Both the position numbers and the translations under genes were made by a program. From contig CP136065.1 in NCBI GenBank assembly GCA_032622095.1, positions 220,142,151-220,206,150 of the forward strand: DNA of 64,000 nt. The letters are read 5' to 3'. Of this stretch, positions 1 through 64,000 are shown one piece after another; position 1 is the first letter of the stretch; each line of letters starts with the position of its first letter. Under the pieces are notes generated by a model. That model had not been told where the DNA came from and did no database searches. It was given only the letters and a program-made list of their open reading frames with translations. The DNA comes from Siphonodentalium dalli. Taxonomy: Eukaryota > Mollusca > Scaphopoda > Gadilida > Siphonodentaliidae.

Positions 1-1046
1 TGCCCAATTATATTTTTGTTCATTGCCTGCCTATATTCTGAAGTCAGATGTGGAATTATCTTAATATATATATATATATATGAGTGTAGTCTGATGGAAA
101 ACTGACCTCAAAATATGAGTTTATAGGCATGGGTGCTGTATGGTTTTATCACAGGTGCCGTGGGTGTTGGGCTGTCTCCATGCCCTTAAAACCCTGGAAT
201 TAACTGAGGAGCCCAAACTTTTGCAAATCTTCTTATACTGATTCCGATCTTTCCAAAAACACTAAGATATACATGTACCTAGTAGTTGATACATATAATG
301 GGTCACAGGGCCCAATTTGAAGTTAAATATACCAATTTGACGATTAATTAGAGACCCAAATATTCCCCTCTCCCTGACCAAAGCCCAAAATCCCAATTAG
401 ATGCCCAACAATTTTTTCTCCCATTGCCTTTATATATTCTAGCGTCAAATGTGGAGTAATTTTGAGAATGGGTATAGTCTGAAAGAGATCTGATTCAGAA
501 ATATGTTTTCATAGGCACGGGTGCTGTATATTTTTTTCATGGGTGCTGTGGGTGTTGGGCTGTCTCCATACCCTTAAAACCCACTGAGGAGCCCAAACTT
601 TGTGCAAGCCATTTGTATAGATGCATACCTATCCAAAAACCATAAATTTATTAGACTGGTACCCACACAATGTGATACACGGCCCAATAAATGTTAAAAA
701 TACCAATTTGACTATTAATAAACACAAATATTCCCCTCCCCTTGAGCCAAAAATCCTTTCCAGGTGCCCAAATATTTTGATTGATTGCCTGTCTATGTTC
801 TAAAGTCATATGTGGAATCATTTTCACAAATGAGTATAGTCTGAGACTGAGAGAAAACTGACCCCAAATTATGATTTTATAGGAACGGATGCTGAGTAGT
901 TTTATCATGGGTGCTTATCCTTAAATTCAACTGAGAAGCCCAAGCTTTTGCTAATATTTTATATAGGTGCAGACCTATCCAAACACACTAAAAATGGTGG
1001 AAATAAAAACATATAATGGGTTACAGGACCTAATTCAAGTTAAAGT
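1..1046. repeat. Three diverged tandem copies of a ~360-400 bp unit
   Basis: The landmark TGCCCAA followed by a 'CATTGCCT..TATATTCTgAAGTCA' block recurs at about 1, 402 and 765, giving unit lengths of about 401 and 363 bp. Each unit then carries GGGTGCTGTRT, GCCCTTAAAACC (first two units), GAGGAGCCCAAACTTTTGC and 'ATAATGGGTCACAGGGCCCAATT'. The third copy is shortened. A short (AT)n run at about 65-82 splits the first unit. The copies are clearly related but differ by many substitutions and small indels, so the array is old. The first unit may begin left of the window. The small reading frames inside change between copies and look non-coding. Confidence 0.85.
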
Positions 1047-1053
1047 TCCAGGC

Positions 1054-1073
1054 GGGGGGGGGGGGGGGGGGGG
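1054..1073. repeat. 20-nt G homopolymer
   Basis: An uninterrupted run of 20 G sits at the end of the preceding tandem repeat. Other G or C runs of 10 or more occur at 11871-11882, 16356-16365 with 16369-16381, 35883-35896, 38810-38825, 50870-50890 and 54466-54480. Confidence 0.95.
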
Positions 1074-1659
1074 TCTGAAAATTTTTCCAAGCACGTATGA
1101 TGGGGTGGGTGGGTGTCGCTTTAATGGTTCCAAAAAACAGTTTTTTCCATATGCCAAATTTGTTTTCCATTCCTGCTATTGAGTCTTATTTTGATGTGTT
1201 TTGAACAGAAACAGGTCTATATAGTTAATACTAATGCTATACTACATATAGAGGTTATCAGAAGTTGGATCAGTTGCACAATGGCCAACAATAACCCAAA
1301 TTCAACTTGATAGAACTAGACACTGCGCTATTGGAAAAATAAAATTTAATCAGGATTCCATCTACTGATACAACAAAATTAGAATAACTATGCAGAACTC
1401 AGCTGAAAATAAGCAATAAAATGAAAGCACACTTGACCATATGTGACATGGAAATAAAGATATAATAAATAATGGAATAAAATAGACTTTTGACAACGTA
1501 AAACATAAAATCTTAACAAATAAATTGAAGGCCAGCCGGGCCAGCTTGAATAATTTCACATTGTTTTCCATGTTAATGTGGATCAGCTTGTAATGTTAAT
1601 CACAGTAACGAAGATTTTATTGTCACTGATATCGTGAGCAAAAAAGAAGTGAAATTTGG

Positions 1660-3020
1660 CTATACATCCATTTTTAGCTCAACTTTACTTTGTAAAGTTT
1701 GAGCTATTGCCATGGCTTTGTCGTCCGTCGTCCGTGTGTGCGTGTGTACGTAACGCCTCAACAATAGAGGCTACAGGTCGTACCTTTGATCGGATCATTA
1801 TGAAATTTGTCATAGCTGTTGACATCAACATTTGTACCGGAATGATTCATTTTGGGGTCATACGGAAAAAAAACATGGCCGCCAGCGGCCATCTTAGATT
1901 TCAAAGTTCAATCCATTAGCACGGGCTACAGGCCGTACTGTTCGTCTGATCGTCATGAAATTTGTCATGGATGTTAATATTGACATGTAGATGGGAACGA
2001 GTAATTTTGGGGTCATTCGGCCAAAAAACATGGCCGCCAACAGCCATCTTCGATTTTACTCTTTGCATGACTAAATCCTTTAGCACGGGCTACAGGTCGT
2101 ACCTTTAGTCAGATCGTCATAAAATTTGACATGGATGTTAACAATGACATGTAGATGGGAACGAGTCATTTTTGGGTTATTCGGGCAAAAAACATGGCCG
2201 CCAGCAGCCATCTTGGATTTTACTCTTTGTATGACTAAATCCTTTAGCACGGGCTACAGGTCGTACCTTTAGTCTGATAATCATGAAATTTATCATGGCT
2301 GTTGAAATTGAAATGTAGATGGGAACGAGTCATTTTGGGGTCATTCGGACAAAAAACATGGCCGCCAGTGGCCATCTTTGTTTTCAAAATTCAATCCATT
2401 AGCACGGGCCACAGGTCGCACTGTTCGTCTGATCGTCATGAAATTTGTCATGGATGTTAATATTGACATGTAGATGGGAACGAGTAATTTTGGGGTCATT
2501 CGGCCCAAAAACATGGCCGCCAGCAGCCATCTTGGATTTTACTCTTTGTATGACTAAATTCTTTAGCACGGGCTACAGGTGGTACCTTTAGTCTGATCAT
2601 CATCAAATTTGTCATGGATGTTAACAATGACATGTAGATTGGAACGAGTCATTTTGGGGTCAATCGGCAAAAACACATGGCCGCCAGCAGCCGTCTTGGA
2701 TTTTACTCTTTGCATGACTAAATCCTTTAGCACGGGCTACAGGTCCTACTTTTAGTCTGATCATCATAAAATTTGTCAAGAATGTTAATAATGACATGTA
2801 GATGGGAACGAGTCATTTTGGGGTCATTCGGCCAAAAAACATGGCCGTCAGCAGCCATCTTGGATTTTACTCTTTGTATGACTAAATCCTTTAGCACGGG
2901 CTACAGGTCGTATCTTTAGTCTGATCATTATAAAATTTGTCATGGCTGTTGATATTGGAATGTAGATGGGAACGAGTCATTTTGGGGTCATTCGGACAAA
3001 AAACATGGCCGCCAGCGGCC
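1660..3020. repeat. Tandem array of 155-bp and 164-bp units, BIV160/pearl-like
   Basis: The unit landmark AGCACGGGCTACAGG starts at 1918, 2082, 2246, 2401, 2565, 2729 and 2893, with a degenerate first unit from about 1763. Steps are 155, 164, 164, 155, 164, 164 and 164. The short type ends TTCAAAATTCAATCCATT and the long type ends ACTCTTTGYATGACTAAATCC. All carry ACATGGCCGCCAGCAGCCAT followed by CTTGGATTTT. A TTTAGCTCAACTTTACTTTG leader and a CGTCCGTCGTCCGTGTGTG microsatellite-like stretch precede the array at about 1672-1750. That layout (leader, TGTCCGTC stretch, ~160-bp core repeats) resembles non-autonomous Helitron 'pearl' elements and BIV160-type satellites of bivalves; this link is from memory of the layout, not from a search. 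The array runs into the assembly gap, so its copy number is unknown. Confidence 0.85.
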
Positions 3021-3120
3021 NNNNNNNNNNNNNNNNNNNNNNNNNNNNNNNNNNNNNNNNNNNNNNNNNNNNNNNNNNNNNNNNNNNNNNNNNNNNNNNN
3101 NNNNNNNNNNNNNNNNNNNN
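3021..3120. other. Assembly gap (100 N)
   Basis: Exactly 100 N, the usual placeholder for a gap of unknown size. It separates the tandem array on the left from a LINE fragment on the right. Reading frames that cross it are not real. Confidence 0.99.
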
Positions 3121-3534
3121 GCATTGACAGAAAAAATGGTAAGCTGATTCAGTTTCAAAACTACCGCATTGACACAGTGGTGATTCTTTCAAGTGATTAA
3201 TAACAAGGTCACGGTTCATGTTGCTGCAACCTAATCTGATACGAGTATGATATATTTGGGCTTTCCTGGAATAACACTGAAGATAAAAATTTGCAATTTT
3301 CGCACGGTCAATGTTTAGTTTACGCTTAAATTCTTCGAGTGTGTTTGACGATTTTATTGAATTCGATAAACTATTCCATGATCGTGCAGCCGAAGGCAGA
3401 AAAGTATTCATGTAAATGTCTCTGTTGCTGCCAGGCGGGTGGATACTAACATGCCTAAAATTGTAACCAGATGAAGTGGAATCGGGAGGAATCATGTTTG
3501 ATAGATAAGACGGAGCTTGGTTACTAGTCTCTTT
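3121..3534 (-). pseudogene. C-terminal piece of a LINE reverse transcriptase (ORF2)
   Basis: On the minus strand an open frame from a TGA at about 3535-3537 down to the gap reads through the classic post-RT part of Jockey/CR1-like LINE ORF2. It has 'APSYLSNMIPPDSTSSGYNF', then 'FLPSAARSWNSLSNSIKSS', 'FKRKLN', 'RIRLGCSNMNRDL' and a closing 'CQCGSFETESAYHFFCQC' zinc-finger-like tail. Such tails follow the reverse transcriptase in many invertebrate LINEs. The RT core is not next to it: a stop cuts the frame at the 5' side and the gap cuts the 3' side. It is a truncated relic rather than a host gene. Confidence 0.8.
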
Positions 3535-3788
3535 TCAGCACATCACACAACTCGCTCAGCAACTACACAAACATCCAACTTAAAGGGACACCTATGTCAC
3601 CCCAGACCCCGTATTAAAGCTAGTGGGCTCTTCCCCATACAGCATCCTTATTCGATTTTTTCCGCGTTCGGACATGACGATTTTCTATGTTCAGATATCC
3701 TCAAATCAACAAATCGTGGGGTGAAGGAAAAGATCACTCGATCTTTTCGACAATCCCGGGCGCTTCGCCCCGAACCACTCTCCTCTCA

Positions 3789-4467
3789 ATGCAACTTCAA
3801 ATTTAATCACACACCTCAATGTAAGGCATGTCCACACCTCCAAATACTGTGTCTAGACTTCTTTATTCCCACCATTATTATTTCACAATATACCACTACG
3901 AACCATCTACCATTAGGCCGTATGACAGACAATGGATTCATTATTGGTAATCCTTATTACTGTTTTATTGCATTTGATGACGTAGTGATAGTGAACTGCC
4001 CTAAGTGTCTTGGGTTACCCATTAAGCTGTATCCCCTAGCCTATTAGTTGTCCAAGTCAATGCTCCCGTTCCAAAATCAATTCGGTTTTTGAAATAGATT
4101 TCCGATTTGGGGGTAAAAAAATATATTTGGCCATATGAAATTGTTTTTGGTCATTTTCCAAAACAATTGACCATTGGCAACGTGAACTCGGGTCTCATTT
4201 GTTTTAGCGTGATGCAGATGGAACTTTTGTTATTAATTGAAAACCGAGTTGAGTATAAACTTTATTAATTATAGCGGTCAAGCGGTCATAGTGTAGGCTG
4301 AATATTGATACATGTGGGTAACGTGACGCGGGGGAGGGTCGTGTGGCAGATGGTGTTGACCCCGATGTCTTAACGGGACGGTTTTGTTGAAATAAGTCGA
4401 TTCATTCAAGATTATTTGGTTTGAAAATTGATACAAATGACTAAATTGATCTACGAATTGTCACCGA
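3789..4467. repeat. Local dispersed repeat, copy A
   Basis: This segment (GCAACTTCAAATTTAATCAC ... CTAAATTGATCTACGAA) recurs at 5806-6607 (copy B) and its right part again at 6608-6790 (copy C). Shared blocks include CTAGACTTCTTTATTCCCAC, AATTGTTTTTGGTCATTTTCC and GATGCAGATGGAACTTTTGT. A 176-codon open frame at 3517-4047 lies across it but is broken by indels in copy B, so it is not supported as a gene. The right edge abuts the TTAA of the next element. Confidence 0.8.
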
Positions 4468-4471
4468 TTAA

Positions 4472-4965
4472 AGGTACGGTTGGCCTTGGCGGTGGGTATC
4501 CTGTGAAAATATTTCCACCCGTCAAAAACCGCCACAAACAGAAAGAACAACAAAATGTAGACAGACTTTGTCCGTATACAAATAAGAAATATCGCATAAA
4601 CAGTATGTTATTGTCATATATTTTACCATTGTTATGTAAACAAACGCATAAAAAGTAACTTTTCTGGTGTTTGTTTATATTATGATGGTAAACATAAAGA
4701 GCGTTCTTTGTTGATGAATTCCTGATATGGAACGAATAAAGAGCGTTTATGCCATTTGTGTGTGATTAGCTAGCAGCATTGTGCTGTCTTATGTAACACA
4801 ATCAGGCTCTTACTTAGGTAAAATATAGTAAATCTTTATGATAACATGCTGTTTACGCGATGATCATGGTATATATGAACGAAACTGTATGCGTTTTAAT
4901 GTTTTTCTGTTTACGGTGATTGGAACAAATATGAATATTTTCGACAATTAAGGCCTCACGTGCCT
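4472..4965. mobile_element. TTAA-flanked MITE, family a, copy 1 (494 bp)
   Basis: The element is bounded by TTAA at 4468-4471 and 4966-4969. Its ends are AGGTACGGTTGGCCTT and AAGGCCTCACGTGCCT, imperfect terminal inverted repeats. A second copy of identical length, also between two TTAAs, is at 15071-15564. TTAA duplication is the signature of piggyBac-type integration. There is no transposase frame, so it is non-autonomous. Inside it carries two 'ATAAAGAGCGTT' motifs and ATTCCTGATATGGAACGAAT, motifs that also occur outside this family. Confidence 0.85.
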
Positions 4966-4969
4966 TTAA

Positions 4970-5748
4970 GTGCTGTAGGCCTGCGATGATTTGGAAGGGT
5001 TTTCAAAGGAACTTACACTCAAGTAGATTAAATTAGCACCAATCAGTTATGGTATTATATAAATTTGGCGCTGCATATTAATATCATACAATATAATAAA
5101 GAATAATAGGCATACGCACGATAAATACATCTTGAAACATCAGAAGATTACAATGGATAGAAACAGCAATAAATATACGATTTGTTGTGTAGAAATCTTG
5201 ATTTGGTCTGATTCGTTCTGCCGGCCGGCTCCGGTTCCTGCGAGTAGCAACTTTCGGTGTGCAAGTTCCGGTCTTCTGATGTGCCGTATTATTTATGCGA
5301 TCAACCCCATAATTACAAAACCCTAGTTGAAAATTGAAATACAAGCTAATTCAACGCAAGTACGTCATAGAAGAATGTGTCGTTGACATTACACGAATTA
5401 AAGGGACACTAATACTAAATTCAATTAATCGAGCGGTTTCTCATCCTCTTTACACGAGGAACGTCGGATACGTGAGCTCGTCGATACTATAGTTTACACA
5501 TTATCTACTTACTTTATCTTCCTTTACTCGGCCTTTTGTGTTTTCGCTGCTGTGTCCGTTCTCAATGTTTTCATTTGGTCCATCTCTTCTCTGCAAATAA
5601 ATCTACATATTAACAATTGTGTTTTGCATGTTACGCATCAAACACCGCCAAATGAATTTGCATAGCTGTATAATTAAATCCACATTTTACGGGTTGAAAA
5701 TTAGTGAATATTTTGTTTTTATTTAACATCTAACATTATATATAATTA
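4970..5748. other. Unique-looking stretch, no gene seen
   Basis: AT-rich sequence with no supported exon or RNA gene. Two overlapping 60-85 codon frames on opposite strands near 5084-5344 have no recognisable protein features. Confidence 0.5.
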
Positions 5749-6607
5749 TAATGACATAAATCCACTTAGCCCAATGCAATAAATATATGTCGACACTGTG
5801 CCAAAGCAACTTCAAATTTAATGACACGCCTCAATGCAAGGCATGTCCATATATCCACAGAGGTCTTCAAAATATATAGGAGATAATGACATAAATCCAC
5901 TTAGCCCAATGAAATAAGTATATGTCGACACCATGCCAAAGCAACTTCAAATTTAACCACACGCCTCAATGTAAGGCATGTCCATATATCCAAATACTGT
6001 GTCTAGACTTCTTTATTCCCACCATTAGTATTTCACAATATACCGCTACCCACCATGAACCATTCAGCATTATGGCAGACAATTGATGCATTAGTGGTTA
6101 TCCTTATTATTGTGTTATTGCATTTGATGGCCCATGATTTGATAGTGAACTGTCCTGAGTCTTGTGTTACCAATTAAGCTGCATCCCATAACCAATTAGT
6201 TTTCCCGGTCAATGTTCCCATTGCAAATATATCAATTTGGTTTTCGAACTAGATTTCCGATTTTCGGGTAAAAAATATTTGTCATATGAAATTGTTTTTG
6301 GTCATTTTCCAAAACAATTGGCCATTGGCAACGTGAACTCATGTCTCATTTATTTTTAGCGTGGTGCAGATGGAACTTTTGTTAATAATTGATCACCGAG
6401 TTGAGTATCAACTTTATTAATTATAGCGGCCAAATGATTGTAGGCTGAATCTTGATACATGGGGGTCGTGTGGCAGATGATGTTGACCCGCGATATATTA
6501 AAGGGAAATTCTCTATTGGATATAATCGATTCATTGTAGCGAGCAAAAATTAAAATGACTGAAAATTGGTACAATTGGATAAATTGATCTATGAAGTATC
6601 ACGGGTT
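5749..6607. repeat. Local dispersed repeat, copy B, with an internal ~133-bp duplication
   Basis: The block AATGACATAAATCCACTTAG to AAAGCAACTTCAAATTTA occurs at about 5750-5822 and again at about 5884-5957, a tandem step of ~133 bp. The second unit then continues collinear with copy A (3789-4467) to about 6607. Point differences and short indels relative to copy A disrupt any shared frame. Confidence 0.8.
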
Positions 6608-6790
6608 AAGATTTCCGATTTTGGGGTAAACATATTTGGCCACATGAAATTGTTTTTGGCCATTTTCCAAAACAAATTGGCCATTAGCAAGGTGAACTCA
6701 GGTCTCATTTATTTGAGCGTGATGCAGATGGAACTTTTGTTATTAAATTATCACAAACTTGAGTGTCAACTTTATTAATTATAGCACCCC
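6608..6790. repeat. Local dispersed repeat, copy C (partial)
   Basis: It starts TTAAGATTTCCGATTTTGGG and repeats the middle part of copies A and B (AATTGTTTTTGGCCATTTTCC, GATGCAGATGGAACTTTTGT, TGTCAACTTTATTAATTATA), immediately downstream of copy B. Confidence 0.75.
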
Positions 6791-7006
6791 GTGTTGACCC
6801 GAGGTAGAATAGGCCTACAGCCCCACTGCGAGGGGTGAGAATCCCCCAATGTGGCACCCTAGAAGTCATGGACGTACTAGGACGGTCGTGTCACGTGAGG
6901 CATCGACCTGCGGATACGACTTAGCTCGTGGTCCTCTTCGGTCCTACATCTCTTCAAGACGGGTGTTTGAGTTGACCCGGCTCAACCAATCGGCTAGTCA
7001 CACCTC

Positions 7007-8221
7007 CCCAGTGTTTCAGATTATATTTTTGTTATATTGTCTACAAAGCATTGCTGGACAATTGAAATCTGTTAAACCAATAAGGAATGGGCCGATAAGT
7101 AGCTCTCTCTTGTCTGAATGTTCAAAGAAAGTTCAATCTGATGCTCTGCTGCAGCTAACAACTATTGCACAAACACCAGTGTTGGTCACTCCTCACAAGA
7201 CATTGAATAGTAGTAGAGCTAGGTTGCGAGCCCGCGATATGGCTGATTCTTCGGCATCAGAAATATTGGCGGAGTTGGCACCACAGGGAGTTACAGAAAG
7301 GGTTTACTAAAACTGCTGATGGACTACGAGTTCCTCTGAATATTATCGTTTGACCTTCAATAGGTGCGAACATCCACCGACATTGAAGGTTGGGTACACG
7401 AAGGTAGATATAAGTACCTATGTTCCAAATCCATTACGATGTTTTAAATGCCGGGGCTATGGCCATGAACTTCGTAAAAGTAAAGGAACCATTTGTGCAC
7501 GCTGTTCTGTTTCTGGTCATGATCATAAAGATTGTACAAATCTGACAAATGTTCGAATTGTCCAGGTTCACATGCTGCAATGGATCATTCATGTCCCATA
7601 TGGGACTATGAATTCAAGATACAAAGATGTAAGGCTGAGAAACATTTATCATATATAGATACTAAGAAAATAGTTGGTGCCAGACCATCAATTTCATAAG
7701 GCACATACTCAGCTGCCGTTTCTAGAAAAAAGTATGTTGATGCCGGCAATCAGACAGAAAGTCAAACAAAACTCGTCAGTATATCACTAGTAACACAAGT
7801 TCAAGAGAATATTACTCCTGTTCCAGAGCCTGTCTCACAGGCAATGGATACAGCTACTGCAGTTTTTACGTTTGGGCCGAAACCAATTAAGGAAGTTGAT
7901 TCCATTGTTCCAAAACAGAAATCTCCAAAATCCGTCAAAAGTTTCGACTCTCAGGAAAACAGGTTGACCTTTGCGTATTCAAATTTCACTATTATGTTTA
8001 ATGAGAAAATGTTAACATGGAGGAAAGGGGACTCCAGGTATGTTGTGTGGAAAGAAGCTGGCATTTGGGCGAAGAATCACCTAAATAGTCAACCACCCGA
8101 TTTTCAACTTAATGAATTTATTAAGATTCACGCCAGATTCAACAGATATTATAAATATCTTATCAATCACTCAGAACGCTTGTTTGACAGCTACATCAAA
8201 TATATGCCGGAGCTTTGTTAA
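7007..8221 (+). pseudogene. LINE ORF1 (zinc-knuckle RNA-binding protein), frameshifted
   Basis: The first frame (about 7007-7310) has the N-terminal region of Jockey-type ORF1 proteins, with 'PHKTLNSSRARLRARDMADS' and 'EILAELAPQGVT'. After a break the frame from 7350 gives 'FNRCEHPPTLKVGYTKVDI' and 'VPNPLRCFKCRGYGHEL'. Knuckle 1 is CX2CX4HX4S, its last Cys replaced by Ser; knuckle 2 (CARC..GHDHKDC) is an intact CX2CX4HX4C. Between about 7536 and 7550 the frame shifts by two, and a third knuckle 'CSNCPGSHAAMDHSCPIW' follows in the new frame. That frame has a stop near 7700 and a C-terminal region (7844-8221) ending 'SYIKYMPELC'. ORF1 binds LINE RNA in the cytoplasm. No endonuclease or RT frame follows, so the copy is dead and lacks ORF2. 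Confidence 0.8.
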
Positions 8222-8465
8222 ATTAAATTATTTATTCTCGCTGATGAATTTTATGCAGGTTTTATATCTTGGCTGTTCTCAAAGCAGTATTGCTGTGTTT
8301 TTTTTATTCTGTTTTATATGTGTTTGCACAACGGTCAGTTTCTTAATGGTTCTGACCCCAATCGGGAACTGATTTGGGTGATTCATCTTTTTTATATATT
8401 TAGTTTCAGTTTAGTCTCATTCACGGTTACGTCTATACAGTTGCTTCGCTTGATTCTGATTCAGT

Positions 8466-8860
8466 TTATCTGTCGTGATGTGGCCCAACATCTAAAACGA
8501 CGTAAACCCTAATTAAACCAAACAACCAATTATATTGGTACCATTTCATGTGTTCAACAGACTCTTCCATGGACCCTGGTCGTTTCCCAATAACATATTC
8601 TCCAGCTTTCACATTATAAGCCCCATGACAAAACCGTATAATCGCCTGCTTAATGGCGAATTCAACTGGGCAATTCCGAAAAGCCCTCCCGGCCAGAGCC
8701 AATACTGACTGACCATTCTTCCATTGATTTGTCAGCCTCTTGTCTAAGCTGACCAACCCGCAGTTGAGTTATCTCCGGTATATCATGTTCAATACATTAT
8801 GAGTCTAACCGTTCTAGAATTCCTTCAACGATAAATTGTGGTGTCTGTGTAACAGGAAAA
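8466..8860 (-). pseudogene. gag-like retroelement fragment
   Basis: The minus-strand frame 8756-8466 reads 'SVLALAGRAFRNCPVEFAIK', 'FCHGAYNVKAGEYVIGKRPG' and 'SMEESVEHMKWYQYN'. This spacing (helical segment, 'FC.G', 'P.smeeA...+.yQy') is like the retrotransposon gag region of Ty3/gypsy-type elements. Upstream on the minus strand (to about 8860) a broken frame continues with 'PVTQTPQFIVEGILERLDS'. No protease, RT or LTR is recognisable nearby, so it is an isolated decayed piece. The family assignment rests on sequence feel only. Confidence 0.4.
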
Positions 8861-8869
8861 GAAATCGCT

Positions 8870-9600
8870 AGCCCCCTTGTTGAGGCATTGAAGTCATTTG
8901 TGCCTCTTCCATTCCTCCGCCATCGCACCCTTTCAGAACACTCACTCTTCTCCCATGACCCCCTACTCTGTTCTGGTTTAAATAATCACGATGGCCATGT
9001 ATGTACCTCTGTAAAAGTTGCACCTCAATGGCATATAGTCCGGTTTCGTGTTTATACTTTGTGTTTTGTCAGTCACCTCTCTGAATTTCAGAACTGAGTA
9101 TTGGGGTATTTATTTTTAACCGGTAACTGTGGTGTATACTTCATTTATGTCGGTGATTGAAATGAAAGGAGATCGGGGGTAGTATTGATTTATTCAATAT
9201 TTATGTTTCTGCAGCTGTATGGGCGCGATGATCGGATGAGATGAAAAGGATCTAATTGGGTATGTTCGTCAAAAGTTATTCCAGTTCAAAGCGCTTAGTT
9301 GCATGCAAAATATGGGACAACTTGTTATTTATCGGTTAAGTGTCATTTGGAATTCACGAATCCACGAATGTATCTTCCTTCGTGCCAGCATTGCCTCTCT
9401 CAGGTGAACTCTGGCTATGTGATACCTATATGCTTGCCTTACACTAACTTCAAATATGGCCACACGGATGCTGTGACGCCTAGTCGTGTCGTACACAAAC
9501 TTCAGATTCGGCCACGCGGATGCGAGTTCTGCGATGATGCCAGTTGTAAATTTAGATGTCAATTGTATAATAACTCAGAAGGATGTCTTCGGTCAAATGC
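8870..9600. other. No gene seen
   Basis: Frames of 69-129 codons exist (8888-9097, 9299-9688) but show no domain, no splice context and an improbable composition. No repeat was recognised. Confidence 0.4.
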
Positions 9601-9603
9601 TAG

Positions 9604-10290
9604 TGGTCCACCACAAGCCATTAGTAGAATAACTGGTTCAGCGCCCGGGAGGGTAATATCAACTAGTTGGAACGGTATATATACGTAGAATGATATTGGT
9701 CAAATTATATTGGGACACCACATTTGTAGAATAACTGATGCCCCGCGCAGAATAATGATGTCAGCTAGTTGGAACACTACCTATGTATATAGTTTGGAAG
9801 TCAGTACCGTTTTGTCCTACAGGCTATTAGAAGCTCATCCTTTTCCTCTTCCTTTGTAACAGGCTGATTATGAAAATTATCTCCTTTATTTCGTAATTAG
9901 GTTTTAAGGACTGTACTTATTTTTCTTCCACAATTGCCCTATCCTTAAAGTTACTTATTTCTTTGATTTCAGATTAATGCAAATGAGAGTGGTACACCAC
10001 AATCCATTTGTAGAATAACTGGTGCCCCGCTCAGGGGATAATGTCAGCTACTAGTAATTGGAACACTACCTCTGGCCATAATATGGAACTCAGTAGATGT
10101 AGAATGCAAAAATCAGTCAAATTATATTGGTACACGACAGTCAATTTGAACAGTAACTGGTGTCGCGTTTAGGAGGAACTAGTTGGAAAATTATCGCTAT
10201 CCAGTTTGGATGTCAGTAGACGTAGAATGCAAAAACGGTCAAATGATATTAGTTCACCACAATCTATGTGTAGGTGTCTTGGCATATTGA
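9604..10290. repeat. Degenerate tandem repeat, ~105-140 bp units
   Basis: The landmark 'ggtMCACCACAAtCCATTtgTAGAATAACTGGT' recurs, diverged, at about 9604, 9705, 9990, 10127 and 10249, each followed by a 'CAGCTAGTTGGAACACTACC' block and 'GTCAGTAGAYGTAGAATGCA'. A unique stretch (about 9800-9970) interrupts it. The array is old. Confidence 0.7.
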
Positions 10291-11037
10291 TCGACTGAAT
10301 ATGGATGAGGACAGTCAACTTGTTCCCTGGATGCTAATTAACAGGTCAAGATATACTTCACAGCAACTCGTTAAGTTGTCATCGGACGCTGTCTGCCACT
10401 CTTGATACGAGCAATTAAGCAGCGCAGTGACGTGTCGTAGACTATTGGCGCATCATTCTGCCCGACCATCTTGGTCAGTTACCATCTGAAATCCCTTTGT
10501 GGTGTCGATGTGCGTGTCTTCTGTGCTGATATAATAAACTGATAATTTGTCGGATGTCTGGCGTTTCTCGGTGAACGTCTTTACCCCACCTCACCGTCAC
10601 TAGAATTTCAAACTTGATCAACACGTAGTGTACATGCGAGCCTGTATTTCTCACCCCAATGGCTACTTTGGATCCGACCTATGGCGTGTATGACTGACCG
10701 TTGCAAGTCGGCAATATAGTAGCGTATATTTATTTCTTGTTTTCTTGCTCCTAATTTACAGCATCACATTACAATCCTGTTGCTGTGCTATTCATATTGT
10801 ACATGTACAGATGTGTAGTACAGAACGAACACAAGAGATGATCAATTTACGAACGTGCATAAACTTTCTTTAGAAATGTACCAATGGCAAAGATTAATAC
10901 GAGTTATTGTCAAACGTATCTGCGTTGTTTCAGCACAAGAAATTAAAGCGCTCATTAAACCAGTGGATGACGAGGCACAATGATTAACCCTCACATGTGG
11001 TTCATTGCGGGAGCTTCGCTGGTGCAGCATTAAAACT

Positions 11038-11108
11038 CCTGTGCCAGTACATTCTCTTATATATGGGAGTCTCCCATAGTGATCCTCGCATATATAAGAG
11101 AATGAACT
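11038..11108. repeat. Hairpin relic of TTAA family b
   Basis: 'GTGCCAGTACATTCTCTTAT' and 'ATATAAGAGAATGAACTGGC' form a hairpin around TCTCCCATAGTGATCC. It is a diverged relative of the core hairpin in the elements at 25824-26036 and 56474-56923, here without their CCCTTTACCCAACA ends. Confidence 0.7.
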
Positions 11109-11270
11109 GGCGTACACAGTCAAGGTAAATATATTTTACTAATTTGGTGTCAAATCTGCCGTGGATCTATACTTAGAACATTAATCATTTATGAACACTG
11201 AATTCCAGTTATACTTTTTCCTGGTTATATTGGTAATGGTGGTTAATCACATGGAAATAAGCTAGTGCTC

Positions 11271-11345
11271 TGCGAAGATTCGATTCGGTGTCGATACCGA
11301 ATCGGATGTTCGATTCGTATATTTTCGAATCGGCCTATTCTTTCC
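11271..11345. repeat. CGATTCGG-rich short repeat, related to 13160-13235
   Basis: The stretch has overlapping copies of GATTCG/CGAATC (GATTCGATTCGGTGTCGAT, ACCGAATCGGATGTTCGATT). A related stretch at about 13160-13235 has CGATTCGGATTCGATGTCGA and CCGATTCGATTCGG. The meaning is unknown. Confidence 0.5.
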
Positions 11346-11999
11346 CGTTTATGGGGACAAAGAACTAAATTGTTTATTTGTGGAGCTCAATTGATGAAGC
11401 AATTGCCGCGTTGTACCGTGATTACACGCCTGTGTGTCTCGCCGGCACCGCGTATGATGTGATTTAGAGTTTAAGCTAGACTAATTACGCAATTACGTCC
11501 AATGGCAGTCCATCGCCCTTGTCAATATGTCAGTACACGCAGCCCTTGAAATTTGGAAAAATGTCCTGCGGGATGTTAGAATTCAAATGTTGTCACAGCG
11601 TTTCCCACGGCATTGCTTATTGTCATGGCCAATTTCGAGGGCTGGTATGCGTAACATTGGTTGTAAAATAGTGTATAACATATGTGACAATAATCACTGT
11701 ATACATCTCAAAAGTCAAGATCTCAATGGTCTATACTGTATATCATGTTATATAGTTCGTGCTAGCTTTAGTTTCTTTCTAATTGATGAACGTGCATTCA
11801 TATATTTGTTAATTTGGCAATTAAGTGTGTTTTGTGTCATAACTATAATAGTTGCATATTGATATATTTACCCCCCCCCCCCTTATATTAACATGTTACG
11901 ATGGTCCCTCACATAAATGCAGGGATAAAACTATTACATGCAGTTACCTCCGTCAAACCGAATGCATTATTACAAGTAGACATCCGAGTACTGATGCGG

Positions 12000-12440
12000 C
12001 GAGCCATGCGCATCGATATGCATGCCATTGTTTACAAGGCAACCATAGTCAGAAATGGTAACGCCACCAAGATCATATTATTAGCCATAAATATAAATTA
12101 TAATATAAAATATATTGGTTACATGAATGCACCGCCTCGGAATTCCGTTAAACAACTAATCCTTCAAATTATTACAAAAAACTACGGCTTATTACTGCAG
12201 GTTTCTCATTCACCACACCAGAAAGCTTCTAAATGCGGATAAAAAATCGGAGGTATTGTGTTCCCGCCAAGAATGCATAGCCCAGCCATTGTTCATACCT
12301 AAACGTCGAAAGCAATTAACGCGGTCATAATGGTTACATACTGCAACTATAAGACATCCAGCGAATACACACCCAACGAAAACCCGAAATGTGTTGTCCT
12401 GCGAGATATCCCATCGCTATAGCTCAATTTGACACGGTCA
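12000..12440 (+). repeat. Dispersed repeat family D, forward copy
   Basis: It matches, in inverted orientation, 51640-52235 (shared: CCATAGTCAGAAATGGTAAC, CAACTAATCCTTCAAATTA, CCCAGCCATTGTTCATACCT, CATCGCTATAGCTC). A short third piece lies at about 20875-20975. Copies differ by indels, and open frames in one are closed in another. Confidence 0.75.
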
Positions 12441-14571
12441 GATTAACCTTTCTACAATATTCTAAAACAATAAAGCTTCTCAAATCATCGGCATAGTCAA
12501 TAGAACTTTCACGAACTTGGACATTCCAACTACAGCTTTTACCGGACTCGAGGTCGCAGTACAAGCTTTAACGCGTCCCAAAATAACCCCATTCTGGGTA
12601 GCACTACAGCTTTTAAAGCGACCCAATCTATTTATAAAACCTAAATAGGGCCATGAGATTTTATAATTTGGCCCACAGTATACACCGGTGGCGTTAATGA
12701 TATAGCGTACATCAGTCCTGAAATCAATCATTGGAATACAGCCGTAGTTATTGGTGACTATCAAATTAATAAACACTATTACATATATGTAGAGTAGTCG
12801 AGTAGTATATCTCCTGTAGTAATTATTCATACGTCACTAAGTTGACAAAACTTGTGTCCCAATCCCCATGTATATAATTGATATACAATAAAATATGTTT
12901 AAATTCATTATTCATTTTATAGTCGGTGTTACTTCTTAGATGACTTAGACACTTGTTATACTAAGTGATATATAGTTTCGATTTTTGTTTAAACATAAAG
13001 TTGAGAATGATATCAGTCGCCATCGTCGTGAACTCTGTCTTGGTTCTTTGTTTCATATCGGAAAACGTCTCAGCTTTTATGACAAATAAGTGAACAATAA
13101 TTACTTTATATGAATTAAAATTATATCCGATGGTCAGCTATGATTTTTTTCCTTCCAGTACTTGTCCCGATTCGGATTCGATGTCGACATCGGACACCCG
13201 ATTCGATTCGGTTTCCGATTTTCCGATTCGCATGGCCCAAAAATAAACATAATAGTATCGTTAGGTTCTGTCTGAAGTCAAAGGTAAACAAGTATAGGAA
13301 TCAGCTAAATGTGTTTCAGAATCGGGGAGCGAGTGCCCCGTGGAATGCTAAAGGTGAAGGTAACTGAAGAATGACCTTCACCTGATACATGTGACACGTT
13401 ATTAAATGACGATATCGTGTTTATTTGATTTGTACATCATATCTAAATAATTTAGACTGGTGAATTAATGGGGGAATGGTTTCTTGTGAGTGGGAAATTT
13501 ATTTAACTGGCTGCTGTAGTTTCTGGGTTTTTCCAGATCAAATTTGGCTGTGGGATAGCCGTGTCGTACACTTGGGGATTTATTTTAAAAGTAAACACAT
13601 GACCTATGAGTTTTCTTGCATATTCGTGATCAACTGGTGTCAATCTAGCTGGGTAAACATCACTGGAGTGGCCTGTAGGCTTCAATTCAGTGGATTTGGC
13701 CGAAACGTTAACACTGTCACCTAAGGGAAACCATTTATAGTTCAGTGATCCCTATAGACTCTCCTCACCATCCCTCCACGAACAGTAGTATATTTAGGTT
13801 CTTTCTGAAGTCAAAGATCAACAAGTATCGACTCTTCTCATCCCTCCACGCACACTCCCACATGAGACATTGCAACGTTAAAACTACTGTCAGGAGCGCA
13901 TCTTTGTATGGGCTCAATAGGAGCGACCTTAACGGATATACGGGGTTTCCGTATAGGGAATATATATGAGATCAAGAGGAAGGGTCTCACGGAATAAACG
14001 GGGTTTAAACACAGCACCTTTATATGGGCTCAATGGGAATGGTATAACTGGATGACAACCCCCACTTATCTCGCTTCATATTGGACAAACGTTCGCCTCT
14101 TCTCGATAAGTAATGTAATCTAGCGCTATCAACGGACTCATTGGATCAATGATACCATTGTTACAGGAATTACGGATTGGAATTTGAAAGAATTGAAGCA
14201 CGTAATGAATTTTTTTTGCCTCTGCAAACACTCACCATATGCTATCCAGTGTATTTACGTCAGTGAGTACGTATATGCATCTCCCATTAAAAGCGTTGTC
14301 CATATTGGTAAGAACACTGACTTTGGGCTAATTAGAACACATCGATAGCATCCACTCTCCGGTTTGGAAATACAAATAGTCTGTTGAATTTCCAACATAC
14401 CCCACTGTCCGAATGTGCAAGACTTTACCTTATAATCGTTTACAGATTACAAAATATGGCCCTATTAACCTTTTTAACGAAATATATATTCACCAACGAA
14501 TAGTTCGATAATGCTGCCAACAGGTCAGCAGAATAGTTGTCACCGTGTATAGCTTATATATGAATATATTA
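12441..14571. other. No gene seen; small direct repeats
   Basis: A 50-bp block 'TTAGGTTCTNTCTGAAGTCAAAG' is at about 13262 and 13795. 'TATGGGCTCAATRGGARYG' with a nearby CGGGGTTT block occurs at about 13907-13950 and 14022-14040. The stretch holds no supported exon. Frames of 60-116 codons (12480-12830 -, 13140-13367 +, 13476-13724 +) have no recognisable features. Confidence 0.4.
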
Positions 14572-14876
14572 AACACATCCTCGCGCAAATACTCACATAA
14601 TCGACGTATACTGTAAAATGGCTACATAATGTGATTATTTCATTCTGAAATAAGCAGATAATGGACTCTTAACCATTATTTGGTTTTATGATGCGGGCCA
14701 TAGTGAAAACACCTGTTAAAGAGCGTACATATGAAAAGTCGTCAGTTCGCTTATTTGCGTTATTATTCATTTTCAGCACATTATCGACTCAAACTGTGCT
14801 ATTCTAAGCAGATTATCTACCTAAAACAAGTTCTATTATAAGCAGATAATGTGCTGGTTTCCGGTAGTACAGGCTG
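14572..14876 (-). mobile_element. Dispersed element B, copy 1
   Basis: The family has one end CAGCCTATTCTCCCGAAAAC..ACATTATCTGCTTAT and the other CGCGAGGATATGTT. Copies are at 14572-14876 (-), 17621-17955 (+), 28017-28379 (+), 29450-29637 (+, deleted) and 44752-45640 (-, interrupted). Inside are CACATTATCGACTC, TTTTCACTATGGCCCGYGCC and ATAAAACGA. No terminal inverted repeats or clear target duplication were found, so the class is unknown. Confidence 0.8.
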
Positions 14877-15070
14877 TGATATTAGTATGTAGTTCCACCC
14901 GATCCTTACGATGTTACAAGCTATCACGGGAAATCTGCTTAGAAAGTTAATACCTGATCTTTCAGGCTTGAGATCCGCTCTCCATCTGCTGGCATCGCTA
15001 ACAATGTTGACAAAATCAGGGACATATCCAGGCCGTTTTTCATACCGTTTACCGGCTTTGTTGGCATTAA

Positions 15071-15564
15071 AGGTACGGTTGGCCTTGGCGGTGGGTATCC
15101 TGTAAAAATATTTCCACCCGTCAAAAACCGCCACAAACAGAAAGAACATCACAATGTAGACAGACTGTGTCCGTATACAAATAAGAAATATAGCATAAAC
15201 AGTAAGTTATTGTCATTTGTTTGACCATTGTTATGTAAACAAAAGCATAAAAAGTTACTTTTCTGGTGTTTGTTTATATTATGATGGTAAACATAAAGAG
15301 CGTTCTTTGTTGGTGAATTCCTGATATGGAACAAATAAAGAGCGTTTATGCAATCTTTGTGTGATTAGCCAGTAGCATTGTGCTGTCGTCTGTAACACAA
15401 TCAGGCTCTTGCTTAGGTAAAATATAGTAGGTCTTTATGATAACATGCTGTTTACGCGATAGTCATGGTATATATGAACGAAACTGTATGCATTTTAATG
15501 TTTTTCTGTTTCCGGTGATTGGAACAAATATGAATATTTTCGACAACTAAGGCCTCACGTGCCT
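15071..15564. mobile_element. TTAA-flanked MITE, family a, copy 2 (494 bp)
   Basis: It is bounded by TTAA at 15067-15070 and 15565-15568, with the same ends and the same 494-bp length as the copy at 4472-4965 and only scattered substitutions. The copy interrupts a sequence that has relatives at about 16510-16560 and 17530-17560 (CTTGAGATCCGCTCTC; CGCTAACAATGTTRAC). Confidence 0.85.
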
Positions 15565-17620
15565 TTAACCCTTTCAGTGCCAAGTCCGATTTTTGTATCA
15601 ACCCATATTTCCTTGATAATTTTTCAAATTTATTGATTATAATGTGATAGCCAAACTACAGGCGCCCCAACAACAACAACAAAAATTACCAAAAAAAGGT
15701 TGTTAAATTTTTTTTTTTTAAATTCAGATCCCAATTCATATCATAACAAGATATATATTTATATATATGATATAAGACATGTAAGTGTACAAAAAGATTT
15801 AACTTAAGTTTAACAGTTGGAATAATACTGTAAAGTATGTTTGGCTTTATCTAGCTTTCATCTGTGAAAACTTCAAACAGTTAACCCTTCAGACTTCAGT
15901 ATTTCAATCAAATTCAAGTGAAATTACACAATACAGTAGAGGAACAGTGACAATTTGATCAAGTAAACCTGGTTATCATGTGGGATCTCACAATGCCAAA
16001 TGAATAATTAACATAGAGATTAGTACTACAAGTAATTACTATATGTAACTTAATAGACATTATTTCTGTACTACTAGTGTATTATGAATGTGTCTCTCAC
16101 TTTAATTTTAGAAAATAGCCTATTATATGAATTACAGTGATAATGGTCTCATTTCAAGCAGGATAAGCATAATCCATTGAACAAAAAGATATCTGACAAT
16201 AACTTATAAGAATTTCCAATCCATACATATATAAAAAAAATTCCAAAGTTATGCTTCAGAAACTTGATCAAAGTGAACTCTCAATAAACGTTAAAATACT
16301 GACTCCAAGAGCTCTAGATTAGCTCTCAATGCATTGGATTTAAAAACAAATTCCAGGGGGGGGGGAGACCCCCCCCCCCCCACCACCACCATCAGCAGGG
16401 GGATACCCCCTCCCAAACCTCCAAATATCATTGCCCAAAAACAGGTGTCCCCAAAATATCGCTGGATACTTCACTGAAAATGTTATACGTTACCATGGAA
16501 ATCGGTTTTAAAAGTTAGGGCCTGATCTTTCTGGCTTGAGATCCGCTCTCGGTTACATGTCCGATAGTACAGAAGATAGTATATATATTGTTATATGTTT
16601 TCCCAAATCTATGACAATCTTCCTTTCCCCAGTGATTGTAATGCTATGGTTAATTGTATAGATAAACACAGCACATCGAGATATAATGGATACAAGCATA
16701 ATTAACAAGATCATATTCTAAATTGGCTGTGACTGGTAGCTACCATTGTATACGTGAGGGAGGATCAGACCACTATCGTTCTATAGTAAACAATGGTATG
16801 ATACACGTCACAGACATGGGTATCATGATACCTCAAACCTTATTTGGACGCATGATACATCATACTTTGTAATAACTACTAGTGTCGAGAAATACCGATG
16901 AACTCTCTCTCCGACCGCCGAACCGCCAACACCTCTGTTCACCTATACCGATGCTTGCTGTGTTTATCAAGATAGACTTATATACATATAAAGTTATCAA
17001 AAGCTACGGACTCTTATTGTTGAATGTTCCCGAACCACGGCCAAATCAACCCTTCAACTCTAGACGTATCGGGACATACACTGGTGTAAATGTATATGTG
17101 ATATCTAGCAGGAGAAATAGATAGGAGAGAATAAAATAGACACTGGGCCCTGGTTGGCCAATAGCCTTGTGTGTATTTTTTTTTATTTTTTTTTTCGCTT
17201 AAAAAACCATCACAACTCTTCCCCATGATTTCCCAAGGTAAAATAGCCAATGACACAGGAATTAACCCTTTGTAGTGAAGTTTGAATTTTGTGGTGTGGT
17301 CTAAAATATGACATTTTCTTTAGCGCGGTTCTAACGCTAGTCACGAAAACACAAGATTGAAAGGCGAATTCCCTGCTAGACGGACATAAAGTTTTTACAT
17401 AAAACGTTTCCGCAAATGTCAATCTTTCAGATTTAAAGAAAATTTTGGACCTAGGATTTATATTGTAAACAGTATACGCGCAAACGTTTGCACCGAGGCC
17501 TATAGAAAACATTTACACCAGTGTACATCTCCTCCGTTTGCTAGCACCGCTAACAATGTTAACCAAAAGAACTACAACTCTATATATAACGTACTTTGGG
17601 CTAAATAACGGATCTGTCTT
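15565..17620. other. No gene seen; low-complexity DNA
   Basis: The region has poly-T/poly-A stretches and a G10-AGA-C13 snapback at 16356-16381 followed by (CAC)n. A minus frame of 100 codons (17210-17512) overlaps nothing recognisable. Confidence 0.4.
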
Positions 17621-17955
17621 CAGCCTATTCTCCCGAAAACCCGCATATTATCTGCTTATGATAGATCTTGTGTCAGGTAGATAATATTCTTAGAATCGCC
17701 TCATTGTGAGTCGATAATGTGATGAAAATGAGAGCGTTTTAGTCACATTATCGACTCAAAATGAGGCGATTCTAAGCAGATTATGTGCGGACAATGATAC
17801 AAATAAGCCGACTCATGACTGTTCAGGTGTACGATCTTTAACATCTGTTTTCACTGTGGCCCGCGCCATAAAACGATTTAACGGGTAAGAGTCCATATCA
17901 TCTTATTTCATTATGTTATATGTCGATTATGTGTATTTGCTCGAGGATATGTTGT
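17621..17955 (+). mobile_element. Dispersed element B, copy 2
   Basis: It starts CAGCCTATTCTCCCGAAAAC and ends CTCGAGGATATGTTG. A hairpin lies at about 17697-17772 (TCGCCTCATTGTGAGTCGAT against ATCGACTCAAAATGAGGCGA). This copy best shows the complete internal order of the family. Confidence 0.8.
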
Positions 17956-18177
17956 GTCATACATTTTATAACACCATAAGATCTTTAAAATCACTTCTTC
18001 GGGAAAAAAGCTCTTTTAAAAAAACACTCTTTAAAAACAGGCTAACGCTGGTAGCGCATACCATTGATAACAGGATAATAAAAAACCGACCAATGCAAAT
18101 TCTAGTAAATTCTATAACAGTAAGAAACAACATGATCCAGAACGCCATTCGCTACAATCGTAATAACAAAAATTCAC

Positions 18178-18780
18178 GCAGCAATGAGAATATTTACTTA
18201 CCACGCTGCAGCAATGAGAATATTTACTTACCACGAGAAGAATTGTCAAAAGAGTACAAACTCAGATAAGAAATGAAAACGAAGAGGAAACAATGTCCAA
18301 CCTCTATGTTCCGAGTGGAAGCGGAAACAATTTCCAACCTCTATGTTCCGAGTGGAAGGGGAAACAATTTCCAACCTCTAAGTTCATAGTGGAAGGGGAA
18401 ACAATTTCCAACCTCTATGTTCCGAGTGGAAGGGGAAATTGTTGTCAAAATTTAATAACAATACATTTGATTGTGACACTGACAAATGAACATTTTATAT
18501 TAACAGGGGACAAAGAGTAAAATTACTCCTTCCTGAAATAAATATGATTTATGGATCGGGGTAGTTCGCATCGACAAGAAATGAAACAATTTCCAAGAAA
18601 AAAGGAAACAATTTCCAACCTCTATGTTCCGAGTGGAAGGGGAAATTGTTGTCAAAATTTAATAACAATACATTTGATTGTGACGCTGAAAAAATGAACA
18701 TTTTATATCAACAGGGGACCAAGAGGAAAATGACTCCTTCCTGAAATAAAGATGATTTTAAGGATCGGGGTAGTTCGTAT
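18178..18780. repeat. 37-bp minisatellite inside a ~209-bp duplication
   Basis: A 27-bp unit (GCAATGAGAATATTTACTTA) occurs twice at 18180-18233. Then a 37-bp unit (CAACCTCTATGTTCCGAGTG preceded by GGAAACAATTTC) occurs four times, with landmarks at 18297, 18334, 18371 and 18408. The last unit plus its right flank (ATTGTTGTCAAAATTTAATA through GGATCGGGGTAGTTCG) is repeated about 209 bp downstream (18600-18780). Confidence 0.9.
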
Positions 18781-18789
18781 ACATCTCCC

Positions 18790-21269
18790 ATGCTGACGAT
18801 GAACAAGGACTTCCACTTCCATTAGTTCATATGCTTAACACTGATTTAGAACTGTCGAAGCAGAAACAATGGCCATTTGTCCAAAGCAAACTTTTGCCTT
18901 GATTTATACAGTCGTGGGGCTCGATTTCTGACACATTTTATTTAATTGAGAGTACTTGTTGATATAGTCCCGACGACGCGTGTGTGGAAAAAAATGTTAC
19001 CTGGTTAGTCGAAAACTGGCTTTGGATTATGACTAACTTACTGTCAAGCTGAGCGGAGTGTCGATAAACTCAGATTTGGTCATGGCCACGACCTCACTAA
19101 AGGCCATGTACTTGCAGTACCCGCAAAAGTGGAAAGTTTGTCATCCATCTGAACTGGATATTGGGTTACCAATAGAGTTTAATCCCGGGAACGGGAATTT
19201 TCCGGGTCCCATACCGTTTCCCGGGAATATGATTTGTAGGAACCGGGAACGGGGTGCATTGTTAACACTTGGTATATCATACATCAATGGACACCAACTA
19301 CACATAGGTTCGTCTAATTTGTCCACCACGGCGCACAGTGCAGTATATGTTATATAATTAACTGCAAATTCTACATAAAGTGTGAGGACTTAAGGTTTGG
19401 TTTCGTGGCCCATGCACAATGACTTCACGACACGAGTCACAACGTAGTGGCATGCACCGTTCGTTGGAAACAAGACTTTAATTATCAATCACGGTGATGT
19501 TGCGTCAGCAATCTCAGGCTATTCTTAGCGACAAATGCGCAAACTGTTCATGCGGTCCTACGCAGTTGCTTGAATGGGCGGTGCAATTATGTCGTGAAAT
19601 TGGCGTGAATAAAACGTGCTGCACGTGCAGTTTCTGGCTTACCAAGATAAGAAAATATCTTCTAGAAGAATTATCTCAGCTAATATATGTACGATGTACA
19701 AGTTGTTCCACGGCATTGCTTCGAATAGAAAGGAATTGTTGTGAACTAGGAGGGATAACTCTATCATATCCGCCTCTTAAATCATATGACCTGATACGTT
19801 CCCCGCATAGTTCAAATAAACGGCACTTAAACCGCGTGTTAACACTTTCTTCACAAAATACCCACTGACGGGTAATTCCCTCATGAAATGTTCAGATAAA
19901 TTCAACAACAGGCCGTTTGTTGAACTTATTATATAAACATTTCCTACAAATGAATAGGAATCCTTCTATACTTGTATTATATGTTCGTCGTCTTTTCGTA
20001 TTTCCTGAACACCCCTCCAAATGAATCAAACACCACTTCAATGTATACTGATATAATGGATGGGGGAAATAATCAATTCCAGACTGCTGGTGCATATCTG
20101 TAAGTCATATATATTTCTTTTTTCATTTTGGTAGCGGTGTACGCTCTAAATCCCTGATGGGAGCTCAATAATATATAATAATGTTACAACATTAAAGTGT
20201 GTTATTGTGTTCTTTTGTTTCGAAGAGGTTAGACATTCATAGATGTGACAGAAATGGTCCGACAACAGAAGCAATCCCGTGTCAAAGGGGACGAAGCAGG
20301 ACGAGACGCTGGCACCTTTGGTAACAGAAAAAGAGTTCGTCGCGGGCGAATAGGAACTCTGAAAGTGCGATCTGAAAAAGATGATGAATATATGACTGTG
20401 CATATAATATAGTTGGATTATATAACGTACCCCACCCATGTCGTCGACGACAAACCTCCAGCCATAGTTCCTTTGTCTGCACATCTGGTGGCAGCCAATC
20501 TATCATTAAGCGCGCTCCGCGTGTATACTATTGTAGAGATTCTAGTTTCGCCTGGGCGCATATAAATCGCATGGGTGTTTTATTTATAGAATGGGAATTT
20601 TTGGGAGGATTAAAAGTCGAACTGCGACCGGAGGCCGAGTCCGGTAAAAGGTGTATTTGGGAATTTCAATTTCGTTTATTGTCGTTAACATAATGTCAAT
20701 AATGATATTTTTTGGTTTGTGATAAGCTATGCCAATTAAAATTAAAAAAAAAGAAAGATAATTTGTAAGTCTTATATTTAAACTGTTATAGACATTTTTC
20801 TGCAGCCCACTGGGGGTTGTGGTCGGAGACGACCGAGTCGGTCGCCGGTTCGTTAATTAGGTGCTGGTTGTTATTGTTATTTTAACGGAATTCTGAGTTG
20901 GTCATTCGTGAAACCAACATATTTTATATGATCTTGAGCGTGTTACCATTTCTGACATTGGTTATCTTGTTTTTTATGTTTGGCATCTAACACAATTTCG
21001 CCAATTTACGCTTTGATAGCGTGGCCAAAAAGCGAGAATGAAATACTGTTTTCTGTGAGAATATCTTACATATATTTCCCAGTAATTTGGAAAATTTCTA
21101 CCAAATAAAATAGCAAACAAAGAAATGTAAATGTCATTGCGAACATTGTCTTTAAATTGGAATTTGTTGTTTGCAATGATATATCCCATTTTCTGAAATC
21201 GTTTCATTACACGAAAAACAATAGGTAAGATAAGTATTTACAATTTCATCCTTTGTACCTTCCAACCCA
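18790..21269. other. No supported gene; old repeat pieces
   Basis: A palindromic stretch of CCCGGGAACGGGAATTTTCC type lies at about 19183-19255. A block at about 19885-19970 (TTCAACAACAGGCCGTTTGT, AATAGGAATCCTT) has a diverged relative at 45832-45920. A fragment of dispersed family D is at 20875-20975. Frames at 19494-19868 (+) and 20146-20506 (-) show no domain. Confidence 0.45.
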
Positions 21270-21408
21270 ATTTGTAACATATGCCCCGCCGTATCGTGAT
21301 CGGTACGTTTAAGGCAGCTGGCGAAGTATTTTGGTGATCTGAAGCCTAACTATTAGCTAAACGATTCAGAATGATATCCCAATTAATGTGTATAATGCTT
21401 CAACTATG

Positions 21409-21851
21409 GCTGAATATGTCACTCTCACCGGGTTTCTGTGATAAAGTTACCCAGGTTCCTGAAATTGTGATAAAGTTACCCAGGTTGGAGAGGATTGTGA
21501 TAAAGTTACCCAGGTTAATAACATTTCATGTTTAGCAACAAATTATTCATTTTTGCGATCAAAATGACGAACTATACAGTACTAATATGTCTTAATTTAT
21601 GCTTAATAAGGGCGATTACTTGCCAAAACTGAACAATATTTTCATCTGTCACTTTTAAATCGAGTTGATATTGTGAGATTTGCTTAACCTGGGTAACTTT
21701 ATCACAATTCTCTCCAACCTGGGTAACTTTATCCCAAATTTAGGAACCTGGGTAACTTTATCACAAATTTAGGAACCTGGGTAACTTTATCACAAATTTA
21801 GAAACCTGGGTAACTTTATCACAAAAATCCGATGAGAGTGACCCATTCAGC
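21409..21851. mobile_element. Foldback element with 9-bp target duplication, Mutator-like?
   Basis: The 9-bp direct repeat TCAACTATG flanks the element (21400-21408 and 21852-21860). The ends are GCTGAATATGTCACTCTCAC and, reversed, GCTGAATGGGTCACTCTCAT. Each arm carries tandem units of GTGATAAAGTTACCCAGGTT plus an ~8-nt spacer, about three on the left and five on the right. The paralogous segment 2 shows the empty site (TTAACTATG at about 23561-23569). A 9-bp duplication and long inverted repeats starting with G suggest a Mutator-like or foldback-type element; there is no transposase. Confidence 0.85.
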
Positions 21852-21878
21852 TCAACTATGTGCCGCTAAAAATTTCCA

Positions 21879-22673
21879 AAACCAGGTAATACAAATATGT
21901 CCCCACATTTCACGTCAGCAGCCTCAGCGGTAAACCAGGTAATACAAATATGTCCCCACATTTCACGTCAGCAGCCTCGGCGGTAAACCAGGTAATACAA
22001 ATATGTCCCCACATTTCACGTCAGCCGCCTCAGCGGTAAACCAGGTAATACAAATATGTCCCCACATTTCACGTCAGCAGCCTCAGCGGTAAACCAGGTA
22101 ATACAAATATGTCCCCACATTTCACGTCAGCAGCCTCAGCGGTAAACCAGGTAATACAAATATGTCCCCACATTTCACGTCAGCAGCCTCAGCGGTAAAC
22201 CAGGTAATACAAATATGTCCCCACATTTCACGTCAGCAGCCTCAGCGGTAAACCAGGTAATACAAATATGTCCCCACATTTCACGTCAGCAGCCTCAGCG
22301 GTAAACCAGGTAATACAAATATGTCCCCACATTTCACGTCAGCAGCCTCAGCGGTAAACCAGGTAATACAAATATGTCCACACATTTCACGTCAGCAGCC
22401 TCAGCGGTAAACCAGGTAATACAAATATGTCCCCACATTTCACGTCAGCAGCCTCAGCGGTAAACCAGGTAATACAAATATGTCCCCACATTTCACGTCA
22501 GCAGCCTCAGCGGTAAACCAGGTAATACAAATATGTCCCCACATTTCACGTCAGCAGCCTCAGCGGTAAACCAGGTAATACAAATATGTCCCCACATTTC
22601 ACGTCAGCAGCCTCAGCGGTAAACCAGGTAATACAAATATGTCCCCACATTTCACGTCAGTAGCCTCAGCGGT
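21879..22673. repeat. 15 x 53-bp homogeneous tandem array
   Basis: The unit is AAACCAGGTAATACAAATAT, then GTCCCCACATTTCACGTCAG and CAGCCTCAGCGGT, 53 bp. Starts run from 21879 to 22621 in exact 53-bp steps. Only a few units vary, by one base each (CTCGG, AGCCGCC, TCCACAC, AGTAGCC). Segment 2 (about 23583-23656) holds a single diverged unit, so expansion happened after the segments split. It is not a CRISPR array, because there are no variable spacers. Confidence 0.95.
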
Positions 22674-23064
22674 ATAGTTACGGATATCATGACACATGGA
22701 GCCTTATGAATACTTTATCTCCAATATAATCACCAAAACATTGTCCACAGACGTACGCATCGTCAATCAGTCAGTATATGTGCCAGAGTGAATAGCAACC
22801 AATGACAACATAAAATAGTTCATATCCGACCGTTAGGCGCTGATAAATCATGATTAAGTTTCTGTAGCATGAACGTTACAAACTGATAACCATTTTGGAT
22901 TCTCAAATAATCGCTCACCAACTACAGCTGTCGGTGGCGAACTCGATTGGCAGCTGTCAACAACAGCATACTCATCTGAATTAGTTTCACTATTTAGTTT
23001 TTTTTAATATAGGTTTGGAATCTGAAAGTGGTAACAATTTGTCCCCTATCGTCTTTGTGATCAT

Positions 23065-24431
23065 CTATCCTGAATGATAATCCACCATTTCATTCAGAAC
23101 AGAGTTTTTAAATATCGAGAGTTCATTCCGATAAAAACTGTTCTCATCATTGTCTATACGGGTTGTGATTGAACTAAACACATTGTTTCTATCGTCCGGT
23201 TTCACAAAATTCCAGTTTCGTGGATATAGTCTGCATTCCACTCTAGAGTTGAAAGTGGTCGAGGAATGATGTAAACCGTTCATTATGAGACTTAAGTCAC
23301 GCTTTGATTCGTCCTCCACGTGCCATCTCTTTCCGATAACCTGGTGGTTGTCGAAAACTGTGAAACAGTCTCCTTCATCTTAATATTGTACAAAATTAGG
23401 TATATTACCATTACCATTACTTTGAACACAATTTGTAACATATGCCACGCCGTATGGTGATCTGTACATTTAAGGCAGCTGGTGTGGGCTTTTTGCTGAT
23501 CTGAAGCCTAACATATTTGCTGCACGATTCAGAATGATATCCCAATGTATTTTTAAATGCTTTAACTATGTGCAGCTCAAAATGTCGAAAACAGGTAATA
23601 CAAATATGTCTGGATAATATCCCCCACATTCCATGTCGGCAGCCTGAACGGTATAGTTACGGATATCATGACACTCCAAATGGTGCCGTATGGATACACT
23701 ATCTCCAATATAATCACCAGAACATTGCCAACGTAAGAATAGTTAATCGGTCAGTCTATGTGCCAGGGTGAATGGCAACCCATCACAACCTAAAATAGTC
23801 CATATCCGACCGTTAGACGCTGATAAATCATGATTATCTTTGTCTCGCATTGAATTTGCAAATTCATTTGGGATTCTCAAAAAGATCGCTCACCAACTAC
23901 AGCTGTGGGTGGTGCACTCGGTCGGTAGCTGTCAACATTGAATGCTGATCTGAATTAGTTTGACTATTTTTTTTTTGAAAAGTCTCCTTCATCTGGAACA
24001 ATATTAGGTATATTACCATTATCAGATATCCATTTGCGAATAATTGTAGGTCTAATGGTTCCATTCGACGCACATATTCTTTTACTTCCAGTCAAATCGT
24101 TGGTTAACAGTATATGATAAAAGGAAAGGGGCCAACATAGTTTTGATTCCTCGCATGTAAAATACGCTGGGATTTGCCAAACATGAGGGGTTAAGTTTGG
24201 ATTACTTTGCGAATCAGTGATTCCAAGAAGAAATTTAGACATAACCTGGTTTTTCCACGTCAACAGGACGGAAGTTGAGAAATGCTTTAAATAATCAACA
24301 GTATAATTGGCAATAACACCATTTTTGTCACAGCAATGTTCCATCAAAAATATCAGCACATTAACGATTCCCTCATTCAAACGCTGACATTTCATGTTCA
24401 CCATTAGTAAGATTCCCATCCGTAGTAACAC
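23065..24431 (-). pseudogene. Unrecognised minus-strand ORF split by paralogous segment 2
   Basis: The upstream part (24431-23964) includes 'TPHVWQIPAYFTCEESKLCW' and 'IRPTIIRKWISDNGNIPNIV', then DEGD. The downstream part (about 23385-23065) starts again at DEGD and continues 'CFTVFDNHQVIGKRWHVEDE', ending 'FKNSVLNEMVDYHSG'. The DEGD overlap on both sides of the ~560-bp insert shows one original frame. In the downstream part a TAA now sits just before DEGD. The family is not recognised; the FDNxQxIGK motif feels like an ORF spread by mobile DNA, but that is a guess. It was a protein-coding frame and is now broken. Confidence 0.55.
23417..23976 (+). repeat. Paralogous segment 2, inserted in a minus-strand ORF
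   Basis: It is collinear with segment 1 but has no foldback element and only one 53-bp-type unit. It is flanked by a ~45-bp imperfect direct repeat (TCTCCTTCATCT ... ATTAGGTATATTACCATTA at about 23369-23416 and 23980-24020) derived from the interrupted ORF. Confidence 0.75.
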
Positions 24432-24798
24432 ATTTCTTCCTTAAACTTACCCTGATGCAGTTTCACTGGTATAGTACATATATAGTTAGAAACCACCACA
24501 TTCTGTGATAATTCCACACATGCAGTTCACACCCAACGAAATCGATCAGGTAAAAGTCCTTGGGAAATTAAACCATCAGTTTCCTATTTGTTGTGGTCTC
24601 TCTCGTGGATTGTGAACTTTTTACTTATAGCAAATTCGGCATGTTTGATGCATGAACAGTTCCTTTAATGAGGCATGTTGTATCGGTATTCGGTGACACA
24701 AGTTTGATATCGGACGAACAGATCAACGTCTATTACATTCCCATTATATCAACGATTTAGCCAGTCATGTACCAATATTTCAAGGAAATCATAGGATA

Positions 24799-25727
24799 CC
24801 TTACTCGTATTTAAATTCGCGCAGTACTGTTTTTCGCGCACTTAGCGGTGCGCGAATTTAAAACTGAGCGAAAAATAGTACGACTCCGAGTTTAGCCAAT
24901 CCCACGGAAAACAAAATAGTTTATGGTAATCAGTTTTTATATTTTAAAACCTACATTGAGTGGAGGAATGTTTGTATACGCCAAACAGTCAATTTCAACA
25001 CAAGTGAATGTGTAAAAGGGTAGATCACTATCGATAAAAGTGTGATATTATATGACATGCTCAATGTTAATATTTTGCATTATGTAATTACCATATATAT
25101 ACCTAATAACGTGAGGGACTCAGAAAAAATTATAAATAATGCATATACTCAATATTTCATTTTCATTATATTCATTATATTTATTATTATAATTAATGGA
25201 AATTTAATATAACTAAATAACACAACATTCATAAAACCATTCACTCCACACTCTTTTTTCTCTTCTACCTTTCTACAGTCTTCTACCTTTCTACAGTCTC
25301 AAAAACTAAAATAACGAAAGAGACAAAAACTGTTTAATTACCAACCATTAACTGTAATATACTTCATGTATTGTCACAATGTATTTGTCTTTTTTCAAAT
25401 AAAAATTTATAAAAAAAAAAAATTATATGACATGCAAATGGCTTGTGAATAACGATGCATAAATGCATGTACTATATATGTATAGTATTGTAACGTAAAC
25501 AAGAGTACAGCAATACACATATGTACATTTATATTCTACTTGCGGCACATGTTGGTGGTTCTATATTAATTTATAATCTGCTTTTGGGAACGATTAAGAA
25601 CAGAAATTGCCATCGGATACAAGACTTTTACTGAAATATTGTTATCAGTTTTGAATTCGCGCACCATGGTGCGCGAATTTAAAACTGAGCGAAAAATAGT
25701 ACTGCGTGAATTTAAATACGAGTAAGG
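24799..25727. mobile_element. TA-flanked element with ~40-bp terminal inverted repeats
   Basis: The ends CCTTACTCGTATTTAAATTC and GAATTTAAATACGAGTAAGG are inverted repeats flanked by TA (24797-24798 and 25728-25729), as for Tc1/mariner-type insertion. Just inside each end a GCGCGAATTTAAAACTGAGC-GAAAAATAGTAC block occurs in the same orientation. The ~800-bp interior is very AT-rich and has no transposase frame. Confidence 0.75.
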
Positions 25728-25785
25728 TATAGAGTGTGTAGTGAGTTTCTATCGAATATTGATATATGCTGATATGATTGTCTGT

Positions 25786-26074
25786 CAAATGGATTGGTTT
25801 GGGTCAAGGGGTGAGAAATTTAACCCTTTACCCAACAGAAGGGCCCTGTGCCAATGCATTCTCTTATATATGCGAGTCGACCATAGGTCGCCTCGCATAT
25901 ATAAGAGAATGCATTGGCTTAACACATTAAAAAAAATTTAGGCCAATGCATTCTCTTATATATGCGAGGCGACCTATGGTCGACTCGCATATATAAGAGA
26001 ATGCATTGGCACAGGGCCCTTCTGTTGGGTAAAGGGTTAAATTTCTCACCCCTTGACCCAAACCAATCCATTTG
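25786..26074. repeat. Perfect 289-bp palindrome (133-bp arms)
   Basis: Arms 25786-25918 and 25942-26074 are exact reverse complements by direct comparison, around a 23-bp A/T-rich loop. The outermost ~35 bp of each arm (CAAATGGATTGGTTTGGGTC...) lie outside the TTAA-bounded element, so the symmetry extends past the element into flanking DNA. Confidence 0.95.
25824..26036. mobile_element. TTAA-flanked MITE, family b, copy 1 (213 bp)
   Basis: It is bounded by TTAA at 25820-25823 and 26037-26040. The ends are CCCTTTACCCAACAGAA and its exact complement. Terminal CCC next to TTAA is the classic piggyBac end. Each half contains a nested hairpin GCCAATGCATTCTCTTATAT..ATATAAGAGAATGCATTGGC around TCGACCATAGGTCG. 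Confidence 0.9.
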
Positions 26075-28016
26075 TACCCAGAAAATCGGATTACAATCGA
26101 GACATCATGCATGCCTAACCATTAATCTCCCGCCAAAAAGAGAATAGATCTGACATGACCATGACTTCGTGTGTAACATCTCACTCATAATTAATTATTT
26201 TATTTTATTTTTAATTGTCCCCATGATGTGCCATTCATTTGCAATATACCGCACAATGTCGGTATATACCGTTACAAGTAGCACACTTTAGCACTCACGC
26301 ACCGGTACCGCTTTTAAAAGCGTGAGATACGTGCACCATTCTAACGCTCCCTTTCCGATATAAGCAGTGGGAGGTCAAACGAAAGAGTTTTTGATGAAAA
26401 ATATCTTTACTTTACAGATAATTTGTTTCATGTCTTACAGAAAATAGTCACAAACGCAGCATCACCGTGTCGACAGAAAACAACAATTTATCACAAATCA
26501 AAGGTCGGTTTTGATCTTGTTGAAACAGACTGGAGAAATTGGTAACCTAATTTCTATGCGCAAATTAGTGCTTCTATAGTTTAATATCGGGAAAACAGTC
26601 AGTTTGAGAGTAGAATATATAACTGAATTCGGGTAGGTTAGCTGAATGTTCACATTTGACAGAACTGGTCATCTGGCAATTCGATGTGTGTTTTTTGCTC
26701 TTCCGCTTCGTGTGCGGTCAGTTTCTTGAAATATTTCCGAGTTTTTGTGGTTTTCTTATCGGCGGCATTCGATGGGCGATATGATTTATCGTGCAGTTTG
26801 TCTCCAGTAACCTTAAGACGCTAGCTTTTGCTTGGTCCGTTAAAGAAGATTAGAACACCATTGATTTTCTATTCTAATGTGCATTTACCATGTTCTCCAA
26901 ATTTTTCTAAAATTTCAATACAATGAACTATCTTTAAAAAAAATTAGGATAGCTTCAGAATCATGGGAATTTTGAAATATTCCTACCGCGCTTTTCATGT
27001 AAGTGAATCGGTCGGTCGCGTACGGGCTGCTATGATTGTGGAATTTTCAATATCCCTCTGTTGTGGATAACGATAATTATCTGACTACATGGAATCATGT
27101 CTGACTGCGTGGAATCATGTCTGACTGCGTGGAATCATGTCTGACTGCAAGCCATCAAAGTTCATTTCAATAAACCATGAAGAGCAAGACAATTATCAAC
27201 TACAGACACATCATATATAACCACAAAGAGTGCATGTGTTTCACTATATATGGGATAGAACATCAACAATACTAGCTCATTCATGTTCCTCTGTCAAACC
27301 GTATCATCGAGCCATGCCCTAATCATGTACTACGTTTGTATGATTTATATATAATACCGTGGGAGTAACCTGGTGGGAAAAGTGTAACTCACTCTTTGTG
27401 TGATGTTTTTGTGATGACAGATGTGTGCTTATATGAGGCAGGTTGAACATGAATATCATTTTGTTATGAAATATGCTGCTTACCAAGATTTACGCGAAAA
27501 ATAGTTTCCAGTTAGCTGATGCTTTTCCTGAGTTTTCATTGATTTTTATAAATTTGTATTCATATTTCTTCGCAAAAAGAGAAACATTCAACTGAAATTA
27601 GAAGAGATGTCTTAATGCGAAAATACTGCACATAATTACATGTATGTACCGTGAATTCCATACATGTATATATTCATGTAATTTTATTTATTTATTTATG
27701 AGTAGCTTCGTGCAACTGCTCATGTATGTGTATTGCAATAAACATCGTTCCGTGTATTTGTGCAATAAAATGTTCACAAAAAGGGTATTTTGATGTATAC
27801 AGTATTATATAATTTAATACAAAATATGATGCATGAATATTAGTCACGAAAGGGATTCGATATGAAGCACGAAGCTTCTGGGGATCGTTTCCGGTCTCAT
27901 GTCAATAAGCCCACACTGTGAGACTACTTACATACTATTAAGTTATGATGCTCACGAGAATTTTAGATAATCGCTATTTGATATTATCAATATATATATG
28001 TAGCTCAGCTGTTGAC
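26075..28016. other. No gene seen; 20-bp minisatellite at 27081-27148
   Basis: CTGACTGCGTGGAATCATGT occurs about 3.4 times at 27081-27148, the first unit with ACAT instead of GCGT. The rest is AT-rich, without a supported exon. Confidence 0.5.
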
Positions 28017-28379
28017 CAGCCTATTCTCCCGAAAACCCGCACATTATCTCCTTATAAAGAACTTGTTTTAAGTAGATAATAAGCCTAGAATCGCCACATT
28101 TTGAGTCTATAATGTGCTGAAAATGTGATCATTTTAGTCACATTATCGACTCATAATGAGGTGATTCTCAGCAGATTATGTGCGGAGAATGACACAAACA
28201 AGGCAACCCACGACTTTCCATGTATATATTCTTTAACGTGTGTTTTCACTATGGCCCGTGCCATAAAACGAAATAACGGCTATGACTATTATCTGCTTAT
28301 TTCAGAATCAAATAATCACATTTTGTACATATTTCACATTATATGTCGATTATGCGCGTATTTGCGCGAGGATATGTTA
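28017..28379 (+). mobile_element. Dispersed element B, copy 3
   Basis: It starts CAGCCTATTCTCCCGAAAAC and ends GCGCGAGGATATGTTA. It is collinear with copy 2, including the central hairpin (GAATCGCCACATTTTGAGTC against GACTCATAATGAGGTGATTC). Confidence 0.8.
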
Positions 28380-29089
28380 CACTGACAGTGTGGGGTGGGT
28401 CGATATATAAAAATAAGATTTTTTTTATCATATGGAGTAATAGAAAGAAATAGATTGAAAGTAGATTTAGTATAACGGTTATGCAGTGTAGAGAAGAGTG
28501 AGGTGGCGTATCAAAAGTGTTGTTTAAGCATACTTTATTCCAACACAGAGACAATACATACAGATACATAGTACATAACATATTTAGACAGAGTATAGTT
28601 GGCATAAAATTATTGCTTATCGGAGATTTGGAGGCATGTTATATCGGTTGGAAACGGCTGTAAGCTTTTTATGATCGTTCAACGCACTTGGGTAAGATGA
28701 TATCCAATATTCTTAAGATGGTAATGTGTATACAATATCATGATGCCATGCCGTCCCATGAATACCTCACTAACGCAGCATGGGACCAATATCTTGTATC
28801 TGATCATTGCTATTTCGTTGGGTATTTAAACATTATGCATGAGTCTGATGCAGTACAGGGAGGAGAGGTGTGGCGTGTCAATGATAAGCTATTTCTTTGA
28901 ATTATACACTGATTATGTGTTCTGATCGAGCATGTTTGCATCCGACTCGACACCACAATCATTTGAATTTGTATGAATATTTATGTTCATATTAATTTTA
29001 ATATTAACATTATCAATAATATTTATATTTCACCGCGATTTTGGACGATAGGAATCGCAATATGTGACATGGATGTCATATGATATGGA

Positions 29090-29450
29090 TATATTTGGTT
29101 TAAGTATGAGCCCTTAGCTTTGAGGCGGGCAAGAATCTAAGAAAGTCGCCAGGGAGTCCATTATTACCTTGATTTTGTTGTTGATGGGAGAAACGAGTTT
29201 TTTTGTAATATTCATAGTCAACACCAGGGACCATAAGTTAGTTCAGACTGTCTAGTTTCGCGTCGTGATATATGTCCGTGAGTGGATGAACTATGTTTTT
29301 TTGTCGCCGTGATTTAAGAGTTTCCCAGCTAGTTTCTCTAAGAAGTGATGCATTACTGACAGGCCTATTCGCGCCTGTCACAATGCGGGCTGCCTTGTAT
29401 CGTATATCTTCGATGTTGTCCGATCCGTGATGGCTACAACGTGTATTTCC
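29090..29450 (-). pseudogene. LINE RT C-terminal fragment
   Basis: On the minus strand a frame from about 29447 reads 'NIEDIRYKAARIVTGANRPV', then 'SNASLLRETSWETLKSRRQK' and 'NIVHPLTDIYHDAKLDSLN', followed by a stop and 'MVPGVDYEYYKKTRFSHQQQ'. The 'yKAARIVTGA...nasLLrEtsWetLksRRqk' block is the hallmark thumb/connection region following the RT of Jockey/CR1/RTEX-like LINEs. Stops and shifts show it is dead. No catalytic core lies adjacent. Confidence 0.75.
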
Positions 29451-29637
29451 GCCTGTTCACCGGAAAAAACCCACACATTATCTGCTTATAATAAAATTTG
29501 TTTTAGGTAGATATGCTATTTATCGCCTCATTAATGAACAAGTCAAGTATCTGCTAATTTCAGAACCAAATAATCCAATATGAACCTATTTGCACGTTAT
29601 AGGTCAATAATGTGCGTATTTGTATGAGGATGTGTTG
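29450..29637 (+). mobile_element. Dispersed element B, copy 4 (internal deletion)
   Basis: Both ends are present (CCCACACATTATCTGCTTAT; TTGTATGAGGATGTGTTGGG) but about half of the interior is missing. Confidence 0.65.
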
Positions 29638-30165
29638 GGTATTTTGTTGCCCGCGTTCTCCGAAACAGGTATTTTCTTACCAAGGTTACGCAAATCTCTT
29701 CTAGCTGATATAATGTGGATGCCACGTTGTCGTTTGGTTCAATGAATTTGAGACAATGATGACACAATGTGTTATGTTATTGATACCACAATGTTGTCTA
29801 GTGTCGCGTGTTGGATAAAACGACTTTTGCTCAAGTTACTTCTCGGTTCAATTCCGGTGATCAAAACAAATTGACAAATACGTTACTCTTATAGGACGTG
29901 TATGTTCAACACAAACACTTATTCGAGTCGTAGAATTTATTAAACAAAGTATGCACCTGAATCGTGGAACAATAAACATATTTGTTTGTCAGTCTATTCC
30001 TGATATGGTACAAGGTAATTACAAATACTAAATATTGTATCATGTTAACAAATCTCAAGTATTGTAACAAGTAAGATTTATTAGCACTTGTCCTAGCTTT
30101 ATGAAGACGTAGCATAATTATATTTTCAAACCTATATTTCACCAGTAACCGTCGTATACTTCCCT

Positions 30166-30353
30166 TTACTCGTTAACCTTACTACTGCTCAGCTTATGGA
30201 CCATATCGAGGACTTCCTCGTTCGCGCTATCATGGAGTCCAAAGCTGTTGGTAGAACCTTCATTTTCGATACATGATAAAAAAAAGTCCTTGAGCGAATC
30301 TTCAAATGATTGTACTTCCAGGGAAGGCACTTTCTGTACTAAATCTGATGCTA
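30166..30353 (-). CDS. Candidate terminal coding exon, product unknown
   Basis: On the minus strand a strong acceptor (TTTTTTTTATCTACAG) is followed by TA and then 61 open codons to TAA. The peptide is 'ASDLVQKVPSLEVQSFEDSL', 'KDFFLSCIENEGSTNSFGLH', then 'DSANEEVLDMVHKLSSSKVN' and E. The composition is acidic, S/E/K-rich and helical-looking, unlike the neighbouring noise frames. Entry phase is 1. Minus-strand AATAAA signals occur downstream at about 30073-30078 and 29936-29941. It could end the gene whose first exon may be 38115-38139. No domain is recognised. Alternative acceptors (CATCAG, TTTAG, TACAG) lie within the first 24 nt. Confidence 0.5.
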
Positions 30354-31089
30354 CTGTAGATAAAAAAAATCATTAAATTTATCAGCAACTCTGTAGTATG
30401 ATCCTAGATAATTGCCAGAAAACTATTTTGTGAGAATTATCAAACGATAAATAAGTGGGCGATGAAACCATAAACGACCGGAACATAATTTTTTTTTTCG
30501 AAACCTAATAAATCAGCCATCTGTATGTCAAACTATCCCATGAGTACAGTATGATCGATTATTTAACTCATAACTCCCCGAACCCCACGATCAGACAGGG
30601 AGAGTGTTAAACGTGATCCCAAACATCGGCGAAAAAGGTTGTTTCCAGTTGGGAGTGGTGCTAGTACAAGTGATCCCGAGAACAAAATGATTTGACTAAT
30701 TCCAACAGTGTTGTAAGAATTAAATTGGTGTAATCTTCAAGATTTGCCGCTGAACTTTTTTTTTAAAGTGTAGACTGATGATAGGACAGGATGTATAGAC
30801 AAATCTTTCCAAAGTTCCATAAGTGTACCTGTGAATGTGGGAAGTATGCCCAAACATTTTAAAAGTACAATGTATCATACATGGCATAAGTACATAAATC
30901 TTTTCAAAGTAACATAAGTGTAGTTGTAAGTGTGGGCAGAATGCCCAAACATTTTAAAAGTCCCATAAGTCTAGAGCAAGTGTACACCTATTACTACACT
31001 TATACTACACTTAGTCCATACATGCATTATAATGCAAATGGTAGTCGAACCGGATGGAGATATATAATGGTGTGGTCTGCCTCCCTTAC

Positions 31090-31190
31090 TGTTTCACTCC
31101 CCGGCGCCCCTGCAATTCGTATGGGAATGATCAGTTCACATAAATCTCCCACATCGTACACCATTCCCTTTTTCCGCCAACTTGACTTTC
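31090..31190 (-). CDS. Candidate internal coding exon, product unknown
   Basis: The minus-strand acceptor TTTTTTTATTTTCCCACAG is followed by an open 101-nt exon ending ACA|GTAAGG, a fair donor. The peptide is 'KSSWRKKGMVYDVGDLCELI' then 'IPIRIAGAPGSET'. Entry phase 1 matches the donor phase of the candidate first exon at 38115-38139. Joined, the split codon would be GGA (Gly). Exit phase 0 does not match the phase-1 entry of 30166-30353, so either an unseen exon lies between, a weaker phase-1 donor (GGGA|GTGAAA) is used, or the link is wrong. Confidence 0.35.
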
Positions 31191-31356
31191 CTGTGGGAAA
31201 ATAAAAAAAGGTATATACAGACAGTCCATTGATAATTACAATGCACCGGAAAGTATTAACTTGACCGTGAAGCAAATCTGCGAAGGGATTATATCTTCAA
31301 AACATGTGGGCAAGAGTATAAAGCATATCAAACAGAGTGGACCTATAGCCGCGCGG

Positions 31357-31365
31357 TATATATAA
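31357..31365 (+). promoter_or_regulatory. TATA box upstream of signal-peptide exon
   Basis: TATATATAA sits inside a GC-rich frame (GCCGCGCGG..CCCCGCG). The expected start of transcription is about 31387-31397. Two short upstream ORFs (ATGACAGAC.. and ATGGTTAGA..) lie between it and the ATG at 31489. Confidence 0.4.
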
Positions 31366-31488
31366 CCCCGCGTTACAGACCATGTGTACAGTCTGTAAGC
31401 GGGAGTAGACATGACAGACAAATCAGTGCGTTCTTAAGGGATGGTTAGATTTCATATTGATGGACATGCATAGGACATTCTCTTAAGC

Positions 31489-31549
31489 ATGTTTTCGCTA
31501 TTGTTTTCATCGTTTCTCCTATTGACATTTGCCGAGCTGGTAATTACAG
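31489..31549 (+). CDS. Candidate first coding exon: signal peptide
   Basis: ATG at 31489 opens 'MFSLLFSSFLLLTFAELVIT', a short hydrophobic signal-peptide-like segment, followed by one base (G) and a consensus donor GTAAGT at 31550. The phase-1 exit is typical of secreted multidomain proteins and fits the phase-1 entry of the IgGFc-like exon at 63659, with which the split codon becomes GAC (Asp). That link would need a ~32-kb intron packed with transposons. The exon is too short for an ORF search and has no homology to prove it. A TATA box lies 124 bp upstream. Confidence 0.45.
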
Positions 31550-31551
31550 GT

Positions 31552-33625
31552 AAGTGTTATTAGCTAAATGCATGTTTATTTACGTAACCTGCGTTATGCT
31601 GTATGACTTGACAGTTTAAGTACAATTAAATTTCAACATGCAGTGCTGCACTATCCTATCAAAAGTAAACAGATTAGTCCCGACCGTGTTTGCTGCACAC
31701 ATATATGAGCCATAAAAGTATGCAGTGATATGTCAAGAAAGTTTCTGTTTGGGGTGTCAAAAAAAGCGAAAGTTAAAAAATGTGTAGTGATTTAAACGCA
31801 CATGGCCCATTCGATATTCCAAATTTTGTCTATATAATTTGACAGGGAGTATAAGATAGGTTGATAAATACACAAATTATTGATATACCGGCTTCATATG
31901 CTCTGACAAATACTTGCGATGGTCACAGCCATTTTCCAGCTGTTTTCAATCAATCTCACAGAATTGAAATAAACGCTCTTTATTTCTACCATATCAGGAA
32001 TAGACTAACATGGAACGCTATGTTCTGTTCCATGCCGTGCACATGGCTGTTGTTTGTTTGTGACCAGACCTCTTGTTCAAAGTTGTATTTTGTATTACTT
32101 CATTCCGTGTTTCTGGGACATATCATGCACATGGCAATGCAGTTCATGTGGCTTTAATATAACATACAATATAGTGGGTTCTTATGAGAACAACCAATTA
32201 ATAGTAGATTGTTTTTCAGCTGAACCAAAACAAAAATAGCCACACTCTACCCCGCAAACGATGGGATATATGTATGAGTCTTAAAGAGACAATGCTCATA
32301 TGAAGCTCATAATTATGTAAACGTAGTTTGGTCGTATGGATAATACAGGTCAGGAAGTACACTAAATTCCGTATAGTTGACTTTATATACTCTGAAACAA
32401 CTAACCGAGCTTATGGAGTGTTATTAATTCACAGCGAACTCAGTAGTCATTACATTCATACTACTTCAGCATGGAAGCAGGTAGTACTGAGTTCAATGTG
32501 AACTAGAATGCCATCTGCTGTACATATGTGAGATAAACGCTCTTTATTATCGCCAGAGCCATATACTGACACTGGACGCTCTTTATCTTTTCTTCATGCT
32601 GAAGAAAAAATCTGGTCCCGATGTTTCTAGATTAAATGAGTTAAATGAGTTTCAATGCATAATAAAGTCCTTTCACGTTTTCATTGATCGTCTTTTTTAC
32701 CCCCGGAACTAATGCGATCGAAGTGAGTATTTACTCAATACATTGTGGAGCTACAAGCTGCGTGGTACCTTTTAAGTGGTCATTTTTTCCCTCGAGTATA
32801 TGTAATAATAAAGAGCACTCAATGTCAATTGTCTTCCTTATATATTAAACATAATGAGCGTTCGTCTTTGAACACAGCTAATATATTTTTTTTTTAAAGA
32901 GCCCCATGTGTATGGGGCTCATCAAGTTCGTACACAAGTAATCCAAGTATTCCTTTGGCCTATTTTGATCCCCGAAAGTGACAAGCGATAAATTAGCAGC
33001 CTTAATTTGAGTAAGTATAATGAGTCGATTTAAAAGAGCGTTTCGTTTGTTCTGTCCTGATTTGGTGAGATATACAGAGCCCGTGGCTCTGTCGCAAACT
33101 GTGTATCATATGTATGTGTATCATTTCCTGCAGGAGACAAGTAATTAGATCACACAATTAGTCCCCAAAGCAGGCATTGTATTGTATTAAGACGCATGTG
33201 TATTAGTGCAGCGCAGAGATATCGATAAAAATGCCGGAACTTTAGTATTATGCTAATTATAATATAATTATGAAATTCAATGTGTATTGGATTATTTAGT
33301 GTTGACTCAGACAAACATGGTCATAAGGGTGGTTGAACAATTTTGTCAACATGTATGGATACATTTAAAATGGAACTATTTTTTAAGTTGTCTTTACTTC
33401 CTCTTGTGTTGTTTTTTTTAACCCCATTGCAACTGTTTCGAGATCGTTTTTCGTTACTAAAATGTGATTTTGTGATAAAATGGATCTCAAATTCGTTGCA
33501 ATGCAATGCGAAATGTATTAACCTCGTGTGCTCATTTGAACATCGTTACACCTCGGCTAGAATCGAATTTAGTGCACCCTGTTAACAAATTTCGTATATA
33601 TTTGCGACTCATGAGAGATCCTCTG
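31552..33625. other. No exon supported; scattered AATAAAGAGCGTT motifs
   Basis: Motif copies (either strand) lie at about 31972, 32532, 32577, 32808 and 33035, partly with the companion ATTCCTGATATGG. A minus frame near 32490-32600 behind TTTTTTCTTCAG is open for about 32 codons but overlaps these motifs, so it is not called. Confidence 0.4.
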
Positions 33626-33629
33626 TTAA

Positions 33630-33975
33630 AGGGGTACTGTACACTAAATTCGGCAATGTATGGGACCATCTCCTTGTATACTCAACAGAATATATGCAAC
33701 AAATAAATGAATTTGAGCCATGGATTAGTGCAAAATACACCCATGTGCCTTATGAACGATACAAACAACATGGTAATTATAATGAAAATGAGTAAATGGC
33801 TGGAGTCATAAATTCATTTTCATTATAATTACCATTTTGTGAGCATCGTTCACGGAGAATATGAGTGTATTTCGCATTAACCCATAGCTCAAATTCATTC
33901 ATTTGTTGCATATATTATTTTGAGTATAAAAGGATATGGTCCCATAAATGGCCGGATTTAGTGTATAGTACCCCT
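33630..33975. mobile_element. TTAA-flanked MITE, family c (346 bp, full-length palindrome)
   Basis: It is bounded by TTAA at 33626-33629 and 33976-33979. The ends are AGGGGTACTGTACACTAAAT and, reversed, AGGGGTACTATACACTAAAT. The inverted symmetry runs to the centre (ATTATAATGAAAATGAG against CATTTTCATTATAAT), so the whole element folds into one hairpin. Confidence 0.9.
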
Positions 33976-34374
33976 TTAACATCAAATGAAGTTCAAAACG
34001 GACGGCCATTTTAAAAGGTCCCATCTTATACATGTTATAGATGTATGTACCCCATTATTAAATGTACAGGTTGATTGATCACCATAATTACAGGTCATCC
34101 ACACAATTTAGCTATGCGTTTATTTCATGCTCCCTTTGAAATACTGTTATATATGTGTTCAATGGGTATCTTTTTGTCCTATACATTCACGATAGTGTCT
34201 TGGCGTCCTCGAGCCGATTCTGTGTGATGCTCATACATAAGTTCAGTATACCTGTGATCTTCGGTCTACATGAGCCGTGAGGCTTGTAATTACATCTTCA
34301 TTAGTGTGCATTGTATAACTATATATGTGGCGTAAAGACGACGTGCTTACATTTACAGTGTATTAAAATTCGTT

Positions 34375-35130
34375 TTTGTCCCCCGACATTCCGTCGGAGG
34401 ACTACAATAATGACAATCGTCCGTCCGTCCGGAACTTTGTCCGAGCATGTATTCTGTCATTTACTGGAATTGTTTTTAACTTGGCACATATATCAACCAG
34501 CATTGGAACCTGCGATTTTTAGTTCTGTCGTACTCATTTTGGCGGAGTGCTACATCCTGGGACACATATTTTGTCCCGAGTCTCAATTTCGTCATTTTCC
34601 AGTAAAATTTGGCACGATATCAACCAGCATGGGAACCTGCTCATCAGTGATTTTGAGTTAAGTCGGGGTCATTTTGGTGGAGTTATTGTCATTTTTCGAC
34701 ATAGAATCGTACATCCTGGGATGCATCTTTTGTCCAAGCCTGTATTCCGTCATTTTACAGTCAATGTTTTATGTCTGATTTATTGCCCTTTATCAATCAT
34801 AAATTCTTCAAACCTGTCACATTCATCGGGGGACATTTTGATCACTGACCTTTTTATACGCCCGTTTGAACCAAATTTGGTATATTAGTTATGAGTTATG
34901 TCCATTTTTCGACTTAGATTTTACCTGATTTGCGGTTTCCGGGTGATAACTTTAGATGGAATCAAGTTAACTGAACCAAATTCGGTATATTAGTTTACCA
35001 CCCCAAAATACAGATCAAGTTCGAATATGGGTTTCGTCCGCACGATTTTGAGTGAGTTATGCCCCTTTTTAGACTTAGATTTTAGCTGATATGCGGTTTC
35101 CAAGTTATTGTGTTTTATTTTTGTTATTAT
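34375..35130. repeat. TGTCCGTCCG-led ~150-180 bp tandem repeat
   Basis: It begins CCCCCGACATTCCGTCGGAG then CGTCCGTCCGTCCGG. Units with TTTTGTCCRAGYCT..TTCCGTCATTTTCCAGT and ATCAACCAGCATGGGAACCTG recur at about 34436, 34577 and 34727. It passes into a second unit type (CCAAATTCGGTATATTAGTT, AATACAGATCAAGTTCGAAT) shared with 52868-53330. It belongs to the same broad class as 57780-58240. Confidence 0.75.
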
Positions 35131-35882
35131 TTCGTCTTAAGTCAAAGGTTTCAAACAAATAATTAAATCTTGCCCCACTCTACTCCAGAAACGGGCATAT
35201 TATGCCACGCCCCGACGGCGTGCTCTTGTTTTTTTGCTTGTTGGTTTCTCATCGTTGAATTTAAAATTACCCTTCTTTGGTCTTCCTCTCCAGGACTGGT
35301 GTCGTTCAGATTTTATTTGAAGTCATTTACATCTGCGCATCAGTATACAGTTCCGTCAGGACGTTCCAACAATTTGTGATGCGTTGTACTGGTGTATTGT
35401 TTTTATTTTTAGCTCTTTTTGAATTGTATCTTTATGTCCTCCTGTAATTGTAGAGTAGGATTTCTTCGCAGATTGTAGAGCTACTGCATATATATATATA
35501 GTTTAGTATGTTTTACATTTGTATCATGTCACACCGTTCTCAATGGCATTGAAGTGTTAGCAGTCCAAGGAACGTGTTTCTGACCTCGTTGTCTATATCT
35601 GACCTCATTGTATATTGTTGGTAGTTGTTAACTTGTTGGATTTTCCTTGGACACCTTCGATGGCAATTTGATGCTGTTTGGTCCACATCAAAGGACTCGG
35701 TGGCATATAGAGTTGTCGTTCCAATGGCTTGTGTCTGTCTCCCATTGTATGGCATCCTAATCCACATTTGTAAATATGTATATATGTTTTTGCATGTAAT
35801 ATGTTAAATCATGTCTAGTAATAAAGCATACCATATACCACGAAGGTGTGAATTCCATACCGATGAGGCATATTCGATATTC

Positions 35883-35896
35883 GGGGGGGGGGGGGG
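35883..35896. repeat. 14-nt G homopolymer inside a LINE relic
   Basis: An uninterrupted G run between TTC and TATAAAG. Confidence 0.9.
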
Positions 35897-35929
35897 TATA
35901 AAGTATCTTTAACATTTCGTCATCTATGT

Positions 35930-36330
35930 AGTTGAATGATCAATCATATATTTTGATTTGCTGTTGAGATAAGTGGGCACTGAGTTGAAGATGACGGCAA
36001 TATCCTTCTCAGCTTCAGTAAATTTGCATTTCCTTATTTGATTCTTTAATATAGTAGTTGAATTTTATGTTTTCTCGACCGATATGTGGTAACTTGCATG
36101 TCCCTGTATTGAATTTCAGGAGCCACTTTTCTGACCATTCGAATATGGTGTCTAAATCTTGTTGACGTTTTGATTTTACCGAGCATATCTCTGTAGTTCG
36201 ATATGTTGAAGCTCTATCATAGCTCACTGAAATTGGTATGCCGATAAGATATAGACATCTCGCATGGTATAGGCCTCCTGATAGAGTATCGAGATTGATG
36301 AACGGACAGAGCGGGCGGTCAAACGGTGTT
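35930..36330 (-). pseudogene. LINE RT fragment spanning the decayed YADD region
   Basis: The minus-strand frame from 36374 contains 'YLIGIPISVSYDRASTYRTT', corresponding to the 'YINDIP.S....l.YADDT' part of LINE RTs with the catalytic YADD lost. It continues 'EICSVKSKRQQDLDTIFEWS', 'EKWLLKFNTGTCKLPHIGRE' and 'NIKFNYYIKESNKEMQIY'. After a stop a shifted frame gives 'TEAEKDIAVIFNSVPTYL', the usual 'EKDLGVii' block. A dead copy. Confidence 0.75.
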
Positions 36331-36739
36331 CCCTTCCTGTGTGATATAACACTCATAGTACGTGCCATTTGCACAGCATACGGCCGACTATCGTCGTTAT
36401 AATTAATAAGTTAAATTGAAATCTGCTGATCAGCATTTTAGGTGGTAACCTGCTGTTCAGCAGCTGATTCAGCGTTTTAGGCACACCCTGCGTATGTTTT
36501 GATGACATAGCTCAAGCTCTCAGAATGTATAATTCCGAGACGGATATCGACGTTGTTCAAACGCCATGATCAAAGAAATATCCTTGAGAAACCCACGTGC
36601 ATTAGGGTTTCATGCGCACTGCAATAATCGATCACGCCGTGCATAAAGTCTCCACAAACCATTCTGAATCATACGTTTCCTAAATAAATGCCGGATGTCC
36701 ACGAGACTGTCTATATCAAACTGACTAAATGTTCAATTC

Positions 36740-37607
36740 TTAAATTAAACCTGGTAGTTTTGTTCCAGGGGTCAATATATTATGTCGATACAAACATGAC
36801 ATGCATATAATTGGAATATTCCTCGTTAAAGTTTTTGAAGTGATAGATGTCATAGCCTCAATATGAAAAATGGTCCCCTTTTCTACAGTTATGGCGTAAC
36901 AATATATAGAGCGGTCGTTGCTGGATTTACCCTGCTTTTGGTACTTAATAAAACGGACCACTGCGTACCACTTCGAAATCACCCGAATCCCACGTAATAG
37001 AAAGTGGAGGAGTGACCTTGTAATACAAAAATTGAACAATCCGCACCAAATTTATGTTTTTGTTATTATTCCAGGGGAGAGGAGCGTTTAAATAACATGT
37101 GCTCCAGTCCCCCGTGTACACACATTGTCTATATGTGTCGATACATTTTGTGTATTTTTGATTTATATATATATGTTCAATAAAATATGGAATCGAATAA
37201 TACATAGTGTTTGGTGAATCGTTGAACACCGCTCTGATTTCTGTCACTTCGCTGCGTCCTCTAATAGTAAGGTTCGATGATAGTCCGGTAGATAGAGTCC
37301 GGTTAATAACCGGTTGTCTGATACAGAATCAAGATATTTTACTTCATGACAAATTATCATAATAATAGTAAATACAAACAGTTTAAAGAAAAAAGTAATG
37401 AAATTATAATAAGTCATTATAAGCCACAAAGTGGCGTGATTGGGTTAAACCTATTGTTTTAATGTTTGTATATTTTCTTCCTGTTGTATTTTCTTTGGCT
37501 TTTTGTGCTTCTCTTCCAGAATAATACTTGTAAGAAGTACACACATCTGTGTTTAGGCTATAGATTATACCAATTAGCAATATAATCGCTGCATCTGGTT
37601 GGATCAA
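36740..37607 (-). other. Overlapping minus-strand frames, status unclear
   Basis: Four overlapping frames cover this stretch. The longest runs from about 37331 to 36945 and reads 'VINRTLSTGLSSNLTIRGRS', 'EVTEIRAVFNDSPNTMYYSI' and 'PYFIEHIYINQKYTKCIDTY'. It could start at an acceptor CTGTATCAG. In AT-rich DNA a few frames this long are expected by chance, and no domain is recognised. It may be a decayed gene; no function is proposed. Confidence 0.2.
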
Positions 37608-38114
37608 GCTGGATGCAATGGTTTGTTTTTCTGGTTATTTGGTATCACGCCGCTATGGTCTACCAAACTCCATGCAGGGTTTACCTCCCTTGATGACTCG
37701 GTAATACCGCTGCTACCGGCGACATTTCACCCACATTTGGTGGACTTCCGCGAAATTAAGATATATACTAAGCGAACAGAGCAACATGCTGCTCTTGTTA
37801 AGCATACAAAACATCGAACAAAATTTGTATAAATTTTTATCCTTAAGTTTGAAAAGTCCCACTAAAACCGAAGAACTATATTTCGAAACGGTCTGATTCG
37901 GTTCTCCGATTATTTTATCAACACAAAAGTCAAAACGCACATGGACGACAATGTCACGACAACACGCATGGCAAGTCAGACACAAGAGTTCTAATTTGCT
38001 CCAATTTTGACGAGTTACTTGCGAAAATCGTCAACAAAACTACCGATCTGATCCTCCATTCTGTCATTAAGTTTTTAGTGCGGGAATTGTTCTCAAAGCA
38101 CATAGGAAATTTAC

Positions 38115-38139
38115 CTTTGGGGCGATCGGTTTTCGCCAT
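38115..38139 (-). CDS. Candidate first coding exon (MAKTDRPK)
   Basis: On the minus strand ATGGCG in good context (AACAAAATGG) opens 'MAKTDRPK' plus one base, followed by the donor GTAAAT (AAAG|GTAAAT). Exit phase is 1. Joined to 31090-31190 it would read 'MAKTDRPKGKSSWRKKGMVY', a continuous basic N-terminus. The resulting gene would span 38.1 to 30.2 kb on the minus strand and would contain the plus-strand exon 31489-31549 in an intron. Evidence is splice signals and phase only. Confidence 0.4.
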
Positions 38140-38544
38140 TTTGTTCGGAAAACCCCGCGCTAAATATAGAAACGTAAACTAGTACCCAGCCGGTGACAGA
38201 GTCAGAAAGGAAGTATGACTGGTGCGCTCTGGTATAGAGATTGATGGTCTACATCATTGTAGGATAGCATGGGAGATATTTATTTCTTTTACCAATTATT
38301 ATATATGTATTAGAACCTTCTACAGCTAGTATCACTGAACCATCAGCAGCAGTCGATGGTAGCCACATTGTGTCGCATCCTCCTATATACATCCAATGTG
38401 GACGAGTTCAAAATCCATTATTATTCCACGTTGGACGATTTTCATTATATTAAGAGCAGTGAATATGGAAAAAATGTAACAAATCAGCAGCAGTCACTGA
38501 ATAAGGTCAACGGGGACCCCCCACAATACCACCCCTGGCACAAC

Positions 38545-38577
<33 letters not shown>
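38545..38577. repeat. (ATT)n microsatellite, ~11 units
   Basis: Pure ATT triplets followed by ATAAA. Confidence 0.95.
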
Positions 38578-38578
<1 letters not shown>

Positions 38579-38969
38579 AAATTACTTTCAAACGCATTCC
38601 ACAATCAATTAGTTCCAATGCGCGTACAATATAGTAAAATCCCACAAAACATATACAATAAGTAATGTGTATGATTGTCACCACACCACATGCAGCTAGC
38701 TAGATATATATCTCAAAACATAATTTGAAGAGATGAGTCTTCACAGGCGTATGGAACTCCTTGGCATCGTCCAATCTTCGTAACCATGGGGATATATTAT
38801 GCGGCACCACCCCCCCCCCCCCCCCGGGCCTTGCATATACACGCTTCACGTTTCATTATTGGAGGAAAGAACGGTCAGATGGAAAATTTCAATGGAAAAT
38901 AAATCGCCCAATTACAAATTTATACAAACCACATATTCACGCATTATCGGTGTGACTAATTAGTGCCCG

Positions 38970-39998
38970 GGCAAGCCCGGGCACGCCCGGGCAGGTCTTG
39001 GTGGTCTCATGGGCCCGCAGACAGTCTAATATGATGCCATATGGTAGTAGGATACAGAATAAGCATATATTAGGAAAATTGACTTGCTGTGTCGTCCACC
39101 GGCGGGTTTATTAACCATTTAAATGCCGATATTGACTAAAACAACCCGGGAGAGCCCAGACGGACGCATAGACCCGACCATATTATATATTGATGACTAA
39201 TGGTAGCGAGGCACTTACTAAAGGTATATATTGCAAATATTGACTCGCTATCTCGTTCGCGGCCGGCTTCATTAACCCCTTAAATGACGATATGAGCCAG
39301 AAGAACATGGCGCAAGCCCGGGCACGCCCGGGCAGGTCTTGGTGGTCTCATGGGCCCGCAGACAGTCTAATATGATGCCATATGGTAGTAGGATACAGAA
39401 TAAGCATATATTAGGAAAATTGACTTGCTGTGTCGTCCACCGGCGGGTTTATTAACCATTTAAATGCCGATATTGACTAAAAGAACCCGGGAGAGCCCAG
39501 ACGGACGCATAGACCCGACCATATTATATATTGATGACTAATGGTAGCGAGGCACTTACTAAAGGTATATATTGCAAATATTGACTCGCTATCTCGTTCG
39601 CGGCCGGCTTCATTAACCCCTTAAATGACGATATGCGCCAGAAGAACATGGCGCAAGCCCGGGCACGCCCGGGCAGGTCTTGGTGGTCTCATGGGCCCGC
39701 AGACAGTCTAATATGATGCCATATGGTAGTAGGATACAGAATAAGTATATATTAGGAAAATTGACTTGCTGTGTCGTCCACCGGCGGGTTTATTAACCAT
39801 TTAAATGCCGATATTGACTAAAAGAACCCGGGAGAGCCCAGACGGACGCATAGACCCGACCATATTATATATTGATGACTAATGGTAGCGAGGCACTTAC
39901 TAAAGGTATATATTGCAAATATTGACTCGCTATCTCGTTCGCGGCCGGCTTCATTGACCCCTTAAATGACGATATGCGCCAGAAGAACACGCGCAAAA
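38970..39998. repeat. Three 341-bp tandem units
   Basis: The landmark CAGGTCTTGGTGGTCTCATG is at 38992, 39333 and 39674, exactly 341 bp apart and with very few differences. Each unit contains GCCCGGGCACGCCCGGGC, CCACCGGCGGGTTTATTAAC and GTTCGCGGCCGGCTTCATT. Inverted copies are at about 41204-41655. Confidence 0.95.
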
Positions 39999-40442
39999 AG
40001 CCCGATCACGAGAGAGCTCGGTGAAGTCCGGGTGGCACCATGGACCAGTGATCGGTATAGTGTGATGCCTTATGGCGGTAGGGTGGCTGGTATGAACATT
40101 TACTGCCGTTATATATCGTTCACGGCGGGTTCATTTATAATATTGGTGCCCACTCGATCAGGAATTGGCGGCATTATTGGCCATCCTTTATACGTTCCTA
40201 TATACAACCGCATATTTTTTTGTGAAAAACTTAATTTAACCCCCAATGCAGTCGAAAAATTTGCTCACCGTCACGTAACACGTCCAACAGTATGTATATA
40301 AAAAAAGAATTACTCGTTAAATTTAAAGCATGCAGTTCACAGTTGAAAAAATTGTGAACCGCCGTCATACAATCGCTCTTAGACTGGCCCTGCGAATTTG
40401 AACTTGTCGGTCGATATATTTTTGAATCCCTGACATTTCTGC

Positions 40443-40893
40443 ACGGGACATGACCCACTTTCAAAAGCGGACATTTCTCCACCCGGACAGTTACCCACCC
40501 AGACATTTACCCACTAAGACATTTTCCCACCGGACATTTCCCCGCCCTGCTAATAAAATATTTTATGCTACATCCTTTATCGCAGACATCAAAGGATGTT
40601 TTGAGTGGTCAGTGAATCGAAGCCTGGACATTGAGGCCATCTCATGTCATGTCAACTCAACCGATGTAATGTTTTGAAAAACATTTATCAGTTATCATGG
40701 AATCATATCTTCACTTTCAATCATGGAATTGATTAAGAACAATCGTGGTGGTGACACATTATGTGTCGACGGTCATGCTTATTTCAAAAATAAAGTCAAC
40801 AATTCGGGTGGGGAAAAGTCCGGTGGGTAAATGTCCGCATTGAGTAAGTGGGGAAATGTCCGGTTGGTAAATGTCCGATTACCATATTTTGTT
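40443..40893. repeat. Nested inverted repeat of GGACATTTACCCACC motifs
   Basis: On the left, five to six degenerate GGACATTTMCCCACC motifs (40443-40545); on the right, their complements GGTGGGTAAATGTCCG (about 40806-40893). Probably a small foldback element nested inside the larger one. The ~260 bp between are AT-rich and show no frame of note. Confidence 0.6.
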
Positions 40894-41727
40894 TTAGAAT
40901 ATATTATTTGCCTATTGATTGAATTTGGTTCCAGGGAAGTTTGAAAGCAGAATACTTTGCGAATAATGTTAGAGAATATAACTGAATTGCTCTGTGTTAT
41001 TTTTTGACTGATTATATGCATGAAGCCAACATAGATTATAGAGGATTATGAATATCAATTAAAACACTATAATCTCGATTTACATTCTGGGAAGGGTATC
41101 AAACGGATTATAAGATTAGATACCCGTGCGCGGATTCGAGATTGTGATATCATTGCACCCTGGGATTTTACTCCTTGATTGTTGAGACAACACTTTTCAT
41201 AATATATGCTTATTCTGTATCCTACTACCATATGACATCATATTAGACTGTCTGCCGGTCCATGAGATCACCAGGGCCTGCCCGGGCTTGCGCCATGTTC
41301 TTCTGGCGCATATCGTCATTTAAGGGGTTAATGAAGCCGGCCGCGAACGAGATAGCGAGTCAATATTTGCAATATACCTTTAGTAAGTGCCTCGCAACCA
41401 TTAGTCATCAATATATAATATGGTCGGGTCTATGCGTCCGTCTGGGCTCTCCCGCGTTCTTTTAGTCAATATCGGCATTTAAATGGTTAATAAACCCGCC
41501 GGTGGACGACACAGCAAGTCAATTTTCACAATATATGCTTATTCTGTATCCTACTACCATGTGGCATCATATTAGACTGTCTGCGGGCCCATGAGAACAC
41601 CCGGACCTGCCCGGGCGTGCCCGGGCTTGCCCGGGCGTGCCCGGGCACTAATTAGTCACACCCCGCATTATATATAGTCAACTACATGTAATAAATTTGC
41701 CATTGCATTGATCTTCCTTTCTACAAA

Positions 41728-41806
41728 TCGGTGCATATATGGAATCGAACCGAAATCTCCATCACTGGATTGCTCATGACCGACTAGTGCGTTATGCACC
41801 ACCCAA
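41728..41806 (-). other. tRNA-like sequence, possible SINE head
   Basis: The minus strand reads GGTGGTGCATAACGCACTAG, then TCGGTCATGAGCAATCCAGT, then GGAGATTTCGGTTCGATTCC. GGTTCGATTCC is a perfect B box. An ACTAG/CCAGT stem resembles an anticodon arm, but the T stem does not pair, so it is not a functional tRNA. No tail or second copy was seen. Confidence 0.3.
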
Positions 41807-42157
41807 CCCCACCCACAATTGTGAGGGACAATAACCTTGTTTGATCTGTGTTACATAAGCCCGCGCGTCGTACGTCGAACACAAAATGGTTGACCATGTG
41901 TTGGGGATTATTTTTTGTTCTACAGAAAAATAGATATATGACATGCATCAGCCAACACATGGGTAACGGGATGTAACCTAACGTCAAGAATTTGTTTATT
42001 CATCGCCGCAGACAGTCGCATGATTAGATCAAATAAGATATGTCGATCATACTGTAACGAGTACAATATGTGGTGGGTTCGTTGTCTCGATTCTTTATCT
42101 CTTGTTCAAACCGCGATGTCGAGAAAAACCGCTTCGACAACAAAACTACGAGTTTAA

Positions 42158-42595
42158 AGGTACTCAATCCGATCAGAGGGTCCCCATATCATCAAGATAC
42201 AACATTTCTTCAAAATACGCTTTATTTATCAGAATCGATTAATTGCAACAAAATAATGCTAACCACTGTCAAATATGGTATAAAATTTCTCAAAACGTGT
42301 TATTTATCAACATTTGTTCAACGAAATATCGCCGTATTATAACTCGAGTATTCACGAAATTTGGCCGTATTGCCACTTGTTTTTAGAGTTATCCATCTTC
42401 GTCCGCAATGTTGACCGAGACCATTCTTTTGACGGCGTGTTTATGGGCCACAAACTATTGAAATAACAAACTTCAGAAATCGATATCTGATCACTCTGAG
42501 CTTTGATGGGTGGGTTCCTCGACTCGAATCAAATATGTTTTACCCCCGAAGCCAAGAATAGTAATTTAAGGGTGTTTAATCGGATTTTTGTACCT
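42158..42595. mobile_element. TTAA-flanked MITE, family d, copy 1 (438 bp)
   Basis: It is bounded by TTAA at 42154-42157 and 42596-42599. The ends are AGGTACTCAATCCGAT and, reversed, AGGTACAAAAATCCGAT. It shares CAGAGGGTCCCCAT and TGGGTTCCTCGACTCGAATC with the copy at 61007-61486. Confidence 0.85.
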
Positions 42596-42600
42596 TTAAA

Positions 42601-43104
42601 CTCATTCCAGTTCTGATTAATATCATTCTCAAGTTTACACTCCACTGATATCGTCAGACTCCGTATGTTAATTAGCAAATTAGTCACAAATCGGTTTTGG
42701 CACCTCCCACCCCAAACCCCGAACCCACTCATTTGTAAATGTAAATATGTTTAACCTATATATATGATTTTGAATCTCTCCTTCAACATTTTGTATGAAT
42801 AATATTATTGTAAACAGGGAGAGGGGCAAAGTAAGTTTTGTAACTTGTCCCCAATCCCTTTTGTATTATTCGATATACAAATAAAATATGTTTAAAGTAA
42901 AAAAAAAAGACTCCGTATGTGAGGCGCTCCACTGATATCGCCAGACTCCGTATGTGGGGCGCTCCACTGATATCGCCAGACTCCGTATGTGGGGCGCTCC
43001 ACTGATATCGCCAGACTCCGTATGTGGGGCGTTCCACTGATATCGCCAGACTCCGTATGTGGGGCGTAAACTTGAGTATGATATTAATCAGAACTGAGCT
43101 CATT
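42601..43104. repeat. Inverted-repeat element with a 35-bp minisatellite
   Basis: Outer arms TTCTGATTAATATCATTCTC (42601-42638) and GAGTATGATATTAATCAGAA (43066-43104) are inverted. Next to the right arm is a 35-bp unit (GACTCCGTATGTGGGGCGCT + CCACTGATATCGCCA) starting at 42909, 42944, 42979, 43014 and 43049. A single inverted trace of the same unit sits by the left arm. The element abuts the TTAA of the previous MITE. Confidence 0.85.
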
Positions 43105-43118
43105 CTAACCTAAAAATT

Positions 43119-43625
43119 AGATCATGTCAGGAATCTCTAATAGGCTAACGCCCGTATAGATCATATTCCACCAGTACAAAACCTGGGAACTTTTTGAAGT
43201 GTTGACAGGGAACATTGTAAAATCTAAAAATAACAAAGGAAAATATATATCTTTGTTCTTAACTCTTTCTTAATAATGTACTTCACTGTAGGTGATGGTC
43301 CCAACTCAAAATTTCACGATTTAAGTGACTTTCTGAGCGATTTTGCTTTGTGTTTCTTACAATTATGGAATTGTTCCTGGGTAATTAATTGAATGTTTAT
43401 TGCCATATCGGCTCTCAAAAGTCACAGAAAGGATTGCAATTTCGAGTTGGGACCTTCACATATAGTGAAGTACACTATTAAGGAACCGATAATCATTAAG
43501 AAATTTATTCCCCGTGTTATTTTGTCGACTTGACAAGGTTCCCTGTCAAAAGTTCCAAGGTGTTGTACTGGTGGAATATGATTTCTATACGGGCGTCAGC
43601 CAGAGTAGAGATTCATGACACGATC
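43119..43625. mobile_element. Long palindromic MITE (~507 bp)
   Basis: The left end ATCATGTCAGGAATCTCTAA..GGCTAACGCCCGTATAG pairs with the right end CTATACGGGCGTCAGCC..AGAGATTCATGACACGAT. Symmetry continues inwards (CATATTCCACCAGTACAA; GGTTCCCTGTCAAAAGTTCC). The target duplication is not clear. Confidence 0.8.
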
Positions 43626-43789
43626 TTCAAAATTATATATACGTAATTTTATTATAGGGACAACATAGGTCGATAAATACATGAAAATAGGTCTACCAAT
43701 CTACAAGCTTAATTACTGTACGCTGGAAAAATCGTGCCTGTCATTGATATTTTCAAATGTTTTCATTGTGTCGCAATTAATCGGATCAG

Positions 43790-43928
43790 ACGCTATTTAT
43801 ATCTACCATACCAGGCATAGACTAACAATTAACGCTCTTTATATCTGCCATATCAGGAATGTACTAACAAGGAACGTTCGTTATTTATACCATACCAGGA
43901 ATAGACTCACAAGAAACGCTCTTTATTG
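43790..43928. repeat. ~44-bp unit repeated three times
   Basis: The unit is TATACCATACCAGGAATAGACTAACAAGGAACGCTCTTTAT, split here as TATACCATACCAGGAATAG and ACTAACAAGGAACGCTCTTT. It is built from the same two motifs (CATATCAGGAAT and AACGCTCTTTATT) found in MITE family a and near 31970. Confidence 0.8.
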
Positions 43929-44394
43929 TTTCATAACCTACTTTTTCCGAATTCTTTAATTTGAATAGCATAATTATGAAGTCCTGATATGAAGATTTAT
44001 CGTATTTATTGATTGTTTTAATTGACTGAATTTATAGGAGAATGTGCGACTTCGTCTAAAAAAAGAACTATTTTCACACTAAATAACTATCAGAACAATT
44101 TCAACTGATTGTTTGCAATCTCAAACTGATGTGTCAGGCATGAAGTTTCCAAAAGTTAAACATTTTAACAAAAGTTTGGGGTGTCCACCACTGTCGGCGG
44201 CCACAACATGAAATATGGTAAAATCTATAAGCATGGGTGTGTTGAATGCACCCAACATGAAAAGACCACATGTACTCAAGATAGGTACTCGATCATAGTT
44301 GTGAGATCACTGTGGTTTATGTTGAAGTATTATCTGTGCACTGTTGATCTATTATTAATCAAAGTGTTAGTTACATGTCAGGAGTTCGTGTTCA

Positions 44395-44513
44395 GGGAAT
44401 TAAAATCTCGAAATTTTATTTTGGAGAACAGTCTGGAACAGTTAAAAGTTAGCTTTAACGCGATTCCTGTCAATATAATTCACGATTACTGTGACATGAT
44501 CGAGAAGCTGTGA
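44395..44513 (+). pseudogene. Possible DDE transposase C-terminal tail
   Basis: The frame ends 'RNFILENSLEQLKVSFNAIP' then 'VNIIHDYCDMIEKL'. The pattern 'sleqLK..f..IPv.ii......m...l' recalls the C-terminus of mariner/DDE_3 transposases. No catalytic residues are in reach. Weak. Confidence 0.25.
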
Positions 44514-44751
44514 AACATCAAAGTAACGCTAAATGTAGTATGTTCTGGCAATATGCCGGCATCCAAATATGCATGTCCCAAACGCAAGCAAATGGACTCG
44601 CAGCAATAGGTTTTTTTCTCTGCCAATGTATACTTGAACGTCTGATACATATTGTGTTTCTCTTATCATTGACCAACTGACATGTTTTAATACCACAGGT
44701 CATTACCTCCAATCAGATCATAAAAGTTAAAACTTAAATTTTGAGCTGCTG

Positions 44752-45640
44752 CAACATATCCTCGCGTAAATAAGCACATAATCGACCTATAATATGAAAC
44801 AGGTACATAATGTGATTATTTGATCCTGAAATAAGCAGATATAGAGGATCTACAACGAGTCCCCAGTTTATAGCGGAATTTACAAAACGAATCCAGTAAA
44901 TTAGGTCTGGATCGAGCCTTTGGCGCGGTTCAGACCAAATTTACTGGATGAGTTTTGTAAATTCCGCTATAAACTGGGGACGAGTTGTAGATTCTATTTA
45001 TTACATGATCCAAAACCTCGACAAAACATACTTAAATCAACAAATAGGAAGCGAAACAAACATCAGCTTTTGTAAGCCATGCGATGACCTTTCAGTGAAC
45101 TATGCGTTGTTTGTCCGAGTAAAGAAATAGTTCCAGATAAATGAAGACTCGTTTGCGTATTTAATAACGTATATTTAATGACATAACTTTTCAAACTCTT
45201 CATTCATTATAGTTTGTAAAAAATATTGGAAGCCATATTATTTTAAACGACAAACCGGAAGTCAAATGTCACCTGGCACTATTTCCTTGTTATTAAACGA
45301 ACGTTTAATATCACATTTATAGAATGGGTTTATTGAATGGAATAAGAGTAGGATCATGTAATAAAATGCACTCCTACCCGTTATTTCGTTTATGGCGCGG
45401 GCCACAATGAAAACACTCGCTAAAGAGCGTACACCTGAAAAGTCGTGAGTTGGATTTTTTGTGTTATTGTCCGCACATAAACTGTATGAATCGTCGCATT
45501 ATGAGTCGATAATGTGACTAAAATACTCTGATTTTCAGCACATTATCTACTCAAAATAAGGAAATTCTGCGCAGATTATCTACCAAAAATAAATTCTATT
45601 ATAATCAGATAATGTGCGGGTTTTTGGGAGAACAAGCTGG
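44752..45640 (-). mobile_element. Dispersed element B, copy 5, interrupted by ~520 bp
   Basis: The left part (44752-44842) and right part (45363-45640) together match copies 1-3. A foreign ~520-bp stretch that begins with a 62-bp-arm hairpin separates them, so that insertion is younger than the element B copy. Confidence 0.75.
44848..44992. repeat. Hairpin with 62-bp arms
   Basis: Arms 44848-44909 (ATCTACAACGAGTCCCCAGT...) and 44931-44992 (...ACTGGGGACGAGTTGTAGAT) pair with about four mismatches around a 21-bp loop. Confidence 0.9.
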
Positions 45641-47378
45641 CCTAAGAGATAAACACTCGGACCATTCAACTGAAGCATGCAGTGTAGATTTTTATTATCC
45701 TTTGTCGTAAAAGGAGCCAAGTGGCTCAGTCGGGTATGTCCATGTCCTTAACGCGTTATATACTAAAGCAACATTTTGATGATTAACGCTCTCTATACTA
45801 AAGCATCATTGATGAGTAGTTATTCCATAGGAAATGTTCAGATAATAAGTTCAACAAACGACCAGGTCATCTGCTGAACTTATTTAATCATTTCCCTCAA
45901 TAAATAGGACTCCTTATATATGTGCGTTTATTTTAGCTATCGTCTGCTTATAATAATTATACATGTACATCCCTGCAAATCAATAATAGACCATTTAGTC
46001 GGGGAGCCAATAAGGTCCACCTGCACCCCCCGATGATTACAAATAACCTTATTTTTATTGTTCCCTATGGTATCCAGATAAAGAATCCGGATTTCACCGA
46101 AAAATAAAGGTGGCCCTACTAGGTGCTAGAGCCATTTGAATCCAAGATGGCCGCCATTTCCTCTAATTCCGACCAGCTGTATTTAATCGTTGTAATAGAT
46201 CGGTTGTTAGCAAAAGACACAGACAAAATGTATGCCATTTTGTTGGTATGATGTTCTTCTTCAAAATGACCTCAAATAATTTCGAAAACAAATCAAAATG
46301 GCCGCCGAAATATGACGTCATATGCACGAAAATAGGAAATTTAATTAATATTTCACCATATCTTCTATTTTTCTTCACATTAATCATCAGTAAATGGCAA
46401 TATTTTTAAGACAGTCATCAAGCGTGATATTATAGCGTCATTTTAAGACATTTTTCATTGACGAGGGTTCCGTAATAGATACAGAAAGAGGATTTGAAAA
46501 AGAGGGGTGAAATTTTCGATTTTTTTTGCAAGACGATTTTGATAGTCATTTTATCTACAAACCACACAGTCTGTTAATAGAATGTCAACAACTATGTACT
46601 TTATTTTATTGGACGGATGTTTTACTTCAATTGGAATGAAATTGGTGTAGAAAATTTCCAAAATGGCCGCCGAAAATATGAAAAATGGTAAATATTGCCC
46701 CAGGGTGTCCTTCAATGGCTTACAAGTTGTGGTTGATATATAAAATTGGCTAATATGTATTATATACATTGAATACTAACATGTCTGATGCACCATGGAT
46801 CATTGTTTCTATTGTCACCACTGAAATCACCAGAAATATTGGATTTTTCTCTCAGAAACTTGACATAAATATCGGCAAAAATTAACTTTTCAGGGTTGGA
46901 CAATTTTTTAAAGTAAAATGCAACTATCATTGGTATCAAAGGTATTTATTGTTTTGGTCTATCTTAAATGTGTCACACTACGGTGTTTATAGACCAAATT
47001 GCTCAAGATGGCTTCCAAAATGGCAACCAAATTTGTAAAAAGTTAACTTTTTACATATATCCCGAACATTATTATCTGCGTTATCCGACAAGGTAGCAAA
47101 CTGTGACTCACTTGGTTAGTATACGTGTTAGTTAATTAACTGACAACTACGTTCTATTCTGTTTGTCCCAGTTCCGTATGGGGCATGACAAATTCATTTT
47201 AAAGTTGCAGTATGGAATTTTGCGGAGAACCTCTTTTGTGATTCTGGCCATATTATTGAAAGGAAATGGGTAGAACTTTGAAACGGAACTGAGATGAACT
47301 ATAATATGTGGCTATTCTGGTCCATTATGATAAAACATATCAACTGGATATAGGGTGGATGCCAATATGGTAGCCAGG

Positions 47379-49520
47379 GAGTTACTATATGATCATAGGT
47401 GAGGTGAATAGGTATACAAGGAGTTATTGTATGGTCAATGGTGAGATGAGTACATGTATGTATACAATGAGTGACTGTATGATCATAAATGTAATGAATA
47501 GCTATACAGGGAGTGACTAAATGGTCAGGTGTATGGGTATACCCGTTGTTCCTGCTTGGTGACTCGTGGCGGTATGGTCATTTTTAGGTTATACGGGTAT
47601 ACACATGTGTTGCTATATGGTCATGGGCGAGGGGTATGTGTATATAGCGAGCGGCTATATGGCAATGGATGATATGCATATGCATACATGGAGTGAATAT
47701 ACTGACATGGCTGGGGAGTATTAGTATATATTGAGTGGCTATTCTGCTATGGTGTGACAAACATGGATACAGGGAGTGACATGGCCAAGGGTGAGGTGAA
47801 TATATATACAATGATTGACCATGATCATGTATGTATGTTTTGAATAGGTACACACGGGGTGACTATATGGCCATAGGTCAGATGAAGGGGTATACCAGGT
47901 GCCATGTGTGAGGGTATATGTATGAAGCGAGTGGCTATATGACCATTGGTGAGGTGGATATGTATACCCGGGGTGACTCTATGGTCATTGTTGTGGTGTT
48001 GATGTATATATTGAATGTCTATTTGACCGTGTGTGTGGAGAATAGGTATACATGGGATGACCGTATGGCCAATGGTGAGGTGAATGGGTATACAAGGTGT
48101 GACTCTATGGTTATGGGTCATGTTTAGGATTATACCCGATGTGCCTGCATTGTGACTCATGGCTGTATGGCCATCCGTGGTTATGGGTCAGGTGTACGTT
48201 TATACAGTTGGTCACTATATTGTTATGTCTGTGGTGTGTATGTATATATGGAATGACTGTGTGGTAATGGGTGGCTATCGCTTTTCACGTTTAAAGTTCC
48301 CCCATGTACACAAACACTATCAAGGTGGAGAACTCTTTGACATGACCTCTCTATTGATTAACACATCCTTGAGTTATTGTGGAAAGCGATAGCCACCCAA
48401 ATTACACATGTACAACTCACCCATGACCTCATATGTACATAAACACCACACAAATGACAATATAGTCACCCACTCTATACACACACACCTGACCATACAG
48501 CCATATTTGGTTATACCGGTACAATAGTACATGCCACAAATGACGATACAGCCATGAGTCACCATGCATGAACACCAGGTATACTCCTACACCTGACCAT
48601 ATAGTCACTCTATGTATACATATTCACCACATTCACGATCATACAGTCACTCATTGTATACCTATTCACATCACCATGGACCATACAGCCACTACATGTA
48701 TATCTATTCGCCATACCCATGACCATAGAGTCAATCCAGATATACATATACACCTCACCAATGGTGAGCCCTTCCAAATATACCAATACCCGCACACACG
48801 ACCACTCATAAGTTTCATACTTGCATATACACATCACACATGACAATTCAGCAACTCACTGTATACTCATACACGCCATCCATGAGCATTCATCTACACC
48901 TTATACACCACCGATGATAATACATCCACAACATATATAAATATACGACCAACCCGTTACCAAAAGGGCACTCCCTATATAGCCACACGCTCGTCAATGA
49001 CCATCCAGCTTATTCCAGGTATGCATATAACTTCAATATTGATCGTACAGGCATACTATGTGCACCTATACACATTATCCATAACCATAAAATCACTCCC
49101 TATTTATCTACGCACTCCATCCATGATCATACAGACAGCACAAGTATACATATACACCCACATGTCACAATACAGCCACACACGGTACACATATACATCC
49201 CACCACGACCTTAGTCACTCCATATATACATAAACAACACACGGATGACCATGTAGCTACTCTCGTTATATATATATACACCACAGCAATGCCCATACGG
49301 TCACGTCGGCCACACACAACAATACACCGTACAGTCGCTACATGTATACCGATTCACATCACACATGCCCATACAGCCACTCCTTATATTCCTATGCATC
49401 TCACCATGGACACCCACTCATAACCATATAGTCACTCCTTGTATACCTATTCACATCATTCATGACCATACAGTAACTCCCTGTATACATATTCACATCA
49501 CCTATGATCATATAGTAACT
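47379..49520. repeat. Degenerate ~42-bp minisatellite, inverted about its centre
   Basis: The unit is about GGAGTGACTATATGGTCATG, then GGTGAGGTGAATAGGTATACA. To the right of about 48400 the complement runs (TGTATACCTATTCACCTCAC). Translations of the array give frames rich in His, Thr and Ile ('HDHIVTPCIPIHIIHDHTVT'); these are repeat translations, not genes. Confidence 0.85.
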
Positions 49521-50869
49521 CCCTGGCTGCCATCTTGGCATCCATCTTTTATCCAGTTGATCACTTTTTATCATAATGGGCCAGAATAGTCACATATTAT
49601 GCTTCATCTCAGTTCCGTCTCAAAGTTCTGCCCATTTCCTTTCAATAATATGGCCAGAATCACAAAAGAGGTTCTCCGCAAAATTCCATACTGCAACTTT
49701 AAAATGAATTTGTCATGCCCCATATGGAACTGGGACAAACAGAATAGAACGTAGTTGTCAGTTAATTAACTAACACGTATACTAACCAAGTGAGTCACAG
49801 TTTGCTACCTTGTCGGATAACGCAGATAATAATGTTCGGGATATATGTAAAATGTTAACTTTTTACAAATTTGGTTGCCATTTTGGAAGCCATCTTGAGC
49901 AATTTGGTCTATAAACACCGTAGTGTGACACATTTAAGATAGACCAAAACAATAAATACCTTTGATACCAATGATAGTTGCATTTTACTTTAAAAAATTG
50001 TCCAACCCTGAAAAGTTAATTTTTGCCGATATTGATGTCAAGTTTCTGAGAGAAAAATCCAATATTTATGGTGATGTCAGTGGTAACAATAGAAACAATG
50101 ATCCATGATGCATCAGACATGTTAGTATTCAATGTATATAATACATATTAGCCAATTTTATATATCAACCACAACTTGTAAGCCATTGCAGGACACCCTG
50201 GGGCAATATTTACCATTTTTCATATTTTCGGCGGCCATTTTGGAAATTTTCTACACCAATTTCATTCCAATTGAAGTAGAACATCCGTCCAGTAAAATAA
50301 AGCACATAGTTGTTGACATTCTATTAACAGCCTGTGTGGTTTGTCGATAAAATGACTATCAAAATCGTCTTGCAAAAAAAATCGAAAATTTCACCCCTCT
50401 TTTTCAAATCCTATTTCTGTATCTATTACGGAACCCTCGTCAATGGAAAATGTCTTAAAATGACGCTATAATATCACGCTTGATGACTGTCTTAAAAATA
50501 TTGCCATTTACTGATGATTAATGTGAAGTAAAATGGAAGATATGGTGAAATATTAATTAAATTTCCTATTTTCGTGCATATGACGTCATTTTTCGGCGGC
50601 CATTTTGATTTGTTTTCGAAATTATTTGCCGTCATTTTTAAGAAGGACATCATACCAACAAAATGGCATACATTTTGTCTGTGTCTTTTGCTAACAACCG
50701 ATCTATTACAACGATTAAATACAGCTGGTCGGAATTAGAGGAAATGGCGGCCATCTTGGATTCAAATGGCTCTAGCACCTAGTAGGGCCACCTTTATTTT
50801 TCGGTGAAATCCGGATTCTTTATCTGGATACCATAGGGAACAATAAAAATAAGGTTATTTGTAATCATC

Positions 50870-50890
50870 GGGGGGGGGGGGGGGGGGGGG
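50870..50890. repeat. 21-nt G homopolymer in the right arm of the giant palindrome
   Basis: The matching place in the left arm has only six C (46025-46032 region), so this run expanded after the arms formed, or is an assembly effect. Confidence 0.9.
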
Positions 50891-50929
50891 TGCATGTGGA
50901 CCTTATTGGCTCCCCGACTAATTCCGATG

Positions 50930-51639
50930 TACACTTATTAACTGACTGGGATAATCCATTTAATATATGAAGGGTTAATGGGCAGATCAGCGATGGCGAT
51001 GCTAGTTCTATTCAAGATTCAAGTTCAATGTTAATGGATGATAACATGTCATCTATATTAACTCGTTCTACATTAAATGTATTCTCCCATTCAGTCATAA
51101 AAGTATACATTGGAATGGTCTATTATTCATCTGGAGGGGTGTTCGTGAAATATGAGCAGAAGACAGACAAGAGTAGTATAAAAAGGACTAATTTGAGCAA
51201 GCGTGACAGTTGCGAGGTCGGTAGTTCCTACCTGTAGTTGCGTGTCTTTAAGCCACCAATAAAACGGACATCTCGTGGGGATAAACTGACGATAAACTAT
51301 AATCAATCAACCATTGTATTAAATCAGTCCATGGCTGTATTCATATATCGTGTGGGTATCTTAGATTATAAACCAGGGAGTCTGTAAACTGCGCAAGCAC
51401 GATGCATGAAAATAGTTCCTGATTCATGGGTCGCGCCTCCTGGAAATAAAAAAAAATCATGTCCGTTATTGCCCACTCCAGCAGATTGAAAATATGACGT
51501 GTTTTCAAACCTAAACTGACTTTGCCCTTCGTTCTTCTGATGCGCATCACATCTAACCGTATAAGTACGATTTATGGGCGGTTGCATACATCCAGCTCTT
51601 ATTACGCCCTATACTAAGGGTGTTTACTGCTATGCTGAT
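50930..51639. other. No gene seen
   Basis: A 69-codon frame at 51028-51237 and overlapping minus frames at 51341-51587 lack splice context or domains. Confidence 0.4.
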
Positions 51640-52235
51640 CTGGCCGTGTCAATGGGGATATCTTACAGGACAACACATTTCGGGTTTCACGCGATGCGAG
51701 TTATTTTAGGAAATTGTAGTAAGTCTGATCTGGTCGTGTCAATGGAGCTATAGCGATGGGGATATCCCACAAGACACACTTTTTGGGTTTTCGCGGATGT
51801 CTCATTGTTGCAGTATGTAACTTTTATGACCGCATTAATTGCTTTAGATGTTTAGGTCACTTTAGGTATGAACAATGGCTGGGCCACTCTTGAAGATTTT
51901 ATTGCGGGAACACAATGCAAAATAAAGCCGCTAACTTTTCTGATGACGTATGTCTCAATTAGAATGTAGAATAAAGGTCGTATTGCGAAGTATCGGTCGT
52001 GTATTTAATCTGATTAGTAGATTTTTGGTCCGCATTTAGAGGCCTTCTGGTGTGGTGAATGAGAAACCTGCAGTAATAAGGCGTAGTTTTTGTAATTTGA
52101 AGGATTAGTTGTTTTAACGGAATTCTGAGACGGTGCGGTGCATTCATGAAACCAATATATTTTTAATTATAATTTATATAGATATGCCTAATAATATGAT
52201 CTCGCGGGCGTTACCACTTCTGACTATGGTTTCTT
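51640..52235 (-). repeat. Dispersed repeat family D, inverted copy
   Basis: It is the reverse complement of 12000-12440. One end has an internal duplication: 'CTGATCTGGYCGTGTCAATGG' with 'GGGGATATC..ACA..GACA' occurs at about 51634 and 51725. Confidence 0.75.
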
Positions 52236-52628
52236 GTTGTCCACTGTGGGTTAACTATTTGGTACTTATATCTCACAGTCTCACTTACGTTTGATTATAT
52301 TTGCTAGGTATCTCAATTTCAGAAGTAGAAAACATCCTTGGGTTTCATAAATCCTGCATGTTTGACTGTTGCATTATCATTGTCATCTCATGACATTGCG
52401 CATATTATGGCGTAGAGCGTGACATGAACGTGCACGAGACAAACAACAAACCAGGCAACTGAGTGCATTCTTGCTGTATGGGCGTTTTGCCTCATTAAAC
52501 TGGCGCACGTTTATGCGCAACACGATCCTGCATACCACTGCATTGAGACCTGGTGATTTTATAAAAGGATGCAGGGACTATGTCGACCTATTCATGTCTC
52601 TGATAATTAAATAGAATTGTGTACGTCC

Positions 52629-52770
52629 CAAGCCTGAGTTTAGTGTGCTTGTCATAAGCAGAATGAGGTGCCCAGAAGGTGAATTTAGTGACGCTATCCC
52701 TCACAGCGGGCTAGCATCACCAAATCCACCCTCTGGTCACCTCATTCTACTTAGGCCTCATCTTCTCTGG
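52629..52770. mobile_element. Hairpin MITE, copy 1
   Basis: The core hairpin GCAGAATGAGGTGCCCAGAA..GGTGAATTTAGTGACGCTAT folds on ATCACCAAATCCACCCTCTG..CACCTCATTCT. One flank carries GAGTTTAGTGTGCTTGTCAT. An inverted copy is at 55057-55205. Confidence 0.75.
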
Positions 52771-52867
52771 AAAGTTTCTTTATTATAAAATTTCTATATA
52801 GAAACTTATCCACATATATAATATATAATAGATTCTATTTCGTTTTTATGTTTACCCATACCATAGT

Positions 52868-53330
52868 ATGGTAAACATAGTGTCGTTGCCCGGATTGACC
52901 ACTCGTCGTTGGTCCGTCTGTCTGTCCGTCTGTCTGTCCGTCTGTCCGTCTGTCCGTAGACACTTTACGAGTAATGCGATAACTCAAACATTTTTTTATC
53001 CGATCGAAACCAAATTTTGTATATGGGTTTCTCAGCCCAAAATACAGATCGAGTTCGAATTTGGGTTTGATCCGAGATTTTGTTACAGAGTTATGGCCCT
53101 TTTTCAACTTAGAATTCACGCATTCTGCCATAACTCAAACATTTTTTATCTGATTGGAACCAAATTTGGTATGTTAGTTTCACAGCCCATAATACAGATC
53201 GAGTTCGAATATGGGTTTGATCCGATTAATTTTAAAGGAGTTATGACCCTTTTTCGAGAATTGTTTTTTTTTTTTAATTCATTTTTTTTAGATTTAGCTC
53301 CTTGCTAAATTTAGCATATACAGATATTAA
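52868..53330. repeat. TGTCCGTC microsatellite plus ~150-bp repeat (x2)
   Basis: GGTCCGTCTGTCTGTCCGTC... at 52911-52958 is followed by units with AACTCAAACATTTTTTATCY, CCAAATTTKGTATRT.GTTTC and AATACAGATCGAGTTCGAAT at about 52981 and 53131. The second unit type is shared with 34880-35060. Confidence 0.8.
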
Positions 53331-55056
53331 ATTTTGTGTTTGAACTTTAATAACAATAAAAAAAAAATTTAAATAATAAAAAAAAATTGACACTTTCATT
53401 TATTTTAGTTTTATACGATTAATTAGGTGTGAATCCGTGTGATATCCTGTTTTGAAAATATGAAGATTTTATTGCAATAGTTTCATGTAATATAATGATA
53501 TCAATAAATTACCATGTAATCCAACATCCAGAGTATATCAGAGGATTTTTATAGATGTTGTCATTCCAAGTGAAATCTGTTATGAAATGAGTGATGACAT
53601 ATGATACAGAGCTCTGGTGGGTCAAGCAAGATAAACAACACTGGTGGCTGGCTGTTTGTTTATTCTAACTGTCAAATTGATTAATGGCAGCACAAGACAG
53701 GTGTTTTTCCTATTCTTGAAATTTCATTACAGGATGAGATGAGGGCCCCCTCACCTATATAAGTGTCTTCTAAATTCCATTAATTTGCTTCAAAAATAAT
53801 TAACCCTTTCCAAGGTTTCCATAGACACATGCTATAATGTACATGGACTCTTCCTCATATCTCTTAATATATATTGGGTATCTTTGCACACTTCTATCAA
53901 TTTTGGTATTGACTGATTAATTGATTTTTGAAAAATATATTAACCCTTCAGACACGTGCTTTCAAAATTAAAACAACAGCTGATAGCCAATTTGATTTAT
54001 CTATGCAATGGGGAAACAGGCAGATAAATATACATGACTATTGTAAGTGATGACTTGTTTTGAAAATCAATATGGTAGATGTTAGTATTTCCAGGAACCT
54101 TATTTTCCCATTTGTTCACATTTTCATGGTTGATTGAATTTTAGGGGCCACAGAGCACTTAGAAGATTAACATTGAAGGTTGTGGCTTTAGTGCCCAAGC
54201 TACTTGTAAAACATTGTAATGTGTGAAACCATTCAAATGAGGGCTAACTTACTTTCTTTTATATGAACGATTTAGTGGTCATCCCCATCATATTATGTCT
54301 GTATAACATTATATAGATAATACTTTTGAATTGTATAAACTACATATATTTTTGAAAAACATACACCCCTGTTATGAAACACTTAATCTTATTTAATACA
54401 CAGGTCAGATCTGATCTTATATCTGTCCATGTTTGATAAACAAATAACTGGGGAGAATGCGGGACGGGGGGGGGGGGGGGTAATTAAAGTACCATTTAAA
54501 TACGAGATGGAATCCCCTACATATATGGCGTTCTAAGCAGTCTGGCTTGTCAACAATTATAATTTCTCTTTAGAAGTGAATAATAAATTTTGAATATCTG
54601 GCATGTCAAAAGTGGCAAAGATAGGGATTTATCACTTTTGCTTCCAATGAATTAACTTAAACTCCTAAACATGTCCTCCGAAATCACTAAACCATTGGAT
54701 CTCACAGTGAGAGGTCCTTGTGTGAATAGGGACAGAGTTATGAGATTTAAAACTACTCCTCCCCCAACCCAAATACTTTAACCCTTTCTTAAGACAAATT
54801 ATTTGAGCTTTTGATTTCAAGTTGGGTACTCATATATGGATTAATTCCTGTGATCATATCTTTGACAAATTATCAGTTATGGCTAGTCACTATCGCCAAG
54901 GTATGGGTTAAACATCTGCCGATCGTGATCGGCCTCTCGTTAATTTAGTTTCTCTGTATCCCCAAATTGGCAGACGACACATTGCATAATCGAGGTTCCC
55001 AATGGGTGTATATCACAATATTCACCATTTGGGAAATTCAAGCTGTGTCTATGTCT
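53331..55056. other. No gene seen
   Basis: AT-rich, with a 15-nt G run at 54466-54480. No exon or repeat of note was recognised. Confidence 0.45.
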
Positions 55057-55205
55057 CCCACAGCAGATGAGGCCATGCAGAATGAGGTAGGTCACCAGAT
55101 GGTGAATTTGGTGATGCTATCCTGCTATGCGGGATAACATCACTAAATTCACCCTCTGGAGACCTCATTCTGCAAATGACAGGCACACTAAACTCACGCT
55201 TGTCT
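55057..55205. mobile_element. Hairpin MITE, copy 2 (inverted)
   Basis: It is the reverse complement of the 52629-52770 copy, including both flanks (GATGAGGCCATGCAGAATGA; GACAGGCACACTAAACTCAC). The two copies enclose 2.3 kb and could mark the ends of one composite unit. Confidence 0.75.
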
Positions 55206-56469
55206 CTGGTATTTCAAAATAGAAATGTGTGCATCCATCAGGATAATGGAATATAACAACCCTATAACGAGGATGAAACGTGCACACAATTTCACTGTGA
55301 TTATCGTAATAGACCTTCAATGTGCAAATTAGCGGCAAAATACCTCTAGCTGTGCTAGCAATATCCCGAAACTGTGCTTCGTGCAAAGTTTAACAATACC
55401 AGACATCAATGATTGCCTAAACATCAATCTGGAGTGATTAAAATGTACCAACATGTGCATCGCTTGTAAATCGTCTTATCCGCTTTGATAAAGAATGATC
55501 CGATATAGCCAATTTAAAAGGAAAAAACAACATAATTAAAGCCATGCACCGTAGGCTGTCCATGAACTGTGCTATCGCGAATGAATTAATGTACGCACGG
55601 ACGTACATCGACCAGATAATTTGGCTAATGAATTATCGCAAATTGAACTCCAATTGGCAGTTTTGAGTATTGCTACCTCATGTTGTCCGCCGCGAAACGT
55701 CCGCCGATGATTGGGGCAACCACATGGGGAGATATTAGTTAAATAATAACCCTCTGGGCGCTGCGTTCTTTATACGATTGAACTGACCTCTCATGTAAAT
55801 ATAAATGCCATCGTTGCCAATCTTACCAATATTCGCCTCGGTCACAGCATCGATTTTAATAAGATTCTGTTAGATTCAGATAAATGCACGTACAATGATT
55901 TCGACAGCTACAACGCAGACTGATCACATACTATCAGAATCGTGTTGGTTTAATAATATTTATTCCATTCAAACTACATCAAGTATAATACAATAGCATA
56001 CAATGTTGTGTTCCTTCTGCAGACTGAGGACGTGGATTCGGCTGTAAGACTTATATTGCCGTCTCCGCGGTGACCATATCTCAATTTGACTCAGTTGTGC
56101 TTCTTAGAGGCAGGGAATTTATACGTTCATTTGTCATATTATGTGTATATTTATAGGATTGAATGGGAGCAATATATGTAATTAATGCACTAAGTACTTC
56201 GATGTCGGTTGTCATATCATTCATGGCTACTGCTTCATAATTTTAGTTGGGAAAACGTTCTGTACCAGGATCGTGTTCAAACCGGTCCATAATTGACAAG
56301 TTTACCAAATAATTGCCAGGTTTGCGTCGGACTGTCTACTATATGCCGTAGTATATATTTCATATTGCATAGGCATGTGAATGACACAGTTCACAGAGAC
56401 AACAGTGAATTGAATTGTTCTATACAATACGAGTTGAATGTTTCGCGCATTATCGGTGATACTATTAGA
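55206..56469. other. No supported gene
   Basis: A minus frame (55386-55187) reads 'LICTLKVYYDNHSEIVCTFH' and ends at a GTGAGT created at the MITE boundary. Its acceptor is poor, so it is not called. Confidence 0.35.
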
Positions 56470-56473
56470 TTAA

Positions 56474-56923
56474 CCCTTTACCCAACAGAACGGCCCTGTG
56501 CCAATGCATTCTCTTATATATGCGAGTCGACCATAGGTCGCCTCGCACATATAAGAGAATGCATTGGCTTAACACATATTAAAAATGATAAAATTGTCAA
56601 AGAATGTAGAAAAATATTATAAAAATTGTTAAAAAATGTAAGAAAAAATTATAAAATTGTTAAAGAATGTAAGAAAAAATGGTAAAAAGCGTGCAAGCGT
56701 TTAGGCCAATGCATTCTCTTATATATGCGAGGCGACCTATGGTCGACTCGCATATATAAGATAATGCATTGGCACAGGGCATAACTGTAACCATCACAAT
56801 GTGGTCAATGAACCGGTTCCAATGATATCCATATTTGTATGGTGTTATTGAGACAGACGGAAGATATTTTAGGCTGTGGAAGCTTTATTTTGGACGTTTT
56901 TGGCAGTTTTGTTGGGTAAAGGG
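56474..56923. mobile_element. TTAA-flanked MITE, family b, copy 2 (450 bp)
   Basis: It is bounded by TTAA at 56470-56473 and 56924-56927. The ends are CCCTTTACCCAACA and its complement. Inside are two inverted hairpins like those of the 213-bp copy, an A-rich tandem stretch between them (AAAATTGTTAAAGAATGTAAG repeats), and ~145 bp of 3'-specific sequence absent from the 213-bp copy. This is probably closer to the ancestral structure. Confidence 0.9.
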
Positions 56924-57779
56924 TTAATTCAATACCATGCAGCATTTTAATCGATGCTATGACAGAGGTGAATATCGGTAAGATAGACATCATGTACATA
57001 TTGAGTCAATAGTTGCAATAAACGTTTAAAGCGGCATATATTTGTTAAATCCTTAAAACTACCTACTGGTCGTTTTTGACGCGTTCCGGAGGATTCTAAT
57101 CGGTCGATATAAACATGGAGTATGTATTATTATAACTAGTTCCTGGGTTGAAATTTGATCCTGGAGCGATACCGGCTATTATGAGAGAAAATGTACATTG
57201 TGTCAGTCAGAATTAGGCGACTAATTTCATGTCCCACTGAAATGCTCAGTATTACATGATCTCTGCGTCGGAAATACATATCACCATATTTTTACCGAAA
57301 TACTAATACTATTATTTTGAGAGAATTCTTCATCTTGGGAAAAGGAAGACGAACCATATGTCCATATTCATTAGAAGGGTTATGCCGATTTGTACGCTCT
57401 CCCGTGGTTTCTACTTGCGATGTTTACCATATAAGTTCACCATGTTTTGTCGCACTATATATGTTAACCTTCCATTTGTTGCACATGTAATATACCATGC
57501 ACTGATGCATTATGTCTAAATATATATATGGTAATCCAATACACAACAAGCACGCATGCGCTCATAATTTATAATATATGCGTCTTCTCATCTGTATATC
57601 AACATGATGATGATTTAAATTGTAGAGGTGTTCATGAGGCGGGTGTATGTGCGGTGTATCTCACGAGGCGACAGAATAAAAACGACGTTCGTGTATACAT
57701 ACAAGCACAAGCAACATACGTCATCATTTAATATCGTGTTATAATCAATAAATTAATATCATTATACCCGCCCCGCAAC

Positions 57780-58240
57780 GAGTTGTGTGGGTAATCTGGA
57801 ATCAATCAGATTGTCCGTCCTTCTGTCCGTCCGTGTACACAATTTTGTCCGAGCTTTTTATTCCTACATTTTTCGGTCAATATTTTTGAAACTTGCCACA
57901 GATATTTATTATCGCGAAACCTGTGCACCTGCGACTATGACGTCTGTCCGACTTGTTTTGGGGGAGTTATCTCAATTTTTCGACATAGAAAATTTTCGCA
58001 ACATGCATAATTTTGTCCGAGCTTTTATTCCTACATTTCTAGGTCAATGTTTTTGAAACTTGGTACAGATATTTAGTACCATGGGAACCTGTGTACCTGA
58101 TATTATGACGTCTGTCCGTCTTTTTTTTGTCTTTATTTTTTTGTGTGTAAGTTATTCCCCTTTTTCGACTTGGAACATTTTCGCAACATGCATAATTTTG
58201 TCCGAGCTTTTATTCCTACAATTTTCGGTCAATAGGTTAG
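57780..58240. repeat. TGTCCGTCC-led ~170-180 bp tandem repeat
   Basis: GTCCGTCCTTCTGTCCGTCC is followed by units starting TTTTGTCCGAGCTTTT at about 57843, 58013 and 58196, with ATTCCTACATTTTTCGGTCA and GACATAGAAAATTTTCGCAA. Same class as 34375-35130. Confidence 0.8.
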
Positions 58241-58272
58241 GGGTTAGGGTTAGGGCGTTTATGGTTAGGGTT
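58229..58272 (+). repeat. Short interstitial telomere-like (TTAGGG) stretch
   Basis: GGTTAGGGGTTAGGGTTAGG then GCGTTTATGGTTAGGG: three full TTAGGG-type units and one more after a 10-nt break, at the right edge of the tandem repeat. Confidence 0.8.
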
Positions 58273-58279
58273 CCCTGTT

Positions 58280-59100
58280 AACATAATTTCAGTGCCCAAT
58301 ATATAGTATAGTAATGGCAACTTCATTAGAATAACATGTTGAGTGCGGGGGTATACCTTAGTCCCAACTGGGACAGGCCCATCTCTAGTTATATATATAA
58401 GGGAACGGTACCATCAAGCTTTTAGCTTGCTGCCAAATCATATTTAAACGAGATGGGATCCTATTCTCAAAAAGTTAGAAATACATGAAAATAATAGAAT
58501 GTTGGTGTAACATTGAAAAAAATGCACCTGGTGAGTTTTTTTCGATTGGAGTTTCGGTTCTTCAATCCGAATTGAGTAACTAACAGTTGTAATTTTACTT
58601 ACAAAGCAGACGAGTTTTATTTTATTCTTCTTAAAGTTGGGTGGTGTAAATTGAAATGAGCCAAATCGGGGTGTAGAAAGAATTTGAAAGCTGCAAGCCA
58701 ATCAAGACCACTAGATACCTCCCTGTGACCGATAATTATTACCTGCCATGATATATACGTTTCTCTTGAGTAATTACCTTGCATATCTGCTTGCTCGCGG
58801 AGAACAAGTGTAAGGAATTAGGCTTTGTATGTCAAGATATTAATTGGTCATACAGACTAAACAATCAGTAAACATAAAATAAAACCTGCTGGTTAATCGG
58901 GTTCTCGGTTGTTAGTCATGTCGAATCAATACCAGCTGAGGCCAAAATGAAAACGAGTATTAATTGCACACGTGCTATATCAGATGTGATACTCGAAATC
59001 GAGTGTATTATAAAGTCATACAGCCATGTCAATATTACCTTTACACCTCTTACATGCAACCTGTCCAAATACGAATCATTTTCACTTAGCACACTTGTTC
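58280..59100. other. No gene seen
   Basis: Unique-looking AT-rich DNA. The minus frame 58444-58701 has no recognisable features. Confidence 0.4.
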
Positions 59101-59103
59101 GAA

Positions 59104-59250
59104 TTATTGATCAATAGATCCCATCTTCGTTTCTGATGTAATTGGCCGGTATTCCATAGCACGCACCGGGTCCCTTCTGCCAACAGCGATTGTGGCCAAA
59201 TTTACAACTCGGTAATATTCTTTATCCGCTGGAGATTTCATGACGTCGAC
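59104..59250 (-). CDS. Candidate terminal coding exon, product unknown
   Basis: On the minus strand the acceptor TATTCCTCACATCCCCTCAACAG (pyrimidine-rich) precedes 48 open codons and TAA: 'VDVMKSPADKEYYRVVNLAT', 'IAVGRRDPVRAMEYRPITSE' and 'TKMGSIDQ'. Entry phase is 0. Codon use is less AT-biased than the surroundings. The acceptor itself lies in a perfect palindrome (59249-59315), so the same signal also exists on the plus strand. The product is unknown. Confidence 0.35.
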   Translation of the reverse strand, partial: VDVMKSPADKEYYRVVNLATIAVGRRDPVRAMEYRPITSETKMGSIDQ

Positions 59251-59315
59251 CTGTTGAGGGGATGTGAGGAATACCCAGGGCCGCCCTGGGTATTCCTCAC
59301 ATCCCCTCAACAGGT
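59249..59315. repeat. Perfect 67-bp palindrome (32-bp arms)
   Basis: ACCTGTTGAGGGGATGTGAG..AATACCCAGGG, loop CCG, then the exact complement. Both strands therefore carry a splice-acceptor-like CCCCTCAACAG. Confidence 0.95.
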
Positions 59316-59434
59316 CCCGGCTGGTGCATCTCCGCGATCTAACCACATCTTATTGTGTGGTAAGTAATTGGCGAAACAATTACATGTAAGCTATTACCGT
59401 TTATTGTACACCTAAAAAATTATACTTATTTAAA

Positions 59435-59894
59435 GGCCCACTTAATTTTCGAGTCGCCGATTATTTTTATTATAGTGACTTGATATACGGTTTTAGGAAA
59501 CAATCTATGCCATAAAATATGATTAATATACTATAATTCATCTATATTTGAAACATCTGTGTCTCAGAAGATGCCCAGAGAGAAATAGAAAACTGCCGAA
59601 GACTTCCCCCCTCTGGCACCCATAATGCAACAGAATTCAAACTTTTTCAATGAAAGGGGAAGAACTCTATCTTTAATATATAGAGTTATTCCCCCTGCAT
59701 TGAAAATAATACTGATTTTTACTTCAATCTTGATGACAAAACGCGTTGGCAACTCAACAAAAACAACATGTCCACAATTTATTACACCGGATAAGATGAT
59801 AATACAATGTTTTGGAGCTTCCTCTCTCAAATGGTATATAATATGACATATATTTTATATAAAGTAATCTGGGGGTTCGAAAATTAAGTGGGCC
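59435..59894. mobile_element. TTAA-flanked MITE, family e, copy 1 (460 bp)
   Basis: TTAA is at 59431-59434 and 59895-59898. The ends are AGGCCCACTTAATTTTCGA and TCGAAAATTAAGTGGGCC (left end one base longer). Inside are an AACTCTATCTTTAATATATAGAGTT hairpin, GCATCTTCTGAGACAC (complement) and AACATGTCCACAATTTATTA. An inverted copy is at 63058-63514 and a terminal fragment at about 60358-60446. Confidence 0.8.
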
Positions 59895-59999
59895 TTAATA
59901 CCACGATCGCCTATCTTACTATATAAATAATGCCATCTGTTAAAATTTTACATTTAATCAACACATGTTGATTAAACGTGCCTACTGTTGATTAAACTT

Positions 60000-60154
60000 C
60001 GCAGAGTGGATTAAACTTTCTCCATACAATTTGAACGGAAAAGTGTTTATCTATCGCATTGTAAAGATCGTGGCATAAACTCGCAGAGTGGATTAAACTT
60101 TCTCCATACATATTGAACGGAAAAGTGTTTATCCATCGCGATCGTGGCATAAAC
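60000..60154. repeat. 82-bp tandem duplication
   Basis: CGCAGAGTGGATTAAACTTT then CTCCATACAWATTGAACGGA ... GATCGTGGCATAAAC occurs at 60000 and 60082. The second unit lacks a few bases. Confidence 0.85.
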
Positions 60155-60156
60155 AA

Positions 60157-60298
60157 AATATACGCATAGTGTTTCTGAATAACAAATTTTATCCACGAGT
60201 GGGATTGGCGATTTACACCACTCGCTGAAGCTCGTGTTGTAAATCGCCAATCCCACGAGTGGATTATATTTGTTATTCAGAAACACTATGCGTATATT
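60157..60298. repeat. 142-bp palindrome
   Basis: AATATACGCATAGTGTTTCT..CCACGAGTGGGATTGGCGAT pairs with ATCGCCAATCCCACGAGTGG..AGAAACACTATGCGTATATT, with few mismatches and a short loop around CTCGCTGAAGCTCG. Confidence 0.9.
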
Positions 60299-60357
60299 CT
60301 ATATATATATCACTCCTATAGGCTGTTCCTAATTCTGGTGGAATAAACATGTATATA

Positions 60358-60446
60358 TTTTGTTTCCTCTTCCAAATGGTATATACTATGGACTATGTTG
60401 TATATAATTTGATCTGGGCATTGGTCTCAACATTAAGTGGGCCTAA
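60358..60446. mobile_element. MITE family e, terminal fragment
   Basis: TTTCCTCTTCCAAATGGTAT to CATTAAGTGGGCCT matches the right end of the 59435-59894 element. Confidence 0.65.
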
Positions 60447-61006
60447 CATGACTGGAAAAACAGAATGCTAGATGAAATTGTCGTATGTTGCATACTGCAA
60501 ACTAGACCGATACAGCTTAAATACAGATAAAACGACTCCAAAACAGAAGGCTAGATGAAAGCCTTTAAAGTTTAACTATATAATTATATAGCTTAAATCA
60601 TAGTTCATACCCACTTAGTTTGTGGATTGGGACAGTTTTAACGAGATGCGGTAGATGTAGGGAAATGTGAAGACTGCTTAAACTCGGACCAAGATAGCAG
60701 CTGACATCGTATTGGATTAATGGCATTCGACATGTTAAAAGTAGACTATATACGCAGTCGAATTTCGAACGAAAGTCGAATCGAAGCACTAAATATATGA
60801 AATTTATCCTAAATGACAAATCAACTCCTGACGATCATAGTTATGCTAACTGTTATAAGTTCCCATTGATAACCCAGGGACATAGCATATCCAGACAAGT
60901 TCAACACAATGGAAAGAAACTGACAAATTTATATTTATTATGAGTAACAATGACCCGAATCGAATGTCTGTTCGTCAATATGCCGTAAGATTAACTTATG
61001 TTTTAA

Positions 61007-61486
61007 AGGTACTCAATCCGTTCAGAGGGTCCCCATCTCAACAGATTCCAACAACAACAATCCGATCAGAGGGTCCTATATTACTATTTCTTTGGCTTTT
61101 GGGGTAAAAAATATTTGATTCGAGTCGAGGAACCCATCAAACAAAGCTCAGAGTTATTAGATTTTGATTTTTGAAATTTGTTATTTTCTCGACATGAGTA
61201 CTAATAATTGCCTTCAACTTCGTAATCTGCTCGAGATGTGTACACAAAAACACTATTCAAAAAGACAAGGATGGATAACTCTAAAATCAAGTGGTAATAA
61301 TAACGCAATTTTTACTGTGTTCTGGGACAGAAAGTATTCCCGATAATGAAAAATAATAGATTTCTAAAATCGATATCTAAAAAATCTGAGCTTTGATGGG
61401 TGGGTTCCTCGACTCGAATCAAATATTTTTGACCCCCGAAGCCATTGAAATAGTAATTGAGAGGAGTTTTATCGGATTGAGTACCT
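61007..61486. mobile_element. TTAA-flanked MITE, family d, copy 2 (480 bp)
   Basis: It is bounded by TTAA at 61003-61006 and 61487-61490. The ends AGGTACTCAATCCG and CGGATTGAGTACCT are perfect inverted repeats. The inner arms also pair (GATTCGAGTCGAGGAACCCA against TGGGTTCCTCGACTCGAATC). Confidence 0.9.
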
Positions 61487-61494
61487 TTAAACAA

Positions 61495-63050
61495 AGATCA
61501 AGGTTATCAGCCATGAATACATAACGCCTCAAACCCGCATCACTCGATCTGCTACCAAGGGTGTCATATTGCAACATATTGCTGTATCTATCTTGTATAT
61601 ATGTGTATTTTTGTGTTCTCTTATTTCATGTGTCAATATCTTTATGTACATGTATTTCTTTGCAACCTATCCACACTTGGGATGTTTATATTGCAATAAA
61701 GTTATCTCTCTAATAATTAAGCTTCGGAACAATGATCAAGCACTCTCGAAATAATTAAACATACACTTATTGTATTCTTGAGGATTTTCTATGCTAAATA
61801 TACCTTAAAAAATCGACAGCTTTTTTATAATTATGTGAATTAACTATAAAACGTACCAAACTACATGTCCGTATTGGAGAATTGGGAGATAACATGTGTT
61901 AGTGTTATCTTATACTTTTTATACGGCGTGGGAATAAAATCCGCGCCGAATCTCCACCTTCACTGCTGCTAAGATAATTCAAGATTGTATTCCAATCCTT
62001 TCTATATCCATTCATATGTCCGCTGGGGAGATATAATCCCCCGAACCGCACACAACACTTGACTCACGATTCAGACATATACACGACCTGGGCGAAATAT
62101 AAACATATTATTATAAATGCAATCTTAAAGTCAATGGCTAACATGTGTTTACATTGCTCTTGGGTATATACTGCTAAAGGCTTGACCACACTTTGCTCAC
62201 ACATGTGGCCTTTTCATGAAATCGTGGGCATTCCTTTCTCCATTTCCTGCGATTTATAACAATACCAAAAATAATAGGAAATGCAAACATATTTTGTGAA
62301 TTTCTGTAGGGGAATTTTGCATTTGAATGGAGAATGTCTGGAGTTCGTTGTAGAATGAGAAGACTTCCTTATCGGATTTCCTCCAAGACAGGGGTCATTG
62401 ACTCATATTAAAGGTACCAGGGCACTCGCCAAGCTCCATGCAGAGTTCAGTCCCCTACACAGGACTTGCCGCTACCCGCTCCTACACGTAATGTGAAGAA
62501 ATGTCACATTTATTTATTTGAGACTTTTGTAGGTTACTATTCATTCTGCATTATTCTGAGAAACTGAACTGTCCATATTCATTCGAAAACTGTTCAGATC
62601 AAGCCAGAATGAATTGTAACTGACAAAACACTTCAATAATTTTTTTTAGAGTTGTTAATAATGAAAATAAGAAAAAAAGTCGATCTAGTTTTACTTTTAT
62701 AACAAAAATATGTTATTTCACATGAACCCACTTCCAATGTTTTGGGCCCCTTCAAAGGGACTACTATCCAAATCTCGTTTTCCGAGGTTCAACATAGGTT
62801 AGAAAATGCGTAAAATACTTATATGAGCTTTATATGTACCAGAACGATTTTTACGAGTAATATGAACTGCATTCAACTTATTGCACAGTCGTGAGACGAG
62901 CGTTATTTGCTTCCCCGCATGTAGACAACTAACAGCCTAATTGTATTCCTTGACATTGTTATATATCCATGCCGAGGGACGCACGGAGGGCATACATATA
63001 TCGCATATTAGTATTTCGCGTATTTATCCAGTAATTTGTATAATCTGTAG
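61495..63050. other. No gene seen
   Basis: Unique-looking AT-rich DNA left of the IgGFc-like exon. Frames of 60-66 codons carry no features. Confidence 0.4.
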
Positions 63051-63057
63051 GTCTTAT

Positions 63058-63514
63058 AAGGCCAACTTAATTTTCGAACCCGAAAATCGCATATATAAAA
63101 TATATACCATATTATATACCATTTGAAAGAGGAAGCTCAAAAACATTGTATTATCAACTTATCTGGTGTAATAAACTGTGAACATATTGTTTTTGTTGAG
63201 TTACCGACGTGTTTTTGTGCTTAAATTTCATCTGGTTTTGTTGTGCAAAGTGTATTATTTTCAATGGAGGGGGGAATAACTCTATATTTTAAAGATAGAG
63301 TTATTCCCCTTCCGTTGAAATTACATTTTTAGTTTCAAGCCATAACGGGGGGAATCGTTTTATGATTTCAGCTGTTTTCTATTTCCTTATGGGCATCTTC
63401 TGAGACACAGACGTTTCAAATGGTGATGATTTATAGTATTTTAATCATATTTTATGGCATAGATTGTTAATAAAACCGTATATCAAGTCACTATTAAAGA
63501 AATTTACTGGGCCT
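63058..63514. mobile_element. MITE family e, copy 2 (inverted)
   Basis: The right edge is GGGCCT|TTAA (63515-63518); the left edge (TTAT|AAGGCC) has a mutated TTAA. The internal GAATAACTCTATATTTTAAA hairpin and GGGCATCTTCTGAGACACAG are shared, in reverse, with 59435-59894. It lies in the intron about 145 bp before the IgGFc-like exon. Confidence 0.75.
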
Positions 63515-63658
63515 TTAAAGTGAGGTTTGAATATATATAATAATGTTCCATTACTTGACATGTTTCAGTCACAGTATATTATCCAATATATTTCGAGAGT
63601 GGGGATTCAATAATGCGTTGTCCACATGAGAATTCAAACATTTGTATTTTATTTTCAG

Positions 63659-64000
63659 ACCCTCCGCAAAAACAACGCTATTCGATTGGGTTCCTCAGAC
63701 AAATATACAACGAGGACTTCAGCGTATATGTGTTCCCAAGCAAGAACTCCAAAGTCAACGTCAGCTATCCATCAGATGCGGATATTATTTCAAAACATTA
63801 CGACATCAAACATGGGCGGTTGGAAGAGTTCGCTATACCAAGCAGTTTGCAAGTTGAACACAATACGGGGGTACAAAGAAAGGCACTTCACCTGGAAGCA
63901 CCATCGCCTGTAGATGTGGTTGTGTTCGCTAACAATGCTGATTTCAGTGATGGTTTCGCGGCATTTCCTTTAACCACCGGTTGTGCGTGTCACCATTTGG
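63659..64000 (+). CDS. Exon of an IgGFc-binding-protein-like secreted or surface protein (partial)
   Basis: The acceptor TTTGTATTTTATTTTCAG ends at 63658. From there (phase 1; first two bases AC) the frame is open to the window end: 'PPQKQRYSIGFLRQIYNEDF', 'SVYVFPSKNSKVNVSYPSDA', 'DIISKHYDIKHGRLEEFAIP', 'SSLQVEHNTGVQRKALHLEA' and 'PSPVDVVVFANNADFSDGFA'. The layout ('..Y.iGF' strand, 'VnVsyP', 'g.leefaiPssl', 'kaLhleA..pVdVvvFanN..fsDGFaafP') is that of the IgGFc_binding N-terminal domain (PF17517 type), seen in mucus proteins such as FCGBP and many invertebrate secreted proteins. The exon has no internal ATG in this frame, so ATG-based searches miss it. A short signal-peptide exon with matching phase is at 31489-31549. 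The end 'PLTTGCACHHL' departs from the family's usual 'P...lG..Y'. The family call is from pattern only. Confidence 0.7.

Follow-up and report, generated by a model that had tools for sequence, protein, structure and literature searches.

The window analysed here is the whole stretch of 64,000 nucleotides C5:220142151-220206150, taken from a 2.23-Gb genome assembly in nine contigs. At its right edge lies the beginning of an exon with similarity to IgGFc-binding proteins, which continues into the neighbouring DNA. A candidate first exon was found 32 kb upstream. The features of this gene, in window coordinates unless residues are given, are as follows.

31357 to 31365, plus strand: TATA-box-like TATATATAA, 132 nt ahead of the first-exon ATG, identical in the second copy of the gene; its promoter function is presumed.
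31489 to 31549, plus strand: predicted first coding exon, encoding MFSLLFSSFLLLTFAELVIT and the first base of the codon that follows, with a candidate signal peptide and a phase-1 donor CAG/GTAAGT (scan, simulation and genome match).
31550 to 63658, plus strand: predicted phase-1 intron of 32.1 kb (27.3 kb in the second copy), which may hold further exons.
63613 to 63615, plus strand: in-frame ATG upstream of the acceptor, an alternative unspliced start judged unlikely.
63641 to 63658, plus strand: splice acceptor consisting of a T-rich tract and AG; a phase-1 acceptor is comparably placed in 33 of 40 paralogs.
63659 to 64000, plus strand: first 342 nt of the last exon, corresponding to the N-terminal conserved part of IgGFc_binding proteins (open frame, PF17517, paralog profile and alignment).
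Residues 571 to 591 (approximately) of the 608-residue protein: transmembrane helix predicted from hydropathy.

The AG at positions 63657-63658 is preceded by a T-rich tract in which 12 of 15 bases are pyrimidines. Read in whole codons from 63661, the sequence contains neither a stop nor a methionine up to the window edge; the alternative frames carry two stops (from 63659) and four stops (from 63660). Since the frame without stops has its whole codons from 63661, a junction at 63658/63659 must be of phase 1, as far as the sequence can tell. Beyond base 64000 the frame runs open for another 1,424 nt until it meets a stop that corresponds to window 65422-65424. The earlier, sequence-only reading of this DNA had described a 342-nt open frame directly behind an acceptor, running off the right edge, and had named in-frame stops just beyond base 64000 as a reason to abandon it. 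Our analysis confirmed both the frame and its continuation, and such stops do not occur. The statement that there is no in-frame ATG holds for the exon itself but not for the whole open frame, which begins, from stop to stop, at 63559 and contains an ATG at 63613, 46 nt ahead of the exon; that the exon would be invisible to ORF searches was thus overstated.

The openness of the frame alone is unremarkable, because the six frames of the window contain 22 stop-free segments of at least 113 amino acids and 7 of at least 147 (the frame from 63559 counted). Acceptor-like sites of at least equal strength number 48 on both strands, and only the one at 63658 leads into a 342-nt open frame. In addition, a profile of the corresponding region from 40 paralogs, from which the window gene and its second copy were excluded although both were present in the alignment used for column cutting, matched a single one of the 1,303 stop-free window segments of at least 30 residues, namely the IgGFc frame (E=2e-10).

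The 587-residue product of the full exon matches PF17517 with E=2.7e-48 and 165.2 bits (cut-off 25.6), spanning residues 109-396 of the exon product and positions 12-297 of the 297 of the model; for the second copy the match has E=1.8e-48. The 113-residue fragment visible in the window gave no meaningful match in Pfam, only an unrelated weak one to VEG (E=0.33), because the PF17517 match begins at residue 109. The visible part almost wholly precedes this match and is common to the aligned paralogs (n=14 in the alignment). The HMM comparison with PF17517 that the earlier reading had proposed therefore fails on the fragment and succeeds on the full exon, which supports the IgGFc-binding-like identity; what had been recognised is the conserved part that precedes the Pfam model. 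When the last exon was searched up to its stop, PF17517 was the only family found, the next one being Adeno_E3_CR2 (E=0.1, 12.8 bits, below its cut-off of 36), and neither von Willebrand D nor C8 or TIL repeats were detected there. By its sequence, the gene is a divergent new member of the known IgGFc_binding domain family (PF17517, IPR035234). It shares with this family the near full-length domain, an N-terminal part as in the 40 paralogs and the acceptor phase of 33 of these 40, and differs from it by its divergence and by the presence of a stalk, a predicted transmembrane helix and a tail behind the domain.

In detail, the domain is followed by 181 further residues. An Asp- and Ser-rich stalk, about 137 residues long and containing a unit of about 22 residues three times, leads to a strongly hydrophobic segment (19-residue hydropathy of 2.85 at residue 573, compared with a best value of 1.11 elsewhere, signal peptide aside) and a basic C-terminal end of 16 residues. 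All eight N-glycosylation sequons and seven of the eight cysteines are located ahead of the predicted helix, which fits an extracellular ectodomain. The tail contains YSKL (YIKL in the second copy), which we take to resemble a YxxPhi-type sorting motif, and ends with TAL, presumably similar to a PDZ-binding motif; short motifs of both kinds can occur by chance. A tail motif of the YxxPhi type could permit internalisation.

Sequence matches to solved structures, mostly GABARAP-family chains, reached at best E=0.019 for the fragment and 0.38 for the full exon and were treated as chance, and the profile A1 had no match among solved structures. Modelled without an alignment, the window fragment reached a mean pLDDT of 61 with seven strands and had no Foldseek match in the PDB at E<=0.001. 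The best rows, with E values of about 0.005-0.06, included carbohydrate-binding modules of Ruminococcus flavefaciens amid unrelated folds, and the model was considered too weak for them to count. A search for bacterial relatives yielded eight stretches that fitted the pattern, none of which was confirmed.

As for the surroundings of the gene, five other long open frames of the window showed no Pfam family at E<=0.01. A molluscan haemocyanin domain had no match, a negative that carries no weight. An open frame at 2977-3534 on the minus strand, broken by a 100-base N gap at 3021-3120, appears similar to the terminal part of a LINE reverse transcriptase protein. At 54001-54941 there is a repeat of about 0.94 kb, 95-100% identical among the 37 full-length matches listed and found on all nine contigs; a 10-kb query containing it returned 35,841 first-look candidates, and it is perhaps a recently active high-copy element. 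In the DNA to the right of the window (L001), inverted repeats resembling those of a miniature transposon were seen by eye just 3' of the stop (L001:2041-2110 and about 2690-2760). A 429-residue open frame without a Pfam match lies 4.4 kb beyond the gene (L001:6412-7701, minus strand) and is possibly another gene.

The genome contains at least 107 matches to PF17517, all above the cut-off, some of them interrupted by stops. For comparison, 40 of the 107 were picked by hand, with a preference for full-length matches and with few taken from any one tight cluster; they are not a random sample. In 33 of them a phase-1 acceptor was found ahead of the shared motif, in three a phase-0 acceptor and in four none; the distance from the phase-1 acceptor to the motif is 4-31 residues in the paralogs and about 10 in the window gene. 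A protein search with its product as query listed 74 matches, and among these, the two copies aside, none exceeds 31% identity and none extends past query residue 439, hence none covers the transmembrane segment and tail. The last exon ends within five residues of the domain end in 38 of the 40 sampled paralogs, including four (L031, L039, L043 and L045) whose ends are uncertain as their final residues are unlike the usual last strand of the family. A C-terminal transmembrane segment in the frame of the domain was seen in none of the 40. As 38 of them end so close to the domain, the membrane anchor seems unusual among the family members sampled in this genome.

In a midpoint-rooted tree, the window gene and its copy sit on a long branch grouped with L042 and L043, while the nearest member by path length is L027. 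Directly after the IgGFc domain of L042 (L053, C4:203690000-203697954, first 200 nt, minus strand), a strongly hydrophobic stretch with a basic end is present in the +1 frame, perhaps through a frame change or a short intron, and is possibly a remnant of the same membrane-anchored design; nothing of this kind was seen after the domain of L043. On C6, several IgGFc matches at 28.0-28.4 Mb come back at 31.0-31.3 Mb, about 3 Mb further on, in unchanged order and with scores that are equal or nearly so; this is either a block duplication or a doubled haplotype.

We consider it probable that the exon at the window edge is the last one of an animal gene, probably of two exons, for a 608-residue type I membrane protein with an IgGFc_binding ectodomain. 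The putative signal peptide of exon 1 (31489-31549) would direct the chain into the ER, and exon 2 (from 63659 to the position corresponding to 65424) would provide the ectodomain, the stalk, one transmembrane helix and a cytosolic tail of 16 residues. The IgGFc_binding domain and the conserved part in front of it would then be displayed outside the cell on the stalk and anchored by the helix. The frame, the domain, the homology, the hydrophobic segment and an intact second copy are observed, and the splice junction, the signal peptide and the membrane insertion are predictions.

The second copy is located at C5:218650669-218652429, 1.55 Mb away. Its product likewise has 587 residues, 10 of them changed; its frame is intact and both exons are present. 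Similarity between the two places extends at least from window 8.3 kb to beyond the gene. Instead of a duplicated gene, the copy might be the second haplotype of a single locus that the assembly contains two times, an explanation that we regard as less likely. A divergence of about 2% accompanied by insertions, as observed here, is possible between alleles of a highly variable animal, and the PF17517 matches in the two C6 regions look doubled likewise. The distance of 1.55 Mb and the reach of the similarity argue against a doubled haplotype. Weak evidence in the same direction comes from two probes between the copies (219.0 and 219.7 Mb), which had no partner at a distance of 1.55 Mb, although these probes are repeat-rich, 40 candidates were scored for each, and a search of the same kind did not list the window's own place.

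For the first exon, window 30000-63658 was scanned for an ATG followed by a hydrophobic start and a phase-1 donor, which resulted in two distinct donors. With looser limits and the whole window there were four candidates on the plus strand and one on the minus strand, the best being 31489-31549. No first exon as good was present in any of 100 simulated windows (second-order Markov), with thresholds that had been fixed after the candidate was known; under a relaxed setting the simulated windows contained 0.15 candidates each, compared with two on the plus strand and none on the minus strand of the real window. The exon-1 segment has one further match found in the genome: 361 bases at 99% identity, located 27 kb ahead of the IgGFc exon of the second copy. 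This is a likely signal-peptide exon. Alternatively, the first exon of this gene might lie elsewhere, or additional exons might exist between 31549 and 63659, giving a membrane-anchored IgGFc protein with further N-terminal parts. Two observations point this way. Firstly, the 9.2-9.3 kb ahead of four paralogs yielded nothing comparable as a first exon (no candidate in two, weak ones in the other two), so first exons in this family may be distant or unlike exon 1. Secondly, exon 1 shows no conservation signal of its own, as 2 of its 61 nt differ between the copies (adjacent bases, giving L17H) and it changes no slower than its surroundings, and its start is weakened by five upstream ATGs with short frames between TATATATAA and the exon-1 ATG. 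The consensus donor, the matching phase, the good candidate signal peptide, the co-duplication with the main exon and the absence from simulated sequence speak against such a revision, and we judge it rather improbable.

An unspliced gene starting at ATG 63613 would lack a signal peptide and be tail-anchored with a cytosolic domain. This ATG is in frame within the same open frame and is kept in the second copy, but its 15 extra codons precede an acceptor that has a counterpart of like position and phase in 33 of 40 paralogs, and the eight sequons and the cysteines before the helix are like those of a secreted protein, which makes this start highly unlikely.

The two copies differ at 17 of 1,764 coding nucleotides, without any indel, corresponding to a dN of 0.0073 and a dS of 0.018. 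The resulting dN/dS of 0.40 is derived from these 17 changes, and the contrast between nonsynonymous and synonymous changes alone is not significant (Fisher p=0.074); with so few changes, selection is hard to demonstrate. Seven collinear blocks outside the coding part differ at 354 of 15,068 sites and contain 468 gap bases in addition (coding part versus blocks, Fisher p=5e-5). For this comparison the coding part was removed from one block and off-diagonal repeats were excluded, as were three more divergent stretches (51033-51212, 51212-51436 and 72416-73350), the inclusion of which would widen the contrast. A decaying pseudogene, suggested by the in-frame stops of some family members, is very improbable given that the whole frame is kept in both copies without an indel next to blocks with 31 gap bases per kb.

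The protein encoded by the probable two-exon gene can be compared with several known systems. Human FCGBP shares the name-giving domain by Pfam assignment; it is a secreted, mucin-like protein of large size and contains von Willebrand D parts (PMC11237159), which are not seen in the last exon of the window gene. The same paper names the IgGFc-binding domain itself in the PRIT proteins of frog skin glue. These resemble the window gene, with its predicted signal peptide, in the combination of signal peptide, IgGFc-binding domain and repetitive segments, but they are secreted and carry many domain copies, whereas the window gene has one domain and a predicted membrane anchor. For larval-stage "IgGFc-binding proteins" of the oyster, an adhesive or mucus role has been proposed (PMC6337334); the likeness is one of annotation name, with consecutively numbered genes, and the oyster proteins are given as extracellular, some with EGF or VWF-D parts. 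The limpet adhesive protein P-vulgata_2, BLAST-similar to IgGFc-binding protein, is given as "cell membrane" in PMC7333891, so there is some precedent for a membrane location under this name. Its domains, as given there, are vWFD, EGF, KSPI and TSP1, and the IgGFc-binding domain is not among them. Proteins annotated as "IgGFc-binding" have also been reported from the abalone shell matrix (PMC6003135) and, with negative sign and again by annotation, among the clam genes changed after LPS and PGN (PMC7430831). Among the titles and abstract openings searched, no membrane-anchored member with an IgGFc-binding domain was found, and none of the papers searched mentions the domain together with "transmembrane".

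By analogy, the product of the window gene would most likely be a type I protein of the cell surface that serves in adhesion or recognition. Proteins that share the name or the domain are reported from mucus, adhesives and secretions, and their uses there suggest adhesion to or recognition of glycan-rich surfaces, and the domain, held at the cell surface, might bind a glycan, mucin or microbial ligand. IgG is implausible as the ligand, since invertebrates, to which this animal presumably belongs, to our knowledge have none.

Beyond this single gene, we tentatively propose, at less than even confidence, a membrane-anchored branch of the IgGFc-binding-domain family, in which a single domain would sit on a repeat stalk, followed by a transmembrane helix and a short tail that may carry a sorting motif. 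The combination of domain and anchor may be common elsewhere. Gene finders can miss family members whose 61-nt signal-peptide exon sits 32 kb off. Apart from the anchor, the gene is an ordinary member of its large family. If the proposed branch is real, it would add a cell-surface receptor or tether to a family known otherwise through secreted proteins of mucus and glue. We know of hardly any functional tests of IgGFc-binding-domain proteins outside vertebrates, and a membrane-bound member, being a cell-surface molecule and not one of many mucus parts, would offer a way to ask what the IgGFc-binding domain binds.
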